Origin: Alkalicella caledoniensis
Lineage (GTDB): Bacteria > Bacillota > Proteinivoracia > Proteinivoracales > Proteinivoracaceae
Reading direction: 5' to 3'
NCBI RefSeq assembly: GCF_014467015.1
Contig: NZ_CP058559.1
Location: forward strand, 434,001-498,000
DNA: 64,000 bases
Below are positions 1 through 64,000 of this stretch, one piece after another. Each line of letters starts with the position of its first letter. Position 1 is the stretch's first letter. Under the pieces are notes generated by a model. The model had not been told where the DNA came from. It did not search any database and worked only from the letters and a program-made list of their open reading frames with translations. The position numbers were made by a program, and so were the translations under genes.

Positions 1-1006
<1,006 letters not shown>

Positions 1007-1247
1007 ATTGAAAAGTTATATCATTCGCAGTTCGTTATTGGCAGTTAGCAGATAGCTAAATACTAATAACTTAATGCGTTGATTACTGACTTCAGACTTT
1101 CGTCTGGTTTTAATCACTTTAAACTCAAATTCGAATTAACTTGTTTACCAAGTTTTTTTCTTATGGTATAGTGCTGTTCAATTTTCAAAGAACTGTCAGT
1201 AGCTCGTGCTACTTTTTTTGTTACTTCGCCTCTTAGCGACAAAGACT

Positions 1248-1276
1248 ATCTTATCATTTTTAACCTGTTTTGTCAA
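1248..1276 (-). promoter_or_regulatory. rRNA operon promoter P2
   Basis: On the minus strand a perfect -35 TTGACA (1271-1276) is followed after 17 bases by TAAGAT (1248-1253). It lies about 240 bases upstream of mature 16S. Downstream is a leader (about 1007-1245) containing the GTTCTTTGAAAATTGAAC string typical of Clostridia and Bacillus rRNA leaders and a short CAGACGAAAGTCTG hairpin near 1090-1105. No protein gene is seen between 1007 and 1451. Confidence 0.8.
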
Positions 1277-1345
1277 CATTTTTTTGAATCTTTTTTTAGA
1301 TTTAAAAAATGATGACATTTAGTGATGTGTCTAAGCACATAACAT

Positions 1346-1374
1346 AATATAGCATAATATAGTCACCTTGTCAA
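1346..1374 (-). promoter_or_regulatory. rRNA operon promoter P1
   Basis: A second minus-strand sigma-A promoter about 100 bases upstream of P2: TTGACA (1369-1374), 17-base spacer, TATATT (1346-1351). Tandem strong promoters are usual for rrn operons in Firmicutes, which supports both assignments. Confidence 0.75.
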
Positions 1375-1451
1375 CATATATCAATAGTCTTTTTTTGGTT
1401 TATTTCCACTTATATTATTACCTTAACATTATTTCTTAATCATAGTGTGAA

Positions 1452-2309
1452 CTATTTTTCTAACTTAAATCTATAACTACACATTTCATCCTTAATAGTA
1501 AAGCCTACTTTTTTATAGAGATTTATGGCTTGAGTGTTATTTGCGTTAACACTGAGTATTACTTCCCTTGATTTTTTAAGTTTAAACCAATCTAACGCAC
1601 CATTCATAAGTTTATAACCTATACCTTTTTTTTGATACCTAGGGTTAACTCCTATAAACTCAACATTGCCGTTTTTCAGTGAATCTTGAGTGACAAAAGC
1701 ATAGCCTACAAGGCTTGAGTCTATGGTTTCCACTAATACAGCATTGTTATCATCTAGTTTGTTTAGTATTTGCATGCCTGTATAGTACGTGTTGGGAAAT
1801 AGGTTATTATGAAGCACCACAAAGTCTTTGAAGTATTCATCTTTTAATAAATGGAAACCTGCGCTGTCTTTGTGTGATTGCGGATCTATTTGCAATACAG
1901 TATGTTTTCCACTTAGATCAAATTTTTTATCAACTAGCCACGTTATGCATTTGAAATTTTTTTCATTACAGTAACCAAGAATATATTTAACTTCTTTAGG
2001 CAGTTTTGTTAGCATTTTAGCCCAGAGGGTTGTTGTCATTTCTGTATTATACTCTTCCCTAATAAAGGGTCCCCATAATTCAATTGTTTCATCATAGAAG
2101 TCATAACCTAAGGCAGAAATGATTTTTTCTCCTTTTTTTACAATTATAAAGCTCTTCAATAATTCTGGATCTTTTATTATAGTGTTGTAAATCTCTTCTT
2201 GATTTGTTCCACAGTAACCTATGTGATACTCAGGTAATGAATTCATTTCACTTAGAAATGCCGACAGGTTTTCTAAGTCAACAACTGTAGCACTATCAGT
2301 AAATTTCAT
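1452..2309 (-). CDS. GNAT-family N-acetyltransferase, two-domain
   Basis: The 285-residue soluble protein has a C-terminal GNAT domain (about residues 150-283). The acetyl-CoA loop appears as RYQKKGIGYKLM, preceded by the strand EFIGVNP and followed by NNTQAINLYKKVGF, the usual helix of the fold. The N-terminal half (1-140) looks like a second, degenerate GNAT-like domain without a clear acetyl-CoA motif. The start ATG is preceded by GGGAGGTGG at good spacing. It is a single-gene unit between the rRNA operon and engB. The substrate cannot be told from sequence; small molecules, peptides and protein N-termini are all possible for this superfamily. Confidence 0.85.
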   Translation of the reverse strand: MKFTDSATVVDLENLSAFLSEMNSLPEYHIGYCGTNQEEIYNTIIKDPELLKSFIIVKKGEKIISALGYDFYDETIELWGPFIREEYNTEMTTTLWAKMLTKLPKEVKYILGYCNEKNFKCITWLVDKKFDLSGKHTVLQIDPQSHKDSAGFHLLKDEYFKDFVVLHNNLFPNTYYTGMQILNKLDDNNAVLVETIDSSLVGYAFVTQDSLKNGNVEFIGVNPRYQKKGIGYKLMNGALDWFKLKKSREVILSVNANNTQAINLYKKVGFTIKDEMCSYRFKLEK

Positions 2310-2448
2310 ATACCCACCTCCCTTAACTTAATTTTTATATTCTTCTTTATAAGGCTAACTCCTGCCTATATTTAAACTTTTAGTAATTTAATGTTAAAAA
2401 ATTATCCTATATTACAACTATCTTACTGCCAGCTTCATAATTGAAAAC

Positions 2449-2474
2449 AAAAAAAGCGTCAGTAGACGCTTTTT
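2449..2474 (-). terminator. Intrinsic terminator after engB
   Basis: On the minus strand the stem AAAGCGTC/GACGCTTT with loop TACT is followed by a run of seven T. It begins inside the engB stop region and closes the lonA-engB transcript. Confidence 0.85.
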
Positions 2475-3057
2475 AAGATTCAATTAGTTCCCCTATGGCT
2501 TCCCAGGCTTCTTCTCTGCCTATTCCAGTTTCAGCTGAAAAAACTATGGGAAATCCAGTAGGTATATCTAGTTCCTTACATATATCTTTGGCATGTTTTT
2601 GTATCTTACCCTTAGGGATTTTATCGGCCTTTGTCATTACTATCATCACAGCTAGCTTATTTTCTATCAACCACTTGAACATCTCCTTATCTTCTTTTGA
2701 CGGCAAGTGGCGAATATCAATTAACTGCACGACACCTTTTAATGTAGGTCGATTTAAAAGATATGTTGTAATCATGTTCAACCAAACATCCCTGTGGCTT
2801 TTTGAAACTTTAGCAAATCCATAACCTGGTACGTCAACAAAGATCATATCTTCATTTATAAGATAAAAGTTTAATGTTTGAGTTTTGCCGGGTTTACCAC
2901 TGGTACGTGCTAAGTTCTTTCTATTTATCATTCTATTTATGAAGGAGGATTTTCCTACATTTGATCTTCCTACCAGAGCTATTTCAGGTAACTCTAATTC
3001 AGGGTATTGATCTGGCTTGACAGCACTTATTAAAATTTTACTATCTTTAATTTTCAC
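2473..3057 (-). CDS. engB: Ribosome biogenesis GTPase EngB/YsxC
   Basis: TrmE-Era-EngA-EngB-Septin GTPase needed for late assembly of the large ribosomal subunit. G1 is GRSNVGKS (residues 30-37), G3 DVPG and G4 TKAD; length 194 matches the family. I chose the GTG start at 3057, which overlaps the lonA stop as TAGTG and has a purine-rich GGGGGA upstream; the resulting N-terminus ([15 protein letters not shown]) matches B. subtilis YsxC as I recall it. An ATG at 3087 would add ten residues that overlap lonA. The lonA-engB pairing is conserved in Firmicutes. Confidence 0.95.
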
Positions 3058-5366
3058 TACTTTTCCCCCACTAATGCAATTTCCCAAACTTCTTCAATAC
3101 GTTCAGCGAATTTAACTTTAATTTTCTTCCGTACGTTGGATGGGATATCGTCAATATCTTTTTTATTGTCTTTAGGTAAAATAACTGTCTTGATTCCTGC
3201 TCTATGGGCAGCTAAAACTTTTTCTTTAACCCCACCAATAGGCAAGACTTTACCCCTTAGAGTTATTTCCCCTGTCATTGCAACATTTCTACTAATTCCT
3301 TTGTTGGATAATGCAGAAAGTAATGCTGTAGCCATAGTAATCCCTGCAGAAGGCCCATCTTTAGGTATTGCGCCTTCGGGAACATGAATATGAATATCTT
3401 TGTTTTTATAAAATTCCGGATCAATACCTAAATCTTCCGCCCTAGATCTTATTAAGCTAAGGGCTGTACGTCCAGATTCTTGCATAACTTCACCTAGTTT
3501 TCCAGTTAGAGACAGCTTTCCACTGCCTGCCATTGTAGTTACTTCTATTGCCAGAATATCTCCACCTGTTTCAGTCCAAGCCAAGCCAGTGGCTACACCA
3601 ACCTCGTCTTTCTCCTCAATCTCACCCCATCTAAACTTAGGAGCACCTAAGAAAGTATGAAGGTTTTGCACTGTAACTTTGACATTTTCTTGATTACTAA
3701 CTATTTGTTTAGCACCTTTCCTACAAAGGGTCGCACAAACTCTCTCTAAATTACGTACACCGGCTTCCCGGGTGTATTCCCGTATTACTTTAGTTAAAGC
3801 TTGGTCGGATATAGTGAATTGGCTTATATCAAGTCCATGTTCTTTCATTTTTCTGGGCACGAGATATCTTTTTGCAATTGTTAGCTTCTCATCTTCAGTA
3901 TATCCTTCGATATAAATAACTTCCATCCTATCTAGTAAAGGTCTTGGAATAGGATGCAAAGCGTTTGCAGTTGTTACAAACAAAACACTGCTTAGGTCAA
4001 AGGGCAGCTCCACAAAGTGATCACTAAAAGTACTATTTTGTTCTGGATCTAGTACTTCAAGTAAAGCAGCTGAAGGATCCCCTCTGAAATCCATGCTCAT
4101 TTTATCTATTTCATCTAATAAGAATACAGGATTAGTGGACCCAGCATTTTTCATTCCTTGAATAATTCTTCCTGGAAGGGCAGCTACGTATGTCCTACGA
4201 TGACCACGGATCTCAGCTTCGTCCCTTACTCCACCTAGGGATATACGCACAAATTCCCTCTCCAGTGACCTTGCAATGGATTTTGCTAGAGAAGTTTTCC
4301 CCACTCCTGGAGGACCCACTAAACATATTATTGGACTCCTTGTACTACTTGCCAACTGCCTCACTGCTAAAAACTCCAGTATTCTTTCTTTAACCTTTGC
4401 TAGTCCGTAATGATCTTCATCTAATATTTTTTCTGCATGCTGAATATCTAATCTATCTTTAGTGTGGTTATCCCATGGCAAAGCAAGAACCCAGTCTAGA
4501 TAATTTCGAAGTACAGAATTTTCAGCGGCATTTGGGGCCATTCTTTCTAACTTGTCAATTTCCTTCTCTATCTTCTCTTTAGTTTCGTTGGGCACTTTTA
4601 ATAAAGCTAGTTTTTTGCGATATTCGTCTACCTCTTCCCTTTGAGTATCACCTAGTTCCTTTTGGATAGCCTTTATCTGCTCCCTTAGATAGTACTCTTT
4701 TTGGGTTTTTTCCATTTGCTTTTTTACCCTTGAATTAATAGTTTTTTCTATCTCTAATATTTGGATCTCTTTAGTTAGAATTTCTAATACTTTTAGCAAT
4801 CTTTCCTTTGGTTCAAAAGCTTCTAGGACTTGTTGTTTTTGTTCTATTTTTAGTGTAAGGTGAGATGTTATTAAATCTGCAAGCCTTCCTGGCTCATTTA
4901 TGTGTTCTACTACTTCTAGTGTATCTGGTGGTACTTTTTTGCTTAGCTTTATATATTGTTCAAACTGAAATAGAGTGTTTCTCATAAGTGCTTCCATTTC
5001 AGTATTCATTTGTTCACTTTCTACTATAACATCTACATCTACCTGAAAATATTTTTCTCCCTCTAGGTATTCATTTATCCTAACCCTATTAACTCCTTCT
5101 ACTAAAACCCTAATAGTACCTCCAGGTAGTTTTAGTACTTGCTTTACTTCCGCTAGTGTGCCGTATTCATACAAGTCGTTATGGGAAGGTTCGTCTGTTT
5201 TACTATCTTTTTGTGTAACTAAAATAATCTCACTGTTTTTTACCATTGCTGCATTTAGTGCGGACACTGATTTTTCTCTTCCTACATCTAAATGTATAAT
5301 CATATTAGGGAAGACTATTATTCCCCTAAGTGGCATTAAAGGCAGTTTCTTCTTTGTTTGCTCCAT
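3057..5366 (-). CDS. lon: ATP-dependent protease La (LonA)
   Basis: Cytoplasmic AAA+ serine protease that degrades misfolded and regulatory proteins. The order is an N-terminal substrate-binding LAN domain (about 8-200), a coiled helical segment (200-300), an AAA+ module with Walker A GPPGVGKT (351-358) and a proteolytic domain with the Ser-Lys dyad S673 (in GPSAG) and K714 (in GGVKEK). The 769-residue length is typical. The ATG at 5366 is taken as start because GGAGG lies seven bases upstream; a TTG five codons earlier overlaps that site. It follows the terminator of lonB, so it probably has its own promoter in 5384-5430, where TATAAA is visible. Confidence 0.97.
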
Positions 5367-5419
5367 ATAAATAACCTCCAATCATGGAATATGATAATTA
5401 GTATTTTATACCATCATGT

Positions 5420-5448
5420 AAAAAAAGACAAGGTAAGTTAACCCTGTC
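5420..5448 (-). terminator. Intrinsic terminator of lonB
   Basis: On the minus strand GACAGGG pairs with CCTTGTC (one G-U) around an eight-base loop, followed by seven T. The stem contains the lonB stop codon, and it separates lonB from lonA transcription. Confidence 0.75.
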
Positions 5449-7111
5449 CTATGGATAAAGCTGTTAAAACCCGAGGCACTTTATGGTTAATTGATTCATC
5501 AATCAGAACTGAATCAAGGACTTGCTCGACCCTTTCCACTGGTATAACCTCGATGTTTTCTAACCCTTTAAGCATTTCTTGATAATTTTCTCGGGGTATA
5601 TAAACCTTTGTTGCCCCTGCCTGTCTGGCCGCTTCAATTTTGGGCACGATGCCACCAACTGGTTTTACATACCCTCTTATGGATAATTCTCCAGTCATAG
5701 CTACCTTTGAATCAACTGCTCTGTCAAGAATTGCTGAATAAATTCCTGTTGCTATGGCTATTCCAGCTGATGGACCATCGATTGGTGTGCCACCTGGAAA
5801 ATTTATATGTATGTCATAATCCCTTGGGTCTTCATTCATAAATTTCTTAAGTACAGTTAAAACATTTTCAATTGATCCTTTTGCCATACTTTTTCTGCGA
5901 ATTTTTCTACTACCACTTCCAAGTTCTTCTTCATCAACAACGCCAGTTATAGATATACTCCCCTTACCTTCTTGGGTTTTAACTGCTGTTACTTCTATCT
6001 CTAAAAGTGCTCCCATGTTTGGTCCGTAAACTGCTAACCCATTTACACAACCCACTTGGGATTCTTCTGAAACCTTTTTTTCAGGTCTAGGAGCTATTTG
6101 GCTACTGTTTACAACCCATTCTATATCCGCTTGTTCAATGCTTTGTCTAGACTCATTTATGGCAATCCCTGCTGCGATCTGAATTACATTTACTGCTTCT
6201 CTTCCGTTAGTTGCATATTTTTTAACAACTTCTAAGGCTCCAGATTCTATAGGATATTGAATTTTATCTGATGCATTCTTTGCTATAATACCTATTTCTT
6301 CAGGTTTTAATGACCTAAAGAAGATTTCAACACACCTTGACCTGATGGCAGGGGGTATTTCATCGGGTTGTCTTGTTGTTGCACCAACTAGCCTGAAATC
6401 AGCAGGTAATCCTTTTTGGAATATTTCATGGATATGTCTAGGGATATTATTATCTTCTTCACTATAATAAGCAGACTCCAAGAAAACTTTTCTATCTTCT
6501 AGTACCTTTAATAGTTTGTTCATTTGAATAGGGTGTAATTCACCTATTTCGTCTATAAACAATACTCCTCCATGAGCTTTTGTTACTGCACCTGGCTTAG
6601 GCTGCGGTATTCCAGCCATACCCATAGCACCAGCGCCTTGATAGATCGGGTCATGGACAGATCCAATTAGGGGATCAGCTATTCCCCTTTCATCAAATCG
6701 AGCTGTGGTGGCGTCCAGTTCAGTGAATTGTGCATTTTTTTTAAAAGGTGAAAGTCCATTGTTTTTCGCTTCTTCTAGTACTACCCTCGCAGCAGCAGTT
6801 TTTCCTACTCCTGGTGGTCCATAAATAATAATATGTTGGGGATTTGACCCGCACAAAGCGGCTCTAAGGGCTTTTAACCCTTGCTCCTGCCCTATTATTT
6901 CTTTTAGGTTGCTGGGTCTTGTTTTTTCAGCTAAAGGCTCTGTTAAGTATATCTCCCTCATTTTTTGGAGTTTTTCCATTTCTTTTTTAGATTCCCTATC
7001 TATAGCAACTTTGTTTGATTGTTGTGAACGTAAAAGGTTCCAAAAATAGAGACCAATCACTATAGCGAAAAAAATTTGTACTAGTGTTATAATCCCCATG
7101 ATATCAGTCAT
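5438..7111 (-). CDS. lonB: Membrane-anchored ATP-dependent protease LonB
   Basis: The 557-residue Lon-type protease has an N-terminal membrane helix (residues 5-26), then an AAA+ domain with Walker A GPPGVGKT (98-105), and a C-terminal Lon protease domain with S448 (GPSAG) and K491. It lacks the large LAN domain of LonA. This matches LonB of Bacillus, which is forespore-associated and works during sporulation. The first ATG has AAAGGGGGA about eight bases upstream. The neighbours clpX and lonA repeat the order in B. subtilis. Targets cannot be read from sequence. Confidence 0.95.
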   Translation of the reverse strand: MTDIMGIITLVQIFFAIVIGLYFWNLLRSQQSNKVAIDRESKKEMEKLQKMREIYLTEPLAEKTRPSNLKEIIGQEQGLKALRAALCGSNPQHIIIYGPPGVGKTAAARVVLEEAKNNGLSPFKKNAQFTELDATTARFDERGIADPLIGSVHDPIYQGAGAMGMAGIPQPKPGAVTKAHGGVLFIDEIGELHPIQMNKLLKVLEDRKVFLESAYYSEEDNNIPRHIHEIFQKGLPADFRLVGATTRQPDEIPPAIRSRCVEIFFRSLKPEEIGIIAKNASDKIQYPIESGALEVVKKYATNGREAVNVIQIAAGIAINESRQSIEQADIEWVVNSSQIAPRPEKKVSEESQVGCVNGLAVYGPNMGALLEIEVTAVKTQEGKGSISITGVVDEEELGSGSRKIRRKSMAKGSIENVLTVLKKFMNEDPRDYDIHINFPGGTPIDGPSAGIAIATGIYSAILDRAVDSKVAMTGELSIRGYVKPVGGIVPKIEAARQAGATKVYIPRENYQEMLKGLENIEVIPVERVEQVLDSVLIDESINHKVPRVLTALSIGQG

Positions 7112-7237
7112 AGGTTGTTTCCCCCTTTACTTTTTTGTAGTTTAGCTTAAGTTATTATTGACCTAAGGCAAGGGAAATATCCAAAGATTTTAGATGTTTT
7201 GTGGGGGAGATGAAGTTGGACAGGTGAAGTCTGGAGG

Positions 7238-7262
7238 CATAAGACAGGAGTCAGCAGATAGG
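7238..7262. repeat. Intergenic heptanucleotide repeat copy A
   Basis: Degenerate heptads CATAAGA, CAGGAGT, CAGCAGA, then TAGGAAAAGA, in the 215-base gap between lonB and clpX. The same heptad type followed by CAGGAAAAGA recurs before tyrS (63836-63867). No gene is seen in the rest of this gap. Confidence 0.55.
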
Positions 7263-7295
7263 AAAAGAGTGAGATTCGTCTAGAAAAGCCCACTC

Positions 7296-7320
7296 AAAAA
7301 AAAAGAAGCCTGATGGCTTC
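7296..7320 (-). terminator. Intrinsic terminator after clpX
   Basis: On the minus strand GAAGCC-ATCA-GGCTTC (7305-7320) is followed by nine T. It lies six bases beyond the clpX stop. Confidence 0.9.
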
Positions 7321-7326
7321 CTTTTT

Positions 7327-8595
7327 TTATGCTGTGTCGCTTTTTTTGCGTTTTTTCTTTGCTGTTTTTTCACCAGTTACTATTATTGGGTCTGCACCCT
7401 CAGTAATGGTTTCTTTTGTCATTATGCATTTACTAATATCAGTTCTTGATGGAATGTCAAACATGATATCTTGCATAAGCTTTTCCATGATAGCCCTTAA
7501 TCCACGAGCACCAGTTTTTCTTTTGATAGCTTCAGCTGCAATTTGGTTTAAGCATTCATCATGGAACTCTAGGTTAACGTTATCAATACTGAATAGTTTT
7601 TGATATTGCTTCACTAGAGAATTTTTAGGCTCTTGTAGTATCCTAATTAAAGCATCTGTATCTAATGCATCTAATGTAGCTACTACTGGTACCCTTCCTA
7701 CAAACTCAGGTATTAGTCCAAACTTGAGTAAGTCTTCAGGTAAAATATTTGTTAATACATCACCAATGTTTATTTCATCCTTACTCTTTACTTCAGCCCC
7801 AAAACCTAATACTTTTTTACCTGTACGATTTTGGATAATTTTCTCTACGCCATCAAATGCTCCACCACAGATAAATAGTACATTTGTAGTATCAATCTGA
7901 ATGAACTCTTGATGAGGGTGTTTTCTTCCTCCTTGGGGAGGAACAGATGCAACAGTTCCTTCTAAAATCTTTAAAAGTGCTTGTTGAACACCTTCACCAG
8001 AAACATCCCTTGTAATAGAAGGATTGTCAGATTTTCTAGCAATCTTATCAATCTCATCTATATAAATAATACCCTTTTCTGCTTTTTCCACATCATAATC
8101 AGCTGCTTGAATTAGCTTCAATAAGATGTTTTCAACATCTTCGCCTACATAACCGGCTTCAGTTAGTGAAGTAGCATCCGCGATGGCAAAGGGTACGTTT
8201 AGTATCTTAGCTAAGGTCTGAGCTAGAAGGGTTTTACCAACACCAGTTGGCCCTATTAAAAGAATGTTACTTTTTTGCAGGTCAACTTCATCACTATCAA
8301 CCTCGGCTTTAATACGCTTGTAATGATTGTAAACTGCAACAGATAGTCCTCTTTTAGCATTATCTTGACCAATTACATATTGATCTAAGATATCTTTAAT
8401 TTCCTTTGGCTTCGGTATATCTGTAATATCAAGCTCTACTTCCTCTGCAAATTCTTCTTCAATGATTTCATTGCAAAGTTCAATACACTCATCACAAATA
8501 TAAACGCCTGGGCCAGCAACTAATTTTCTTACTTGTTCTTGCGGCTTACCACAAAAGGAGCATTTCAGATTACCTTTGTCCTCGTTAAATTTCAT
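7327..8595 (-). CDS. clpX: ATP-dependent Clp protease ATP-binding subunit ClpX
   Basis: AAA+ unfoldase that feeds substrates to ClpP. The N-terminal zinc-binding domain has Cys pairs C12/C15 and C34/C37; Walker A GPTGVGKT is at residues 115-122, and a GYVGEDVE pore-region motif and an IYIDEIDKI Walker B follow. At 422 residues it is full length. It starts 14 bases after clpP, so the two are co-transcribed, and a strong terminator follows. No CtsR operator (tandem GGTCAAA) is seen upstream of clpP. Confidence 0.97.
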
Positions 8596-8609
8596 TTAAT
8601 CACCTCTTT

Positions 8610-9200
8610 TTACTTACGGGTGTTGCGCTCCATTACTTTATCTATTATACCATAATCAAGAGCTTCTTGTGCAGACATGAATCTATCTCTATCAGAATCT
8701 TTTTCTAATGTTTCAATAGACTGTCCTGTTCTTTCGGCTAATATCTCATTGATTTTTTTCTTTGTCCTTAATATATGTTCCGCATGTATTTGGATATCGC
8801 TGGCTTGACCTTGGAAACCACCTGATGGTTGATGTATCATTACCTCACTGTTCGGCAAAGCAAATCTTTTGCCTTTCGCACCAGCCGCTAGCAAAAACGC
8901 TCCCATACTAGCTGCCATGCCCACACAGATTGTAGAAACATCTGGCTTTATGTACTGCATAGTATCAAACATAGCCAAACCTGCAGTAACTGAACCACCC
9001 GGACTATTAATGTATAGATATATATCTTTATCTGGATCTTCAGCCTCTAAGAATAATAATTGAGCAATAACTAAGTTTGCTACATTATCATCAATAGCAC
9101 TACCGATAAAAATGATTCTGTCTTTTAATAGACGGGAAAAAATATCATATGATCTTTCTCCTCTATTGGTTTGCTCTACTACCATAGGTACCAAATTCAT
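8610..9200 (-). CDS. clpP: ATP-dependent Clp protease proteolytic subunit ClpP
   Basis: Serine peptidase that forms the 14-mer chamber partnered by ClpX. The catalytic triad is S98 (AASMGA), H123 (MIHQP) and D172 (RDRF), by counting against E. coli ClpP. The 196-residue length is standard. The start is the ATG with AGAGGATGG upstream. The order tig-clpP-clpX is the common bacterial arrangement; in B. subtilis clpP sits elsewhere, so this local order resembles Clostridia and Proteobacteria instead. Confidence 0.97.
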
Positions 9201-9324
9201 CTTAAACCATCCTCTCTGTTTAGCTTTTAAATTTTTATGTTAATCAAAGGTTTTATATTACTATCCTTAGCTATTTTCCCTTAAAAATTCAAAAACCACC
9301 TATCCTTTTTATAGCAAATTGTAT

Positions 9325-10599
9325 TTACTTGTTTGCCATAACTAAATCAAAGGCTTTTCTTCTCTTAATCCCATCTTCAATAGCTGGTCTTTGAGCTTCC
9401 ATGATTGGTTTAATTTTTTCAACTTCTGAATTGTACATTTGAGCGATTTTATTTAATTCAGCTTCGAAATCTTCTTCTGTAGATTGTATTTCTTCTTTGT
9501 TAGCAACAGCTTCTACTATTAAGCTAAACTTAACGTCATTTTCTGCTTGAGGTCTAATTTGCTCTTTAGCTTGTTCCAAAGATGATCCAGTAAATTTGAA
9601 GTATGTTTCAAGATCAAGGCCTTGTTGTGAAAGAGATTGCTCCATCTCTTTTAACATATCTTCTACTTTATCATCTACCATTACAGCTGGTATTTCTACT
9701 TTATTGTTTTCTAATAGTTGCTCAACCACTTTGTTTTCATGCTCTCTAGTTGTTTCGGACTCATATTTGTCAGCAAGTTTTTTACTTACATCTGCTTTTA
9801 AGTCTTCTAGGGAGTCAAAGTTATTGTCTTTAGCAAACTCATCATCTAAAGCAGGAAGCTGCTTCTTTTTTATCTCATTGATTTTAACTTTAAAAAGGGC
9901 TTCTTTGCCAGCTAAGTGCTCTGCATGATACTCAGTGGGGAAAGTAACGTTAACATCTACTTCCTCCCCAAGGTTTTTGCCAACTAACTGCTCTTCAAAA
10001 CCTGGAATGAAAGAGCCTGAACCTATAACTAGTGGGTGGTTTTCACCAGCTCCACCTGGGAATTCTTCACCATCAACAGAACCTACAAAATCGATAACAG
10101 CAGTGTCGCCATTTTCTACTGAACTACCTTCTCCTTGAGCTTCTAGTACAGCATGTTGTTCTTGTAGTCTTTTCAGTTCGTTATTTATATCTTCATCTGT
10201 AACTACTTTAGCTTCTTTCTCAATTCCGAAGTTAGTGTATTGTCCTAGCTCTACTTCAGGCTTAACTGTAATAGTTGCTTTAAAAATAAATGGTTTTTCC
10301 ACTTCCATTTGCTCAACATCAATTTCTGGTTTATCCACAGGATCAATCCCTGCTTGATCTATAGCTTTGGGATAGTTATCTTGTAATAAGAAATTAGCTG
10401 CATCTTCATAGAAAATTTCTATGCCAAATCTTTTTTCTATCATGTTACGTGGAATTTTCCCTTTACGGAAACCTGGCAAGTTAATTTCCTTTCTAACTTT
10501 TATGTATGCTTTCTCGATAGCCTCTGCTACTTCAGTCTCAGGGACTTCAACTGTTAGAACCCCTGTATTTTTCTCGTTTTTTTCCCAGTTTACTTTCAC
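9325..10599 (-). CDS. tig: Trigger factor (ribosome-bound chaperone, prolyl isomerase)
   Basis: Cotranslational chaperone docking at ribosomal protein L23. The N-terminal ribosome-binding domain carries the signature PGFRKGKIP near residue 42; a central FKBP-type peptidyl-prolyl isomerase domain follows (about 160-245, with VDGEEFPGG and IPGFEEQLVG), then the helical C-terminal substrate arms. The length of 424 is normal. Translation begins with GTG, preceded by AAGGAGG. It is the first gene of the tig-clpP-clpX run, with a promoter at 10666-10693. Confidence 0.97.
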   Translation of the reverse strand: MKVNWEKNEKNTGVLTVEVPETEVAEAIEKAYIKVRKEINLPGFRKGKIPRNMIEKRFGIEIFYEDAANFLLQDNYPKAIDQAGIDPVDKPEIDVEQMEVEKPFIFKATITVKPEVELGQYTNFGIEKEAKVVTDEDINNELKRLQEQHAVLEAQGEGSSVENGDTAVIDFVGSVDGEEFPGGAGENHPLVIGSGSFIPGFEEQLVGKNLGEEVDVNVTFPTEYHAEHLAGKEALFKVKINEIKKKQLPALDDEFAKDNNFDSLEDLKADVSKKLADKYESETTREHENKVVEQLLENNKVEIPAVMVDDKVEDMLKEMEQSLSQQGLDLETYFKFTGSSLEQAKEQIRPQAENDVKFSLIVEAVANKEEIQSTEEDFEAELNKIAQMYNSEVEKIKPIMEAQRPAIEDGIKRRKAFDLVMANK

Positions 10600-10665
10600 T
10601 TTTAAATACCTCCTTAAAAATCTTAACTAAATTTAATTAGTTATATACTTGTAATTAACCATCTA

Positions 10666-10693
10666 ATTATAACATAGAATTATATTTTAGCAA
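10666..10693 (-). promoter_or_regulatory. Promoter of tig
   Basis: Minus-strand TTGCTA (10688-10693), 16-base spacer, perfect TATAAT (10666-10671), about 65 bases upstream of the tig start codon. Position and -10 match fit a sigma-A promoter. Confidence 0.6.
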
Positions 10694-10773
10694 AACCTAT
10701 ATTTTATTAAATTTATGTCCTTTTCTAACTATAATATACTGACTTGGAAAGATATTTTTGTGGAATGTATAAC

Positions 10774-10795
10774 AAAAAATACCCTATTAGGGTAT
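10774..10795 (-). terminator. Intrinsic terminator at end of tRNA cluster
   Basis: Minus-strand stem ATACCC-TAAT... AGGGTAT (10779-10795) followed by six T, 15 bases after tRNA-Lys. Confidence 0.85.
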
Positions 10796-10809
10796 TTACG
10801 TTTGTAAAG

Positions 10810-10885
10810 TGGTGAGCCATCCGCGACTCGAACGCGGGACACCCTGATTAAAAGTCAGGTGCTCTACCGACTGAGCTAATGGCTC
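10810..10885 (-). tRNA. tRNA-Lys(UUU), copy 1
   Basis: A 76-base cloverleaf on the minus strand with anticodon TTT in CTTTTAA, the TTCGAGTC T-loop and encoded CCA. Its sequence is identical to the second copy at 11390-11465. Confidence 0.95.
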
Positions 10886-10892
10886 TAAATAA

Positions 10893-10968
10893 TGGCACGC
10901 CCGGGAGGATTCGAACCTCCGACACACGGATTAGAAGTCCGTTGCTCTATCCCCTGAGCTACGGGCGT
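10893..10968 (-). tRNA. tRNA-Arg(UCU), copy 1
   Basis: Minus-strand cloverleaf with anticodon TCT (ACTTCTAAT), acceptor ACGCCCG/CGGGCGT, discriminator G and encoded CCA. It differs from copy 2 (11661-11736) in the 5' acceptor strand only. Confidence 0.95.
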
Positions 10969-10997
10969 ATGTTAAGTTGTATTGGCTGGAGTAGTAA

Positions 10998-11026
10998 ATA
11001 AAAAAATACCCTCCAGTTCTGGGGTA
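10998..11026 (-). terminator. Internal terminator in tRNA cluster
   Basis: Minus-strand hairpin TACCCCAG-AA-CTGGAGGGTA (11007-11026) followed by nine T. It lies between tRNA-Leu copy 1 and tRNA-Arg copy 1, so the last two tRNAs may form a separate or attenuated unit. Confidence 0.75.
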
Positions 11027-11038
11027 CATTGATATAAG

Positions 11039-11121
11039 TGGTGCGGGAAGGGGGAGTCGAACCCCCACGCCGAAGCACTAGATCCTAAGTCTAGCGTGTC
11101 TGCCAGTTCCACCATCCCCGC
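11039..11121 (-). tRNA. tRNA-Leu(UAG), copy 1
   Basis: An 83-base minus-strand cloverleaf with a long variable arm, anticodon TAG (ACTTAGGA) and encoded CCA. Identical to the copy at 11304-11386. Confidence 0.95.
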
Positions 11122-11202
11122 GTCTTATTAAATTATAACTTACTCTTACATAATTATCAAGGTTCTTCCCATAAAAAAAGACCTTACTTGATAAATTAAA
11201 TT

Positions 11203-11277
11203 TGGAGCGGAAGACGGGATTTGAACCCGCGACCCTCGCCTTGGCAAGGCGATGCTCTACCACTGAGCCACTTCCGC
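11203..11277 (-). tRNA. tRNA-Gly(GCC)
   Basis: A 75-base minus-strand cloverleaf, acceptor GCGGAAG/CTTCCGC, anticodon GCC (CTTGCCAA), discriminator T, encoded CCA. Confidence 0.95.
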
Positions 11278-11303
11278 TCAATTTAAATCTCTTAAAATAA
11301 AAA

Positions 11304-11386
11304 TGGTGCGGGAAGGGGGAGTCGAACCCCCACGCCGAAGCACTAGATCCTAAGTCTAGCGTGTCTGCCAGTTCCACCATCCCCGC
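11304..11386 (-). tRNA. tRNA-Leu(UAG), copy 2
   Basis: Minus strand, anticodon TAG, long variable arm, encoded CCA; same sequence as copy 1. It lies three bases from tRNA-Lys copy 2, so the primary transcript needs close processing. Confidence 0.95.
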
Positions 11387-11389
11387 GAA

Positions 11390-11465
11390 TGGTGAGCCAT
11401 CCGCGACTCGAACGCGGGACACCCTGATTAAAAGTCAGGTGCTCTACCGACTGAGCTAATGGCTC
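11390..11465 (-). tRNA. tRNA-Lys(UUU), copy 2
   Basis: Minus strand, anticodon TTT, encoded CCA, identical to copy 1. Confidence 0.95.
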
Positions 11466-11471
11466 AAAAAA

Positions 11472-11547
11472 TGGCTGGGGTAGCAGGACTCGAACCTACG
11501 AATGCGGGAGTCAAAGTCCCGTGCCTTACCGACTTGGCTATACCCCA
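11472..11547 (-). tRNA. tRNA-Gln(UUG)
   Basis: Minus strand, acceptor TGGGGTA/TACCCCA, anticodon TTG (ACTTTGAC), discriminator G, encoded CCA. Confidence 0.95.
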
Positions 11548-11568
11548 ACGTTAGTTGGAAAAATAATA

Positions 11569-11646
<78 letters not shown>

Positions 11647-11660
11647 ATGTTATTTTTAAA

Positions 11661-11736
11661 TGGCACGCCCGGGAGGATTCGAACCTCCGACACACGGATT
11701 AGAAGTCCGTTGCTCTATCCCCTGAGCTACGAGCGT
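11661..11736 (-). tRNA. tRNA-Arg(UCU), copy 2 (first gene of cluster)
   Basis: Minus strand, anticodon TCT, encoded CCA. The 5' acceptor strand is ACGCTCG rather than ACGCCCG as in copy 1, giving a U-G wobble in the acceptor stem. Confidence 0.93.
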
Positions 11737-11767
11737 GCAGTTTGTCTGTCGTTTACCGACAAGAATT

Positions 11768-11796
11768 AGTTTATCATCTCTCAAGAAGTTTGTCAA
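11768..11796 (-). promoter_or_regulatory. Promoter of tRNA cluster
   Basis: Minus-strand TTGACA (11791-11796), 17-base spacer, TAAACT (11768-11773). The predicted start falls about 25 bases before tRNA-Arg copy 2. Confidence 0.75.
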
Positions 11797-11927
11797 TACT
11801 TTTTTAAATTATTTTTTTCATTTCTTAAATTAAAGGTATTTGACGTTGATATTTTTATTATACCTCTTAGGGACAAAAATTATTATACACCAGACTCACG
11901 TCATTTGTAAAGAGGTTTTTCTGCTTT

Positions 11928-12401
11928 TTATAAATTTATTATTTCCACATATATTTTATTATCTTTTATCTCAACTGAAGCATAGCTTGGCTTACTCCCG
12001 CCCCTAGGAAGTACAGGACTGCCAGGATTAACGTAAAGAGTTCTATTAACTTCATTTATGGAATTAACATGGGAATGGCCAAATAAAGCAAGGTCTATGC
12101 CATGTTCTTCACAGTAGTAAGATAGATTATCGACATTCCACTTGACATCAAATTTATGTCCATGGGTAAGCATGATTTTTTTTCCTTCTATTTCAACATG
12201 TAGTGTTTCCTCACCTTTACTCCCTATATCAGTATTTCCTACAACAGCGTATCCATCAACTCCGCTAAGCTTTTTGATATCATAAAAGTCCCTTATGTTG
12301 TCTCCTAAATGTAGAAGCAAATCGTACTTTTTCACTATTTCCACAAGTTTATTAATTGTCGAACGATACCCATGGGTATCACTTATTACAGCTATCCTCA
12401 C
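11928..12401 (-). CDS. MJ0936/YfcE-type metallophosphodiesterase (YsnB-like)
   Basis: The 157-residue calcineurin-like phosphoesterase shows all the metal motifs of the MJ0936 family: SDTHG (8-12), HLGDN, GNTD, LTHGH and GHSH. These ligands bind two metals and hydrolyse phosphodiesters; the physiological substrate is unknown. GTG is the start, preceded by GGGGGGCG, and the gene overlaps the end of rdgB by 23 bases, so translation is coupled. The same rph-rdgB-phosphodiesterase order occurs in B. subtilis (rph-ysnA-ysnB). Confidence 0.92.
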   Translation of the reverse strand: MRIAVISDTHGYRSTINKLVEIVKKYDLLLHLGDNIRDFYDIKKLSGVDGYAVVGNTDIGSKGEETLHVEIEGKKIMLTHGHKFDVKWNVDNLSYYCEEHGIDLALFGHSHVNSINEVNRTLYVNPGSPVLPRGGSKPSYASVEIKDNKIYVEIINL

Positions 12402-12990
12402 TTATTACGCCCCCCAATTTCTCACGCATTTTCTTAAGGGCTATGGCCCTATGACTTATGTTATTTTTATCATTTGAGCTTAATTCTGCCATGGTTGCTT
12501 TAAATTCATCAAGGAAAAAAATAGGATCATATCCAAAGCCATTTTCTCCCCTTGGCTCTTTTGTAATGTTTCCGTAAACCCTACCTTCTGAGGTTAACGT
12601 CTTGCCGTTAGGAAAAACCATTACAATAACTGATATAAAATATGCTTCTCTTTTATTGTCTGGAACATCTTTAAGTTTATCAAGGAGTTTAACATAGTTT
12701 TTTAAATCATCCCCTTCACAGGCATACCGGGAAGAGTATATTCCCGGTTCACCGTTTAAAAAAGGTACACAAAGACCTGAGTCATCAGCTAATGTCACCA
12801 AATTTGTATTATCACACCCGAATTTTGCTTTTATTAGACTATTTTGTGAAAATGTATCTCCATTTTCTTCAGGGGAATCAAGGTTATAGTCACTAAAAGT
12901 CACAAACTCATCAAAAAAATCACCTAAGATTTCTTTGATTTCTTTAATTTTTTTTTGATTATTGCTTGCGATTAGTAGTTTACTTCCCAT
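12379..12990 (-). CDS. rdgB: XTP/dITP pyrophosphatase (house-cleaning NTPase)
   Basis: Ham1/RdgB family enzyme that removes inosine and xanthosine triphosphates from the nucleotide pool. The N-terminal substrate motif appears as ASNNQKK, the catalytic loop as LADDSGLCV, then a PGIYSSRYA motif and the C-terminal SHRAIA. I chose the ATG at 12990 (203 residues) because GGTGG sits six bases upstream and the protein then begins, as usual, just before the first strand; an ATG at 13014 is also open. It overlaps rph by 11 bases and the phosphodiesterase gene by 23. Confidence 0.95.
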
Positions 12991-13750
12991 TTTTTCCACC
13001 ATTTGATTTATCATTTGAGTAAAGTTCTAGCTCCCCTAAGGTTTCCATTTGCGCCTCAATGAGTTTCTTTACACCCTGCTCTGCAAGTTCAAGTAATTTA
13101 AATAGTTCATCCTTTGAATAAGGCGCTTCCTCGCCTGTGCCTTGTACTTCAACGAAATTCCCTGTTCCTGTCATAACAACATTCATATCCACATTAGCGC
13201 TGCTGTCTTCCACGAAAGCTAAATCAAGCATCGCTTCTCCTCCTACAATACCAACACTTGTTGCTGCTAAGTAGTCAGTTATGGGTAATCTATCTAGTTT
13301 ACCTTCATTTATAAGCAAGTTGCAAGCTTCAACAAGTGCTACAAAGGACCCAGTAATGGCCGCTGTCCTTGTACCTCCGTCTGCTTGAATTACATCACAG
13401 TCTATCCAGATTGTTCTTTCACCAAGAGCCCTCAAGTCCACAACAGAGCGTAGAGCTCTACCTATTAATCTTTGTATCTCGAGGGTTCTTCCACCTTGCT
13501 TACCACGGGCAGATTCTCTTACATTTCTAACATTTGTTGATCTTGGCAACATAGAGTACTCGGCTGTTACCCAACCCTTTCCTTCACCTTTTAAAAAAGG
13601 CGGAACTTTTTCATCTATTGTGGCTGTGCAGATAACCTTGGTATCCCCTGTTTCTATAAGAACAGAACCTTCGGCGTGCTTTATATAGTTAGTAGTAATA
13701 GATATAGGTCTTATGTCATTATTTTTGCGTTGATCATTTCTCATGCTCAT
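12980..13750 (-). CDS. rph: Ribonuclease PH
   Basis: Phosphorolytic 3'-5' exoribonuclease that trims tRNA 3' ends. The 256-residue protein has the family's [17 protein letters not shown] and [13 protein letters not shown] motifs with phosphate-binding arginines. The start ATG at 13750 is preceded by a GGAGGTAATG-type site. Head of the rph-rdgB-phosphodiesterase operon, 13 bases after the P-loop gene upstream. The nearby tRNA cluster is a natural source of substrates, although tRNA CCA ends are encoded here. Confidence 0.96.
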
Positions 13751-13763
13751 TACCTCCGATGTT

Positions 13764-14675
13764 TTATTTTAAAAATGTTAATGTTTGTGTATCAGTAGTA
13801 CCCACAAGCCCTGCTAATAAATAAAGTTGCTGCAATGGATCCCATTTAAAATCTTTTAATAGATAAAAACCGCTTATATCCCCTGTTTTCTTAACATGTA
13901 TTCTAGGTCCAGTACAAGGGAAAACAATTTCCTTGCCAATATTAATATGCTCATCATCATGATAAGATATGGTTATATTCTCATTAATTATTTCTTTTAC
14001 ATTATTTTCTACTTCCATTAAGTCAATATTAGGCTTTTGAGGAAATTCCATTACAAAGCCATGTTTTATATCACTATGAAGTTGAGGTCTGTCTAAGCCC
14101 ATGTCCATAAGTACCTTTGCTGTTAAATCCTCAGCAGTGTGTGCCATTTTTCTATATTTTATGGAGTTGAAAACTATATCTGCTATTTCCTTACTTTCAG
14201 GTCCAAATACACCTGGTCTTGTTATAATTACCTCTTCCCCAACACCTATTAAAACCTCTGCGTTAAAACCAAGGTATGGATATAGTAAATCGAAGTGTTC
14301 TACTATAACTCTCTTTTGTTGGATAATGGCTTCTTTAACAGCTTCTGCAATTTCCCATAATTGAGTAAATGCCATTTCAAACCTTACATCTAAGTGATAG
14401 GTGTGTGCTTTGAAATGTCCTTTATCAAATTGATTTAGTAGTGGAAGTGGCCTTAGATTTATTCCCTCATCATCATTGGTTAGTTCCATGCCTGGGAACA
14501 TACCCCTAATCAGAAGTGATTTACCCGCCCCTGCATCACCTATAAAACCAACTAAATTATCTGTTGGGCTAAGATACCTTTGTGCTAAGTGCATCCCTAA
14601 TAGCTGTAGCCTTTTTTTCCCCCTTGGGGCAAAATATGTAGCATGCATCAAACTTTCATGGCTTACAGAAATCAT
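13764..14675 (-). CDS. P-loop NTPase of unknown function
   Basis: The soluble 303-residue protein has a clear Walker A, GDAGAGKS (residues 46-53), after an N-terminal APRGKKRL segment. I recall related clostridial proteins being labelled 'alanine-tRNA synthetase second additional domain', but I would not rest a function on that name. The region with [15 protein letters not shown] may hold the Walker B strand, and the mid-part [12 protein letters not shown] the core. ATG at 14675 is taken because AGGAGG precedes it by eight bases; an in-frame GTG nine bases earlier overlaps that site. It sits between the fumarase genes (own terminator) and rph. Confidence 0.75.
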
Positions 14676-14743
14676 ATTACGCACCTCCTTCTAAAGTATT
14701 ATAACATATATATATGTAAAAATTAACAATTTGTTCGACCAAT

Positions 14744-14775
14744 AGTTGGTTGGATAGTTGGTTAGGGTTGGTTAA
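14744..14775. repeat. Short GTTGGT-type low-complexity repeat
   Basis: Plus strand shows several tandem GTTGGTT units separated by GATA or AGG. It lies in the leader of the P-loop gene (14676-14890), where no other gene is credible. Confidence 0.5.
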
Positions 14776-14873
14776 ACTTTTATTATTATTCTTAAATGTC
14801 TTGATTCGAGATAAGCGTAGAGAAAACTGCGATAACCAACATCTAACATCCCATCTCCACACATATATAGTAT

Positions 14874-14908
14874 CAAAAAACCTCGTCAAATTTAAACGAG
14901 GTTTTTTA
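14874..14908 (-). terminator. Intrinsic terminator of mesaconase/fumarase operon
   Basis: Minus-strand AAAAACCTCGT pairs with ACGAGGTTTTTT around a short AT loop, followed by T. The stop codon of the beta subunit gene lies inside the stem. Confidence 0.88.
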
Positions 14909-15470
14909 AACTATTGTTTTTATTTTCAAGGTACTTTTGTTTACCTATTTCATAGTAGTCATTTCCTTTGGAATCTATTGCTACTATAACTGGAAAATTC
15001 TCAACGTCCAGTTTTCTGATACCCTCTGTTCCTAAATCCTCATAGGCTATTACTTCGCTTTTCACTATTCTTTGCGATATCAAGGCAGCTGCCCCACCAA
15101 CTGCGCTAAAATAAACAGCGTTATTTTTAACTATACTTTCTTTAACTTCTTGGCTCCTTAATCCTTTTCCGATCATTCCCTTTAAGCCTTTTTCTAAGAG
15201 GGCCGGAGTATATTTATCCATTCTACCACTGGTTGTTGGTCCTGCAGACCCGATAACCTGCTCTCCTTTAGCAGGTGTAGGTCCGACGTAATAGATAATA
15301 TTTCCGTCAAGTTCAAAGGGTAAAGCATCCCCTTTTTCCATTGTTTCAATAAGCCTTTTGTGAGCTGCATCCCTTGCTGTGTATATAGTACCTGTGATTT
15401 CTACCAATTCACCGGCTTTTAATTTGTCGGTATCTTGTTCAGTAAGTGGAGTCCTAAGCTTTATACTCAC
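14892..15470 (-). CDS. Class I fumarate hydratase/mesaconase beta subunit
   Basis: The 192-residue protein is the C-terminal domain of iron-sulfur class I fumarases (FumA/B type), encoded as a separate subunit as in many anaerobes. Motifs include GPTPAKGEQVIGSAGPTTSG, TPALLEKGLKGMIGKG and GGAAALIS. With the alpha subunit 12 bases upstream it would interconvert fumarate/malate or mesaconate/citramalate. Its place beside methylaspartate genes favours mesaconate hydration as at least one role. That reading comes from context, since sequence alone does not separate fumarase from mesaconase. Confidence 0.88.
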   Translation of the reverse strand: MSIKLRTPLTEQDTDKLKAGELVEITGTIYTARDAAHKRLIETMEKGDALPFELDGNIIYYVGPTPAKGEQVIGSAGPTTSGRMDKYTPALLEKGLKGMIGKGLRSQEVKESIVKNNAVYFSAVGGAAALISQRIVKSEVIAYEDLGTEGIRKLDVENFPVIVAIDSKGNDYYEIGKQKYLENKNNSLKNLV

Positions 15471-15482
15471 ATCCGATACCCC

Positions 15483-16331
15483 CTAATCTATTATTTTTGA
15501 TAAGTGCCTTGTAACATGGCAGTTAATATTTACAGCCACCGGTAACCCAGCTATATGTGTAGGGTAGTACTCTACATTTACAGCCAAAGCAGTTGTTCCC
15601 CCGCCAAATCCTTGGGGCCCGATTCCAAGATTGTTTATTTTGGTTAGCAATTCTTCTTCTAACTCTTTGTAATATTTATTGTCATTTCTTTTATCTAAGG
15701 ATCTTACGGCAGCTTTTTTTGATAAAATAGCTGCTTTTTCCATTGTCCCTCCAATACCCACACCTACCACAATAGGTGGACAAGGATTACCACCAGCTGT
15801 AGTTATAGTCTCTAGTATAAAGTCTACAACACCTTCTTTTCCATCAGCTGGTTTAAGCATTTTTACTTTACTCATATTCTCACTGCCAAAACCCTTTGGA
15901 GCAACTGTTACCTTAACCTTATCACCTTCCACTATTTCAGTGTGTATTACTGCGGGAGTATTATCTCCTGTATTAATCCTATTTATGGGATCTTCAACAA
16001 CGGATTTTCTCAAAAAACCTTGGGCATAACCTTGTCTTACACCTTCGTTTATGGCATCAGTAAGATTACCTCCAACTAGTTGAACCTCTTGACCAACTTC
16101 TAAAAACACTACAACCAGACCGGTATCTTGACATATAGGAACTTGGTCGCGATGTGCAATATCACTATTTTCTATGATTTGAGCTAGGAGTTCTTTCGCC
16201 AAAGGCCAATCTTCTCTTTTATAAAAGTCATTAAGCTTTTCCTTCACGTCCGGTGAAAGAGTGTAATTACACTCCATAACCATATGGCGCACTGATTCTG
16301 TTAGTTTATTTACATGAATCTTATTTGGCAT
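15483..16331 (-). CDS. Class I fumarate hydratase/mesaconase alpha subunit
   Basis: The 282-residue catalytic subunit carries cysteines for the oxygen-sensitive [4Fe-4S] cluster in CQDTG, NPCPP and in NINCHVTRH near the end. Other family motifs are RVPICQDTGLVVVF-like (here DQVPICQDTG), GFGSENMS and VGVGIGG. The subunit pairs with the beta subunit directly downstream. It begins the base after the DUF4387 stop, so the four genes DUF1446-DUF4387-alpha-beta form one tight operon. In the methylaspartate route it would turn mesaconate into (S)-citramalate. Confidence 0.9.
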   Translation of the reverse strand: MPNKIHVNKLTESVRHMVMECNYTLSPDVKEKLNDFYKREDWPLAKELLAQIIENSDIAHRDQVPICQDTGLVVVFLEVGQEVQLVGGNLTDAINEGVRQGYAQGFLRKSVVEDPINRINTGDNTPAVIHTEIVEGDKVKVTVAPKGFGSENMSKVKMLKPADGKEGVVDFILETITTAGGNPCPPIVVGVGIGGTMEKAAILSKKAAVRSLDKRNDNKYYKELEEELLTKINNLGIGPQGFGGGTTALAVNVEYYPTHIAGLPVAVNINCHVTRHLSKIID

Positions 16332-16664
16332 TTAGACACTTCCTTCCCAAGGAATTTCTATGGCTAGTAAAGGTCCATGCTGTTGTGCACCATACACATC
16401 TGTCTCTCCTAAATCCCCTGCTGCTATAGGTCGTATTATAGTAGCTTTTATAGCTTTAGCTGGTTTATATGCTACTACTGAAATCACTTTCTCAACAGGT
16501 ATTTTATAAAGCTTAGCAATAAGCTCTTCATTAATAACATCCATTTGGACTATCTTATTAAAAATATCTTCATTTTTAAAGATAAAATCAAAGGTTAGCT
16601 CATAGGGTCCAGCATTTTTGCTTCGAATAACATTAGTTAATTCAGTTATGCTTATATTCTTCAT
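16332..16664 (-). CDS. DUF4387-family protein
   Basis: Small soluble protein of 110 residues with the DUF4387 pattern NVIRSKNAGPYELTFDFIF near the start and IRPIAAGDLGETDVYGAQQHGP near the end. Its start codon overlaps the DUF1446 stop (TAATG). DUF4387 proteins usually sit next to, or are fused with, AtuA/DUF1446 proteins, and the function of the pair is not established to my knowledge. Operon placement with mesaconase suggests work on a branched C5 acid or its CoA ester. This is inference. Confidence 0.8.
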   Translation of the reverse strand: MKNISITELTNVIRSKNAGPYELTFDFIFKNEDIFNKIVQMDVINEELIAKLYKIPVEKVISVVAYKPAKAIKATIIRPIAAGDLGETDVYGAQQHGPLLAIEIPWEGSV

Positions 16665-18034
16665 TATAATGCCCCCTTTTGGTATTCATTTAGCCACTTT
16701 ATGGTGAATATTTCAACGGGGTCAATGTTCTCTAACAAGTGATGAACACTAAACTGGTATACGTCACCTACTGATATGTCTGAAGGAGAGTAAGGAAATG
16801 CAAGGTTGCCTGCAGTTGCCTTTCTGTTTGGGTATCCAAAATGCAATAGTGTGGATCTTACAAAGCTACATATTGTATCAGCAATAACCTTTTCTTGGGC
16901 TACAACATCTATTACTATACCAAGTTCATGGACAGGGTTTTTAACAGGTTCTAAACTCCCCATAACTCCATTTTTTCCATAGATATGAAAAGTGAGATGA
17001 TACTCATAGTTCTTTCCAGAAAAGTTGTCTTGCACCTGTTCTTTAACTTCTTCTAGTATATGGCTAATTTGCTCTATCATTATAGGGTCACGTACCCCAG
17101 CTATGGAAATGGTCCTTTTCCCCACAAGCTTCGCACCCTCTAGTTTAATGGTATACTTTTCTGATGGTACAAATTTGCTACCTTTAACTTTAACCCTGGT
17201 TTCATCTAATTGTTCGTATACTGTGTCAGTTAAATCCAGTAATCCACCTGGTCCTGGTAGTTTATATGGATTTGTCTTCTCATACAAGCTGTGTGCAGCA
17301 ACAGAGTCTGTTGTACATTTCCTTGTATCACCCATGGGCTCTAAAATAAAGTAATCTTCACCTAGTGTACCTAACATACAGTCCCTACCACTACCTGGAG
17401 ATGCTGCAATGGAAGCACACTCTAGTATTTTACCTAAGTGTAGAGATATCCCTGGATCATACCCCTTCATAATGGGTAGTGCTGCAAAAACTGCTGGGTC
17501 ATAGGCCCTGCCAGCTAAAACTACGTCAGCTCCCATTTTAAATGCTTCTATAAATGGTTCTACACCAATTTGCCCTACTATATTAGTACTTTGTGATAAA
17601 TCCTCTTCGGTAAGTGGTGGTGTTGGGAAAAGAGGTGTTATATCACCTTCTTTGTATTTGTCCATTAAATAGCTTTTGGATAGTTGTGAGTCTATTACCA
17701 CTACTTTAAGGTCTAGGTTGTTCTCTTCCATAATTTCTTCTATTATCTCAATGTTCCAATCTAGGTGTGTCTTTGCACCTGATCCACCAGCAGATCCAAT
17801 GGCCACTGGTATATTGTGTTCTTTAGCGGCAACAAGCATATACTCTAAGTCTCTTTTTACTGAATTCCTATCTGTAAATGATTTGCCAGATCCTAAGTAA
17901 TATGGACCTGGGTCTACGGAGCCAGCATCAACAGCGATGAGATCAGGATTCTTTTCAATACCTTTCACAAAAGATTTTTCGGGAAATCCGTAACCCAAAA
18001 TTGCCGTTGGAGCCAATATTTTGTATTCACGCAT
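16664..18034 (-). CDS. DUF1446/AtuA-like protein
   Basis: 456-residue soluble protein of the AtuA (acyclic terpene utilisation)/DUF1446 family. It shows the glycine-rich GSAGGSGAKTH segment, DAGSVDPGPYYLGSG, VVLAGRAYDPA and PGSGRDC. In Pseudomonas relatives take part in catabolism of branched acyl compounds. Here it leads the DUF1446-DUF4387-mesaconase operon and sits in the same strand run as methylaspartate ammonia-lyase and glutamate mutase. The start ATG has TAGGAGG upstream. No biochemical activity can be assigned from sequence. Confidence 0.8.
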   Translation of the reverse strand: MREYKILAPTAILGYGFPEKSFVKGIEKNPDLIAVDAGSVDPGPYYLGSGKSFTDRNSVKRDLEYMLVAAKEHNIPVAIGSAGGSGAKTHLDWNIEIIEEIMEENNLDLKVVVIDSQLSKSYLMDKYKEGDITPLFPTPPLTEEDLSQSTNIVGQIGVEPFIEAFKMGADVVLAGRAYDPAVFAALPIMKGYDPGISLHLGKILECASIAASPGSGRDCMLGTLGEDYFILEPMGDTRKCTTDSVAAHSLYEKTNPYKLPGPGGLLDLTDTVYEQLDETRVKVKGSKFVPSEKYTIKLEGAKLVGKRTISIAGVRDPIMIEQISHILEEVKEQVQDNFSGKNYEYHLTFHIYGKNGVMGSLEPVKNPVHELGIVIDVVAQEKVIADTICSFVRSTLLHFGYPNRKATAGNLAFPYSPSDISVGDVYQFSVHHLLENIDPVEIFTIKWLNEYQKGAL

Positions 18035-18067
18035 CTTCTTCGCCTCCTAAGCTTTCCTTTTAAAATG

Positions 18068-18096
18068 GAGGAAAGCCCTAAGGCCAGGCTTTCCTC
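18068..18096 (-). terminator. Hairpin after gerM, possible weak terminator
   Basis: A strong 10-bp stem (GAGGAAAGCC/GGGCTTTCCTC) starts two bases after the gerM stop. It is followed by CATTTTAAAA rather than a clean T-run, so read-through into the DUF1446 operon is likely. Confidence 0.55.
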
Positions 18097-18097
18097 A

Positions 18098-19111
18098 CTA
18101 TTTAAACTTAACAAACACTGGTCTAGTAAATAAGTTACCTAAATCAGTTCCTTCTGGTAAAACCACTGGACTACTGTCAACTAGGAGTTGAACTTGATCA
18201 ACTCCTTCAATTTCTGTGACAGTCAATACTAAAGAATTTATTATCCCTTTTTCATTGTTACTGCTGTACTCAATAAAGTTCTCAGTGAGATTTATTATGG
18301 CAACATTATTTTCTACAGTTGCTTGGATAACATCCACATTGGAAGGAACTAGGCTTGATATCGTTGATTTGTTAGGCCCTTTTAAAAATTCCGTAACTGC
18401 TACCTTTAAAAGATCCTCAGTTTTGCGTACCACTTTTGATTCCGGTATGTATATTGTTTGGGCATTACGTTTTTGAGGGTAGTACACTAAAACCTTTGAT
18501 GAATCCTTCAAATCTACACCATCATTAACTGTTACGTTAAGTCCAATCTCCCTATCCATTGGTAGGTTTATGTAAGTATCATAGGTCAGTTTTTGTAATT
18601 TTTGCCCATTTATAACAATCTCAACACTATCAATTGTACTAAATTGAGTTAATGTATACACCAAAGCAGCTACACTTATATCCTCATGATTTTTATCCTT
18701 AAAGTTCATAAATTCTGGGCTTAGGTCTACCTTTGCTACTTTTTCGTTTATGCTTATTCCTAAGACTTCAGTGTATTGGGGTAAAGGCATTTCCAAACCA
18801 TACCCAGCTATTTCTCTACTCAAATTACTACCTAAGACTAGTTCCTGAGCAACTGCTTTAGCTATTCCCTCTTGTTTAGGGTATGTAATTGTTACTGGGA
18901 TAAGCATGTCTGTGGTCTTATCTATACAGTAAAAATCTAACTCCCATCCGTCTTGTACCTGTTCTTGATTTTCTTCATCATTATCAGGTTCTTGCTCAAT
19001 TGGAGTACCCTCATCTTCAATGGGTCCAAAAATTTTATCCATGCACCCAACACTAATTGTAGTTACTAATAATAAAACTAGAAATAGAGCTAAAAACTTT
19101 AATCTTCTCAT
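18098..19111 (-). CDS. gerM: Spore germination/sporulation lipoprotein GerM
   Basis: 337-residue exported lipoprotein: charged N-terminus, hydrophobic core and lipobox ISVGC (lipidated Cys at 23), an acidic linker (30-55), then two GerMN (sporulation/germination) domains at about 75-180 and 220-325. Each has the family pattern of VTITYPKQ/VLVYYPQK, LVLGSN/FLKGPN and a VNLSPEF/INLTENF strand. In B. subtilis GerM is made in the mother cell and is needed for spore cortex assembly and germination. It is flanked on both sides by glutamate-fermentation genes, and its ribosome-binding site can be hidden in a hairpin (19120-19159). Confidence 0.93.
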   Translation of the reverse strand: MRRLKFLALFLVLLLVTTISVGCMDKIFGPIEDEGTPIEQEPDNDEENQEQVQDGWELDFYCIDKTTDMLIPVTITYPKQEGIAKAVAQELVLGSNLSREIAGYGLEMPLPQYTEVLGISINEKVAKVDLSPEFMNFKDKNHEDISVAALVYTLTQFSTIDSVEIVINGQKLQKLTYDTYINLPMDREIGLNVTVNDGVDLKDSSKVLVYYPQKRNAQTIYIPESKVVRKTEDLLKVAVTEFLKGPNKSTISSLVPSNVDVIQATVENNVAIINLTENFIEYSSNNEKGIINSLVLTVTEIEGVDQVQLLVDSSPVVLPEGTDLGNLFTRPVFVKFK

Positions 19112-19119
19112 TTGATATT

Positions 19120-19159
19120 CCCCCTGTACTCTTTTTAACTATTATATTAGTACAGGGGG
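19120..19159 (-). promoter_or_regulatory. Hairpin covering the gerM ribosome-binding site
   Basis: A perfect 10-bp inverted repeat, CCCCCTGTAC (19120-19129) and GTACAGGGGG (19150-19159), with a 20-base loop. On the minus strand the downstream arm contains the GGGGG that serves as the gerM Shine-Dalgarno, eight bases before the ATG. No T-run follows, so it is not a normal terminator. The loop contains TATAAT, a possible internal -10. Confidence 0.7.
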
Positions 19160-19173
19160 ATAAACATTCAGTA

Positions 19174-20409
19174 TTATCTATTTAATAGGGCTAAAGTTCT
19201 CATCATTTCATTTTTAACTATCATTAAGCCCTCATCTACACCCATACCAGGCTTTGCTAATATTTGTACCGGTCCAGTAGCTAACGCTACGTGTACTGCA
19301 ATCTGAGAAGTGCGATCTGTTTCGTTGCAGGTACCTCCAAGGTATGCCCCTACTCCATTTTCTTTACAGTATAGAACCGCTTCAATAATATTGTTGATAC
19401 CACCTAGGTCAGGTGCTTTTATTTGCACCATATCACAGCAGCCACAGTCAGCAAAATCTTTTATGTCTTCAAGGGTATTACACCACTCATCTGCAACAAG
19501 TTCAACTGTACATTTTTTTTCTTTAAGAAGTTTATTCAACTTACCTAAAGCTTCCATTTGAAGTGTTTTTTCCTCCATATCCATAGGCCCTTCAATTCTA
19601 AGGGTGTGAGGTGCTGCAGCTTCACCAAGTTCACAAAGATAATCAGCCATTTTTTCGTAGTTGTTTTCAAAGGCTAATCCTATGGTGCCATAAACGTCGA
19701 TATGGAAGATTGGCAGATACCCTTTGGTACCTAACTCACTTACGCGATTTTTCATCCATAAAATATATTCTTTAAGTTTTTCACCCTTTTGCCCTAACTT
19801 GCTCTTCACGTTATTTATCAGAGCATGGGGCATCACATCTGCACCCTTAATGATCATTTTATCGACATTTAGGTATCTTTCGTCACCTGATTGAGTGAAG
19901 ATAGGAATAGGTTCTTTGCATAAAGTTGTAGAATACTCCTGTGCAATAACCTCTGCCATGGTTATTTTCTTAGCTTTAGCAACAGCATCTAAAATAGATT
20001 GTGTAATTCCATATCTCAATGCCGTATGAATAAGCTTGCCATTTTTTTTCTTTAAACTATCAATCTCATGAGCTAGCTCCTTAAAACTATCTAGTTTCCT
20101 TCCTATCAGTAGTGGCTTAATAACTTCCTCTACAATAGGCTTAAAGTCTTTAGCTAGAAATAGTGGATCACGTCCTCCAGCTCCCGAGTATTGCACAGCT
20201 GCACAGTCTCCATAGGCCACTTGACCATCTTCTAAGATTAGCATCACAGACAAACTCTCACCTTGTTGTCTAACGGAAGAAAAGCCTTCAGTAACTGGTT
20301 CCCCCTTATATGTGAAGCCATCTGATTCAGCGTCTTTCTTTATTGCCCTTTGATCATCAAAGTAAAAACCTGTTAAACCCATGGAGGTAACTACGTCAAC
20401 AATTTTCAT
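19174..20409 (-). CDS. mal: Methylaspartate ammonia-lyase
   Basis: Enolase-superfamily enzyme converting (2S,3S)-3-methylaspartate to mesaconate and ammonia. At 411 residues it has the full barrel: metal ligands D238 (FHIDVYG), E273 (RIEGP) and D307 (ADEWC), catalytic K331 (VQIKAPDLGG) and the partner histidine H195. All positions agree closely with the Clostridium tetanomorphum enzyme as I remember it. Last gene of the glmS-glmL-glmE-mal run, 21 bases after glmE. No frameshift or key-residue loss. Confidence 0.96.
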   Translation of the reverse strand: MKIVDVVTSMGLTGFYFDDQRAIKKDAESDGFTYKGEPVTEGFSSVRQQGESLSVMLILEDGQVAYGDCAAVQYSGAGGRDPLFLAKDFKPIVEEVIKPLLIGRKLDSFKELAHEIDSLKKKNGKLIHTALRYGITQSILDAVAKAKKITMAEVIAQEYSTTLCKEPIPIFTQSGDERYLNVDKMIIKGADVMPHALINNVKSKLGQKGEKLKEYILWMKNRVSELGTKGYLPIFHIDVYGTIGLAFENNYEKMADYLCELGEAAAPHTLRIEGPMDMEEKTLQMEALGKLNKLLKEKKCTVELVADEWCNTLEDIKDFADCGCCDMVQIKAPDLGGINNIIEAVLYCKENGVGAYLGGTCNETDRTSQIAVHVALATGPVQILAKPGMGVDEGLMIVKNEMMRTLALLNR

Positions 20410-20430
20410 TTACAGAACACTCTCCCTTAA

Positions 20431-21885
20431 TTAGTTTGGTCTACCAACCAACATACCTTTTCCAATGGCATAAATATCATCTATAACCATCTGGAAACTT
20501 GGCTCCCTCTCTTCTGCTTCTCCACGTTCTGCAATTTTTTTCTTGTGAAAGTCAATTATCTCTTTGTCAAATGGAAGATCTCCTGTATCAAGCATTCTAA
20601 TAGCCCCGTTATTATCTCTAGCTGGGAGTATACGACCTGCGTTGTATCTACTTGGTGCAAAAGGAACATCAATTATTCCAGCTTCGAATGCCCTAATTAT
20701 TCCCCTAGCCCAGTCTCCATCTCCCACTTTTAGAATGGTATCTAAAATTGCCCTTGTTTCTTTCTTAATCATTTCCTTTTCTTCTGCTAGTTCGTTTGTA
20801 AGTGGTAGAGTTTGATCTTTAAGCATATTTACTAATTGTTTAGTTGTTCTTAAACCTTGAGCATTTGCCTCTTTGGTTGGGATACCCATGGCTTCATGAG
20901 GTGTTTTTACTATTACTTTAGTAGCCTTAGCTAAAGCTGCAGTAGCTGCACCCCAGCTTATAACACCAAATGCCTTAGCTTCATCTTGGGGGAAACCACC
21001 CATCCATTGATGGAATACTGTGGTCACATGTCGATTTTCGTAACCATTCTTCAGAAGGTACTCTTCACTAAGTTCCTGTAGTGTTTGGATTGCGGCAACA
21101 TCTTGAACTAAATTACCACATTGTCCATACCCCAAAGTAAGGTTATGAACCCCTTGTTCAGCAGCTAAAATAGCTTCAACTATGGCAACTGTATGTGAGA
21201 TACAAGGTGGCACCAAAGTACCAGTTAGTGGTCCAAAGGGTTCTCTATTTATAACCACACCATTTTCATGGTAATAGCCTATCAGACGATCTACATATTG
21301 CCAGTAATAGATGGTTTTTTCTAATGATACGTTTTTAGCATAGGGGATATTATATGAGATACCTCCCCCTTCATAGTCAGTAAAGCCCGCTGCTAAGGTT
21401 ATTTCAGCAAGCAACCTTGCATCTGGTGTGCCGTGTCTTACTTGAACAGGTACATTTACACTTTCAACAACACGTCTACAGTTTTCTAACCCGTGGTTTA
21501 CTGCCGGGAAACCATTAAGCAAAGATCTTCCACTGGAGATACTCTCTTGTATACCTTTTTCCGCTTCTTGATATCGATTTTGCCTAGTGTAGCTGTCGAT
21601 GGTTGAAGGCAGGAGGTCCGCTTGACCCTCATTTTGTAAGAATTGTAAAAGTCCGATATGCTCATTTACCAAAGCTACTCCAGCCCTTGGTTGAACAAGG
21701 GTAATTCCGTTTTCTTTGGCATGTAAAAGCTTAGCTGCGAAATTTTTACTTTTGGGCAAACTCTTTTGATACTCAATACCTGCATCAATATCTTCGACGT
21801 CACTTCCAGTTGGCCATGTTGCCAAAATTTCTTTACGAAGGGACATCAGTTTTTCCATGGACCACTTTTTATTTAAAACTTCCAC
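20431..21885 (-). CDS. glmE: Glutamate mutase (methylaspartate mutase) E subunit
   Basis: The 484-residue catalytic subunit of adenosylcobalamin-dependent glutamate mutase is a TIM barrel that binds glutamate and moves the glycyl group to give 3-methylaspartate. Length and motifs fit MutE/Glm[13 protein letters not shown] near 107, NGFPAVNHG (substrate-binding arginine region), [23 protein letters not shown] and [11 protein letters not shown]. It follows glmL by a single base and precedes mal by 21, a tight operon. It needs GlmS for cobalamin binding. Confidence 0.96.
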
Positions 21886-21886
21886 C

Positions 21887-23269
21887 TTAATTTCCTCCCT
21901 TAATTATGCTAAAGTTTACTTCCACTAATCTTTTTGCTAACATAGGATATTTTTCTACCATGAGACCGATTGCTGACAGTATATAACCTTTATCAACACT
22001 GAACTTAGGTATCTTAGGCCGTAAAGTTAGATTATCACTTTCTTTAAACAAGGATCCTGACAGTATACCTCCAGGGTTTTTACTGTTTACAATAGGCCCT
22101 CCAGTTCCAATTACAAGTTGAATATCTGTTAAGTCTTTTCCATACTGAAGGTAGTTGATACCGTGGGGTGTATAAGTTATTTCTAGATAACCACTATGCC
22201 TTTTAACAGCTAGATCCACGGCTCCCTTTGCTAAGTCTTCCTCAAAATCATCACGGATGGATGATGTGCTCCATATATCACTTAATATCTCTCCCACCAT
22301 TTTTTCCACTTCCTGGGTTTCATGTTTTAACAGGCTCTCTGAATCTAACGCTTCAATTAGTGGATTTAAACTATATCTCATACCTAGGTCCCCTTCCACT
22401 GTCCTTTTTGCAAAAGGTTGGGGTAAACCTCTAAAAACTACTCCGTTATTTTGGGGTTCACCTTTGGAAAAAGAATGAACATCTGTAGTTGCTCCACCAA
22501 TATCTACTATCAAAATTCGCTCACAGTTGTCTATAATTTTATTTTTAGCAATAAATTCTCCAGCCTTTAACACTGCCTGTGGTGTTGGCATTATGATACC
22601 ATCTATGGTATCCTCAGCTTTTTTTAAACCCTTAGCTTCTATAATATTTTTTAAGAAAACGTCTCGTATTTTTTCCCTTGCAGGGTCCACATTCAATTTG
22701 TTTAAAGTGGGAAGAACATTATCTGTGACATAGTGTTCTTTATTACAATTTATAAATAGTTCCTCTAATTCGTCTTGAGTATTCTTATTTCCTGCTATGA
22801 CAATGGGGCAAGTTAGCTCAGATTGAGCTAATAATTCGCCGTTGTGCAAAATCACTTCCTTATTTCCCCCATCGGTTCCACCTGCTAGTAAAACTATATC
22901 GGGTTTAAGGCTAATTAACTCTGCTATTTCTCTTTTAGTGAGGGTGTAGCTATATACCTTTTGAAGTTTTGCACCAGCCCCTAGGGCAGCCATTTTTGCT
23001 GCTTCTAAAGTTAGCTCAGGCACTAAACCAATTGCTATCATTTTCAGCCCCCCTGCAGCTGAGCTACAGGCAAGCTTCTCTTCAAAATAAGGCAAGTGTC
23101 CAATTTGTCGGGCTAAGTTTTCAAGTGCTATTTCAAGACCTATGTTTATGTCCTCGTCTACAGTGGTTGGACCCTTAGCAGTATAAAACACACCAGGGTT
23201 TTCTAAGTCAACTGCAGTCACTTTTGTAAAGGTACTGCCAAAATCTATCAATAATATTCCTTTTTCCAC
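21887..23269 (-). CDS. glmL: Glutamate mutase reactivating ATPase GlmL/MutL
   Basis: The 460-residue ASKHA-fold (Hsp70-like) ATPase of the MutL family, which exchanges damaged cobalamin on glutamate mutase. Phosphate loops are IDFGSTFTK (8-16) and [23 protein letters not shown] is the adenosine-region motif. Such genes sit between the S and E subunit genes in clostridial operons, exactly as here. Twenty bases separate it from glmS and one base from glmE. Confidence 0.95.
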
Positions 23270-23289
23270 CGAAAACCACCTCAGCCACG

Positions 23290-23703
23290 TTATTCTATAT
23301 TCAGATCTGCTTTCAAATGAGTAATGGCTTCTTCAGGCAATGTACCTGGAGGGTAAACACGATTAAAGCCCATCTCTAAAAATTTCTCTTTTACTGGCTC
23401 CCACTCTTGTTTACCAACAACTAAATTCCCACCTGCGTACAGAATTATCTCTCCTATACCTGATTCCTCACATTTTTCCCTCAAACCCCTACAATCCATT
23501 TCTCCATGACCATATAAGGATGATACCAAAATCGCCTTTGCTCCTGTCTCTATAGCAGCTTGAATGAACTCCTCTTGAGATGCTAACACTCCGATATTTA
23601 CCACATCAAAACCTGCTTGGGAAAAAGCGTAATCTAGTATACGATTTCCAACCGCATGTACGTCTGCCCCTATAACTCCTGTTACAATGGTTTTATTGCC
23701 CAT
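23290..23703 (-). CDS. glmS: Glutamate mutase cobalamin-binding S subunit
   Basis: The 137-residue Rossmann-like B12-binding subunit carries the base-off/His-on signature DxHxxG as D14-V-H16-A-V-G19; H16 is the lower cobalt ligand. [10 protein letters not shown] and [10 protein letters not shown] are the further S and GG motifs. It starts the mutase genes and lies 16 bases after murI, so the mutase operon may be co-transcribed with the glutamate racemase gene. The symbol is shared with an unrelated aminotransferase/ribozyme gene; mutS is an alternative name. Confidence 0.96.
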
Positions 23704-23719
23704 TTTTTCTAATCCTCCC

Positions 23720-24520
23720 TTAATCTAAAAGAACTGTATAAGCTTTTATTTTTTTGTTTAACCATTTTGAAGCAGTTGCATTAAAAGTATTTGTTTTACC
23801 ACTTACAAAGTATCTGTGAGCATGGTCCTTTTCCTGGTCTTGTATTAATTCTTGTTCTTCAAGTATAGCTTTTGCCAAATGCGCTGTAGCCTCAGCTGAG
23901 TTTACCAATGTAACTTCTGGACCCATAACTTCCTGTATTAACTCTGACATTATTGGATAGTGGGTGCAGCCAAGAATCAGTGTGTCTATCCCTTTTTCTT
24001 TAAGCGGTCTTAGGTAACTGTGTGCCACTTCCTTAGCTTCCTTTGTTTCCAATAAATTATTCTCTACTAAGAGGACAAACAAAGGACAGGCTTGACTGTA
24101 AACTTCAATCTTCGGGTCAATGGTTTTAATTGCTTTTTCGTAAGCCTTACTTTTTACGGTACCTTCAGTACCAATCACCCCCACTTTTTTATTTTTAGTT
24201 TTTTGTACAGCCGCCTGAGCTCCTGGATTTATAACACCTATAATAGGGATATCAAATTCTTTTTTATATTGGTCCAACCCCACGGCAGTTGCTGTGTTAC
24301 ACGCAACGATCACCATTTTGATATCTTGAGTTTGTAAAAACTCGATTATATCTAATGCAAATCCCTTAACTTCTTCAGGATCTCTAGGGCCATAAGGCAT
24401 TTTGGCAGTATCACCAAAGTAAACCATTCTTTCATTTGGTAGTAATTCATTTATTTCTTTAACTACAGTAAGACCACCTACACCTGAGTCTAGTAGACCT
24501 ATAGAATATATTTTTTCCAT
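23720..24520 (-). CDS. murI: Glutamate racemase
   Basis: Interconverts L- and D-glutamate for peptidoglycan. Both catalytic cysteines are present: C74 in VACNTAT and the second in LGCTHYPIM (about 185), with DSGVGG at 11-16 and [11 protein letters not shown] after it. The length of 266 is usual. The start ATG has an AGAGGTGCG site upstream. Heading the glutamate mutase genes, it shares their substrate: L-glutamate goes to the wall through MurI or to fermentation through the mutase. B. subtilis racE likewise stands near gerM. Confidence 0.96.
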
Positions 24521-24835
24521 TATTCACGCACCTCTATTTCGAGCTTTTTCGCTAATTCTTTACCATTGTAAATAATTAAAATCCATTTTGGACTATTGGA
24601 CTACTCCAATTCTCTAATATAGCATATTCTCTATTTGTCCTTAAATTCCTTCTTTTCAAAAGACTTTTTCAAAAATTATTTTTTACCAAAATCCAGTATT
24701 ATATTTGTGTTGTTATTAACATAAGTATACAAAAAAATTGAACGGCTAAGCGTCCAATTTTTCTAATTTTTTAATTGAGATGCATGCATCCATACAATTA
24801 AAAATTGCTCTCGTGCTTATATTAAAATCAAAACT
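24521..24835. other. Intergenic region upstream of murI
   Basis: No credible gene. It holds the terminator at 24730-24763 and an AT-rich stretch that must contain the murI promoter; TATATT near 24614-24620 on the minus strand is a possible -10 without a good -35. A short direct repeat TAGTCCA occurs near 24591-24606. No cobalamin riboswitch pattern is visible despite the B12-dependent enzyme downstream. Confidence 0.5.
24730..24763 (-). terminator. Intrinsic terminator downstream of UPF0316 gene
   Basis: ATTGGACG pairs with CGTTCAAT (one G-U) around CTTAGC on the minus strand, followed by seven T; the other side also has T, so it may work both ways. Confidence 0.75.
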
Positions 24836-25357
24836 CTATTTTCCTTTTTGCTGCCTGTAGTATCCACCTAGGGTCTTCTTTGCATCCATTATAGCTGTAA
24901 AAGCCTTAGGATCCCTTTCCCCCACCAGTGTTAATATTTTATCTAAATCTTTCCTTTGGGAGTAAACATTTAAAATGTTTTTTATTCCATTTTTCCCTAC
25001 CCCTTCTACAACAGTAACTCCATAGCCATTTTCCCTTAGGATCTCTATTATCTCAATATCATTTTCACTGGGTATTACCTGTACAGCTATATAGCCTAAA
25101 GCCAGTTTTTCTTCCAAAAAAATCCCTACATAGTTACCTGCTGCAAAACCAAAGGCATATACCAATAAATTTACAGGGTTATCTAAACTATTAACAACTC
25201 TTCCCAGTGCCACTATATACACTATAACTTCAAAGAAGCCTATAACAGCTGCTTGTAGTCTTCTCCCTTTAACAATAAGTAGCATTCTAACAGTTGCCAT
25301 GGATACATCTATTACTCTCGCAACAAAGATGAATCCCAATTCTAAAAATAAAACCAT
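24836..25357 (-). CDS. UPF0316/DUF2179-type membrane protein
   Basis: 173 residues: three hydrophobic segments in the first 90 (about 2-20, 35-55, 62-82) followed by a soluble DUF2179-like domain with ENGYGVTVVEGVGKNG and LTLVGERDPKAF. This is the architecture of B. subtilis YebE and relatives, whose function is not known. It follows the MATE gene by 26 bases and could share its transcript. Confidence 0.85.
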   Translation of the reverse strand: MVLFLELGFIFVARVIDVSMATVRMLLIVKGRRLQAAVIGFFEVIVYIVALGRVVNSLDNPVNLLVYAFGFAAGNYVGIFLEEKLALGYIAVQVIPSENDIEIIEILRENGYGVTVVEGVGKNGIKNILNVYSQRKDLDKILTLVGERDPKAFTAIMDAKKTLGGYYRQQKGK

Positions 25358-25383
25358 TTTAATTAAGAACTCCTCTCATTTTA

Positions 25384-26820
25384 TTAGGATACTTTAATAT
25401 GTTTCCATTTACCACTTTTGAATCTTAAAAATATCAATGTTCCTCTTATACTTAAGTCAGCTACCATGGCCAGCCATGCGCCCATAAGGCCTAAATCGAA
25501 TAGGTAAACGAAAATGACAGCTAAACTTAATCTAACAACCCACATTCCAGTGAATGCATATATTAGCGGCCACCTTGTGTCACCTGCACCTCTTAATGCT
25601 CCCGATAAAACCATAGCTGAAGAAAAAAATGGTTGTGCAAATGCAACAATTCTAAGACACATTGATCCATATTTTATGACTTCTGGATCACTATTAAAAA
25701 TACTTATTAAGTAATGGGGAAAAAAGAAAAAAATAAACCCCATTAAGGACATTACAATTACGCCAAGTTTTAAAGTCTCAAATCCATACTTTTCTGCCTC
25801 ATCTGGTTTATTAGCACCTAAGGACTGGCCTACGAGGGTTGTAGCCGCCATGGAAAACCCGTTACCAGGCATATAGGATAATGATTCAGCTACTATAGCC
25901 AAATGATGTGCAGCCAACATACTTGTTCCTAACCCTGCAACTATACGAGTAAAGAATAGTTGTCCTGAACTCATTGCGACCCTTTCTAAAGCTGCAGGTA
26001 AACCTATACTTAAAATATTTTTAATAATTGCTAAATCAAATTTAAGCTTTTCTTTTATACGTAGCTTTACTATAAATTTACCACTAAAAAGTATAAATAA
26101 TACAATTACACCTGCAATCCCCCTAGAAACAGCCGTTGATATTGCCGCACCACTAACACCTAATCCTGCACCCCACATGGTAAATTCTACGGTGGGAAAA
26201 GAGATTTCCCCTAAGATAGGTATATTAAATGGTCCCCCAATGGTTATTAGCCTAGTTGGGAAAATCAAAAAAAAGTTTCCAAAGACATTTAAGATATTTG
26301 CAAAAACATTTATTCGCATAGGTGTTTTTGTATCTCCTGCTCCCCTTAACACACCACTTACAATAAAGGAGACAAAATGCAAAATAAACGTTAGGCTCAT
26401 AATTTTTAAATATGCTGTGGCATAGGGTAAAACTTCAGGTTCTGCTCCCATCCACTTAGGCACGTATTGTCCAAGTGTCAGGGTTAACAATGTTATTACC
26501 ATGGCCATTAGTGCTCCTAAAAGTATTGACTGTTTTGCAACCTCACCGGCTTTTGTAGGTTCGTTTGCTCCAACATACCTTGCCACCAAAGCAGTTGTAC
26601 CGACACTAACTCCTGTAAAAATCCCCATAATAAGCCACATAGGAGATGAACTCAAAGAAATTGCTGAAATAGCTATAGGACCTAGTTGTCCTACCATGGC
26701 AGTGTCAACAAATTGGACCAAAGTTGCCATAAACATTTCGGTTATTGCAGGCCATGCCAAATTTATAACCTTACTCCTCGGGTTTTCAACCTCTATAGCT
26801 TGCCCTCTCCCTAATTCCAA
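25384..26820 (-). CDS. MATE-family multidrug efflux transporter
   Basis: 478-residue integral membrane protein with about 12 helices in two related halves; the repeated motif is FVDTAMVGQLGP in the N-half and the SGVLRGAGDTKTPM/SGALRGAGDTRWP pair marks the two-fold repeat. It exports drugs or metabolites against sodium or proton gradients; the substrate is unknown. A MarR-type regulator gene lies 30 bases upstream in the same direction, which suggests inducible control. The start ATG follows AAGGTAC(A) only weakly, and a start a few codons away cannot be excluded. Confidence 0.9.
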   Translation of the reverse strand: MELGRGQAIEVENPRSKVINLAWPAITEMFMATLVQFVDTAMVGQLGPIAISAISLSSSPMWLIMGIFTGVSVGTTALVARYVGANEPTKAGEVAKQSILLGALMAMVITLLTLTLGQYVPKWMGAEPEVLPYATAYLKIMSLTFILHFVSFIVSGVLRGAGDTKTPMRINVFANILNVFGNFFLIFPTRLITIGGPFNIPILGEISFPTVEFTMWGAGLGVSGAAISTAVSRGIAGVIVLFILFSGKFIVKLRIKEKLKFDLAIIKNILSIGLPAALERVAMSSGQLFFTRIVAGLGTSMLAAHHLAIVAESLSYMPGNGFSMAATTLVGQSLGANKPDEAEKYGFETLKLGVIVMSLMGFIFFFFPHYLISIFNSDPEVIKYGSMCLRIVAFAQPFFSSAMVLSGALRGAGDTRWPLIYAFTGMWVVRLSLAVIFVYLFDLGLMGAWLAMVADLSIRGTLIFLRFKSGKWKHIKVS

Positions 26821-26850
26821 GAGTGTACCTTCTTTCTTTGGTTTTTTTTA

Positions 26851-27306
26851 TTATTTTTTATTGTATTCATCTTTCATAAGATCATATATTTTTGTCAATG
26901 ATCCTACAAGCTTTTGCTGATCTGACTGATCTACATGTGTAAGTATATCATCTAAATATCTTTTTCTGCTTTCAACAACCTCAAGGATCATCTGTTTACC
27001 TTTTTTAGTCATGTGTAATCTAACAACTCTACGGTCGTTTTCATCCCTAACCCTCTCAACTAGGGAGTTCCTTTCCATTCTATCGATAAGGTCAGTTGCT
27101 GTACTGCTTGCCAAGTACATCTTACTTCCAAGCTCACCTATGGTCATATCTCCATGCTCAGATAACAGTAAAAGTGCATTAAACTGTGGAGGAGTTATTT
27201 CAAAATCATTTAAAATATCCCTACCCCTACATTTTATTACAAAACTAACCTTCCTAATTAATGATTCTATTTCTTCCACGTATCCCGGGAACTCTTTTTC
27301 TACCAT
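26851..27306 (-). CDS. MarR-family transcriptional regulator
   Basis: 151-residue winged-helix regulator: helix-turn-helix MTIGELGSKMYLASSTATDLIDRM (about 54-77) followed by the wing with DENDRRVVRLHMTKKG. It probably represses its own gene and the MATE gene downstream in response to a ligand. In B. subtilis a MarR-type gene (ysmB) also sits beside racE, so this may be the positional counterpart. GGAGGTGTATC precedes the start ATG. Promoter at 27346-27375. Confidence 0.9.
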   Translation of the reverse strand: MVEKEFPGYVEEIESLIRKVSFVIKCRGRDILNDFEITPPQFNALLLLSEHGDMTIGELGSKMYLASSTATDLIDRMERNSLVERVRDENDRRVVRLHMTKKGKQMILEVVESRKRYLDDILTHVDQSDQQKLVGSLTKIYDLMKDEYNKK

Positions 27307-27345
27307 GATACACCTCCATAAAATTTCGTGTTACTAACTACTGTA

Positions 27346-27375
27346 AGAATACCAATAAAGACATACATTAGTCAA
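27346..27375 (-). promoter_or_regulatory. Promoter of MarR-MATE operon with possible operator
   Basis: Minus-strand TTGACT (27370-27375), 18-base spacer, TATTCT (27346-27351). Just downstream, TTAC-N8-GTAA (27331-27346) is a weak dyad where a MarR dimer could bind. The dyad is short and may be chance. Confidence 0.5.
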
Positions 27376-27540
27376 CAATTTTAGATGGTTTTTCCTCATT
27401 TTATTTAAATAAACAACGGAAAATTATGTTATTATATTTACATTTTCATAATTTACAATAATTTATGATAAATATTAGCAGGAAACTTATGGTAACATGT
27501 CGAATACTAAACCTTGAGATTTTTTTGAGGGGGGTAAAGC

Positions 27541-28773
27541 ATGTTGAAAAACTTCAATTACAAGAGTAACGAATTTTTCCTCGACATTATAGAAGATCAT
27601 GTTATTATGGAGCGTGACTCTATAGAGGTAGCACAGGTCCCTCCCCTTCCCCAAAGAGAATTGGATATTTTAGTTAAAAAGAACCAAGTTTTTTTACGTA
27701 TGTCTCAAACTTTTATAAGCAGAATACTTGATCAAATACCTACTAGCTCGGCAATATTGATCTTTGAAAAAGATGGAGTCTTAATTAATAAAATTGTAAA
27801 AGGCGAGTTAGAACTACAAGATAGTTTCAAGGTAAAGGTAGGAGTTGAGTTTAATGCCAGCTTTGGCACCAACCCCATAAGAGAGTCCTTAGTTCAGGGT
27901 AAAATAATTGTCTGCGAAAGATTTTCTCAGTGTTTAAGTACAAAAAAATATAGGACACTAATTGCCATACCAATCAAGGATAGTCAAATGGGAAAGTATT
28001 ATGGTTCATTGGGTTTCGTTATACCCCATGAAGATTATAGCCCCTTAATATTACAACTTTTTAAATTAACCTGTGATTTGATAAATCTATCACTTACAAG
28101 GGTTGCTGACATGAAGGACGTCCAAAATTATTTTGAACAGATGTTCGGGAGTTTAGCCCATGAAATCAAAAACATGTTAACAACAATTAGAGGATTTGTA
28201 CAGCTTTTGAGCAAATGCGAGCCAGATAATGAATCCTCAAAAGAAGGGTATTCAAAGTTTATATTAAACGAGCTAGACCGTGCACACGGAATATTAAAGA
28301 ATTCCATTTTTTATTCTACTTCCACCAACCATAGGGTTAACGTATGCAAAATCTCCGACATAATTCACGATGTTTTAAGTAATCTACATTCTACAATTAT
28401 AAACTATAATATAGAGTTAAACTTAGATGTTTCACCTGATATCCCTGCAATAACAGGTGATAGTACACAGTTTAGGCAGGTATTCCTTAATATAATACAA
28501 AATGCCATTGAGTCCATGCCTAATGGTGGAACTTTGTCAGTTATATGTTATTTTTCCAACCTACAAATTTACACTTCAATAAAGGACACGGGTGTTGGTA
28601 TGCCTGCCAATATAAGAAAAAAGATATTTCAGCCATTCTTTTCAACAAAGCATGGGGGCACGGGTTTAGGTCTTTCAGTTAGCAAGCAAGTTATTGAACA
28701 ATATAAAGGACAGATATATGTCACGTCATCTAAAAACAAAGGAACAAGTTTTACCATAATCTTACCCACTTAG
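27541..28773 (+). CDS. Orphan cytoplasmic sensor histidine kinase
   Basis: 410 residues without membrane segments. An N-terminal sensory region includes a GAF-like part (about 50-185, with TSSAILIFEKDGVL and KYRTLIAIPI). A HisKA dimerisation domain with the H-box SLAHEIKNMLT (about 201-211) follows, then a HATPase with N box FLNIIQNAIESMPNG, G1 DTGVGMP and G2 GGTGLGLSVSK. The phospho-acceptor is His in AHEIKN. No response regulator is adjacent, as is usual for the kinases that feed Spo0A in spore-formers. GAGGGGGG lies upstream of ATG, and TGTCGAA, a 0A-box-like heptamer, is at 27498-27504. Confidence 0.88.
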   Translation: MLKNFNYKSNEFFLDIIEDHVIMERDSIEVAQVPPLPQRELDILVKKNQVFLRMSQTFISRILDQIPTSSAILIFEKDGVLINKIVKGELELQDSFKVKVGVEFNASFGTNPIRESLVQGKIIVCERFSQCLSTKKYRTLIAIPIKDSQMGKYYGSLGFVIPHEDYSPLILQLFKLTCDLINLSLTRVADMKDVQNYFEQMFGSLAHEIKNMLTTIRGFVQLLSKCEPDNESSKEGYSKFILNELDRAHGILKNSIFYSTSTNHRVNVCKISDIIHDVLSNLHSTIINYNIELNLDVSPDIPAITGDSTQFRQVFLNIIQNAIESMPNGGTLSVICYFSNLQIYTSIKDTGVGMPANIRKKIFQPFFSTKHGGTGLGLSVSKQVIEQYKGQIYVTSSKNKGTSFTIILPT

Positions 28774-28802
28774 TTAATGGACTTATAAAGTAAAAAGTTA
28801 AA

Positions 28803-28842
28803 ATAAAGAAAACTTAGGATGGTATTCCTAAGTTTTCTTTAT
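28803..28842. terminator. Bidirectional terminator between kinase and regulator genes
   Basis: Perfect stem AAAGAAAACTTAGG/CCTAAGTTTTCTTT (28805-28840) between convergent genes; T-rich tails on both strands. The stop codon of the minus-strand gene is within the stem. Confidence 0.85.
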
Positions 28843-30642
28843 TTCTCTCACAGTATAATAGCCCGATTGAGTCCTTACAAATCTATTATCTTGCGTCAGT
28901 GAGTTATATATTGTCTGTTCTTTAGTATAGTGAGTTTTGTTTACAATTTTACTTATCTGCTTATAGTACAGGGGTGTTTTACTATTGTTTAATATTTCAA
29001 AAATATAGTCTGAGATATGTTTATACTCTTTAATACCCCACTCTGTAAGACCATAGATACCTCTACCTACTCTTGCAAAAATCTGTTTATGATTTGCTAG
29101 GATGGCCCTTGCGTACTGTACAGTGACCTTGTTATCATCATTAGCTGAATCATTTACCTTATTAATTATATCTAAATAGTGTAAGGGTTTTCCTGTTCCC
29201 CTTAAAGCATTAATAATACTTTGAACCTTAGTTCCTTCTCTACTCTCTAAGGTATAACTACCTACTGCTGTTAGAGATAGTGACTGGGCTGAGGCTAAAC
29301 ATGCGGGAATAAAGTTATCTAAAACTCCTGAAACAGGTGCCTCCTTATTTTTCAAGTTGAAGTATAAAGGTCTTTGTTTAAGTTCATTAAGTAAATCCTC
29401 TTGCTCTAATGGACCTTGCTGTAGTAGCTTTATCCCTTCTTCGATAACCCTCTGATAATGTTCTAATGGAAGAATGGTCATCCCCCATACGTTGTATGAT
29501 ACATTTTCAAACATAGGGTCTAAATCCAATAACATTTCCCCTAAAGCATTTATATTTAAACTAATATCTTTGTAATAAGTATTGAACTCTTTGAAGAAAA
29601 CTTCTTGTAAAAACACACCCCCTTGGGTAAACCCAAAAATATGAAACCAAAGAAGGAGATTAATGTTTTCAAAATATACGTTAGCTAGAATTTTAGTCTT
29701 AATTCTTTTAATTATTTGCTGGATCCTCGCCCTTGTAAGACCGTATTTATCCCCAATTTCTTGCAAAGTGCTTTTTTTCGAACTGAATCCATAATATAGT
29801 TTTATCATTTCCTTTTCTCTAACACTTAATCCATTAAATATACCCTCGCTCCAAAGTTTAGAATCCCTTGAAACCACTTTTTCTCTAAGAGCATTTAATA
29901 AATCCGGAAGTTTTTGATATGTTAATTCACCATTTTGACTTTCACAAATTTGAGAAGAATCATTGGTTGTTTGCCTTAATAAGCTATGATTATAAAAATA
30001 CAGTTTATCAAAAATTCTACCTTTATATTTCAAATATAAACTATTTTCATCTTGATTGATTAAATCCTCTATTGTTTGTATTCCTTCTCTTTTTAATATA
30101 AGTAGAATCTCTTCTTCTATGGGCAAAAACTCTACAGGATAGTTAATAAGTATACCTTGATACACAGAACGGTTCTCTTTGCTAACTCTTACACCCCATT
30201 GATGTGTTTGACATTCCCTTAAGTTAGACAAAGTTTCTTTAAGCTCTTTTACCTTTAAAATTACCTCCAGTGCCGATTTTCCACCTAGATTTTTAATATC
30301 CATTAAGGCGGGTATTGAGATGTTAACTAATTTTTCAACAGTATCTATTCCAACGCTTAATAGACAATTCTCTACCCTTGGTGAAAAATGTAACTTACCA
30401 ACGTTTGTTTTGCAATTGAAGGACTCATCTGTGTTTAGTTCCTTCTCAATTGCATATTTAATTTCGTTCAGGGTTACTTTACCACAATTAGATGTTTCTC
30501 CTAGCATCTGATCGTTTGTCAAATACAATTGGCCAAATGTTTTTATATCACATTGCTTAAGAACATTTCTAGCCCGTGTGGAAAGTTTTAAATCTGAAAC
30601 AGGTTTAAATAAGAGCTCTGGTGGCAAGACTTTTTTGCTCAT
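28828..30642 (-). CDS. Multidomain regulator with RNAP alpha-CTD-like, sigma-4-like and HARE-like domains
   Basis: 604 residues, no membrane segment. Residues 14-68 closely resemble the RNA polymerase alpha C-terminal domain (PVSDLKLSTRARNVLKQ ... GKVTLNEI); residues 80-134 are a second copy (NVGKLHFSPRVENCL ... LGGKSALEV), and 174-220 may be a third. Residues 272-320 look like sigma-70 region 4 (SVREKEMIKLYYGF ... LTRARIQQIIKRIK). The end (472-600) holds two winged-helix segments; the first, with GKPLHYLDIINKVND and RVGRGIYGLTEWG, resembles the HARE-HTH domain found in the delta subunit RpoE. It could contact promoters or polymerase, but no function is known to me. Stop codon lies inside a convergent terminator. 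Confidence 0.75.
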   Translation of the reverse strand: MSKKVLPPELLFKPVSDLKLSTRARNVLKQCDIKTFGQLYLTNDQMLGETSNCGKVTLNEIKYAIEKELNTDESFNCKTNVGKLHFSPRVENCLLSVGIDTVEKLVNISIPALMDIKNLGGKSALEVILKVKELKETLSNLRECQTHQWGVRVSKENRSVYQGILINYPVEFLPIEEEILLILKREGIQTIEDLINQDENSLYLKYKGRIFDKLYFYNHSLLRQTTNDSSQICESQNGELTYQKLPDLLNALREKVVSRDSKLWSEGIFNGLSVREKEMIKLYYGFSSKKSTLQEIGDKYGLTRARIQQIIKRIKTKILANVYFENINLLLWFHIFGFTQGGVFLQEVFFKEFNTYYKDISLNINALGEMLLDLDPMFENVSYNVWGMTILPLEHYQRVIEEGIKLLQQGPLEQEDLLNELKQRPLYFNLKNKEAPVSGVLDNFIPACLASAQSLSLTAVGSYTLESREGTKVQSIINALRGTGKPLHYLDIINKVNDSANDDNKVTVQYARAILANHKQIFARVGRGIYGLTEWGIKEYKHISDYIFEILNNSKTPLYYKQISKIVNKTHYTKEQTIYNSLTQDNRFVRTQSGYYTVREIKKT

Positions 30643-30804
30643 GAGGTAATCCCTCCCTACACCCTTTACAAATTTTTCGCAATTTCAACTATTGCTTTTA
30701 CTCTGATATAATATAATTCTATAAAAAATGTAAATATCCTTTTTTATTTTAAATATTTACAGAAATTTTATATTTTTGTTGATTTCAGTATAGGAAGTTT
30801 AATC

Positions 30805-30836
30805 TAAAAAAAACATGACAACTAAGTTGTCATGTT
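30805..30836 (-). terminator. Intrinsic terminator after queG
   Basis: Minus-strand AAACATGACAACT/AGTTGTCATGTTT (30811-30836) followed by eight T, five bases from the queG stop. Confidence 0.9.
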
Positions 30837-30840
30837 TTCC

Positions 30841-31776
30841 CTATGTTCCCTTGGGTTGTGTTTCCTTATCTTTTATAGCATCTGCATTTCTTTTTAGCAC
30901 CGATTTTCCCCGCCAACTAAATGCAGTGTGCCCATATTTTTCTTTAAATGTTTTATTGCTATGCTTATCTAGTTCCTCTAAATCCATCCATCCAGGCTCT
31001 ATATGTTCATCAATCCCCTGGCTCTTAAGGACTTTATTTTTTGGACAGACCAATTGACAGGTATCGCATCCATAAATTCTTTTACCCATCTTATTAATTA
31101 TACTTTTAGGCAGGTCGCCCTTTTGCACAAGAACATTGGATAAACATTTATTATAGTCAATGGTGCCATCATCATTTATAGCCTTCGTGGGGCAAGCTAA
31201 TATGCAATTTCGACAATCTCCACATTGCCTATTCATTTGGGTGTCAGGTTTTATATATAAGTTTGTTAGTATATGTCCAAGCCATACATACGACCCACTT
31301 TTAGCAGTTATTAGACATGAGTTTTTTCCTATATATCCTAATCCTGCCCTTTTAGCTACTTCCCTATCTGACAAATGGCCTGTGTCCACGTAGGCTTTGA
31401 AAGTGTATTTACCTTCTGTTTGCTCATCAATAAACTCTATTAGTTCTTCCATGGAATCTTTCAGTAAAGTATGATAGTCAGTATGCCAAGCACTTGGGGA
31501 TATATATCCGTAATTTTCAGGTAATGGGTTATTTGCAGCTATGTCCATAAGATGTTTATAGCTCATGGCAACGGCAATTATGGTCTTACAGCTAGCTAAG
31601 ATTAATCTCGGATTTGTCCTTAGAGAGATTTCTTCTGTGACAAAAGGAGGATAAATGTTTTTCTCTTTTAAGGTTTGAAGGTGCATTAAATATTCAGTAA
31701 ATGGTTCAGAACCAGTGAATTTAATATCTAAAAAACCGATTTCTCTGCCTTTTTCTACGATATTCTCCTTTAGCAA
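30841..31776 (-). CDS. queG: Epoxyqueuosine reductase
   Basis: Cobalamin and iron-sulfur enzyme doing the last step of queuosine synthesis in tRNA. The N-terminal DUF1730 domain is followed by two [4Fe-4S] motifs, CGDCRNCILACPTKA and CDTCQLVCPKN. The 311 residues lack the C-terminal HEAT-like extension of longer QueG proteins, a short form that also occurs. The ATG at 31776 is used; the next gene upstream is the PhoR-type kinase, transcribed the same way with 33 bases between. Queuosine-modified tRNA-His (GUG) is one target, and that tRNA is encoded in this window. Confidence 0.9.
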   Translation of the reverse strand: MLKENIVEKGREIGFLDIKFTGSEPFTEYLMHLQTLKEKNIYPPFVTEEISLRTNPRLILASCKTIIAVAMSYKHLMDIAANNPLPENYGYISPSAWHTDYHTLLKDSMEELIEFIDEQTEGKYTFKAYVDTGHLSDREVAKRAGLGYIGKNSCLITAKSGSYVWLGHILTNLYIKPDTQMNRQCGDCRNCILACPTKAINDDGTIDYNKCLSNVLVQKGDLPKSIINKMGKRIYGCDTCQLVCPKNKVLKSQGIDEHIEPGWMDLEELDKHSNKTFKEKYGHTAFSWRGKSVLKRNADAIKDKETQPKGT

Positions 31777-31809
31777 CCTGTTTCCCCCCTTTACACCGTC
31801 AGGCTAACA

Positions 31810-33570
31810 TTATCTTTTTTGTGGTAGCGTAGCCCAAAAAGCTGTTCCGCTTTCACTGCTCATAACACCAACTTCTCCGTTAAACCCTTCTACAATGTGT
31901 TTTACAATGGCAAGCCCTAGTCCTGTTCCACCTTCTCCCCTTTGTCGAGATTTTTCTACTCTAAAAAATCTTTCAAAAATCCTTCTTTGATCTCTTTGGG
32001 GTATGCCTGGACCAGTGTCTATTACCACTATACGTACAAACCCATTATCTTGTGGTACAGCACTTATTGTTATCTTAGTTTTCACAGGAGTGTATTTGAT
32101 GGCATTTTCTAAGTAGTTTACTATGATTTGTTCTACATAATCTTTATCTACAGCTAAATTTATTTTTTCATCAACTTCAATGCTTATGCTGCTTCCCTTT
32201 GACTCAAATTTCTCTTTCAATAAATTGACCACAGATTCAACAACAATTTTTAAGTTACTACTTCCCTCTTTACGTTTCTTCTCGTTACTTTCTAGTTTAG
32301 ATAAATTCAGTAAATCAGTAATTAACCTACTTAACCTCAAAGACTCTGTTTTAATAATACCTAAAAAATGGTCAGTGGTTTCAGTATCTACATCACCATC
32401 TAACAGCGTCTCTGCAAACCCTTGTATTGCCGTTACTGGTGTTCTTAGTTCATGGGATACATTTGCAACTAGGTCTTTTCTCATTTGTTCTAGTTTTCTT
32501 AAATCAGTTATATCTTGTAATACTACAACAATCTCTTCATATTGACCTACTTTATTTTTGTAAACTCCAGCACCCTTAAAGCGAATAAACTGGTTCTCTC
32601 CAGTTGAATTTAGTAAAATAATCTCAATTTCATCTTGTTCAACTCCGCTTAGGAGGTTCATTACAAAATCATTTACTTGATAATCCCTTGTAAGGTGAGT
32701 TAGTGGCTTAGTACCTCCCCCTGAATCCGCACCTAAAATAGCCCTGGCTGCACTGTTAGAAGTCTCCACTAGTCCATTTTGATTTATAACAAGTACCCCA
32801 ACAGGTAAATTCCTCAAAATATTCTCAACCCTTGCCTTTTCTTTTGAGCTATTTTCTATCATCTTTCCTATATTATGGCCCATTTCATTAAATACTTTTT
32901 CAAGTTCTCCTATTTCATCCTTTGTATGGATTTCAGTCACAGGTTTGAAAACACCCTTACCGAATTTTTTAGCTTTAGCTGTCAGTTTATCAATAGAGCT
33001 TGTTATTGCACCTGATATCAAACTACCAAAAACCCCTGTTAATACTAACCCTATTAAACTAGCACCTATTATAGCAAAGCGTATCTTAGAAAGGGTCTCA
33101 TCAATTTCCACTAGTGGTTTTGCTAAGCGAAAGAAGCCAATCACCTCACCGCTTTCATTATAGATAGGTGCTGCTGAATAAAGCATCTCGCTATTGACTG
33201 TGGTGGAGTATCTACTTGCTGTTGTAATTTGCCCTTGTAAAGCACTTTGGATTTCTGGTCTATTAAGGTGATTTTCTAGCTCACCCACGGGTTTTAATGT
33301 TTCAGCTATGGGCACGCCATAAATATCTATTACCGTTACCCTTAAACCTAAAGTGTCCGTTATATTAAAAGAGTACTCATGTAGTTGTTCTACATTCAAC
33401 ACCTGTACGTAGTCTGCTAACAAAGTAGTATTGTTAATCAAGTTTTCTTTGAGTACTTCCATGTAGTGTTCACCAAAAAAACTAGAAAGGTATGCCCCTA
33501 AAATAAAGAACACAATAGTAAATAAAATGGCGTAGGTGTATGTTATTTTATTTCTTATACTAAATCTCAA
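31810..33570 (-). CDS. PhoR/WalK-type membrane sensor histidine kinase
   Basis: 586 residues: N-terminal membrane helix (about 10-30), an extracytoplasmic sensor (35-160), a second helix (about 166-190), HAMP (190-243), PAS (about 250-360), HisKA with acceptor His in VANVSHELRTPVTAI, and HATPase with NYLENAIKYTP, DTGPGIP and GEGGTGLGLAIVK. The architecture is that of PhoR/PnpS. Its start overlaps the response regulator stop by four bases (ATGA type), so the two are translated together. Phosphate sensing is likely by architecture, though no phosphate transport genes are nearby. Confidence 0.9.
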   Translation of the reverse strand: MRFSIRNKITYTYAILFTIVFFILGAYLSSFFGEHYMEVLKENLINNTTLLADYVQVLNVEQLHEYSFNITDTLGLRVTVIDIYGVPIAETLKPVGELENHLNRPEIQSALQGQITTASRYSTTVNSEMLYSAAPIYNESGEVIGFFRLAKPLVEIDETLSKIRFAIIGASLIGLVLTGVFGSLISGAITSSIDKLTAKAKKFGKGVFKPVTEIHTKDEIGELEKVFNEMGHNIGKMIENSSKEKARVENILRNLPVGVLVINQNGLVETSNSAARAILGADSGGGTKPLTHLTRDYQVNDFVMNLLSGVEQDEIEIILLNSTGENQFIRFKGAGVYKNKVGQYEEIVVVLQDITDLRKLEQMRKDLVANVSHELRTPVTAIQGFAETLLDGDVDTETTDHFLGIIKTESLRLSRLITDLLNLSKLESNEKKRKEGSSNLKIVVESVVNLLKEKFESKGSSISIEVDEKINLAVDKDYVEQIIVNYLENAIKYTPVKTKITISAVPQDNGFVRIVVIDTGPGIPQRDQRRIFERFFRVEKSRQRGEGGTGLGLAIVKHIVEGFNGEVGVMSSESGTAFWATLPQKR

Positions 33571-34259
33571 TACTTACCACTCCTAAAGCGATAGCCAACA
33601 CCCCTCAATGTTTGGATGGGTATATCATCTTCTCCATGTACACTTTCTAAGTTTTGTCGAAGCTGACGTATGTGAACATCAACTGTCCTACTGTCACCTA
33701 GGTAGTCATAGCCCCACACGTTAGAAAGCAATTCTTCCCTGGTGCAAACCTTACCGTCATTTTCAACTAGGTACATTAGTAAAGCAAACTGTTTTGGAGT
33801 CAGTTCCAAAGGCACACTTTTGTACTGGCAAAGGTATTGATCCCGATCTATCTTTAAATCACCCTTTTCCAAGTAATGTTTATTTTCAATTTTGTTGTTT
33901 CTGCGAAATGCTGCCTTGATTCTTGCCAAAAGCTCCCTTGGGCTAAAGGGTTTTGTCATATAGTCATCTGCACCTATCTCCAACCCAACAATTTTATCTA
34001 TTTCTTCGCCCTTTGCTGTTAGCATAATGACATATACATTAAACCCATGCTTCTGCCTTATATACTTACATACTTCTAGTCCATCAATTTCAGGTAGCAT
34101 TAAATCTAAAATAATAAGGTCAAAGGAGTTTTCTTTTATAAGACCAATTGCTTTTTGACCATCTGTTGCCGCCTCAACTTGATAACCTTCTTTCTTTAGG
34201 TTAAATTTCAACAACTCTAAGATGGCACTTTCATCTTCAACAACCAAAATTTTTCTCAT
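33567..34259 (-). CDS. PhoP/OmpR-family response regulator
   Basis: 230 residues: receiver domain with phospho-acceptor Asp in LIILDLMLPEIDG (about residue 53), Thr in VIMLTAKGEE and Lys in YMTKPFSPREL, then a winged-helix OmpR/PhoB DNA-binding domain (about 130-228, RTVDVHIRQLRQ, LRGVGYRF). Pairs with the kinase directly downstream. GGTGAG precedes the ATG. A promoter with TTGTGA-16-TATAAA lies at 34274-34301. Confidence 0.93.
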   Translation of the reverse strand: MRKILVVEDESAILELLKFNLKKEGYQVEAATDGQKAIGLIKENSFDLIILDLMLPEIDGLEVCKYIRQKHGFNVYVIMLTAKGEEIDKIVGLEIGADDYMTKPFSPRELLARIKAAFRRNNKIENKHYLEKGDLKIDRDQYLCQYKSVPLELTPKQFALLMYLVENDGKVCTREELLSNVWGYDYLGDSRTVDVHIRQLRQNLESVHGEDDIPIQTLRGVGYRFRSGKY

Positions 34260-34273
34260 GATCTCACCTCATG

Positions 34274-34301
34274 TTTATATTACTACCTTAGTTCTTCACA
34301 A
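34274..34301 (-). promoter_or_regulatory. Promoter of the PhoPR-type operon
   Basis: Minus-strand TTGTGA (34296-34301), 16-base spacer, TATAAA (34274-34279), 15 bases before the response-regulator start. An ATTAC...GTAAT dyad just upstream (34303-34327) might be a binding site but is not a clear PhoP box. Confidence 0.5.
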
Positions 34302-34336
34302 AAACATTACATTCCTGTATTGTAATCAAAAATTAA

Positions 34337-35362
34337 TTAACCTAAAAATTTGTTTATTTCTTTTGCAAAAGAATCTATGGGTAAAATAGAATCTGCTAAA
34401 TTCCTTTCTGCCACTTGCTTTGGCATACCATATATTGTGCATGTTTCTTCACTTTCCACATAAACCAAACCCTTTTGATTCTTTACCCACTGACTACCAT
34501 CTAATCCATCTTTACCCATCCCTGTTAAAACACATGCCAGCAATTTCTCTTTAAATATGCTTGCAGCAGACTTAAAAAGATAATCAACTGCTGGTCTACA
34601 GCCGTGCAAAGCCGGATCTTTATTTAGACTAATAATTTTGTATCCGTTGTGCTCCACTATTTCCATATGGTTATCACCAGGGGCTAAATAAACAACACCG
34701 TTTTTTATTTCTTCTTTATCCTCTGCTTCTTTCACTATAAATGGTGTAATGTCATTTAATCTTTTAGCAAGGGTTTTAGTGAAAAATGCAGGCATATGTT
34801 GAACAATAAATATGCTTTGGTTTAGGTACTCCATTTTTTCAAAAATCTGTGTAAGTGCTTTAGGCCCCCCCGTGGAGCATCCTATTACACAGATTCTATT
34901 TGGTTGTCCATGGGAAACCTCTCTTAAGGTTTTAACCTTCTTCTGTATTTTAATTTCTTTAGAGCTATCTTTTACTTTAGCTTTAGCTGATGTTTTGATT
35001 TTATCAACTAACTGATCTTTCAGTGCATAAACATCTAAACTAGTCTTAGGTTTTTGTAAAAAATCTATAGCCCCTAACTTAAGTGCCTCCATTGTGACAT
35101 CGGCACCTTCTTTAGTTAGAGAGCTAAACATCACAACTGGTGTTGGGCATTTTTTCATAATTAGTGACAATGTATCAAGGCCTGTTAAAACAGGCATTTC
35201 TATATCTAAAAGAACTACATCTGGTTTCAGCTCTATTACTTTTTTTATACCTTCGAACCCATTTTCAGCTTCTGCCACCACTTCAATGGAATTTTGACTT
35301 AATATATCTTTAATAACTCTTCTCATAAATCCTGAATCGTCTATTAGAACGGCTCGGGTCAT
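34337..35362 (-). CDS. cheB: CheB: chemoreceptor glutamate methylesterase/deamidase
   Basis: 341 residues: N-terminal receiver domain (Asp in VLLDIEMPVL, Lys in FLQKPKTSL) linked to a methylesterase domain with catalytic Ser in CSTGGPKAL, His in VQHMPAFFT and Asp in LTGMGKDG. It resets chemoreceptors. The ATG at 35362 is preferred, as AAGGGG lies upstream; an ATG six codons earlier overlaps that site. No cheR, cheA or cheW is seen nearby; the only receptor-like gene is the soluble fusion at 35926-36780, one gene away. Confidence 0.93.
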   Translation of the reverse strand: MTRAVLIDDSGFMRRVIKDILSQNSIEVVAEAENGFEGIKKVIELKPDVVLLDIEMPVLTGLDTLSLIMKKCPTPVVMFSSLTKEGADVTMEALKLGAIDFLQKPKTSLDVYALKDQLVDKIKTSAKAKVKDSSKEIKIQKKVKTLREVSHGQPNRICVIGCSTGGPKALTQIFEKMEYLNQSIFIVQHMPAFFTKTLAKRLNDITPFIVKEAEDKEEIKNGVVYLAPGDNHMEIVEHNGYKIISLNKDPALHGCRPAVDYLFKSAASIFKEKLLACVLTGMGKDGLDGSQWVKNQKGLVYVESEETCTIYGMPKQVAERNLADSILPIDSFAKEINKFLG

Positions 35363-35420
35363 ATTAACACCCCTTATCATTTAGTTTTGTTTATTCAATT
35401 ATATATTATCATTAAAAATA

Positions 35421-35461
35421 AAAAAAGCTCCCTAAAGTACTATTCTTACTTTAGAGAACTT
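35421..35461 (-). terminator. Intrinsic terminator after FMN-binding lipoprotein gene
   Basis: Minus-strand TTCTCTAAAGTA pairs imperfectly with TACTTTAGGGAG around AGAATAG, followed by seven T. Confidence 0.75.
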
Positions 35462-35466
35462 TACTA

Positions 35467-35844
35467 TTAATTTTCAGTTCCTTCTAGTGCATTTGCAACA
35501 GCATCTCTTATGCCTCTACTTGTGGCTGTTGCCCCTGTTATCAGCTCTATTTCTGTATCTTGAGCTTCAATTATTCTTTGTCCTGTTTGAGCTAATGCAT
35601 TGTCTGCTATGCCAGCACTTTCTTCATGATCAAGTACTTCAATCTCGGTGATTTCACCACCACTTACTACAACCCTAACTTCGATTTCACTATTGTAGCC
35701 TTGAGCTGAGCCTGTATATTCACCATCTTGATATCTTCCTTGATCATCTCCACCATTTTGTGCATCTCCACCAGCACCGCAGCCAGGCATAACCACTAAT
35801 AGCATCACAATAAGTAAGCTTACTAAAGTTAATTTAGCTTTCAT
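35467..35844 (-). CDS. FMN-binding domain lipoprotein
   Basis: 125-residue exported lipoprotein: hydrophobic signal, lipobox VMPGC, a Gly/Asp/Gln-rich linker, then one FMN_bind domain (about 40-122). The flavinylation-type motif ITGATATSRG is present; in RnfG/NqrC-like proteins and PplA-like lipoproteins the Thr in S/T-GAT is covalently linked to FMN by ApbE. It may carry electrons outside the membrane. No ApbE gene is in the window. ATG at 35844 is chosen because GGAGGG lies upstream; an in-frame TTG three codons earlier is less likely. Confidence 0.88.
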   Translation of the reverse strand: MKAKLTLVSLLIVMLLVVMPGCGAGGDAQNGGDDQGRYQDGEYTGSAQGYNSEIEVRVVVSGGEITEIEVLDHEESAGIADNALAQTGQRIIEAQDTEIELITGATATSRGIRDAVANALEGTEN

Positions 35845-35925
35845 AAATAACAACCCTCCTATAGTTTTATTCTATAGTTAGTGTTGCTCAAAACATAATC
35901 CATGTATTCATATAAAGAAATTTAA

Positions 35926-36780
35926 TTAATTAAGTGCAACTATCTCCTCTGCGAAATCCTTGATTTCCTCTGAAATTTTTGCCAGTTTATGTAAAATATT
36001 AAATGCTTCTTCTGTGGCCATTGCCTGTTTTTGTGCTACATTTGTTGATATATTTATTCCCCTTTGTACTGCACCCATGTTATTTTGAATTTCTAGTATA
36101 ACCTTCTGGATTTCTTCAACAGATGTATCACTTGATTCAGCCATTTTCCTAATTTCCTCTGCTACCACACCAAAACCTCTGCCAGCGTCTCCAGCCCTAG
36201 CAGCTTCGATGGATGAATTAATCCCTAGTATCTTACTTTGCTTACTAATAGATTTAATAAATCCTAAAATTTCTTGGGTTTTCCCTATTGCTTCGCTTGC
36301 ATTTTTTGACTCATTAACTAAAGTATGCCCCATATCAGAAAGGTCAGAAGTACTGATTTTTATTTGCTCAACTGATTGTTCAACTTTATGTATACCATCA
36401 TTTAAGCTCGTTAGATCTTTTTCAAGTTTTTCTGACATTTGCTTCAATTCCTTAATTAGATTATCACGTCCAGATACTATCTCCATTAAAAGGTTTGCAG
36501 CTTGTCCATCAATAATTGTGATACTCTCGTCTACATTTTCAAGTAACAACTTTTTAACTTTATCAACACCAGTTGCCTCTATAATACAATCAACGATACT
36601 ATGTTTAACAAAATCTAAAAAATTTCCTCCAGTTTCTATGGAGTTTTTTTGTGCAAGTTTAATACCCTCAGCTTGTTGATCCAAATCAGCTATCCAAGCG
36701 ACATTGACTGTTGGTAACTCCATAAGAATCTTAAGAATAGATGTACCTCCAACCCCTGCTCCAATAATTCCCACCTTCAT
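35926..36780 (-). CDS. Soluble chemoreceptor-like protein with NAD(P)-binding Rossmann domain
   Basis: 284 residues without membrane helices. Residues 1-100 form a dinucleotide-binding Rossmann fold (VGIIGAGVGGTS at 3-14, then acidic WIADLD ending strand 2, which favours NAD) resembling homoserine/aspartate dehydrogenase N-domains. Residues 110-280 are a coiled coil with the chemoreceptor signalling tip, SILGINSSIEAARAGDAGRGFGVVAEEIRK-type, split here as GINSSIEAARAG and GFGVVAEEIRKMAE. It could report cytoplasmic redox or a ligand to CheA/CheW. It has a good promoter at 36810-36838. Confidence 0.85.
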   Translation of the reverse strand: MKVGIIGAGVGGTSILKILMELPTVNVAWIADLDQQAEGIKLAQKNSIETGGNFLDFVKHSIVDCIIEATGVDKVKKLLLENVDESITIIDGQAANLLMEIVSGRDNLIKELKQMSEKLEKDLTSLNDGIHKVEQSVEQIKISTSDLSDMGHTLVNESKNASEAIGKTQEILGFIKSISKQSKILGINSSIEAARAGDAGRGFGVVAEEIRKMAESSDTSVEEIQKVILEIQNNMGAVQRGINISTNVAQKQAMATEEAFNILHKLAKISEEIKDFAEEIVALN

Positions 36781-36809
36781 AAATATACCTCCCCTTTTTG
36801 TCCATGCAG

Positions 36810-36838
36810 TTTATAAGAGTAAATGTAAATATTGTCAA
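36810..36838 (-). promoter_or_regulatory. Promoter of the Rossmann-chemoreceptor gene
   Basis: Minus-strand TTGACA (36833-36838), 17-base spacer, TATAAA (36810-36815), about 30 bases before the start codon. Confidence 0.72.
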
Positions 36839-36913
36839 AACCTATTATACCACTTTGTTGATTAATTTCTAGTGTAAATATAAATATGACTGTGCAAATT
36901 AAATAATTGGAAT

Positions 36914-36940
36914 CAAAAAAAAGCAGATGTTTATCTGCTT
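36914..36940 (-). terminator. Intrinsic terminator after 126-residue hypothetical gene
   Basis: Minus-strand AAGCAGATAAACATCTGCTT (36921-36940) followed by seven T. Confidence 0.85.
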
Positions 36941-37005
36941 CAACTTGTAAACAATCCTAAGACAAAGTCATAAACCAAGATGTGCATATTGAAAAACAGT
37001 ACAAT

Positions 37006-37386
37006 TTACCTTCCTAAACTATTTTCTAGTATTCCAATCTGAATTATAAGTGAATTTATCATTGAATTGTCCCCAGCAAGAATCTCCTTACAATACTCTT
37101 TTAATAGTTTGAAGTTCTTACGATAATAATTACCCTCGTATTCGCCTAAATTTCTGTCATAACCCTCTACCAAGTTGATAATCTCTTCAATCTCATGGGG
37201 TGTGATGAATTTTGATAAAAGGTTCTGATAGTAACCCTTTGATTTTAGTTCTTCTATTAAGCTACTTGCAAGGTTCACATCTTCTGCATAAACCTCTTCA
37301 TCTAGCAAAAATTTAGCAAAAACATCAACCTTTTTTTTACCCTGATCACTAAGTTTACCATAAGTATTTTGAAGGTCACCGACCAT
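37006..37386 (-). CDS. Hypothetical protein, all-helical, 126 residues
   Basis: Not recognised. The product is small, soluble, charged and probably helical (VGDLQNTYGKLSDQGKKKV ... LILIQIGILENSLGR-like end). It has no signal peptide, no cysteine and no obvious motif. The ATG at 37386 is used because GGAGGTG precedes it; a TTG seven codons upstream overlaps that site. It forms a single-gene unit with its own terminator, between the chemoreceptor fusion and a perfect inverted repeat. Good ribosome-binding site and normal codon use support a real gene. Confidence 0.65.
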   Translation of the reverse strand: MVGDLQNTYGKLSDQGKKKVDVFAKFLLDEEVYAEDVNLASSLIEELKSKGYYQNLLSKFITPHEIEEIINLVEGYDRNLGEYEGNYYRKNFKLLKEYCKEILAGDNSMINSLIIQIGILENSLGR

Positions 37387-37524
37387 AAAATACACCTCCG
37401 TAGCCAATATTTGAGAAGTTAAATTTATTATCCCCTCTAGTTGCTGTTATACTCTTGTCTATGTATATTAATTAATATAACTTTTAGAACCTCATAAATC
37501 ATCATGGTTTATGAATAAGTTTTT

Positions 37525-37574
37525 GAAATAATCAAAGCACACAGGAATTGATTTCTGTGTGCTTTGATTATTTC
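37525..37574. repeat. Perfect 20-bp inverted repeat, possible bidirectional terminator
   Basis: GAAATAATCAAAGCACACAG (37525-37544) and its exact complement (37555-37574) enclose a 10-base loop. It lies between two minus-strand genes. Neither flank has a clean T-run, though the arms themselves end in AT-rich sequence. A smaller dyad TCATAAA/TTTATGA is at about 37490-37513. Confidence 0.6.
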
Positions 37575-37621
37575 ATATGTTAAATATTAATTTTAACTTT
37601 TTCTACAATAAAGTACAGTAT

Positions 37622-37894
37622 TTAGTATAACTCACCATTGTAGACTGTATATTTTTGTAGTACTTCTCCCTTTGGACCAACTAACCAAAGTTCAGTATGA
37701 CAACCGAAATTCTTCATTTCCCCTGTTATTTCACCACTGTAGCCTGTTTCTGCCTTATAGTTATCTATGGCGTTAATTACAATGTCGTCATTATTTGAAG
37801 CTGCATTTCTGCCTCTAGTCATTGGGTTAAATACAGCCAATAAGACTACTGCTAGTAAACCTATTATTAAAATATCTTTAACTTTATTAGACAT
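37622..37894 (-). CDS. Hypothetical single-pass membrane protein, 90 residues
   Basis: An N-terminal hydrophobic helix (residues 7-23) is followed by a small extracytoplasmic domain (30-90) containing one Cys (FGCHTELWLVGPKG). No family recognised. The TMRGRN after the helix fits inside-negative topology poorly, so orientation is uncertain. AGGTAAGG-type site precedes the ATG. Same strand as the M56/BlaI genes upstream; 60 bases of AT-rich sequence separate it from the short M56 tail frame. Confidence 0.6.
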   Translation of the reverse strand: MSNKVKDILIIGLLAVVLLAVFNPMTRGRNAASNNDDIVINAIDNYKAETGYSGEITGEMKNFGCHTELWLVGPKGEVLQKYTVYNGELY

Positions 37895-37955
37895 AAAACC
37901 TTACCTCCTAAATTATTCTAACTTTTTATATAGCTAGAAATTTCGTAGTTGAGAT

Positions 37956-38105
37956 CTAGCATATTCTGGAGATTATTCCTACTAAAATCATTATATAAGA
38001 TCCAATTATAATAAAATCTTTGTATATTATTTTTTTATCTTGTTTTAAACCCATAATTCTATCAGTAAATGAACCATGGGAAAACTTAGCCAGATATGGA
38101 TTCAT
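37956..38105 (-). CDS. 49-residue frame overlapping the M56 gene, probable M56 C-terminus in another frame
   Basis: The M56 frame ends at TGA that overlaps an ATG (ATGA), and the -1 frame continues for 49 codons: a segment with GSFTDRIMGLKQ and a final hydrophobic helix ending GIISRIC. M56 peptidases usually go on after the metal-ligand region with a basic RI-x-x-L segment and a last membrane helix, and this is what the second frame encodes. So the pair is either one gene broken by a one-base indel or two translationally coupled frames. Confidence 0.55.
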   Translation of the reverse strand: MNPYLAKFSHGSFTDRIMGLKQDKKIIYKDFIIIGSYIMILVGIISRIC

Positions 38106-38845
38106 ATTTGTTTTGCTACTTTTATATAGCATTTATTCAAGGTTTCTTGGGAAAAATGTGTTGCAGCTCCTTTGTCACAACTAATTTCTCTACAGATGAA
38201 GTATTTTTTTAAAGCTAAGTCAACGAGGGGGTTAAAAAACATTAAGTCCCTTACAAAAATCAAAATTAACTTAAGTAAATTATCTTTAGATTTCCCATGT
38301 CCAGCTTCATGTATAAGTATACAACCTAACTCGTCTTTCTCTAGGGTATCCACCATTTCTTTGGAGATGTATATTTTAGGATTAAGAAATCCTAAAGTGA
38401 ACACTGTACCCATTGGTAAATCTACTATATAAACAGGTATAGCTAAATCAAGTTTCTTCCTAATAATTTTCTGTAGATCTTCAGAGTATAGGGAATAGAT
38501 GGAAACTGTCTTTCTTATTTTGTAATACCCATAGATACCTTTAGATGTCCTAAAAAGGGCATATGCCAAAAACAATATTAATAATGGAAATAGTATATTT
38601 CCTAATTTTCCACTTAAAAAACATAAATAATGCAAGCCCTTACCTTCTCGAATAAAAATGCAACTTTTCCTACTATATTCCAAAGAGTATGCTAAAGGTC
38701 CAATCATAAGCACAGATAACCACAGCATTCCAGTAATAGTATTATTTTTGATGAAATACCGTGTTATAAAATGCACCATTACATAGGAAACCATGGTTAC
38801 TACAATACTATAGGTGATAAAAGGGTGGCTTATGAGATTGTACAT
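38102..38845 (-). CDS. M56 (BlaR1/MecR1-like) membrane metallopeptidase, short
   Basis: 247 residues: four hydrophobic segments, and a gluzincin motif HEAGH in CILIHEAGHGKSKDN (about residue 188) with the third ligand in FICREISCDKGA. Unlike BlaR1 there is no extracellular penicillin-sensor domain. It would cleave, or signal inactivation of, the BlaI-type repressor encoded 22 bases upstream. The C-terminus seems to continue in another frame (37956-38105). The inducing signal is unknown. Confidence 0.85.
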   Translation of the reverse strand: MYNLISHPFITYSIVVTMVSYVMVHFITRYFIKNNTITGMLWLSVLMIGPLAYSLEYSRKSCIFIREGKGLHYLCFLSGKLGNILFPLLILFLAYALFRTSKGIYGYYKIRKTVSIYSLYSEDLQKIIRKKLDLAIPVYIVDLPMGTVFTLGFLNPKIYISKEMVDTLEKDELGCILIHEAGHGKSKDNLLKLILIFVRDLMFFNPLVDLALKKYFICREISCDKGAATHFSQETLNKCYIKVAKQI

Positions 38846-38867
38846 GTTTTTACCTCCTAGCTGAAGC

Positions 38868-39275
38868 CTATACCTCGTCTTTCACTAGTTGTTCAATTTT
38901 ATCTAACTCGTCTTTACTTACCTCAGAAGCAAAGTGTGATAATACTTGATCTTTATAATCCTCCATTAAACCCTTTATAACACTGGAAACAATACTTTTT
39001 TGAAATTCGTCCTTAGTAATAACGCTATTGTAAATATATGCAGCAGTGTTCTCACACTTGTTTTTTTCTAAGTAACCTTTTTTAGCAAGTCTACCCATAA
39101 CTGTCATTACAGTAGTATAAGCAATATTTCTGTTTCTATTTAATTTATCACATACCTCACGGACAGTAACCGGTTCACTATCCCATATAACATCTAAGAT
39201 ATCAGCCTCTAGTTCCCCAAGTACTTTTTTAGTTCCCCTTTGAAATGGTTTGAAATCAGAAAAAATTAGTTTCAT
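38868..39275 (-). CDS. blaI: BlaI/MecI-family repressor
   Basis: 135 residues: N-terminal winged helix (about 10-75) with LEADILDVIWDSEPVTVREV and NIAYTTVMTVMGRLAKKG, followed by a short dimerisation region. The family represses beta-lactamase or other envelope-stress genes until an M56 protease triggers cleavage. AGGGGAGC precedes the ATG. Its own promoter carries a perfect palindrome next to the -10 (39296-39309), so it is very likely autoregulated. No beta-lactamase is nearby, so the regulon is probably something else. Confidence 0.92.
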   Translation of the reverse strand: MKLIFSDFKPFQRGTKKVLGELEADILDVIWDSEPVTVREVCDKLNRNRNIAYTTVMTVMGRLAKKGYLEKNKCENTAAYIYNSVITKDEFQKSIVSSVIKGLMEDYKDQVLSHFASEVSKDELDKIEQLVKDEV

Positions 39276-39295
39276 AAAAAAAGCTCCCCTTTTGT

Positions 39296-39344
39296 CCAGT
39301 ATTTACTGGTATTATATAATATCTGGCTACTACATGCAATAGTA
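39296..39344 (-). promoter_or_regulatory. blaI promoter with palindromic operator
   Basis: Minus-strand TTGCAT (39334-39339), 17-base spacer, perfect TATAAT (39311-39316). One base downstream is the palindrome CCAGTA-AA-TACTGG (39296-39309); a looser TACTA-N7-TAGTA dyad (39328-39344) overlaps the -35. Placement over the start site is that of a repressor operator. Confidence 0.7.
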
Positions 39345-39443
39345 CTAATAATTATAGTTTTTTTTAATTTCTGCATACAAAACATATAAAAAAGCAAAGA
39401 TATTATTAGAATTTATTTTAAAAAGAACTGGAGGCGACCTTTA

Positions 39444-39608
39444 ATGGGTGGTAAAACAACAAGTTACATTGTTGCAGGTTTAGGTGTTGTAGTTTCATTA
39501 ATTGGTTGGTACATTAGGGGAGAACTAGGAGCTGGTATTCTAGGCTTCGGGTTAGCTCATATAGTACTTGGCCTTTTAGATACCGCAAGACCTTCGGTCA
39601 GATCATAG
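39444..39608 (+). CDS. Small two-helix membrane protein, 54 residues
   Basis: Short gene with GGAGG 11 bases before ATG and TAG at 39606. The product begins MGGKTTSYIVAGLGVVVSL, has one or two hydrophobic segments (7-23 and 29-46) with many glycines, and a polar tail. No family recognised. It is transcribed away from blaI, sharing a 168-base intergenic region with it, and ends before a strong terminator. Possible member of the BlaI regulon, by position only. Confidence 0.7.
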   Translation: MGGKTTSYIVAGLGVVVSLIGWYIRGELGAGILGFGLAHIVLGLLDTARPSVRS

Positions 39609-39639
39609 GGTAACTGTAAAGCATGATTCTTGAAAAAAT

Positions 39640-39690
39640 AACATAAATAAAAGTGGCTAACAATATGTGCTAGCCACTTTTATTTATGTT
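39640..39690. terminator. Bidirectional terminator, 20-bp perfect stem
   Basis: AACATAAATAAAAGTGGCTA (39640-39659) and its exact complement (39671-39690) with an 11-base loop between convergent genes. The zip stop codon is inside the stem. Confidence 0.85.
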
Positions 39691-40406
39691 ATTAAAAAAC
39701 CCAGTAAGAAGCCACATAAAAGTCCTAAATTAGCCCAATGTGAATGAGTCTTATGGGAGTGCGGTATCAGTTCATCACTAACGATGTAAATCATAGCACC
39801 TGCTGCTAAACTCAGTGCTATAGAAACAAAACTTTCTGATAAACCAAATAACAAAAAGCCTATAGCTGTACCTAAAGGTGTCATCATACCAGCAACTAGG
39901 GTAAGTAATAATACCTTACCTTTACTTACACCCCCACCTAAGAGGGGTACCGCAGTGGCCATACCTTCAGGAATGTTGTGAACAGCAAGGGCTATAGCTA
40001 TGGAGATCCCTAGTGCTTCTTCAGCCACAAAGCCTGCTCCTATTGCTAAACCTTCTGGCAGATTATGTAAGGCTATTCCTAAGAATATAAAGTAACCCAT
40101 TTTTTTTAACTGAGATTCTCCGTTATCTCTTTCCCCTGTCCCCATATGAGAGTGGGGAACTAATAGATCTAGTAAAAACATCAGGAGTGCCCCTAATATA
40201 AAGCCAAGGGCAGTGTTAAATACTCCCCCCAAATCTACAGCTTCAGGTATAAGTTCAAGGGTTGAAATAGCAATCATAATACCTGCTGCAAATCCCATCA
40301 TTACAGAAACCATTTTTTCACTGGGCTTTTTTAAGAATATCACTACTAAAGCTCCAAGGGCAGTTGCAAGGCCTGCTAAACCACTAACAACTATAGTCTC
40401 AAACAT
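39684..40406 (-). CDS. ZIP-family divalent metal transporter
   Basis: 240-residue membrane protein with eight predicted helices and a His-rich loop between helices 3 and 4 (VPHSHMGTGERD). The conserved metal-site motifs of the ZupT/GufA branch are present: HNLPEGLAIGAG (helix 4) and HNIPEGMATAVP (helix 5). Probably takes up zinc or other divalent metals. The promoter has a Fur/Zur-like box over its -35 (40458-40472), which fits control by metal. Confidence 0.92.
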   Translation of the reverse strand: MFETIVVSGLAGLATALGALVVIFLKKPSEKMVSVMMGFAAGIMIAISTLELIPEAVDLGGVFNTALGFILGALLMFLLDLLVPHSHMGTGERDNGESQLKKMGYFIFLGIALHNLPEGLAIGAGFVAEEALGISIAIALAVHNIPEGMATAVPLLGGGVSKGKVLLLTLVAGMMTPLGTAIGFLLFGLSESFVSIALSLAAGAMIYIVSDELIPHSHKTHSHWANLGLLCGFLLGFLIT

Positions 40407-40434
40407 TTTACCACCTCTTTTCTATGATATTTTT

Positions 40435-40472
40435 ATTATAACACACTTTGTTATAAATGATAATTATTACTA
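40435..40472 (-). promoter_or_regulatory. ZIP promoter with Fur/Zur-like box
   Basis: Minus-strand TTATCA (40458-40463), 17-base spacer, perfect TATAAT (40435-40440). The -35 lies within TGATAATTATTACTA (40458-40472, plus strand), which matches the 7-1-7 dyad of Fur boxes (TGATAATNATTATCA) at 12 of 14 positions and Zur boxes at 11 of 14. Confidence 0.6.
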
Positions 40473-40503
40473 CTAGCTTAGAATTAAAGTAGCACCATAG
40501 CAT

Positions 40504-40541
40504 AATATTAGAAGGTGGTTAGGCTACCACCTTCTAATATT
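40504..40541. terminator. Perfect 16-bp stem after tldE
   Basis: AATATTAGAAGGTGGT/ACCACCTTCTAATATT with a six-base loop, 20 bases beyond the tldE stop. The tail is AT-rich without a long T-run, so its efficiency is uncertain. Confidence 0.6.
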
Positions 40542-40560
40542 TATATATTTATATATTTAC

Positions 40561-41910
40561 CTATCCTGATACTGCTATTCCTTTAACCCTCAAAGAGGGT
40601 GAGCCAAAATTACCCCTAGATGGTAGACCAAATTCTAAGTCATCTGCTATGTCCTCAATCTCATTAAGCAATTCGTAGAAGTTGCCTGCTATAGTTATTT
40701 GATCAACTGGTCTAATAATTTTACCATTTTGAACTAAGTAACCTTGAGCTGCTAAAGAGAAATCACCAGAAACAGCATTTGTTCCAGAGTGTAACCCTTG
40801 TAAATCTGTTATTATTATTCCTTCTTCAACATTTTCAACTAACTGGTCATATGTCTTTTCCCCTGGACTGATATACATATTAGATGGGGCAATCCCAACT
40901 GAGCCTTTAAAGGAGGCTTTATAGGCATTGCCTGTGGATTCAGTGCCATCCTTCTTAGCAGTTTTTAGGTTGTGTAAAAATGTATTAAGCTTTCCTTGGG
41001 AAACTATCTCTTTTTTATAAGTAGCTACTCCTTCAGCATCAAAGGGTGTTGATGCAAATCCATTCTCCATTAAAGGATCGTCAATTATGGTAATTTTCTC
41101 TGAGGCAATATTTTTGCCTAGTTTACCCTTTAAAAGGGATAAATCCTTTTGAACATTTTCTGCAGAAAAGATAGAGCTAAATGTTTCTAACATTGTGTTT
41201 GCTGCATCATTTCTAAAGATTACAGGATAGTTTTTAGATTTTACTGTTTCAGCACCTAACATAGATACAGCTTCTTTAACTGCTTTCTCTGCTATTTTTT
41301 TAGCATGAAAGTCAGTTATATTTGTTGAAGCCACAAACTTAGCTCCTGTTTTTATATTTTCCCCTTCTTTAACCACAACGGATAGGTAACAGTATGCTAA
41401 GTTATCTTTAGCAGATTTCTCAAGGCCCTTATTGTTAATTATGATTCTTTCCCCTTCTCCAGAAGCCATCATACAGTAGTTAACTGCCACTACCCTACTA
41501 TCTAAAGCAAAAGCTTCTTTTTCTAGGTCCTTTGCAAATTGTATTTTCTTCTCCGGTGTAAACTCATCAAGGGCTTTTGAATACCCTTCAAAATCATTAT
41601 ATTTTTCCGAACCGGCAAAAATTTCAACCTCGTCCTCATCCTCTATTATCATTGCGTTTCCTTTTGCCTCTTCAATTAGAATGCCCAAGGATGTTTCATC
41701 TACCTTTTCAGTAAAAGCGTATCCCATCTTGCCTTTATAAAGTCCTCTAAAAGCTAGGCCTGATTCATCGGCTACTGTATAGTTGTCAACTTCTCCTTTA
41801 AATATCTTAACATTAAAATTGTTACTTGCATTAAAATAAACTTCCATATCTGTAAACCCATTCTCAGTTCCTAAACTAAAAAGCTTTTCTTTGAAATCTC
41901 TTATATTCAT
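40561..41910 (-). CDS. tldE: TldE/PmbA-type subunit of TldD/TldE metalloprotease
   Basis: 449-residue soluble protein of the PmbA/TldE family. It pairs with TldD to form a heterodimeric protease that digests unfolded peptides and, in E. coli, matures microcin B17. TldE lacks the metal-binding motif and helps shape the tunnel. Recognisable family segments include DESGLAFRGLYKGKMGYAFTE and the C-terminal GNFYELLNEIEDIADDL with SPSLRVKGIAVSG. It starts three bases after tldD. Confidence 0.93.
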   Translation of the reverse strand: MNIRDFKEKLFSLGTENGFTDMEVYFNASNNFNVKIFKGEVDNYTVADESGLAFRGLYKGKMGYAFTEKVDETSLGILIEEAKGNAMIIEDEDEVEIFAGSEKYNDFEGYSKALDEFTPEKKIQFAKDLEKEAFALDSRVVAVNYCMMASGEGERIIINNKGLEKSAKDNLAYCYLSVVVKEGENIKTGAKFVASTNITDFHAKKIAEKAVKEAVSMLGAETVKSKNYPVIFRNDAANTMLETFSSIFSAENVQKDLSLLKGKLGKNIASEKITIIDDPLMENGFASTPFDAEGVATYKKEIVSQGKLNTFLHNLKTAKKDGTESTGNAYKASFKGSVGIAPSNMYISPGEKTYDQLVENVEEGIIITDLQGLHSGTNAVSGDFSLAAQGYLVQNGKIIRPVDQITIAGNFYELLNEIEDIADDLEFGLPSRGNFGSPSLRVKGIAVSG

Positions 41911-41913
41911 AGA

Positions 41914-43302
41914 CTACTCCCCCTTTCTTCCGCCAACTGTTATTTCAGACACCCTAATCATAGGTTGACCAACATTTGTAGGTATTGCCCCACTTAATGA
42001 TCCACACATGCCTTGACCAAGACCAAGATTATTTCCCACCATATCAATTTTCTTTAGTACATCTATACCTCGACCAATAAGGGTTGCGCTTCTCACTGGT
42101 CTATCTATCTTACCATTTTTCACTAGATATCCTTCATTAACGGCGAAGTTAAATTCACCAGTTGCAGGGTTTACAGATCCACCGCCCATGTACTTAGCAA
42201 ACAATCCATACTCAGTATTTGCTATGATCTCCTCTGGTGTTGATTTCCCTCCAGCAATATAGGTGTTAGTCATCCTAGAAGTCGGGGCAAACTTGTAGTT
42301 TTGTCTTCTACCACTGCCAGTTGGCTCCATACCCATACGACGAGCGTTTAATTTATCTATCATATATCCCTTTAGGATACCATCTTCAATAAGTATATTT
42401 TTTTGAGTTTTCATTCCTTCATCGTCAATATTGGATGAACCCCAGGCATTAGGTATAGTACCATCGTCAATAGCAGTTACTAGTTCTGAGGCCACTTGTT
42501 CTCCAACCTTATCTGCGAACACAGACGTCTTCTTTGCAACCGAAGTAGCTTCTAAACCATGTCCACAAGCCTCATGGAATATAACACCTCCGAACTCATT
42601 ATCAATGATAACTGGCATTTTACCACTAGGACAAAGCTCAGCATTAATCATAGTAGTAGCTATGCGGGCTGCTTCTGTTGCGTAATAATCAACATCAATT
42701 CCATCAAAAAATTCAAAACCTTTATGGGCACCAGGTCCATAAAATCCTGATTGCTTCTCTGTACCTTTAGATGCAATAGCTTCAATGGGAAGTCGTGTTC
42801 TAATTCTACGGTCTTCCACAAACAAACCTTCAGTGTTTGCAATTAATATTTTTTGGTCAACATCTAGGTATCGAACTACAACTTGACTAATTTCAGAACT
42901 ATAATTTTTGGCAACTGAATAGGCTCTTTTCATAATTTCTACTTTTTGATTCTTAGATACAGTGTTTGGTATCTTTGCAATAGGGTGATTATTTAATATA
43001 TCAACTTTAGTTAAGTTGATAACCAAATCACCTTTGGTGCCTTTTAAAGCTGCGGCCGCAGTACTTGCCACCTTTAATAGATTCTCTTTTGAACTATCAT
43101 TTGTATAGGCATATACAGAATTGTGTCCTTTAAAAATCCTTATACCGATACCATAGTCTCGCCCAGAGTTACTTTCTTCAACAATACCTCCTATCATACC
43201 GATAGCTGTCGTTTGTGTATCTTCCACAAAAACTTCTGCGAAATCACCACCAGTGGTTAAAGCTTGGTTTAAAACTTCTTGAACTAAAGCTTTATCTAAC
43301 AC
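41914..43302 (-). CDS. tldD: TldD-type zinc metalloprotease subunit
   Basis: 462 residues. The metal site is HEACGH (243-248), the HExxxH motif typical of TldD, with the third ligand expected in the C-terminal region around GMCGSLSGAIP. Forms an active dimer with the TldE protein encoded next. The start ATG is preceded by AAGGGGG. The natural substrate in Clostridia is unknown; no bacteriocin or peptide precursor gene is visible nearby. Confidence 0.94.
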   Translation of the reverse strand: MLDKALVQEVLNQALTTGGDFAEVFVEDTQTTAIGMIGGIVEESNSGRDYGIGIRIFKGHNSVYAYTNDSSKENLLKVASTAAAALKGTKGDLVINLTKVDILNNHPIAKIPNTVSKNQKVEIMKRAYSVAKNYSSEISQVVVRYLDVDQKILIANTEGLFVEDRRIRTRLPIEAIASKGTEKQSGFYGPGAHKGFEFFDGIDVDYYATEAARIATTMINAELCPSGKMPVIIDNEFGGVIFHEACGHGLEATSVAKKTSVFADKVGEQVASELVTAIDDGTIPNAWGSSNIDDEGMKTQKNILIEDGILKGYMIDKLNARRMGMEPTGSGRRQNYKFAPTSRMTNTYIAGGKSTPEEIIANTEYGLFAKYMGGGSVNPATGEFNFAVNEGYLVKNGKIDRPVRSATLIGRGIDVLKKIDMVGNNLGLGQGMCGSLSGAIPTNVGQPMIRVSEITVGGRKGE

Positions 43303-43486
43303 ATCGTTACCCCCTTAATAATAAATTTCGTTACTCTAAATTTATATTTCTATATTTTTTTGATAATTCCTTCTAAAGATCTTAAAAAAAATAGATTTAA
43401 GCCTACTAGTATTACTTTAGTAGTACTCTTATTTTAATTTAGCCATAATGGTGGTATAATATGTTTTTAGAGGGGAGGCTAAAATA

Positions 43487-43933
43487 GTGGCTAGAATAGT
43501 TAACTCAAAAAATTCAATGAGCAATACTAGACTAATTGACAATGTAAGGTTAAATAGAAGTGGGATAGACCAAAAAGTTTCTCCCTTTGAACTTCAGTTT
43601 AAAATATCTCATTTAAAAAGTGAGTTAGACCAGTTGTTAGTAGATATAGATGAACAAGGTAAAAGTCTTAGTGAAAAAATGACCCTTAAGGATTTAAAAA
43701 AGTATCATAGTTTGATTGCCTCCTACATAAAAAAGGCTACTGGGGAAATGTATAGATTAAAGAGTGAAAATGGAGATTATTATAATCCCCATAAAATATA
43801 TATGACTATCGAAAAAATTGACGAAGAACTGGAAAACATAACACAAAATCTATTGAGTACAGAAAGTGATAATTTATATGTATTAGATAAGATTAATTTT
43901 ATAAAAGGATTATTGATTAATATTGAAGTGTAG
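43487..43933 (+). CDS. yaaR: YaaR/DUF327-family protein
   Basis: 148-residue soluble, largely helical protein of the DUF327 family. Characteristic segments are FELQFKISHLKSELDQLLVDI, GKSLSEKMTLKDLKKYHSLI and LLSTESDNLYVLDKINFIKGLLI. Its role is not established; in Bacillus the gene sits with DNA-replication clamp-loader genes, which is not the case here. GTG is the start, preceded by GAGGGGAGG, and TATAAT lies at 43457-43462 as a likely -10. Stands alone between tldD and a convergent acetyltransferase. Confidence 0.85.
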   Translation: MARIVNSKNSMSNTRLIDNVRLNRSGIDQKVSPFELQFKISHLKSELDQLLVDIDEQGKSLSEKMTLKDLKKYHSLIASYIKKATGEMYRLKSENGDYYNPHKIYMTIEKIDEELENITQNLLSTESDNLYVLDKINFIKGLLINIEV

Positions 43934-43987
43934 TTTCCGTAGCCAGTTAGGCATTTATGTTCAGGAACTAGATTAATAAATGATTGT

Positions 43988-44026
43988 AAAAAAAGGTAAG
44001 CAGAATAACAAACTGCTTACCTTTTT
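43988..44026. terminator. Bidirectional terminator after yaaR
   Basis: AAAAAAGGTAAGCAG/CTGCTTACCTTTTTT with a short loop between convergent genes; T-runs on both strands. Confidence 0.88.
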
Positions 44027-44050
44027 TATTGATCCTAATAGCCATCCACG

Positions 44051-44794
44051 CTACTTAATTAAGTATCTATATTCCCGTTGTATCTCTTTGAAACCTATTT
44101 TCTTAATTAGCCCCATTGCTGCTTCATTTGTTATCTTTAAGTTGAAAACAATTTGTTCTTCTTTTTCAAATGCTTTCTCTAAGGATTTGCTAAGTATTTC
44201 CCCGGCAAACCCCCTACGACGTCGCATTGGGTGTATTTCTAATCTATAAACTTCGGCAACTCCCTTTGTCAGTGTATCAATATAACACCAACCCACTAAA
44301 GTATTATCTTCTTCTAATATTCCATAAACCCTTTGGTTTTGCCTTAAAAAGTCAAGTAACTCAGGGCTAAACCACTTATCTTTGCACTGATTTATTTCAT
44401 CATACTCCAATAACACAGCATTTGATTTCTTCTTAGCATTAAAATTTTCCCTGTTACATACATAGTAAATGTTTTCATTTTTGATTATCTGATATTCCTT
44501 ACTCTCTATGTAATTTCCAATCCATTTCTCGTAGCAATGAATATAGCCAGGTAGTTCTCTTTTCACAAAAGCATAAAAAATGTTTAGTTCTTCTCCAGTT
44601 TTTGGGCTTACCCAATAAAGATTTTGTCGTTTGATTAAAAAACCATTATTTTGACCACAAGTTACTTGGAAAATTTCCCATGGCCCTGGGTTTAGAGCCT
44701 GTTCTAAAAGCCAGACAAGATCGTAGTTCTTCAATATATCTCCCTTCAGCTTAGAAATTACATCTCTTATTTTTGAATTGTTCAATTTTTCCAT
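44051..44794 (-). CDS. GNAT-family N-acetyltransferase
   Basis: 247 residues, a GNAT domain in the C-terminal half. VYRLEIHPMRRRRGFAGEIL holds the acetyl-CoA loop RRRRGFAG, followed by NLKITNEAAMGLIKKIGF. The N-terminal part (1-120) is unrelated to the first acetyltransferase of the window and not recognised. The ATG at 44794 follows AAAGGA; in-frame ATGs at 44803 and 44827 are also open. Substrate unknown. Confidence 0.82.
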   Translation of the reverse strand: MEKLNNSKIRDVISKLKGDILKNYDLVWLLEQALNPGPWEIFQVTCGQNNGFLIKRQNLYWVSPKTGEELNIFYAFVKRELPGYIHCYEKWIGNYIESKEYQIIKNENIYYVCNRENFNAKKKSNAVLLEYDEINQCKDKWFSPELLDFLRQNQRVYGILEEDNTLVGWCYIDTLTKGVAEVYRLEIHPMRRRRGFAGEILSKSLEKAFEKEEQIVFNLKITNEAAMGLIKKIGFKEIQREYRYLIK

Positions 44795-44902
44795 ATATAT
44801 CATTCCTTTTGATTTTAGTTCCAGCATATATTTTATTATAAAAGGTCAAAATATTAAACGTAAGGGTAAAAAAATATTTCTTTTCAAGGGAGGTCAAAGC
44901 AA

Positions 44903-45115
44903 TTGAATCAAAATCAACAGCTTTCTCAAAAAGAACTTAATTATGTAGAAGATCAATTATCAGCTGAACAGTTAACAATGACTAAACTTCGCTTTTATGC
45001 CGAGCAAACAAATGACCCTGAAATCAGAGAAGAGTGTCAAAACTTAGCTAACAAGCATCAACAGCATTATAACACTTTACTCAAACACTTACGTACTAAC
45101 CAAAATCTGCAATAA
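44903..45115 (+). CDS. Small CotF-related spore coat-type protein
   Basis: 70 residues, Gln/Asn-rich start (MNQNQQLSQKELNYVEDQL), then a helical pair with RFYAEQTNDPEIREECQNLANKHQQHYNTLL split over two helices. This resembles half of the CotF four-helix unit found in spore coat and ferritin-like proteins. TTG start, with a strong AAGGGAGG seven to eight bases upstream. It forms an operon with the CotF gene 13 bases downstream. Confidence 0.8.
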   Translation: MNQNQQLSQKELNYVEDQLSAEQLTMTKLRFYAEQTNDPEIREECQNLANKHQQHYNTLLKHLRTNQNLQ

Positions 45116-45128
45116 CGGAGGGATAAAA

Positions 45129-45419
45129 TTGGCAAATAACCAAAATCAAAATCAAAGTTTATCAGCTAAAGATATACTACACGATTGTATCTCTTGTGAG
45201 AAACACTTATCCCATCTTTACAATGATGGTGCTAATGAAGCTACAAACCCTCAATTAAGACAAGATATGCTTAATATCTTAATGGATGAGCACAATTTAC
45301 AAGCATCTATTTATAATGTAATGCAGCAAAGGGGCATGTATCAAGTGAAGCCAGCGGATACACAATCAATAGCACAAGCTCAACAAAAATATACTAATCC
45401 TCAACAACAGCAACAATAA
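45129..45419 (+). CDS. CotF-family spore coat protein
   Basis: 96 residues with the CotF pattern: SAKDILHDCISCEKHLSHLYNDG, then RQDMLNILMDEHNLQASIYNVMQQRGMY (here two helices), and a Gln-rich tail ending in five Q. Structural protein of the spore coat. TTG start with CGGAGGG upstream; the shared TTG start and Asn/Gln-rich N-termini of this and the preceding gene suggest duplication. A strong terminator follows. Sporulation sigma control is expected but no clear promoter is seen. Confidence 0.88.
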   Translation: MANNQNQNQSLSAKDILHDCISCEKHLSHLYNDGANEATNPQLRQDMLNILMDEHNLQASIYNVMQQRGMYQVKPADTQSIAQAQQKYTNPQQQQQ

Positions 45420-45442
45420 TAATATATAATAGTAATTCAGTA

Positions 45443-45473
45443 AGTAAAGGCTATTCTAGCCTTTACTTTTTTT
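45443..45473 (+). terminator. Intrinsic terminator of cotF-type operon
   Basis: AGTAAAGGCTA-TTC-TAGCCTTTACT followed by seven T on the plus strand. It runs up to the stop codon of the convergent HD-domain gene. Confidence 0.92.
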
Positions 45474-46638
45474 ATATCACTGTTTTCTTAACTAAATCAA
45501 AAGCCTCAGCACAAAGAAGACCTCTATCCACCATAGGTTTAATGATTTTTATGGCCGTATAAGGGTCATCACCCTTTCTATATGGCCTCTCTTCTGTTAG
45601 AGCTTGATATATATCACAGATACCTAGTATTCTATCATATAAGGTAAGATGTTCACCATTTAAACCCTGGGCATAACCACTTCCATCTAATTTTTCATGA
45701 TGACTACTGGCAATCTTATTGATTTGATGAAATCCTTCAATTCCACCTAGAATGTAATTAGTATAATAAACATGGCTTTTAATTATTTTAAACTCATCAT
45801 TACTTAACTTACCTGGTTTTTCAAGGATTTCTTTGGGAACAGCAATTTTACCAATGTCATGTAAAAGAGCAGCAGTGGAAAGTAAGCTGATGTCATTTGT
45901 AAAGTTGTTTTTAATGGCTACATTTCTTACAATCTCTGCTAATCCAGTTGAGTGTGTTGATGTGAACCTACTTTTACTATCGATTATCCTTCCAAATACA
46001 TTGGCTATGGATAAAAGTTCATTTTCATCAATGTTACTGTAGGACTTACTCATATCACTTATCTTCTCAGTTACGTACTGGAAATTATCATTCTCAATAT
46101 CTAACCAGAAGCTATCTTGTTTAGATAAGCTCTGGAAGGCTTGTACGGTTTCGGGGTTGAATAATTTCCCCTGGTTTTTGTTAACATAATCTTTCAAAGA
46201 CTCTATTTGGGTATATATTTTCTTACCTTTGTTAATTCTTATGTCAACTTCATCGGATAAGTAAATAATTTGAGACTCCAGTGGTATCTCCGATCCTTTC
46301 AAGTAGTTGGGCCCAGTTCCATCATAGTTTTCATGATGAAACTTAATTATTTTATCTGTCTTTTTGGGTACTGGTAACAGGCTTACAAGCTCGCTTCCCA
46401 AATCGCAGTGACTCTTTACCCTATTTATTAGAAAATGTTCCTCAGATAGAGTTTTAGTTACTCCTATGTCATGTAGAAGACCTGAAAAATACAATTCTGC
46501 TAGATTTGAAAGACCTAGTTTTTCACCTAACCTAAAACTAATATACGCCGTTCTTTTAGCATGGCTTAAAACTCTATTTTCACCTAAATCAAGTGCTAAA
46601 GAAAATGCTGATAATAATTGCGTAAAATTTACGTTCAA
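45472..46638 (-). CDS. Tandem HD/HD-GYP domain phosphohydrolase
   Basis: 388 residues with two HD-type domains. The N-terminal one (about 20-130) has HAKRTAYIS and LLHDIGVTK; the C-terminal HD-GYP (about 215-385) has HSTGLAEIV, LLHDIGKIAVP, HHEKLDGSGYAQGL and DIYQALTEERPYR. HD-GYP proteins split cyclic di-GMP. Here the GYP motif reads SGYAQGL, close to consensus DGSGYP with Ala for Pro. No signal peptide or receiver domain. It follows the membrane-protein gene upstream with two bases between, forming one operon. Confidence 0.88.
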   Translation of the reverse strand: MNVNFTQLLSAFSLALDLGENRVLSHAKRTAYISFRLGEKLGLSNLAELYFSGLLHDIGVTKTLSEEHFLINRVKSHCDLGSELVSLLPVPKKTDKIIKFHHENYDGTGPNYLKGSEIPLESQIIYLSDEVDIRINKGKKIYTQIESLKDYVNKNQGKLFNPETVQAFQSLSKQDSFWLDIENDNFQYVTEKISDMSKSYSNIDENELLSIANVFGRIIDSKSRFTSTHSTGLAEIVRNVAIKNNFTNDISLLSTAALLHDIGKIAVPKEILEKPGKLSNDEFKIIKSHVYYTNYILGGIEGFHQINKIASSHHEKLDGSGYAQGLNGEHLTLYDRILGICDIYQALTEERPYRKGDDPYTAIKIIKPMVDRGLLCAEAFDLVKKTVI

Positions 46639-46640
46639 TA

Positions 46641-47279
46641 CTACTTCCTCCTCTTAAATATTACTATTGTTAATATTATTGTGATGATGTAAGGTATTGC
46701 CTTTAAACCTAACCGGAAAATCGTTACCACAATATTTGGGTTTATTACTTCTGTTTGGATAGTAATTGATATCTGCTCAGTATTGTTCACCCTATCATAA
46801 AAAATGTATTGATATTGCAAATCTATTACATAAGAAAACTTTCCTGTTTTAGCAGAGTAATCAGGTACGGGATTGGTCAATGATATATAAGTTGAATCCT
46901 CTGAATTTGCTATGCCAGCCACTTTTATATATGGGTTTAAGTTACTCACTATATTACCTTGAGAGTTAACAATAGTAACATTTGGCGTAGGTGTAAATAT
47001 AAGTCCATCTTTCCTTAAGTTTTCCACCACTAAAAGTATATCATTTGAATACTGACCCTTCCTAGAAACAAATGTGGTTCCATCATCTGAAATCCTATTT
47101 TTATCAGAGTAGATTATATCTACCTTAACGAATTCGTCCTGAAAGACTGTGTAATAAGCAACATCTCCTTGCCTTGGCTGAAAAGCTCTATCACTTATCA
47201 GTTTAATTCCAAGCAAGGAAAGGATAATAATACCCACTAATGATAGTAGAAGAAAATCCTTTCTATTATTCCTCCCCAT
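46641..47279 (-). CDS. Hypothetical membrane protein with extracytoplasmic beta-domain
   Basis: 212 residues: one helix near the N-terminus (9-27), an outside domain rich in predicted strands (35-175, no cysteine), and a second helix at the C-terminus (about 188-208) ending in FKRRK. Family not recognised. Tight linkage to the HD-GYP gene (two bases) suggests it might supply the outside or membrane signal for cyclic-nucleotide turnover; that is inference. A run of G before the ATG (GGGGGGAGC) is the ribosome-binding site. Confidence 0.7.
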   Translation of the reverse strand: MGRNNRKDFLLLSLVGIIILSLLGIKLISDRAFQPRQGDVAYYTVFQDEFVKVDIIYSDKNRISDDGTTFVSRKGQYSNDILLVVENLRKDGLIFTPTPNVTIVNSQGNIVSNLNPYIKVAGIANSEDSTYISLTNPVPDYSAKTGKFSYVIDLQYQYIFYDRVNNTEQISITIQTEVINPNIVVTIFRLGLKAIPYIITIILTIVIFKRRK

Positions 47280-47445
47280 AAGCTCCCCCCCAATTGTTTG
47301 TTATTATTAATTCTATTCATAGCCACTAATTTCCTGCTTCAAATTTCCCAAAAAATAAATAAGAAGTAGGATTTGGCTAGTGTTATCCCAGTTTTTTGAA
47401 TTACGGCCAAAGGGTTAGATATAAGGGGTCAATCAAACAGTAAAA

Positions 47446-47486
47446 TCAAAAGCCTCGGAAAATTCTCCAAGGCTTTCGATTTTACA
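47446..47486 (-). terminator. Intrinsic terminator after thiI
   Basis: Minus-strand AAATCGAAAGCCTTGGA pairs with TCCGAGGCTTTTGATTT; it includes the thiI stop codon and ends in TTTT. Confidence 0.8.
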
Positions 47487-48660
47487 TGTCAACGGTAAAC
47501 TCTTCTATTTTTATGCTCTCTATAGCTTCTGCTACTAGTCTATCTACTTCTAGTTCCTTTTCTGCTTCTAGACACTGCCTAAGTGTTGGCCTTGTTTTAG
47601 GATGTTTAGGAACGAAAACCGTGCAGCAGTCTTCATAGGGTAAAATTGATGTTTCGAAAGTATCTATAATCTTTGCCTTCTCTATTATTTCTATTTTGTC
47701 CATGGTGATTAGAGGCCTTATTACAGGTATATCAACCACTTCATTTATGACATTCATACTTTCAAGGGTTTGACTTGCAACTTGGGCAACATTTTCACCT
47801 GTTATAAGCACCAAAGAGTCACGTTTTTTTGCATAACCTTCAGCGATTCTAAACATAAATCTTCTCATAATAGTTATGATCATATCTTCAGGACATTTCA
47901 TCTTAATTTCTTTTTGTATTTCAGTGAAATGAACGGTATGTAGTTTAACTTTACCACAGTATGTGGCAAGCTTTTTACATAGGTCATCTACTTTATCCTT
48001 AGCTCTTTGACTAGTAAATGGGAAACTATGAAAGTGTAACCCGTCCACTAATATTCCACGTTTAGCAGCTAACCAAAAGGCAACAGGGCTATCAATCCCC
48101 CCTGAAAGGAGACATAAACCTTTACCTGTAACCCCTATTGGAAGTCCTCCAAAGGCATTTACCCTCTCACAATAAATAAACACATCTTCACTTCTGATTT
48201 CTACTCCTACCTCTATTTGTGGGTTGTGAATATCAACTTTTAGAATTTCGTCAAACTCTCGCAGTATGGCTCCACCTAAGATTTGATTCATGTCCATGGA
48301 TTTAACGGGGAATGTCTTGTCAGCCCTTCTTGTTTCCACTTTAAATGTCTTAGGAATCTTCGGATCAATTGTTTTCTTTAGTAGTTCTAAGCAAGCATTT
48401 TTTATCTGTTCTTCATCCCTTGAAACTCTGATGGCAGGACTTAATGATACAATACCAAAAACTTTCCTTAAAGCCTCTAAAAGTTCTTCACTATCATCTA
48501 AAACAGGTACATATAACCTTCCGTATCTAATTTCAACCTTCCTCGGTTTTAAGTGAGCAATATTTTCCCTAATTCTTTGGGTTAGTGTATGTACAAAGAA
48601 ATTCCTATTCTTTCCTTTTAAACTTATTTCTCCATAACGTACTAAAATTACATCATACAT
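47482..48660 (-). CDS. thiI: tRNA 4-thiouridine sulfurtransferase ThiI
   Basis: 392 residues: ferredoxin-like and THUMP domains (1-165) then a PP-loop ATPase with LLSGGIDSPVA (about 184-194). It makes 4-thiouridine at tRNA position 8. It lacks the C-terminal rhodanese domain of E. coli ThiI, as in Bacillus, where a dedicated cysteine desulfurase hands over sulfur. Such a desulfurase gene lies 21 bases upstream. GAAGGAGAGAG precedes ATG. Confidence 0.95.
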   Translation of the reverse strand: MYDVILVRYGEISLKGKNRNFFVHTLTQRIRENIAHLKPRKVEIRYGRLYVPVLDDSEELLEALRKVFGIVSLSPAIRVSRDEEQIKNACLELLKKTIDPKIPKTFKVETRRADKTFPVKSMDMNQILGGAILREFDEILKVDIHNPQIEVGVEIRSEDVFIYCERVNAFGGLPIGVTGKGLCLLSGGIDSPVAFWLAAKRGILVDGLHFHSFPFTSQRAKDKVDDLCKKLATYCGKVKLHTVHFTEIQKEIKMKCPEDMIITIMRRFMFRIAEGYAKKRDSLVLITGENVAQVASQTLESMNVINEVVDIPVIRPLITMDKIEIIEKAKIIDTFETSILPYEDCCTVFVPKHPKTRPTLRQCLEAEKELEVDRLVAEAIESIKIEEFTVDM

Positions 48661-48681
48661 TTTTACTCTCTCCTTCTATAC

Positions 48682-49842
48682 TTAAGCCATAAACAAGCTT
48701 AGTTCATTGACAGCTTCAATAATCTTTTCCACTGCGTAACATACATCATCTTCGTTATTATATCTAGAAAAGCTGATTCGTATTGCACCTTCGATATATT
48801 CCTTTGGAACATCTATGGCTTTAAGTACATGACTTGTACCTTGTTGTTTAGATGAGCAGGCTGAGCCTGTGGATACAAACACGCCCTTACTCTCAAGTGC
48901 GTGAACTAACACTTCTCCCTTTAATCCTCTAAAGGCCGTATTTAATATGTGTGGAGCTGAATAATCTAGGGGAGTCAGAAGTAATGCATCTTTGGTAGAT
49001 CCTTTTATCTTATCCCAGACATAATTTCTGAGCTTTGAAATTTTAGTAGTATCTTGTTTGTTATTTGCAAATATTTTCTCACATGCCTTTGCCATAGCGT
49101 AAAAACCTGGTACATTTTCAGTGCCGGACCTAAGGCCAATTTGTTGGCCTCCACCTAACATTATGGGTGCTATTTTGAGCTTGTCTTTAACATAAAGTGC
49201 CCCCACCCCTTTTGGTCCATGAAGTTTGTGGCTACTTAGTGATAGTAAGCTAATGTTACTAGCTAAAAGATCTATATCTATTTTCCCATAGCCTTGAACT
49301 GCATCAACATGGAATATACATAAAGGATTATTTGCTTTGATTTGCTGGCCTATTTCCCATAGAGGCTGTTCTGTGCCAATTTCATTGTTAACCACCATAA
49401 TGGATACCAAAATAGTTTCTCTGTTCAACTCAGTTTTTAACTGTTCTAAATTAACTACTCCACTTTCATCAACATCTAAATATATAACTTCAAATCCCAG
49501 TGACTCATAGTATTTAAATATCTCTAAGACAGATGGATGTTCGATTTTTGTTGTGATAATTTTATTGCCACGGTTTCTAAAAGCATTTATAGTGCCATGG
49601 ATTGCAATATTGTTACTTTCGGTTCCACCAGAAGTAAATAGGATCTCTTGGGGTTTGGCCTTTAAAGTATTTGCCACAATTGACTTCGCTTCTTTTAGTT
49701 TTTTTTCACTTTCCACACCCAATTGATGAAGGGAAGACGGGTTGCCGTAATATTTTTTCATTGTTTCATAATATGTATCTAACACCTTTGGATCCATAAA
49801 GGTAGTAGAGCTGTTATCAAGATAAACTTCTTTATATGTCAT
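48682..49842 (-). CDS. nifS: NifS-type cysteine desulfurase partner of ThiI
   Basis: 386-residue PLP enzyme that takes sulfur from cysteine. PLP lysine is in LSSHKLHGPKG, the mobile catalytic Cys in STGSACSSKQQGTSH; the short loop and SSKQQ pattern place it in class II-like NifS/IscS desulfurases. The ATG at 49842 is used because GAGGTGGG lies upstream; an in-frame GTG four codons earlier is within that site. The nifS-thiI pair mirrors Bacillus nifZ-thiI and points to tRNA thiolation. Confidence 0.93.
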   Translation of the reverse strand: MTYKEVYLDNSSTTFMDPKVLDTYYETMKKYYGNPSSLHQLGVESEKKLKEAKSIVANTLKAKPQEILFTSGGTESNNIAIHGTINAFRNRGNKIITTKIEHPSVLEIFKYYESLGFEVIYLDVDESGVVNLEQLKTELNRETILVSIMVVNNEIGTEQPLWEIGQQIKANNPLCIFHVDAVQGYGKIDIDLLASNISLLSLSSHKLHGPKGVGALYVKDKLKIAPIMLGGGQQIGLRSGTENVPGFYAMAKACEKIFANNKQDTTKISKLRNYVWDKIKGSTKDALLLTPLDYSAPHILNTAFRGLKGEVLVHALESKGVFVSTGSACSSKQQGTSHVLKAIDVPKEYIEGAIRISFSRYNNEDDVCYAVEKIIEAVNELSLFMA

Positions 49843-49903
49843 ATTCTTGCCCACCTCAAATAATTTTCTCTCATTAATTTACCATATTATCTTAAAAAGA
49901 GCA

Positions 49904-49935
49904 AAAAAAAGCCCCGAATATTTCGGAGCTTTGAT
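49904..49935 (-). terminator. Intrinsic terminator after solute-binding protein gene
   Basis: Minus-strand AAAGCTCCGAA-ATAT-TTCGGGGCTTTTTTTT, one G-U in the stem and eight T. Confidence 0.88.
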
Positions 49936-49969
49936 TACTAACAATTATTTTTCCTATATATAAACTCTT

Positions 49970-51319
49970 TTAATTTGTGTTTAACTCATTGAAAAAAGTA
50001 CCCACATCCTTTTTGCCTTGCCAAAATTCATCTAGTAGAACTTGAATAGCTTGAATTCCTTCTTGTTCTGCTTTTATGTTTTCAAAATACCTACTATACA
50101 TGGGCTTTCCATGGATTGCAGATAGTTGTACCGAACGGTTACTAAAATCATCTAGACCATTTTTGTTACTCCAGGTTTTCGTTAAGCTTTCTTTAGCAGG
50201 TATGAATCCTGGAGCCTGTGAAAACTCTAGACTATATATCTCAGCCAAATGGTTTATAATCTCCACAACTAACTTAGAATGATCTTCTCCTTTATAACTA
50301 CCTTGACTAAATGGAATGGCGGAAACTGTGCTCATGGCGTAACGCTGAGTATAGTCCCTTTTGTGGGGATATGGCATTAAGAAAGTATTTATTTCTTTCG
50401 TACTTCCTGCACCTTTAATTTCACTTCCCTTAAGCTTTTCATTTCTCTCTAGGGTCTCTGCCACCAACCAAGTATCTATTCCACCTATAATGCCTACCTC
50501 ACCATGCCAAAAGTCCACTAACCACCTGGGGTTATAGCTTAGAAAACCTTGTTCTAAATATGTGTTTAAAGATACATACATGTCAATCATAGTTTGGCCA
50601 TACCAATTTAAACTACTTCCATTCATAACATTGTTTACGTCACCTTGAACCAGTAAACTAGATGTAAAAACACCTTTATAGTCCATTACGTTCATAGGTT
50701 TCTTATTTGTAGATTTTATATCTGATAAAAGTTTTTCAAGTTCCTCAAAGGTCCATCCATTTACAGCTATACCAATAATGTCTTCAAACTGTTCAATTAT
50801 CTCCAAATTGGCAATTAGCATCTCAGGTTTTGCAATTAAAGGGTACCCTATGTAATCTTCATTATATTTTACATATTCTAGGGGACCGTTAAGGAAGGTC
50901 CCATCATCTAGTTGCATGTATTTATTTATGGGAATTTGTAACTCAGTATCAATAAAAGGTGTTCCATACCAATCAATAACAATGTCTGCCATATTTTTTT
51001 TCTTGATACCTGTAGTGATTTTTTTGGTATACTCTTCCTCTGATAGGAGTTTCACTTCAAGTTGAACATTGGAATATTTTTCTTGCAAACTTACTGCTAT
51101 CTCATTCCACACCCTCTGTTGATCTTCTTCAAGTATAAAGAAGTTAGGGTTTTTTAAATCCCATATCTCAATAACATAGTTTTTATTTTCATTTATGGAT
51201 ACATCTGGATTATAATTCCTTTGATCAATCCTTTGATAGCCAAAGTAAAAATAAACACCTAAACCTAACAAAATAATCATGGACAATGCTACACCAACTC
51301 TTATTATCTTAGCCAACAC
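49970..51319 (-). CDS. Membrane-anchored extracellular solute-binding protein
   Basis: 449 residues: an N-terminal hydrophobic helix (10-28) without a lipobox Cys, followed by a family 1-type solute-binding fold (VIEIWDLKNPNFF, DIVIDWYGTPF, VGIIGGIDTW). Such proteins usually deliver sugars or other solutes to ABC permeases, yet no permease or ATPase gene is nearby. It starts seven bases after the L,D-transpeptidase gene, so the two share an operon. It may be a cell-wall ligand sensor rather than a transport component; that is inference. Confidence 0.82.
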   Translation of the reverse strand: MLAKIIRVGVALSMIILLGLGVYFYFGYQRIDQRNYNPDVSINENKNYVIEIWDLKNPNFFILEEDQQRVWNEIAVSLQEKYSNVQLEVKLLSEEEYTKKITTGIKKKNMADIVIDWYGTPFIDTELQIPINKYMQLDDGTFLNGPLEYVKYNEDYIGYPLIAKPEMLIANLEIIEQFEDIIGIAVNGWTFEELEKLLSDIKSTNKKPMNVMDYKGVFTSSLLVQGDVNNVMNGSSLNWYGQTMIDMYVSLNTYLEQGFLSYNPRWLVDFWHGEVGIIGGIDTWLVAETLERNEKLKGSEIKGAGSTKEINTFLMPYPHKRDYTQRYAMSTVSAIPFSQGSYKGEDHSKLVVEIINHLAEIYSLEFSQAPGFIPAKESLTKTWSNKNGLDDFSNRSVQLSAIHGKPMYSRYFENIKAEQEGIQAIQVLLDEFWQGKKDVGTFFNELNTN

Positions 51320-51326
51320 TCATCAC

Positions 51327-52304
51327 CTACCTTAACCCTAACAAATAAATCATATTTTCATCAACAATACCTGTTTCCGGCAACCTATAATGCCTTTGGA
51401 AATTCTTTACTTGTTTTTCTGTTTCATCAAGGAATTTCGATGTTCCACCACCAGGAGAAAAGCCATAATCCCTTAAGGCCCTTTGTACGTATACTACATC
51501 TTGACCTACCATACCTTTTTTATATTCTGTACGAAAGGTAGGCGGCCATCTATCAGAAATAACAGAAACAGGTGTCCCAACTTCCACCCACTCATATAAC
51601 CTTTCAACATCCTTATTATATAACCTTATACAGCCTGCACTTTGAGCATGACCTATTGCTCCAGGATTATTTGTTCCATGGATTCCATATCCTCCCCATG
51701 GGCAACTTAGCCTCATCCATCTAGTCCCAAATCCATTGTTGGGCATATAAGATTTATCAACTATGGTCCAGTCCCCTACAGGGGATGGGTCCTTTGCTGT
51801 ACCGATGGTTATTGGAAATGTTACGTATTCTTCACCGTCACTATAAAGTGTTAGCTTGAACTTATCAATGTCAACTACAATTTTTAACTCGCCTTTTGGA
51901 GGCTCTTTTTCCTCTGTTTCTGTATGGGTATCCCCTATGTATAATGCTTCTAGTAATTCTACATTTACAATCCCATCTGGTTCTATTCCTAGGTCTTGTT
52001 GGGCACTTCTAACTGCTTCAACGATGCTACCTGTGTATACGCCGTTTATTTCACCGTCGTAGTAGCCCATTCTTTCTAATTGTATCTGTATCTCTGCAAC
52101 ATCATGACCTTGTAGTGGAGGGTCTTGTGGAATAAGGACCCTATCGGTTTCACAAACACACATATGGTCTATTCCAGCAGTTGTAGGTTTAATTGCTTTA
52201 TCTAAACTGAAAAGAACTCCAAAGCCAACTACTACAAGCAACAAAACAATTATGAAGTAAAAAATTAGCTTCTCTTTATTTAATACTAAAAACAACTCAT
52301 TCAC
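51327..52304 (-). CDS. L,D-transpeptidase with two peptidoglycan-binding domains
   Basis: 325 residues: N-terminal membrane helix (13-33), a PG_binding_1 domain (about 60-120), a YkuD L,D-transpeptidase domain (about 145-255) with catalytic motif IHGTNNP ... SAGCIRL (nucleophile Cys), and a second PG_binding_1 domain (about 262-322). It forms 3-3 cross-links in peptidoglycan outside the membrane. Motifs intact. Its 5' leader (52305-52530) has an intrinsic terminator about 60 bases before the ATG, implying control by termination. Confidence 0.93.
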   Translation of the reverse strand: MNELFLVLNKEKLIFYFIIVLLLVVVGFGVLFSLDKAIKPTTAGIDHMCVCETDRVLIPQDPPLQGHDVAEIQIQLERMGYYDGEINGVYTGSIVEAVRSAQQDLGIEPDGIVNVELLEALYIGDTHTETEEKEPPKGELKIVVDIDKFKLTLYSDGEEYVTFPITIGTAKDPSPVGDWTIVDKSYMPNNGFGTRWMRLSCPWGGYGIHGTNNPGAIGHAQSAGCIRLYNKDVERLYEWVEVGTPVSVISDRWPPTFRTEYKKGMVGQDVVYVQRALRDYGFSPGGGTSKFLDETEKQVKNFQRHYRLPETGIVDENMIYLLGLR

Positions 52305-52361
52305 CCCCTAGATTCCTATTTAAAGTTATTCAGTAATACTTAATATAATTCATACAAAAAT

Positions 52362-52384
52362 AAAAAAAATGTCGAATGACATTT
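52362..52384 (-). terminator. Terminator in the leader of the L,D-transpeptidase gene
   Basis: Minus-strand AAATGTC-ATTC-GACATTT (52367-52384) followed by eight T, located upstream of the coding region rather than downstream of one. It would stop transcription before the L,D-transpeptidase unless disrupted. Confidence 0.75.
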
Positions 52385-52530
52385 CAGTTTACGAAAAGAT
52401 AACTTAATTTGGTAGGGGATGGCCTTGTACCCTCCTGATCTTCAAAAGCTGCTAGACTTTCATACTGTCAGGCCATACACGAGGTAATCTCAACGGAAGA
52501 AAGGGCGAGGAAGGACGTATTGAGAGCAAA
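52385..52530 (-). ncRNA. Candidate structured leader or small RNA, identity unknown
   Basis: GC-richer than the surroundings. Pairings include ATGGCCT (52419-52425) with AGGCCAT (about 52470-52476) and TCTCAA (about 52487) with TTGAGA (about 52521). On the minus strand it ends in the terminator at 52362-52384. It does not match the cores I know for SRP RNA, c-di-AMP, c-di-GMP, lysine, SAM, TPP, cobalamin or T-box RNAs. Direction is uncertain because a bidirectional terminator lies at its other end. Confidence 0.4.
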
Positions 52531-52574
52531 AAACTACCACTAAAAAGGCCAAAGAGCTTTTTAGTGGTAGTTTT
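52527..52574. terminator. Bidirectional terminator after hsp20
   Basis: AAAACTACCACTAAAA/TTTTAGTGGTAGTTTT (52531-52574), T-rich on both sides; the hsp20 stop codon lies within the stem. Confidence 0.85.
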
Positions 52575-52920
52575 GGTTTTTTGGCATATGCACTACTAGT
52601 ACACCATCTTCATAATACAGTTCTGTTTCATCACTTAAGATATCGGCGGTAATTGGAACTTGTCTAAATATTTTTCCCATTTTACGTTCCATGATTCTAA
52701 ATTCTTCTCCATGGTTATAAATAGCTTCGCCTTTCCTTTCGCCCCTTATGATAACACTATCATCTGCAATGAGAATATCCATGTCATCAAAGTGCACACC
52801 GGGAATATCAGCAGCTATTCTGAGATATTCATGTGTTTCTACTACGTCCACATCAGGTTCAAAGGCAGGTGTTAAATCTAAATGTTCTCGAACTTTTCTT
52901 CTTATTATGGCTCTACCCAT
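52561..52920 (-). CDS. Small heat shock protein, Hsp20/alpha-crystallin family
   Basis: 119 residues, compact: short N-terminal arm (1-24), alpha-crystallin domain (25-112) with EYLRIAADIPGVHFDDMDI, SVIIRGERKG and the terminal YYEDGVLVVHMPK. The usual IxI anchor after the domain is missing, and the protein is shorter than the common 140-150 residues. ATP-independent holdase. It lies 11 bases after splB, so the two are likely co-transcribed, perhaps as a spore protection unit. Confidence 0.9.
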   Translation of the reverse strand: MGRAIIRRKVREHLDLTPAFEPDVDVVETHEYLRIAADIPGVHFDDMDILIADDSVIIRGERKGEAIYNHGEEFRIMERKMGKIFRQVPITADILSDETELYYEDGVLVVHMPKNQNYH

Positions 52921-52931
52921 GCTTTCACCTC

Positions 52932-53942
52932 CTAGACTAAGTACAGTATTTGTGCTTTTGGAAAGAGTTTTTCTATATTCTCCCTAAAAAATACCTCAAC
53001 CTTTTCATAATCTGCCTTTTTATATACGTATTTAGTATAACCAAACTGACCAAACTTTAATTTTCGCTGAGAATCGTCCATGGGCAAATTAGTTTGTGGA
53101 AAAACTTCTAAAATATTATCTTTTGCCCTTGTGGTATACCGATGGGTTATTAGTTCAAATGACAAAGATGGTACGGGGTGAAGGCTTTCCTTTAGCTTAA
53201 TTAACAAACTCATATAGTCCTCTTGCCAACCATCATATAAAAATATGGGAGCAATAAGAAAACCCATGGGATAACCGGCTTGGGAAATTTTGTTAGCAGC
53301 TTTTATTCTGGCAGTGGAATTTGCTGTTCCTTTTTCATATTCTTTAATTACTTTTTCAGTATTTAAGCTAAAGCGAAAAGTTGTATTGTTGTTATGGGGA
53401 ACATTTAACAGTGTGTCCACATCGGTAAACTTTGTTACAAAACGAAAGCGGGCCTTTCTTTCTTTTCCGAAATATGTTATAGCTTTTCTTAGTGAATTTG
53501 TATATGGCTCCACAGCTAAAGGATCCGATGTAGCTGCACCTTCAAATATAGTGATATCTTCCCGTTCTTCAATGTATTTTTGGGCCTGATTAAGTATTTC
53601 ATCAGTATTAACATATACTTTTATGTACGGTCTTTTTCCGAGGGTAGTTTGTAGGTAACAGTATTCGCAAAGCCCTGGGCAACTGCTAACTAAAGGAAGT
53701 TGGTAGTGGGCAGATGGTTTACAGGTTTGGAACTTCAAGCTCTTTCTAACAGCCACAACCATTGTCTTTTTGGCTTCAACATAACCTTCACTTATGTTAT
53801 CACTGTCAACTCCTGTAACCCTTGAGCTTTTAAGTTTTCGCACTTCTACGCCTTCCATATTTGTAAATAATTCGAATAATTCTTTTCCTAACTGATAATC
53901 AAAAGAATCCGGCTCAAATAATACCCGCTTTGGTTTAAACAT
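52932..53942 (-). CDS. splB: Spore photoproduct lyase (radical SAM)
   Basis: 336-residue radical SAM enzyme that reverses the UV-induced thymine dimer of spore DNA during germination. The atypical cluster motif is C88-x3-C92-x2-C95 (CPGLCEYC); family segments YLQTTLGKRPY, FRFSLNTE and FGQFGYTKYVY follow. The Cys expected near position 141 of the B. subtilis enzyme (in a CTSD context) is Ala137 here (GAATSDP), while Cys74 is present. A clear start ATG has AGGAGAA upstream. First gene of the splB-hsp20 unit. Confidence 0.94.
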   Translation of the reverse strand: MFKPKRVLFEPDSFDYQLGKELFELFTNMEGVEVRKLKSSRVTGVDSDNISEGYVEAKKTMVVAVRKSLKFQTCKPSAHYQLPLVSSCPGLCEYCYLQTTLGKRPYIKVYVNTDEILNQAQKYIEEREDITIFEGAATSDPLAVEPYTNSLRKAITYFGKERKARFRFVTKFTDVDTLLNVPHNNNTTFRFSLNTEKVIKEYEKGTANSTARIKAANKISQAGYPMGFLIAPIFLYDGWQEDYMSLLIKLKESLHPVPSLSFELITHRYTTRAKDNILEVFPQTNLPMDDSQRKLKFGQFGYTKYVYKKADYEKVEVFFRENIEKLFPKAQILYLV

Positions 53943-54050
53943 TTCAGATTCTCCTTTTTTTGTTAGTATATCCGAGTTTTTTATTTTTTAGTTTATCAGC
54001 ATAGTAAAAAGCGTATAAATCTATCCTTTACCTTAAACCTTAATTACAAC

Positions 54051-54073
54051 AAAAAAGCGCCATAGGGGCGCGA
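54051..54073 (-). terminator. Intrinsic terminator after GerMN gene
   Basis: Minus-strand GCGCCCC-TAT-GGCGC (54057-54071) followed by six T. Confidence 0.88.
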
Positions 54074-54081
54074 ATTTTGAG

Positions 54082-54642
54082 TTAATTGCCTATAAACGTA
54101 TCTTTTCTGCTAAGGGGATCCATGATATAAACATGACCTAATAGAGTCTCAAGTTTTCTACCTTCTATTAATATTTGCACACTATCAATATCATCAAATT
54201 GAGTTAAAGTATAAACTATTGATTCTACTGTGAACATCTCAGATGCAGATCCACCCCAATGTTTCGATTGAATGTCTTTAGAAAAATTTACGAAAGCTAT
54301 TTTATCAACTATGTCTAAACTAATAATTTTGGTTTCTTTAGGAATAGTTGGATTAAGGGCTTTATTATTAGGCCCCTCTATAAGTTGCTCGAGTATCTTA
54401 ATTTCAAACCTTCCAGTGTAGGAAATTTCCTCCCTTACTGGGACCAATTCAGTTGAATCCTTATCTACATAGTATAGTTCTACTGATTTCACATGAGTAG
54501 ATGGGTTAGGATCTATATGTGGATAGCTGTTGTTTTTAACTTGGGCTTGATTTAATGTATGGTTACCAGTCCAGGCAAATACCACTAGTACGAGAACAAC
54601 AAAAATTGATGTGGTTATGGCTAAAATCTTTAGGTTACCCAT
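54082..54642 (-). CDS. GerMN-domain membrane protein
   Basis: 186 residues: N-terminal membrane helix (about 5-24) and one GerMN domain (about 55-180) with VELYYVDKDS, IKILEQLIEGPNNKAL, AFVNFSKDIQ and the end KLETLLGHVYIMDPLSR. It is a single-domain relative of GerM at 18098-19111. Anchored rather than lipidated, since no lipobox Cys follows the helix. The ATG at 54642 has AAAGGAAG upstream; an open extension of 14 codons is less likely. Probably expressed in sporulation, by family. Confidence 0.88.
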   Translation of the reverse strand: MGNLKILAITTSIFVVLVLVVFAWTGNHTLNQAQVKNNSYPHIDPNPSTHVKSVELYYVDKDSTELVPVREEISYTGRFEIKILEQLIEGPNNKALNPTIPKETKIISLDIVDKIAFVNFSKDIQSKHWGGSASEMFTVESIVYTLTQFDDIDSVQILIEGRKLETLLGHVYIMDPLSRKDTFIGN

Positions 54643-54737
54643 CAGAAACTTCCTTTCTATTATTTTAGTAACCTTAGTATACACTATAATCTTTACAAAT
54701 GTATTAATTATTTATCATTTAGGTGGTAGGGTGTTTT

Positions 54738-55445
54738 CTATCTCCATGATATATTCTCTTTGATTATTTTAGCTGGATTTCCACCTGCTAAAATGTTTGA
54801 GGGTAAATTTTTATTTACAACGGCACCTGCTGCTATAACCACATCATTGTCAATGGTTACACCTTTAAGTATTGTGGCGTTACAACCAATCCACACGTTG
54901 TTTCCTATAGTTATTTCTCTTTTGCATTCTTGTTTACCATCATATTCAATTTCATGAAAGTCTGAATCAATGATACTTGTTCCCCAAGATATTGCGCATT
55001 TTTTACCTATCTCCATATTGGAGCTACAAAAGATTTTTGCATCAGCTGTTACATATGTGCCATCATTTAATGTTAGTTTCCCGCCTCGGGCTACCACAAT
55101 CTGAACTCCAGGTCCTATCTTCACCCTACCATTAATGATTAGTGTTGCACCATCGTAAACCAAAACATTAGCAGATGAGCTAGATAAGTTTGTAATATAT
55201 CTACCTCCCACGAAGAACTGACCTTTGATTATAACTTTACTGCCAGGCTTCCTTACAAACCGGCTGCGCCAGTCAACTACAAGCTGCAGTGGTTTAAAAA
55301 TATTTAATCCGTATATTAATCTAATAAAAAAACTATATACTAAATTAATAATGAATACAGGATGATTTGTGATAAGTCTCAATTGTCTTTTTATTGTATT
55401 GTTTTTAGTTCCTTTTTTGGCCTTTTCGAAATGATACTCCGACAT
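54738..55445 (-). CDS. Left-handed beta-helix acyltransferase (maltose/galactoside acetyltransferase-like)
   Basis: 235 residues: a basic and hydrophobic N-terminal part (1-70, possible amphipathic helix at 30-50), then hexapeptide repeats (about 75-225), ending with the acetyl-CoA site of the trimeric LbH family: IGNNVWIGCNATILKGVTIDNDVVIAAGAVV in segments, and GGNPAKIIKENI. CxxDSDFHE-like SIIDSDFHEI matches the catalytic His loop. It would acetylate a sugar or polysaccharide at the membrane. GGAGGG precedes the ATG at 55445. No polysaccharide genes nearby. Confidence 0.87.
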   Translation of the reverse strand: MSEYHFEKAKKGTKNNTIKRQLRLITNHPVFIINLVYSFFIRLIYGLNIFKPLQLVVDWRSRFVRKPGSKVIIKGQFFVGGRYITNLSSSSANVLVYDGATLIINGRVKIGPGVQIVVARGGKLTLNDGTYVTADAKIFCSSNMEIGKKCAISWGTSIIDSDFHEIEYDGKQECKREITIGNNVWIGCNATILKGVTIDNDVVIAAGAVVNKNLPSNILAGGNPAKIIKENISWR

Positions 55446-55549
55446 TCTTAATCCCTCCATTACTATTAATAATATACTCATAAGTAATGGAATTATTTAG
55501 CCAAAATGTATTTGTTTTAAAATAATTAATAATTGTTCTAGTAACTAGC

Positions 55550-56947
55550 CTAATAACTAAGCTTAGGTAAAGAGACAGTGAATTTAGTCCCTACTCCTTC
55601 TTCACTTTCAACTTCTATTCTACCTTTGTGTAAATCTACAACTGTTTTCACAATGGAAAGGCCTATACCAGACCCACCAGTTTCCCTATGTCTTGTCTTA
55701 TCAACACGATAAAACCTATCAAAAATATATCCGATGTCTTCTTGGGGTATCCCCTTACCGTTATCTTCAATTTCAAGGATATAGTAACTTTCTTCTTTTC
55801 TTAAAGAAATATTAACTAAACCACCTTCTTGGGTGTATTTAACTGCATTTTCCATGATATTTAATGTCATAGCTTTAATTTTTTCCCTGTCTGCGTAAAA
55901 GTGCTCACGATGGGAAAAGTCCTCAAAGCTGACCTTAATATTTTTGTTTTCTGCTATTTTACAAATAGACATAAGTGAATGGCTAACTACTTCTGCGAAG
56001 ATAAAATCGGATTTTTTCAAGGGAACATTAATATTACTAATCTTATTTAACTGTAATATGTTGTTTACCATAGATGTCATACGATCAACCTCTGAAATAA
56101 TATCCCCATGGAACTCATGATAAACATCTATGTTTGTTTCCCCTTCTAAGGCCTCTGTCAATACTTTAATAGTGGCCAAAGGTGTTTTTAAGTCGTGTGA
56201 TATGTCTCCTAAAAATCTGAGCCTATTGGTTTCAATCTTTTCTAGTTGCTCTGCCATGGAATTAAAGGATTCACCTAAAGCCCCTATTTCATCATTGGAT
56301 TTAATTTCAACACGGGAATTCAATTCACCCTTGCTCATTCTTTTTGATATTTTAGTAAGTTTATCAATAGGCTTTACTAAGGAATTGGCAAGTAAAAAAG
56401 AAAGGATGATAACTATTACTCCACTAATTACTGATATACTTAACATAAGTGTCCTTATATAGCCTACAGCTTGTTTTACATCACTGATGGGCGAGGAAGT
56501 AAATACTGTCCCTACAACATCTCCTTCTTGAATAATTGGCACAGCCACATACATAACCCAACCACTTTGCGGCAAGTTATGTATTCCGTGTTCATTTATT
56601 CCCTGTAGTGCTTGACTTACCTCGAAATGGCTTAGGACTGTCCCCTCCATTGTACTTTCTTGGACTGAATCCACCAACACTTTACCAGTGGCATCGGTGT
56701 AGATTATTCTCGAATCCATTCTAGGGATGTAGTAGCCAAGCATTTCCCTTACATTGTACGCTGAGTTATCTACATTATTTGCTATAGTTGTCGCTATGAT
56801 GTTTGCTGTGGTTAATTGGCTAACTCTCCTTTGATTTATATAATACTCACTCATAGATGAGCTAACAAACAGGTTAGTAATGGTCATTGTTGTTAACAAA
56901 ATCAGAACAAATATTAATGTTATCTTCCACTTTATACTAACATACAT
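55550..56947 (-). CDS. Membrane sensor histidine kinase
   Basis: 465 residues: helix (8-28), extracytoplasmic sensor (30-165, with a Cache-like DSRIIYTDATGKVLVDS), second helix (about 168-190), HAMP (190-242), HisKA with acceptor His in FLGDISHDLKTPLATI, HATPase with NIMENAVKYTQ, DNGKGIP and GSGIGLSIVK. There is no PAS domain, unlike the kinase at 31810. It starts the base after the response-regulator stop, so they are one unit. Ligand unknown. Confidence 0.92.
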   Translation of the reverse strand: MYVSIKWKITLIFVLILLTTMTITNLFVSSSMSEYYINQRRVSQLTTANIIATTIANNVDNSAYNVREMLGYYIPRMDSRIIYTDATGKVLVDSVQESTMEGTVLSHFEVSQALQGINEHGIHNLPQSGWVMYVAVPIIQEGDVVGTVFTSSPISDVKQAVGYIRTLMLSISVISGVIVIILSFLLANSLVKPIDKLTKISKRMSKGELNSRVEIKSNDEIGALGESFNSMAEQLEKIETNRLRFLGDISHDLKTPLATIKVLTEALEGETNIDVYHEFHGDIISEVDRMTSMVNNILQLNKISNINVPLKKSDFIFAEVVSHSLMSICKIAENKNIKVSFEDFSHREHFYADREKIKAMTLNIMENAVKYTQEGGLVNISLRKEESYYILEIEDNGKGIPQEDIGYIFDRFYRVDKTRHRETGGSGIGLSIVKTVVDLHKGRIEVESEEGVGTKFTVSLPKLSY

Positions 56948-57628
56948 CTAATTCCCTCCGAAATAATACCCCACACCCCATTTAGTTGCAATATACTTTG
57001 GATTAGAAGGGTCATCCTCAATTTTCTCTCTAATTCTCCTTACATGAACATCCACTGTTCTTATATCACCAAAAAATTGATAACCCCAAATCATTTCTAA
57101 AAGGTTTTCTCTTGTATAAACACGCCCTGGATGTGCCGATAGAAGTGCAAGTAAATCAAACTCCTTTGCGGTCATCTCAACGTTTGATCCTTTTAATACA
57201 ACCTGGCGGTTAGTTGGAAATATTTTCAGGTCCCCCAAATCTATTTTATTTGTTCTATACTCTTTTACTGCCCTTCGTAATATCGCTTTTATCCTTGCAA
57301 TAAGCTCCCTTGTGTTAAATGGTTTTGTCATATAATCATCTGCACCAAATTCCAATCCAAGGATTTTATCAACATCGTCACCTTTTGCTGTAAGCATAAT
57401 TATAGGCACCTCGGACATCTTCCTTATTTGCTGGCACAGAGTCATACCATCTATTTTAGGAAGCATTAAATCCAAAATTATGAGGCTATATTCGTTTTGT
57501 TCAACCTGGTTTTTCCCTTCCTGACCATCGTATGCAGTGTCAACCTCAAAGCCTTCTTTTGTGAGACTGTGTTTTAGCCCTTTTGCTAACAGCTGCTCAT
57601 CATCAACAATAAGAATTCTTTCGCTCAT
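56948..57628 (-). CDS. OmpR/PhoB-family response regulator
   Basis: 226 residues: receiver domain (Asp in LIILDLMLPKIDG, Lys in YMTKPFNTREL) and a winged-helix domain (RTVDVHVRRIREKI, TKWGVGYYFG). Partner of the kinase directly downstream. The ATG at 57628 with GAGGGG upstream is chosen over an open extension of 33 codons that overlaps the 4Fe-4S gene. Two bases separate it from that gene's stop, so the iron-sulfur gene, regulator and kinase may be transcribed together. Confidence 0.93.
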   Translation of the reverse strand: MSERILIVDDEQLLAKGLKHSLTKEGFEVDTAYDGQEGKNQVEQNEYSLIILDLMLPKIDGMTLCQQIRKMSEVPIIMLTAKGDDVDKILGLEFGADDYMTKPFNTRELIARIKAILRRAVKEYRTNKIDLGDLKIFPTNRQVVLKGSNVEMTAKEFDLLALLSAHPGRVYTRENLLEMIWGYQFFGDIRTVDVHVRRIREKIEDDPSNPKYIATKWGVGYYFGGN

Positions 57629-57630
57629 CC

Positions 57631-58217
57631 TTATTCCCCTCTCATATAAACAGATTTGTAGTTCATTTCTCCCACGGGACATACATCTAAACATTTTTGG
57701 CATGCTCTTAATGAAAAAGGAGCACATCTGTAAACCATTACACCTTTAAGGTTGATAGCCTTGCCTGGACAAATGTCAGCACACTTACCACATTTTATAC
57801 AGTTATCAGGGCTGTGGCCAGTAAACGCCTTTATGGGTGCACTGGTATAAAAGGCTGAAAACAGAAGGTTACCTCCATATTTATCATGCAATATACTTCT
57901 ATTTAAACCCCTTTCACCTACACCTGATTTACGGGCTAAGCCGCGCAAATCTTCCTTTAAGCTAATAGGACTTACTGCTTTGTTTTGATAACCCCATTTA
58001 TCAAGATAGCTAAATGTTTCAATATATCCTTGACGAAACTTATTAAATAAGGAAAAATATACTGTAGACAAGTCTTTTAATCCTTCTTGTTCCCGCAAGT
58101 GTATTGGGAGCTTCACTCCACATAAAACATATCTAGTTTTGGTGGATTTTTCTCCAAATGTCACTAGGTCTACACCATTTTTCTTTAATATACCTCGATG
58201 TCTTTGTTTATTTCCAT
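57631..58217 (-). pseudogene. 4Fe-4S epoxyqueuosine-reductase-like protein, frameshifted near the start
   Basis: The main frame (57631-58164, 177 residues from a GTG) has two cluster motifs, CIKCGKCADICPGKA and CQKCLDVCPVG, and resembles QueG-like ferredoxin proteins. An ATG at 58217 with GGAGTG upstream opens a different frame, MEINKDIEVY, that stops at 58185. Joining the two frames by one added base in the TTAA context gives MEINKDIEVY-x-KKNGVDLVTFGEKS, the normal beginning of this protein type. So the gene seems to have lost one base, unless the GTG is used instead. A sequencing error is possible. Confidence 0.65.
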
Positions 58218-58355
58218 ATCATCACACTCCATCTATAGCTTGTGATGATAGTTTTCGCATCTACTATAATTATATTAAACATTATTTATAATTCGTTACA
58301 ATTTCTTAATATTCCTGCTTTTTTCATGTTAAGTTTTTAAGGAGTGAGAGTTTTC

Positions 58356-59273
58356 ATGTTAATAATACTGCTTTTCGTAATGGCTGGGTATCTCGTAGGC
58401 CAATTTTTATTAAAAGAAAGTGCTAAAAAGTTAAATCAAACTTTACTCAACTACTGGCTTTTGGGTTTGCTTTTTGTTATGGGTGTATCATTGACTGTGG
58501 ATAGGGAGATAGTATCAAATTTACAAGCATTGGGATTAGCATCTTTAATTATTGCTTTCTCCTCTGTTTTGGGAAGTGTTCTTTTGCTATCATTACTAAG
58601 TCCTTTGTTTAAGACATTAATTACTAAGGAAGATAAAACTGCTGCTGTTCACGAAACCAGCAATACTTTTTTGATATTCATCCTTGGGGCATTAGTTTTA
58701 GGGGCAATGGGAGGACTTCTTTTACCATGGGAACTGAGTAATTTTTTAGAGTCCACTGTAGAGTATCTTCTATATTTATTATTGTTTTCCGTAGGTTACG
58801 ACCTATATTGTAACAGGCATTTAATAGGATTAGTAAAAACCCTAGGTGCCAAGGTTCTTCTCATTCCCCTGGCAATAATCATAGGAACCCTTTTATTTTC
58901 ATTACCCTCAGCTATTTTCATGCCTTATACTTTAGGGGAAGTTGGTGCAGTTGCTTCGGGCTTTGGGTGGTACAGCCTCTCTTCTATTATCATAAGTAGT
59001 ACTTACAGCAATACCTTAGGCATAATAGCACTACTAACTAACGTCTTTCGAGAGGTAATAGCTTTTATAGTTACTCCCCTTGTACCTAAAATATTGCCAA
59101 AAATTTCAGGTATAGCTCCTGCAGGTGCAACTTCTATGGACACACTTCTTCCTCTGATATCAAAATCCTGTGGATCAGAGTACACAGTCCCTGCCTTAGT
59201 TTCAGGAATTATAATATCCTCAACGGTTTATTTATTAGTGCCTTTTTTTATTGAAATGGCACATAGATTTTAG
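58356..59273 (+). CDS. lysO: LysO-type (DUF340) lysine exporter
   Basis: 305-residue membrane protein with eight or more helices. It has the DUF340 two-part pattern: N-terminal part with LLNYWLLGLLFVMGVSL (20-45), C-terminal part with GEVGAVASGFGWYSLSSIII and GIAPAGATSMDTLLPLI. E. coli LysO (YbjE) exports lysine. AAGGAG upstream suits the ATG at 58356; an in-frame GTG four codons earlier overlaps that site. Divergent from the 4Fe-4S gene. Confidence 0.9.
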   Translation: MLIILLFVMAGYLVGQFLLKESAKKLNQTLLNYWLLGLLFVMGVSLTVDREIVSNLQALGLASLIIAFSSVLGSVLLLSLLSPLFKTLITKEDKTAAVHETSNTFLIFILGALVLGAMGGLLLPWELSNFLESTVEYLLYLLLFSVGYDLYCNRHLIGLVKTLGAKVLLIPLAIIIGTLLFSLPSAIFMPYTLGEVGAVASGFGWYSLSSIIISSTYSNTLGIIALLTNVFREVIAFIVTPLVPKILPKISGIAPAGATSMDTLLPLISKSCGSEYTVPALVSGIIISSTVYLLVPFFIEMAHRF

Positions 59274-59348
59274 AGAGGATTTATTTAAAACTGAGCTTTT
59301 CTTTTTTATGTAGTACAGTATTATCAATTAAATATGGAGGGGATTTTT

Positions 59349-60317
59349 ATGGGTTTACGTTTTAGAAAAAGCATTTCATTAGGCAAGGGTGTTCGTTTAA
59401 ACATTAGCAAAAGGGGTGTTGGAGTAAGTGCCGGTGTTAAAGGTGCACGGGTGGGTATAGGCCCTAGGGGCATACGGAAAACTGCTTCTATCCCTGGTAC
59501 AGGGATTTCATATGTTGAGGAAAAATCCTTAAGTAGCTCAAAGAAAAAACGCAATAATTATAATGGTGCCAGTGGGACAGAAGGTTCTAATAATCTAAGG
59601 TCCAGTATTCCAACGCAAAGTTTAACAGGGACTCATTGGGTTTGGGGTATTATTTTAGGATTTGTGCTTATTTTTAATAATCCTATTGTGGGTTTACCTT
59701 TACTGGGTACCTCTTTTTATTTTTTTAGAAAGAAAATGCATGAACCTCAAAACAAGTCAAAAACTGAATACAACAAAGGTGTCTCAGAGTTTAAAAAGAA
59801 CAATTTAGATCGTGCAAATTCCTTCCTTGATAGGGCTTTACAGTATGACCAATCAAATCATATGGCTCGATTATTATTGACAAATATAGCCTTTAGCCAA
59901 GGAAAGTATGATAAAGTATTAGCTAACTTAGAAAAATTACCCGATGCAGTATACGACGACCCTAGCATCTCATTTGCTGCTGCCATAAGCAATTTTTCTT
60001 TGAAAAGTTATGATAAAGCTATCCCTCTATTACAACAATTAAATAACATAGAAGGATACCAAGACGAAGTAAGTATTTTTTTGGGAAGGTGTTTTTTGGA
60101 AAAGGGTATGTATACTTTAGCTGTAGAGTCCTTTAAAAAAGGTCCAGTGCTAAAAAGAACCATGAATCCAGTGGTCATGGAAGCGAAGTATTGGTTAGGT
60201 GTAACTTACATTAAATTAGGCGATAATAAAAAAGCTAATACTCAGCTGTCCAAGGTATATGCAGAGGATGTGAATTTTAGGGATGTGGCAAGGTATGTTG
60301 AGGAGTTAGGTTTTTAA
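59349..60317 (+). CDS. DUF4236 domain protein with TPR repeats
   Basis: 322 residues. The N-terminal DUF4236 (1-58) begins MGLRFRKSISLGKGVRLNIS and contains RGVGVSAGVKGARVGIGPRG. Two short hydrophobic segments follow (about 95-125), and the C-terminal half (145-320) has at least four TPR-like helices, such as YNKGVSEFKKNNLDRANSFLDRAL broken over 146-170 and YWLGVTYIKLGDNKKANTQL near the end. Function unknown; TPRs suggest protein binding at the membrane. GGAGGGG precedes ATG. The next gene is the HesB-type selenoprotein, 68 bases on. Confidence 0.83.
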   Translation: MGLRFRKSISLGKGVRLNISKRGVGVSAGVKGARVGIGPRGIRKTASIPGTGISYVEEKSLSSSKKKRNNYNGASGTEGSNNLRSSIPTQSLTGTHWVWGIILGFVLIFNNPIVGLPLLGTSFYFFRKKMHEPQNKSKTEYNKGVSEFKKNNLDRANSFLDRALQYDQSNHMARLLLTNIAFSQGKYDKVLANLEKLPDAVYDDPSISFAAAISNFSLKSYDKAIPLLQQLNNIEGYQDEVSIFLGRCFLEKGMYTLAVESFKKGPVLKRTMNPVVMEAKYWLGVTYIKLGDNKKANTQLSKVYAEDVNFRDVARYVEELGF

Positions 60318-60385
60318 AGGGTTTAAAATAGGCTTGGTTTTTATTTTTTATTTTTCGGGAAAACTATTTCAAAGGAGGTTATGCT

Positions 60386-60673
60386 ATGATTGAAGTGACT
60401 AAAGCAGCTACAGATCATATTGAGAAAGTAGTTAAGGATGAAGACAAAAGTATAGAAGGAAATTTTATTAGACTATACATGGCTGCTGGTTGAGGTGGCC
60501 CACAATTACAACTGGCTCTGGAAGAGTCAGCAAAACCCGATGACACAGAGTTTTCCCAGAACGGTATTAAGTTTCTTATAAGTGAAAAAAATGCACCTTA
60601 CTTCCAAAACACTAAGCTAGACTTTGTAAAAGGAGTCTTCGGTAATGGGCAGTTTAAATTGTTAAAAATCTAG
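60386..60673 (+). CDS. HesB-like selenoprotein (in-frame UGA read as selenocysteine)
   Basis: 95 residues if UGA at 60491-60493 (codon 36) is read as selenocysteine. AAAGGAGG sits seven bases before ATG. The sequence around the UGA is MAAG-U-GGPQLQLAL, matching the HesB/IscA-type motif CGGPQ with Sec for Cys, as in the known family of HesB-related (seleno)proteins of Clostridia. Reading frame continues cleanly to TAG at 60671. A bSECIS-type hairpin lies 18 bases past the UGA (60512-60530). The product probably binds or delivers iron-sulfur or a metal; exact role unknown. Standard translation would cut the gene into a 35-residue stub. Confidence 0.9.
60491..60530 (+). promoter_or_regulatory. 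UGA codon and bacterial SECIS hairpin
   Basis: After the UGA (60491-60493), CTGGCTC (60512-60518) pairs with GAGTCAG (60524-60530) with one G-U, closing a five-base loop TGGAA whose second base is G. Distance from UGA and a G in the first two loop bases fit the described bacterial SECIS consensus bound by SelB. Confidence 0.8.
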
Positions 60674-60693
60674 TAATCTTAAAGCATAATAAA

Positions 60694-62581
60694 CAAAAGA
60701 GGGTGTCGCAAAACTACTGAATAAGTAGTTAGCGACACCCTCTTTTTGTTAAAAAAAATAGGATATTAATAAATTTTAAGTGCAGCAAAGAGAAATTTTC
60801 CTAAGAGTTTGTTTTTAGACGCACTTAAATAAGACTATAGAATATTAGTCTTTTCAATCTCCAAACTATGAGACTTTCAGTTCATGAAGGTGATGCCCAC
60901 AGCGCCCATTCTTAAGCTTGGCATGAAGTTTATTCATGTTATAGCCTAAGCCTAATAGAAGTGTTTCTACACTCACGCTGTGGATACCTCTTGTCAAAAA
61001 TCTTTGAAATCCATAATCTTGCTTTAGAACTCCAAAAGCACCTTCAGCCTGAATAGACCTGTTAACCCTGAGTTTAACTCCGTTTTTAGACACTATATTT
61101 TGATATGATATTTGCCTTTTCTCTATAAACTTTTTAGATACCTGTAACTTTTTGTTACCTTGTGCTTTTGTACATTTAGGCTTAAACTGACAGTTTGTAC
61201 AATCCTCACATTCGTACACAGTGGCTTCAGATTTATAGCCAGTTACTGATGTTCTAATGATTTTACCAGTAGCTTTTAATTTCTTGTTGTTGTGACATGT
61301 ATACTCATCGAGCTTAGAATCATAAACCATATTTTCGCGCTTGCTTATATCTTTTTTAAAGCTTCTTTTTTTCCATCTATCATAAGTCTGGGGTTTTATA
61401 TAGTATGTATATCCCTTCTTTTCGAGGAAAAGGTAATTTTCCTCACTTTCATACCCAGAGTCTGCAATTATGTTTTTATACTTTAATTTTAATCTTTCCT
61501 CCATCTTTCCTAGGAAGGGGATCAATGTACCAATATCTGATCTGTTTTGGAATACTCCTACGGATACTATATACTCACTCTCTACACCTATTTGCAAATT
61601 GTAGCCAGGCTTTAGTTGAGAGTTTCTCATGTGGTCATCTTTCATTCTCATAAAAGTAGCACCTGTATCTGTTTTAGAGTAACTACTTCTACCTTGGAAT
61701 ATTTCATTGCATGAATCGTACTTCACTTGTCTTTCATAAAATGACTGCACTTCCTCAGTAAATTTTTGAAGCTTACTTTTTCTTTTGCCGATTCCATAAA
61801 CAAATTCTACTTTTCCCTCTTCCTTCCTTTGCTTTAAGAAGGACAATATGCAGTTTAAATCGTCTAACATTCTCTCCTTGGAAACTATAAATTCGACACT
61901 ATAATGTTCATTTAAATCTCTCAAGAAGTTCTGTACTTTATCAAACATCTTAGCTTCATTTTTCTTTACGACCTTATCCCATACAAACGTATATTTATTT
62001 GCATTGGCTTCTATTTTTGTCCCATCAATAAAGAGATTCTCAAATTTAACTTCACCTATTTCTTTTAAATGTAAGATGAATTGGTAAAACAAATCTTCAA
62101 CTGCATTAGATAAGTAAATCTTTCGGAACCTTGCAATAGTGCTATGATCGGGGCATTTATTTCCCTCTAATAGCCACATAAAATTTATATCTCTTTTGCA
62201 TGCAGTTTCAATTTTTCTACTTGAATAAATGTTATTCATGTAAGCGTAGGTTAACACCTTAAAAAGAAGTTTTGGTTCAACTGCTGGTTTTCTTCCCTTA
62301 GAAGAGTATGCCTTGTATAAACCTTGATAGTTTAATCCCTCCAATATTTGGCTTAGCAGTCGAACAGAATCATCTTCAGGTATTAAAGTTTCTAAATTTA
62401 ATGGTAAAACTAATTGATAACTACCATTAAATCGGGTATAATATGAGTGTTGTGTATTTGTTCTCATAAACCAATTATACAACACTAGCGGACCCTTTGG
62501 GCCCGCTTTTTATTATTTTTATACAAAAAAGAGGCTGAATGCACAATGAATTATTCATTCATTGTGCAACAGCCCCTTTTG
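60694..62581 (-). mobile_element. IS1182-family insertion sequence
   Basis: About 1,888 bp bounded by imperfect inverted repeats. The left end (60694-60713) and the complement of the right end (62562-62581) agree at 16 of 20 positions (CAAAAGnGGnTGTnGCAnAA). Each end carries a long hairpin with T-runs: GGGTGTCGC ... GCGACACCC at 60701-60740 and GCACAATGAAT ... ATTCATTGTGC at 62540-62567. One transposase gene inside, intact. The right end stops one base from the tyrS stop codon. No direct target repeats are evident. Confidence 0.8.
60866..62467 (-). CDS. IS1182-type DDE transposase
   Basis: 533 residues. The N-terminal DUF772-like helix-turn-helix domain (about 15-110) has EPKLLFKVLTYAYMNNIYSSR; the DDE domain has FIDGTKIEANANKYTFVW (first Asp), IIADSGYESEENY (second Asp) and the final Glu near QAEGAFGVLKQDYGF. 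A Cys cluster (CEDCTNCQFKPKC) lies between, as usual in this family. Reading frame unbroken, so the element may be active. ATG at 62467 is preceded closely by TATAAT; a TTG six codons upstream is possible. Confidence 0.92.
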   Translation of the reverse strand: MRTNTQHSYYTRFNGSYQLVLPLNLETLIPEDDSVRLLSQILEGLNYQGLYKAYSSKGRKPAVEPKLLFKVLTYAYMNNIYSSRKIETACKRDINFMWLLEGNKCPDHSTIARFRKIYLSNAVEDLFYQFILHLKEIGEVKFENLFIDGTKIEANANKYTFVWDKVVKKNEAKMFDKVQNFLRDLNEHYSVEFIVSKERMLDDLNCILSFLKQRKEEGKVEFVYGIGKRKSKLQKFTEEVQSFYERQVKYDSCNEIFQGRSSYSKTDTGATFMRMKDDHMRNSQLKPGYNLQIGVESEYIVSVGVFQNRSDIGTLIPFLGKMEERLKLKYKNIIADSGYESEENYLFLEKKGYTYYIKPQTYDRWKKRSFKKDISKRENMVYDSKLDEYTCHNNKKLKATGKIIRTSVTGYKSEATVYECEDCTNCQFKPKCTKAQGNKKLQVSKKFIEKRQISYQNIVSKNGVKLRVNRSIQAEGAFGVLKQDYGFQRFLTRGIHSVSVETLLLGLGYNMNKLHAKLKNGRCGHHLHELKVS

Positions 62582-62582
62582 C

Positions 62583-63815
62583 TTATTTAATAGTAACTTG
62601 ATGGTAAACTTTCTTCCCTTTTTTAATCATTATTGTATTCTCATTGAAATTTTCCACTGTTATTAACTGGTTAATATCTGTGATTTTCTCCCCTTCCACA
62701 GATACGCCACCTTGTTGTACTAGCCTTCTCCCCTCACTTTTAGAAGCTATTAAACCTACCTCTTGTAGTAAGTCTAGTATGGCGATACCACTTTCAAATA
62801 CTCCCATAGAAAGCTCACTAGATGGCACAGATCCAGCTACTCCACCTTTTTCAAAAAGTGCTCTAGCAGCTTCTTTTGCTTTACTGGCTTCTTCTTCACC
62901 ATGTACAATTTTTGTAACCTCAAAGGCTAGTACTTCTTTTGCCTTGTTTATCTCTGCCCCTTCTAGGTTAGCAAGGCTATTTACCTCAGCCATTGGTACA
63001 AAGGTCAGTAGCTTCAAGCAGTTTACAACATCAGCGTCATCGATATTTCTCCAGTATTGGAAAAACTCATATGGTGATGTCTTTTCAGGGTCAAGCCAGA
63101 TAGCACCTGCTTCTGTTTTTCCCATTTTCTTACCTTCACTGGTTGTCAGTAGTGTAAATGTCATACCAAAGGCTGGCTTAGCTTCCACACGTCGTATTAA
63201 ATCTGCCCCAGAAATGATATTTGACCATTGATCATCTCCACCTAGTTGCAAAGTACAATTGTAGCGTCTAAATAACTCTAAGAAGTCGTAGGATTGCATC
63301 AGCATGTAGTTAAATTCTAGGAAAGATAGACCTTTTTCCATTCTAGATTTGAAACACTCAGCAGTAAGCATACGATTTACTGAGAAATGTCTACCTACCT
63401 CCCTTAAAAAGGGGATATAGGTCAAACCCATTAACCAATCGGCATTATTAACCATTATTGCCATATCTTCGCCAAAATCCAAAAATCTTGAGATTTGCTC
63501 CTTAAATCGTTCACTATTATGCTTAATATCCTCTTCAGTAAGCATCTTTCTCATATCAGTTTTTCCAGTGGGGTCACCGATCATTGTTGTACCTCCACCG
63601 ATTAGTACAATAGGCTTGTGACCAGCCCTTTGCATGTGAGCCATTGCCATAAGCTGTAAAAAGTGCCCTATGTGCAAGCTATCAGCAGTTGGATCGTAGC
63701 CCGTATAAAAAGTAACGTGCTCATTCCCCAAAAGCTCACGAATCTCATCTTCATGGGTAGCCTGTTTGATAAAACCCCTTTCTTGCAAAACATCAAAAAC
63801 GTTAATATTAGTCAT
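62583..63815 (-). CDS. tyrS: Tyrosyl-tRNA synthetase
   Basis: 410-residue class I synthetase. Rossmann domain with HIGH motif ([11 protein letters not shown], about 46-49) and KMSKS-type loop KKMGKTEAG (about 228-232), then an alpha domain and a C-terminal S4 RNA-binding domain (about 345-405, [21 protein letters not shown]). KMGK and the HIGH form place it in the TyrZ-like group rather than the TyrS group with HVGH and KFGK. GGAGGTAACAAAC precedes the ATG. An IS element begins directly after its stop. Confidence 0.95.
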
Positions 63816-63835
63816 GTTTGTTACCTCCTTTTATT

Positions 63836-63867
63836 CAGTAGACAGCAGTCAGTAGTCAGCGGACAGG
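63836..63867. repeat. Intergenic heptanucleotide repeat copy B
   Basis: Four exact-phase heptads CAGTAGA-CAGCAGT-CAGTAGT-CAGCGGA then CAGGAAAAGA, in the leader of tyrS. Related to copy A at 7238-7262 and, more weakly, to GGCAGTTAGCAGATAG at about 1040-1055 in the rRNA leader. Confidence 0.65.
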
Positions 63868-63984
63868 AAAAGAATTCTATTCGCATTTCCCTTAAGCCCT
63901 CAGTGTTAGCATTCTAAAAACGTCCTTCAGTGGCCTTTTCTTTACAGTGTGAAGGTGTGAGAATTTTAAGTTTTTTAGGGTATA

Positions 63985-64000
63985 AAAAAGGGCCCTGCTC
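63985..64000 (-). terminator. 3' half of a terminator hairpin cut by the window edge
   Basis: On the minus strand GAGCAGGGCCC is followed by six T and leads toward tyrS. The matching 5' arm would lie to the right of the window. It could be the terminator of a tyrosine T-box leader or of the preceding gene; the T-box core itself is not in view. Confidence 0.45.

Follow-up and report, generated by a model that had tools for sequence, protein, structure and literature searches.

Does the UGA codon within positions 60386-60673 of the window, by which we mean the whole stretch of 64,000 nucleotides from Alkalicella caledoniensis, end a reading frame, or does it specify selenocysteine (Sec)? The frame runs from an ATG through 35 codons, TGA, and 59 further codons to a TAG stop (Table 1), and its translation with TGA as Sec is MIEVTKAATDHIEKVVKDEDKSIEGNFIRLYMAAG-U36-GGPQLQLALEESAKPDDTEFSQNGIKFLISEKNAPYFQNTKLDFVKGVFGNGQFKLLKI; both this arrangement and the ribosome-binding site had been described in an earlier note on this DNA and are exact to the base. 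The six-frame list of standard-code open reading frames (≥60 amino acids) has no entry here, which means that standard gene calling would miss or truncate the gene, as the note had broadly expected. An open frame after a TGA is weak evidence by itself, since 2.6% of the TGA trinucleotides across the window have at least 59 sense codons after them; the case for this locus therefore rests on homology and comparison. These indicate that the protein match and the conservation of the UGA are not chance, and the locus is almost certainly a genuine HesB-like selenoprotein gene, an assessment that covers the gene and excludes the molecular function of its product.

Table 1. Features of the predicted selenoprotein locus, in window coordinates
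Feature	Position	Strand	Basis
Strong ribosome-binding site aaaggagg	60371-60378	+	Sequence; 7 nt 5′ of the ATG
Predicted HesB-like selenoprotein gene, Sec at residue 36, TAG stop	60386-60673	+	Translation with TGA = U, 95 amino acids; homology and comparison
Predicted UGA selenocysteine codon	60491-60493	+	Aligns with the first ligand Cys of IscA-type carriers
Putative bacterial SECIS hairpin, 7 bp stem, loop UGGAA (60519-60523)	60512-60530	+	Comparison and published model limits

Domain family and selenocysteine machinery

Profile searches of the 95-amino-acid protein, run with Cys at the Sec position, gave a match to PF01521 (47.5 bits, E = 2.4e-12; Pfam cut-off 26.3). A profile of 45 homologues compared with the PDB matched IscA, SufA, AQ_1857, and HI1723 and placed the Sec column at the first ligand cysteine (GCSG) of IscA-type carriers; together with the PF01521 match, this alignment confirmed the HesB/IscA-type motif, with UGA at the conserved Cys, that the earlier note had proposed. 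The AlphaFold model computed on the alignment (pLDDT 93.4) has IscA 1r94, IscA 1x0g, and SufA 2d2a among its best PDB matches by Foldseek (TM ~0.7-0.8). The protein resembles IscA/SufA/ErpA in its predicted fold and in the first-ligand position, but differs from them in having Sec for the first ligand Cys and no C-terminal CxC.

HesB-like selenoproteins are a family already known (PMC1794560; PMC13188914), with the motif UxGP (PMC13188914); the existence of such a family, which the earlier note had named as known, is borne out by these papers and by the curated model TIGR01911 (HesB_rel_seleno). The motif at the Sec of the window protein is U-G-G-P, which fits UxGP, and by its sequence the gene belongs to this known family (TIGR01911, UxGP), with which it shares the HesB domain, Sec at the first ligand Cys, UxGP, and an equal distance to the SECIS element; the SECIS hairpin itself recurs in the UGA homologues that were found in the phylum. 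Unlike 30 of 31 others sampled, the window protein has no C-terminal Cys tail; its C-terminus is FGNGQFKLLKI, and there is no Cys anywhere in it. The best NCBIfam match was NF038090 (IscA_HesB_Se; 50.9 bits, cut-off 85), which stops at residue 83 and leaves the C-terminus uncovered; TIGR00049 was also among the best. The TIGR01911 score (21.4 bits) did not reach the cut-off of 66.35, which was reached in none of 299 genomes and by one of six non-clade proteins scanned; many other UGA HesB genes also fall below this cut-off, which therefore does not discriminate. Alignment of the product with HesB-like selenoproteins, as the note had suggested, upheld the domain family and the Sec position and left two discrepancies, namely scores below the cut-offs of the curated models and absent C-terminal cysteines. 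In a tree of 62 homologues, the window gene falls into a Sec-only clade (support 100/97) composed of the family of the window organism, relatives from its class, and Cytobacillus.

The genome is complete, as a single contig of 3,695,371 bases (3.70 Mb). A genome search found selA, selB, selD, and tRNA-Sec, in agreement with the SelA/B/C/D that had been inferred; the objection that the genome might lack the machinery falls away. These genes lie in one chromosomal locus, selA-selB-lysR-selD(UGA)-selC-fdhD (fdhD named from its sequence), with tRNA-Sec at C1:2186552-2186644 (73 bits; anticodon TCA by ARAGORN) and a selD that itself contains an in-frame UGA (GUGAKIGP). This selD (L017:7453-8478; genome C1 ~2185452-2186477; context STAAGUGAKIGPG) has a standard-code open reading frame that starts late, at 7624. 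All 12 genomes tested for selB have a match above the curated cut-off, and all 12 tested for tRNA-Sec have one above the gathering score, Cytobacillus included.

The candidate SECIS hairpin and the conservation of the UGA

The hairpin that the earlier note had placed 18 bases past the UGA, with loop TGGAA, is exactly there (CTGGCTC-TGGAA-GAGTCAG; UGA-to-stem 18 nt, UGA-to-loop 25 nt). In sequence and geometry it fits the published bacterial SECIS model, which allows loops of 3-9 nt, stems of 4-16 bp, and UGA-to-loop distances of 16-37 nt and requires G at loop position 1 or 2 (PMC13188914); the loop here has 5 nt with G at position 2, and the stem has 7 bp. The model includes a free-energy criterion, too (PMC13188914). 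Folding of 76 nt of the window alone gave a stability that is not unusual (z -0.04); single-sequence folding energy, being not significant as SECIS evidence, was replaced by comparative tests.

The loop UGG and its distance are unchanged in 14 of 14 clade members, and every one of the 45 UGA homologues has U-[GU]-G there, one of them after a codon insertion. Among 32 distinct homologues, 90.6% of stem cells are paired and five of the seven pairs have changed on both sides; none of 500 shuffles equaled the observed paired-cell percentage or covariation score, and pairing falls to 24-46% in slid versions. Because the SECIS stem sits inside codons, synonymous recoding of each gene served as a null. 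Under this null, about 165 paired stem cells were expected in the 45 Sec genes, which have 290 of 315 paired (null maximum 257; one seed was used for all rows, which inflates the spread, and the observed total still exceeds the maximum), whereas 17 Cys homologues have 42 paired stem cells vs 40 expected. This excess in Sec genes and not in Cys homologues, from which the hairpin is absent, shows that it goes with the UGA and not with the protein motif. Support for the hairpin as a putative SECIS element comes from its position, from comparison, and from covariation, and folding energy adds none.

The window genome and the four other genomes of the family all have the UGA at the same codon, and a UGA gene is present in 12 of 13 class genomes, window genome counted; in the exception no homologue was found, yet selB and tRNA-Sec are present. 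The copy in G002 has a second TGA in a frameshifted N-terminus. A single-protein scan of genome contigs found no homologue; an alignment-based scan then found Cytobacillus, two genomes of which have UGA homologues, selB, and tRNA-Sec. In Cytobacillus sp. NCCP-133, the homologue (L019:4860-5210) has an apparent frameshift 5′ of the UGA, inside an inverted repeat, which is either real or an assembly error. Beyond the UGA, comparison with the nearest relative gave Ka 0.24 and Ks 1.48 (Ka/Ks ~0.16), a strong indication of purifying selection downstream of this codon. Homologues in close relatives that end at the UGA had been named as grounds for rejecting a selenoprotein; the opposite was seen, with the UGA kept and the frame open beyond it.

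A pseudogene, i.e., a Cys gene that acquired a stop by point mutation and whose downstream frame is a relic, would explain a UGA inside a gene, which is formally a nonsense codon, and gene remnants exist in a related genus (L015, L016). This genus (G001/G002) has two gene copies (L015, L016, L012, L013) in draft assemblies in which errors are possible: of one copy, G001 retains a UGA-less remnant and G002 a frameshifted version, while the other is intact in G001 and truncated in G002. The decayed or frameshifted appearance of syntenic copies in this one genus suggests that the gene is not indispensable everywhere. A relic is at odds with a UGA kept in at least 14 genomes from several families, with strong purifying selection beyond it, and with a full Sec machinery and a covarying SECIS hairpin; the pseudogene reading is very improbable, and conservation already refutes it. 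Suppression or reassignment of the UGA (to Trp or Gly) is less credible still, as no points in its favor were found, the codon occupies the column of an invariant Cys, the gene has a SECIS hairpin and the genome SelB and tRNA-Sec, and in related genomes UGA continues to serve as the stop codon of other genes (e.g., L027, L044).

The Cys-free branch and its neighborhood

Cys is absent altogether in 13 of the 14 clade members, and the remaining one has a single internal Cys; among the other UGA HesB genes, 30 of 31 have a Cys within the last 15 residues (C-terminal Cys in the clade vs others, Fisher P = 2.6e-9, relatedness ignored). Two further members found in the phylum (L103, L105) also have no C-terminal Cys. 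No Cys version close to the Sec-only clade was found among 398 genomes, and no scanned clade member reaches the cut-off of any NCBIfam model. The branch was not found described in the literature searched, with subscription papers mostly outside the search, and no paper was found on selenoproteins in Anaerobranca. The window genome has two IscU-type matches, with no SUF core (PF01458) and no further PF01521 protein. Tentatively, and with slightly less than even confidence, the clade may be regarded as a distinct HesB-like subfamily in which Sec is the sole nucleophile and ligand and the chemistry is selenium-dependent; the window organism, with an IscU-only (SUF-less) Fe-S system, would have no other protein of the A-type fold. 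Dependence on selenium is suggested by the finding of no Cys-only version in the clade and by the loss of the C-terminal cysteines.

Neighbor sets differ between families (DUF4236-TPR/LysO; Pyr_redox_2 flavoprotein; Mur ligase with ABC ATPase and UPF0014 protein), and function was therefore not assigned from operon context and no functional link is claimed. An orthologue in a second genus lies in synteny (LysO, DUF4236-TPR, HesB, and TyrRS); the DUF4236-TPR protein directly 5′ of the selenoprotein gene (59334-60317) is retained beside it in two genera (L093, L095) of the family. Members of the class from other families (L096, L099, L100) have a UPF0014 (FetB-like) membrane protein and an ABC ATPase within a few kb of the gene, a possible link to iron export; in L096, a Mur ligase adjoins the HesB-like gene. 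On the 3′ side in the window, a strong inverted repeat (60690-60751; 23 nt arms, 87%) with a T-rich stretch after it is either the terminator of the selenoprotein gene or an end of the neighboring mobile element. A DDE transposase gene (60866-62485, minus strand) lies between the selenoprotein gene and TyrRS and is likely to be a recent insertion, being absent from the corresponding place in G002 (L093).

Possible chemistry of Sec36

Sequence, machinery, and comparison together support the prediction that SelB with Sec-tRNA(Sec) binds the hairpin and that the ribosome decodes the UGA as selenocysteine 36. The product would be a 95-residue selenoprotein of the IscA/HesB (A-type carrier) fold, with Sec36 on the loop of IscA's first ligand cysteine. 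As the C-terminal CxC ligands are gone, the predicted translation shows no side chain other than Sec36 that could serve as an S/Se nucleophile. By the criterion of three Cys ligands including a C-terminal CxC, the window protein is not an A-type Fe-S carrier, and in the absence of the CxC ligands it cannot bind a cluster as IscA does. Within the clade, which has no C-terminal cysteines and usually no Cys, the selenolate must act without CxC ligands or a resolving Cys. The selenolate may hold a soft metal ion or an Fe-S species, probably across a dimer interface; we favor this reading, in which Sec36 of an oligomer supports metal or Fe-S chemistry, over a selenol redox enzyme and regard it as about as likely as not.

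In the alternative, Sec36 would react as a selenol needing an outside reductant, and the protein would be a redox selenoenzyme that carries out peroxide, persulfide, or thiol chemistry and depends on thioredoxin or a low-molecular-weight thiol to recharge it. A redox role is presumed for most uncharacterized selenoproteins (PMC13188914); in addition, the G004 gene is just upstream of a Pyr_redox_2 flavoprotein, and G001 has such a flavoprotein and a likely thioredoxin ~2-3 kb off. This neighborhood is not conserved between families, however, and the protein has neither a UxxC/CxxU motif nor a resolving Cys; with no Cys at all, an internal selenenylsulfide is impossible in the window protein. 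Redox enzymology is plausible but rather less probable than not. HesB-like selenoproteins are known from computational work, and in the archaeon Methanococcus maripaludis one of them (MMJJ_08070) was identified by mutagenesis and 75Se labeling, and its disruption mutant was unimpaired in nitrogen fixation (PMC11097638); by description it is a member of the HesB-like family like the window protein, but it uses the archaeal SECIS system.

The analysis delimits the gene and its putative SECIS element correctly in a genome where standard calling would lose them. It also indicates that HesB-like selenoproteins have a Cys-free branch, found in anaerobic Bacillota and in some Bacillaceae; this branch is the part that goes beyond the coverage of curated models. 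With a single Sec and no Cys, the predicted protein would be an unusually clean model for the function of HesB-like selenoproteins, in which any metal or redox chemistry would come from Sec.
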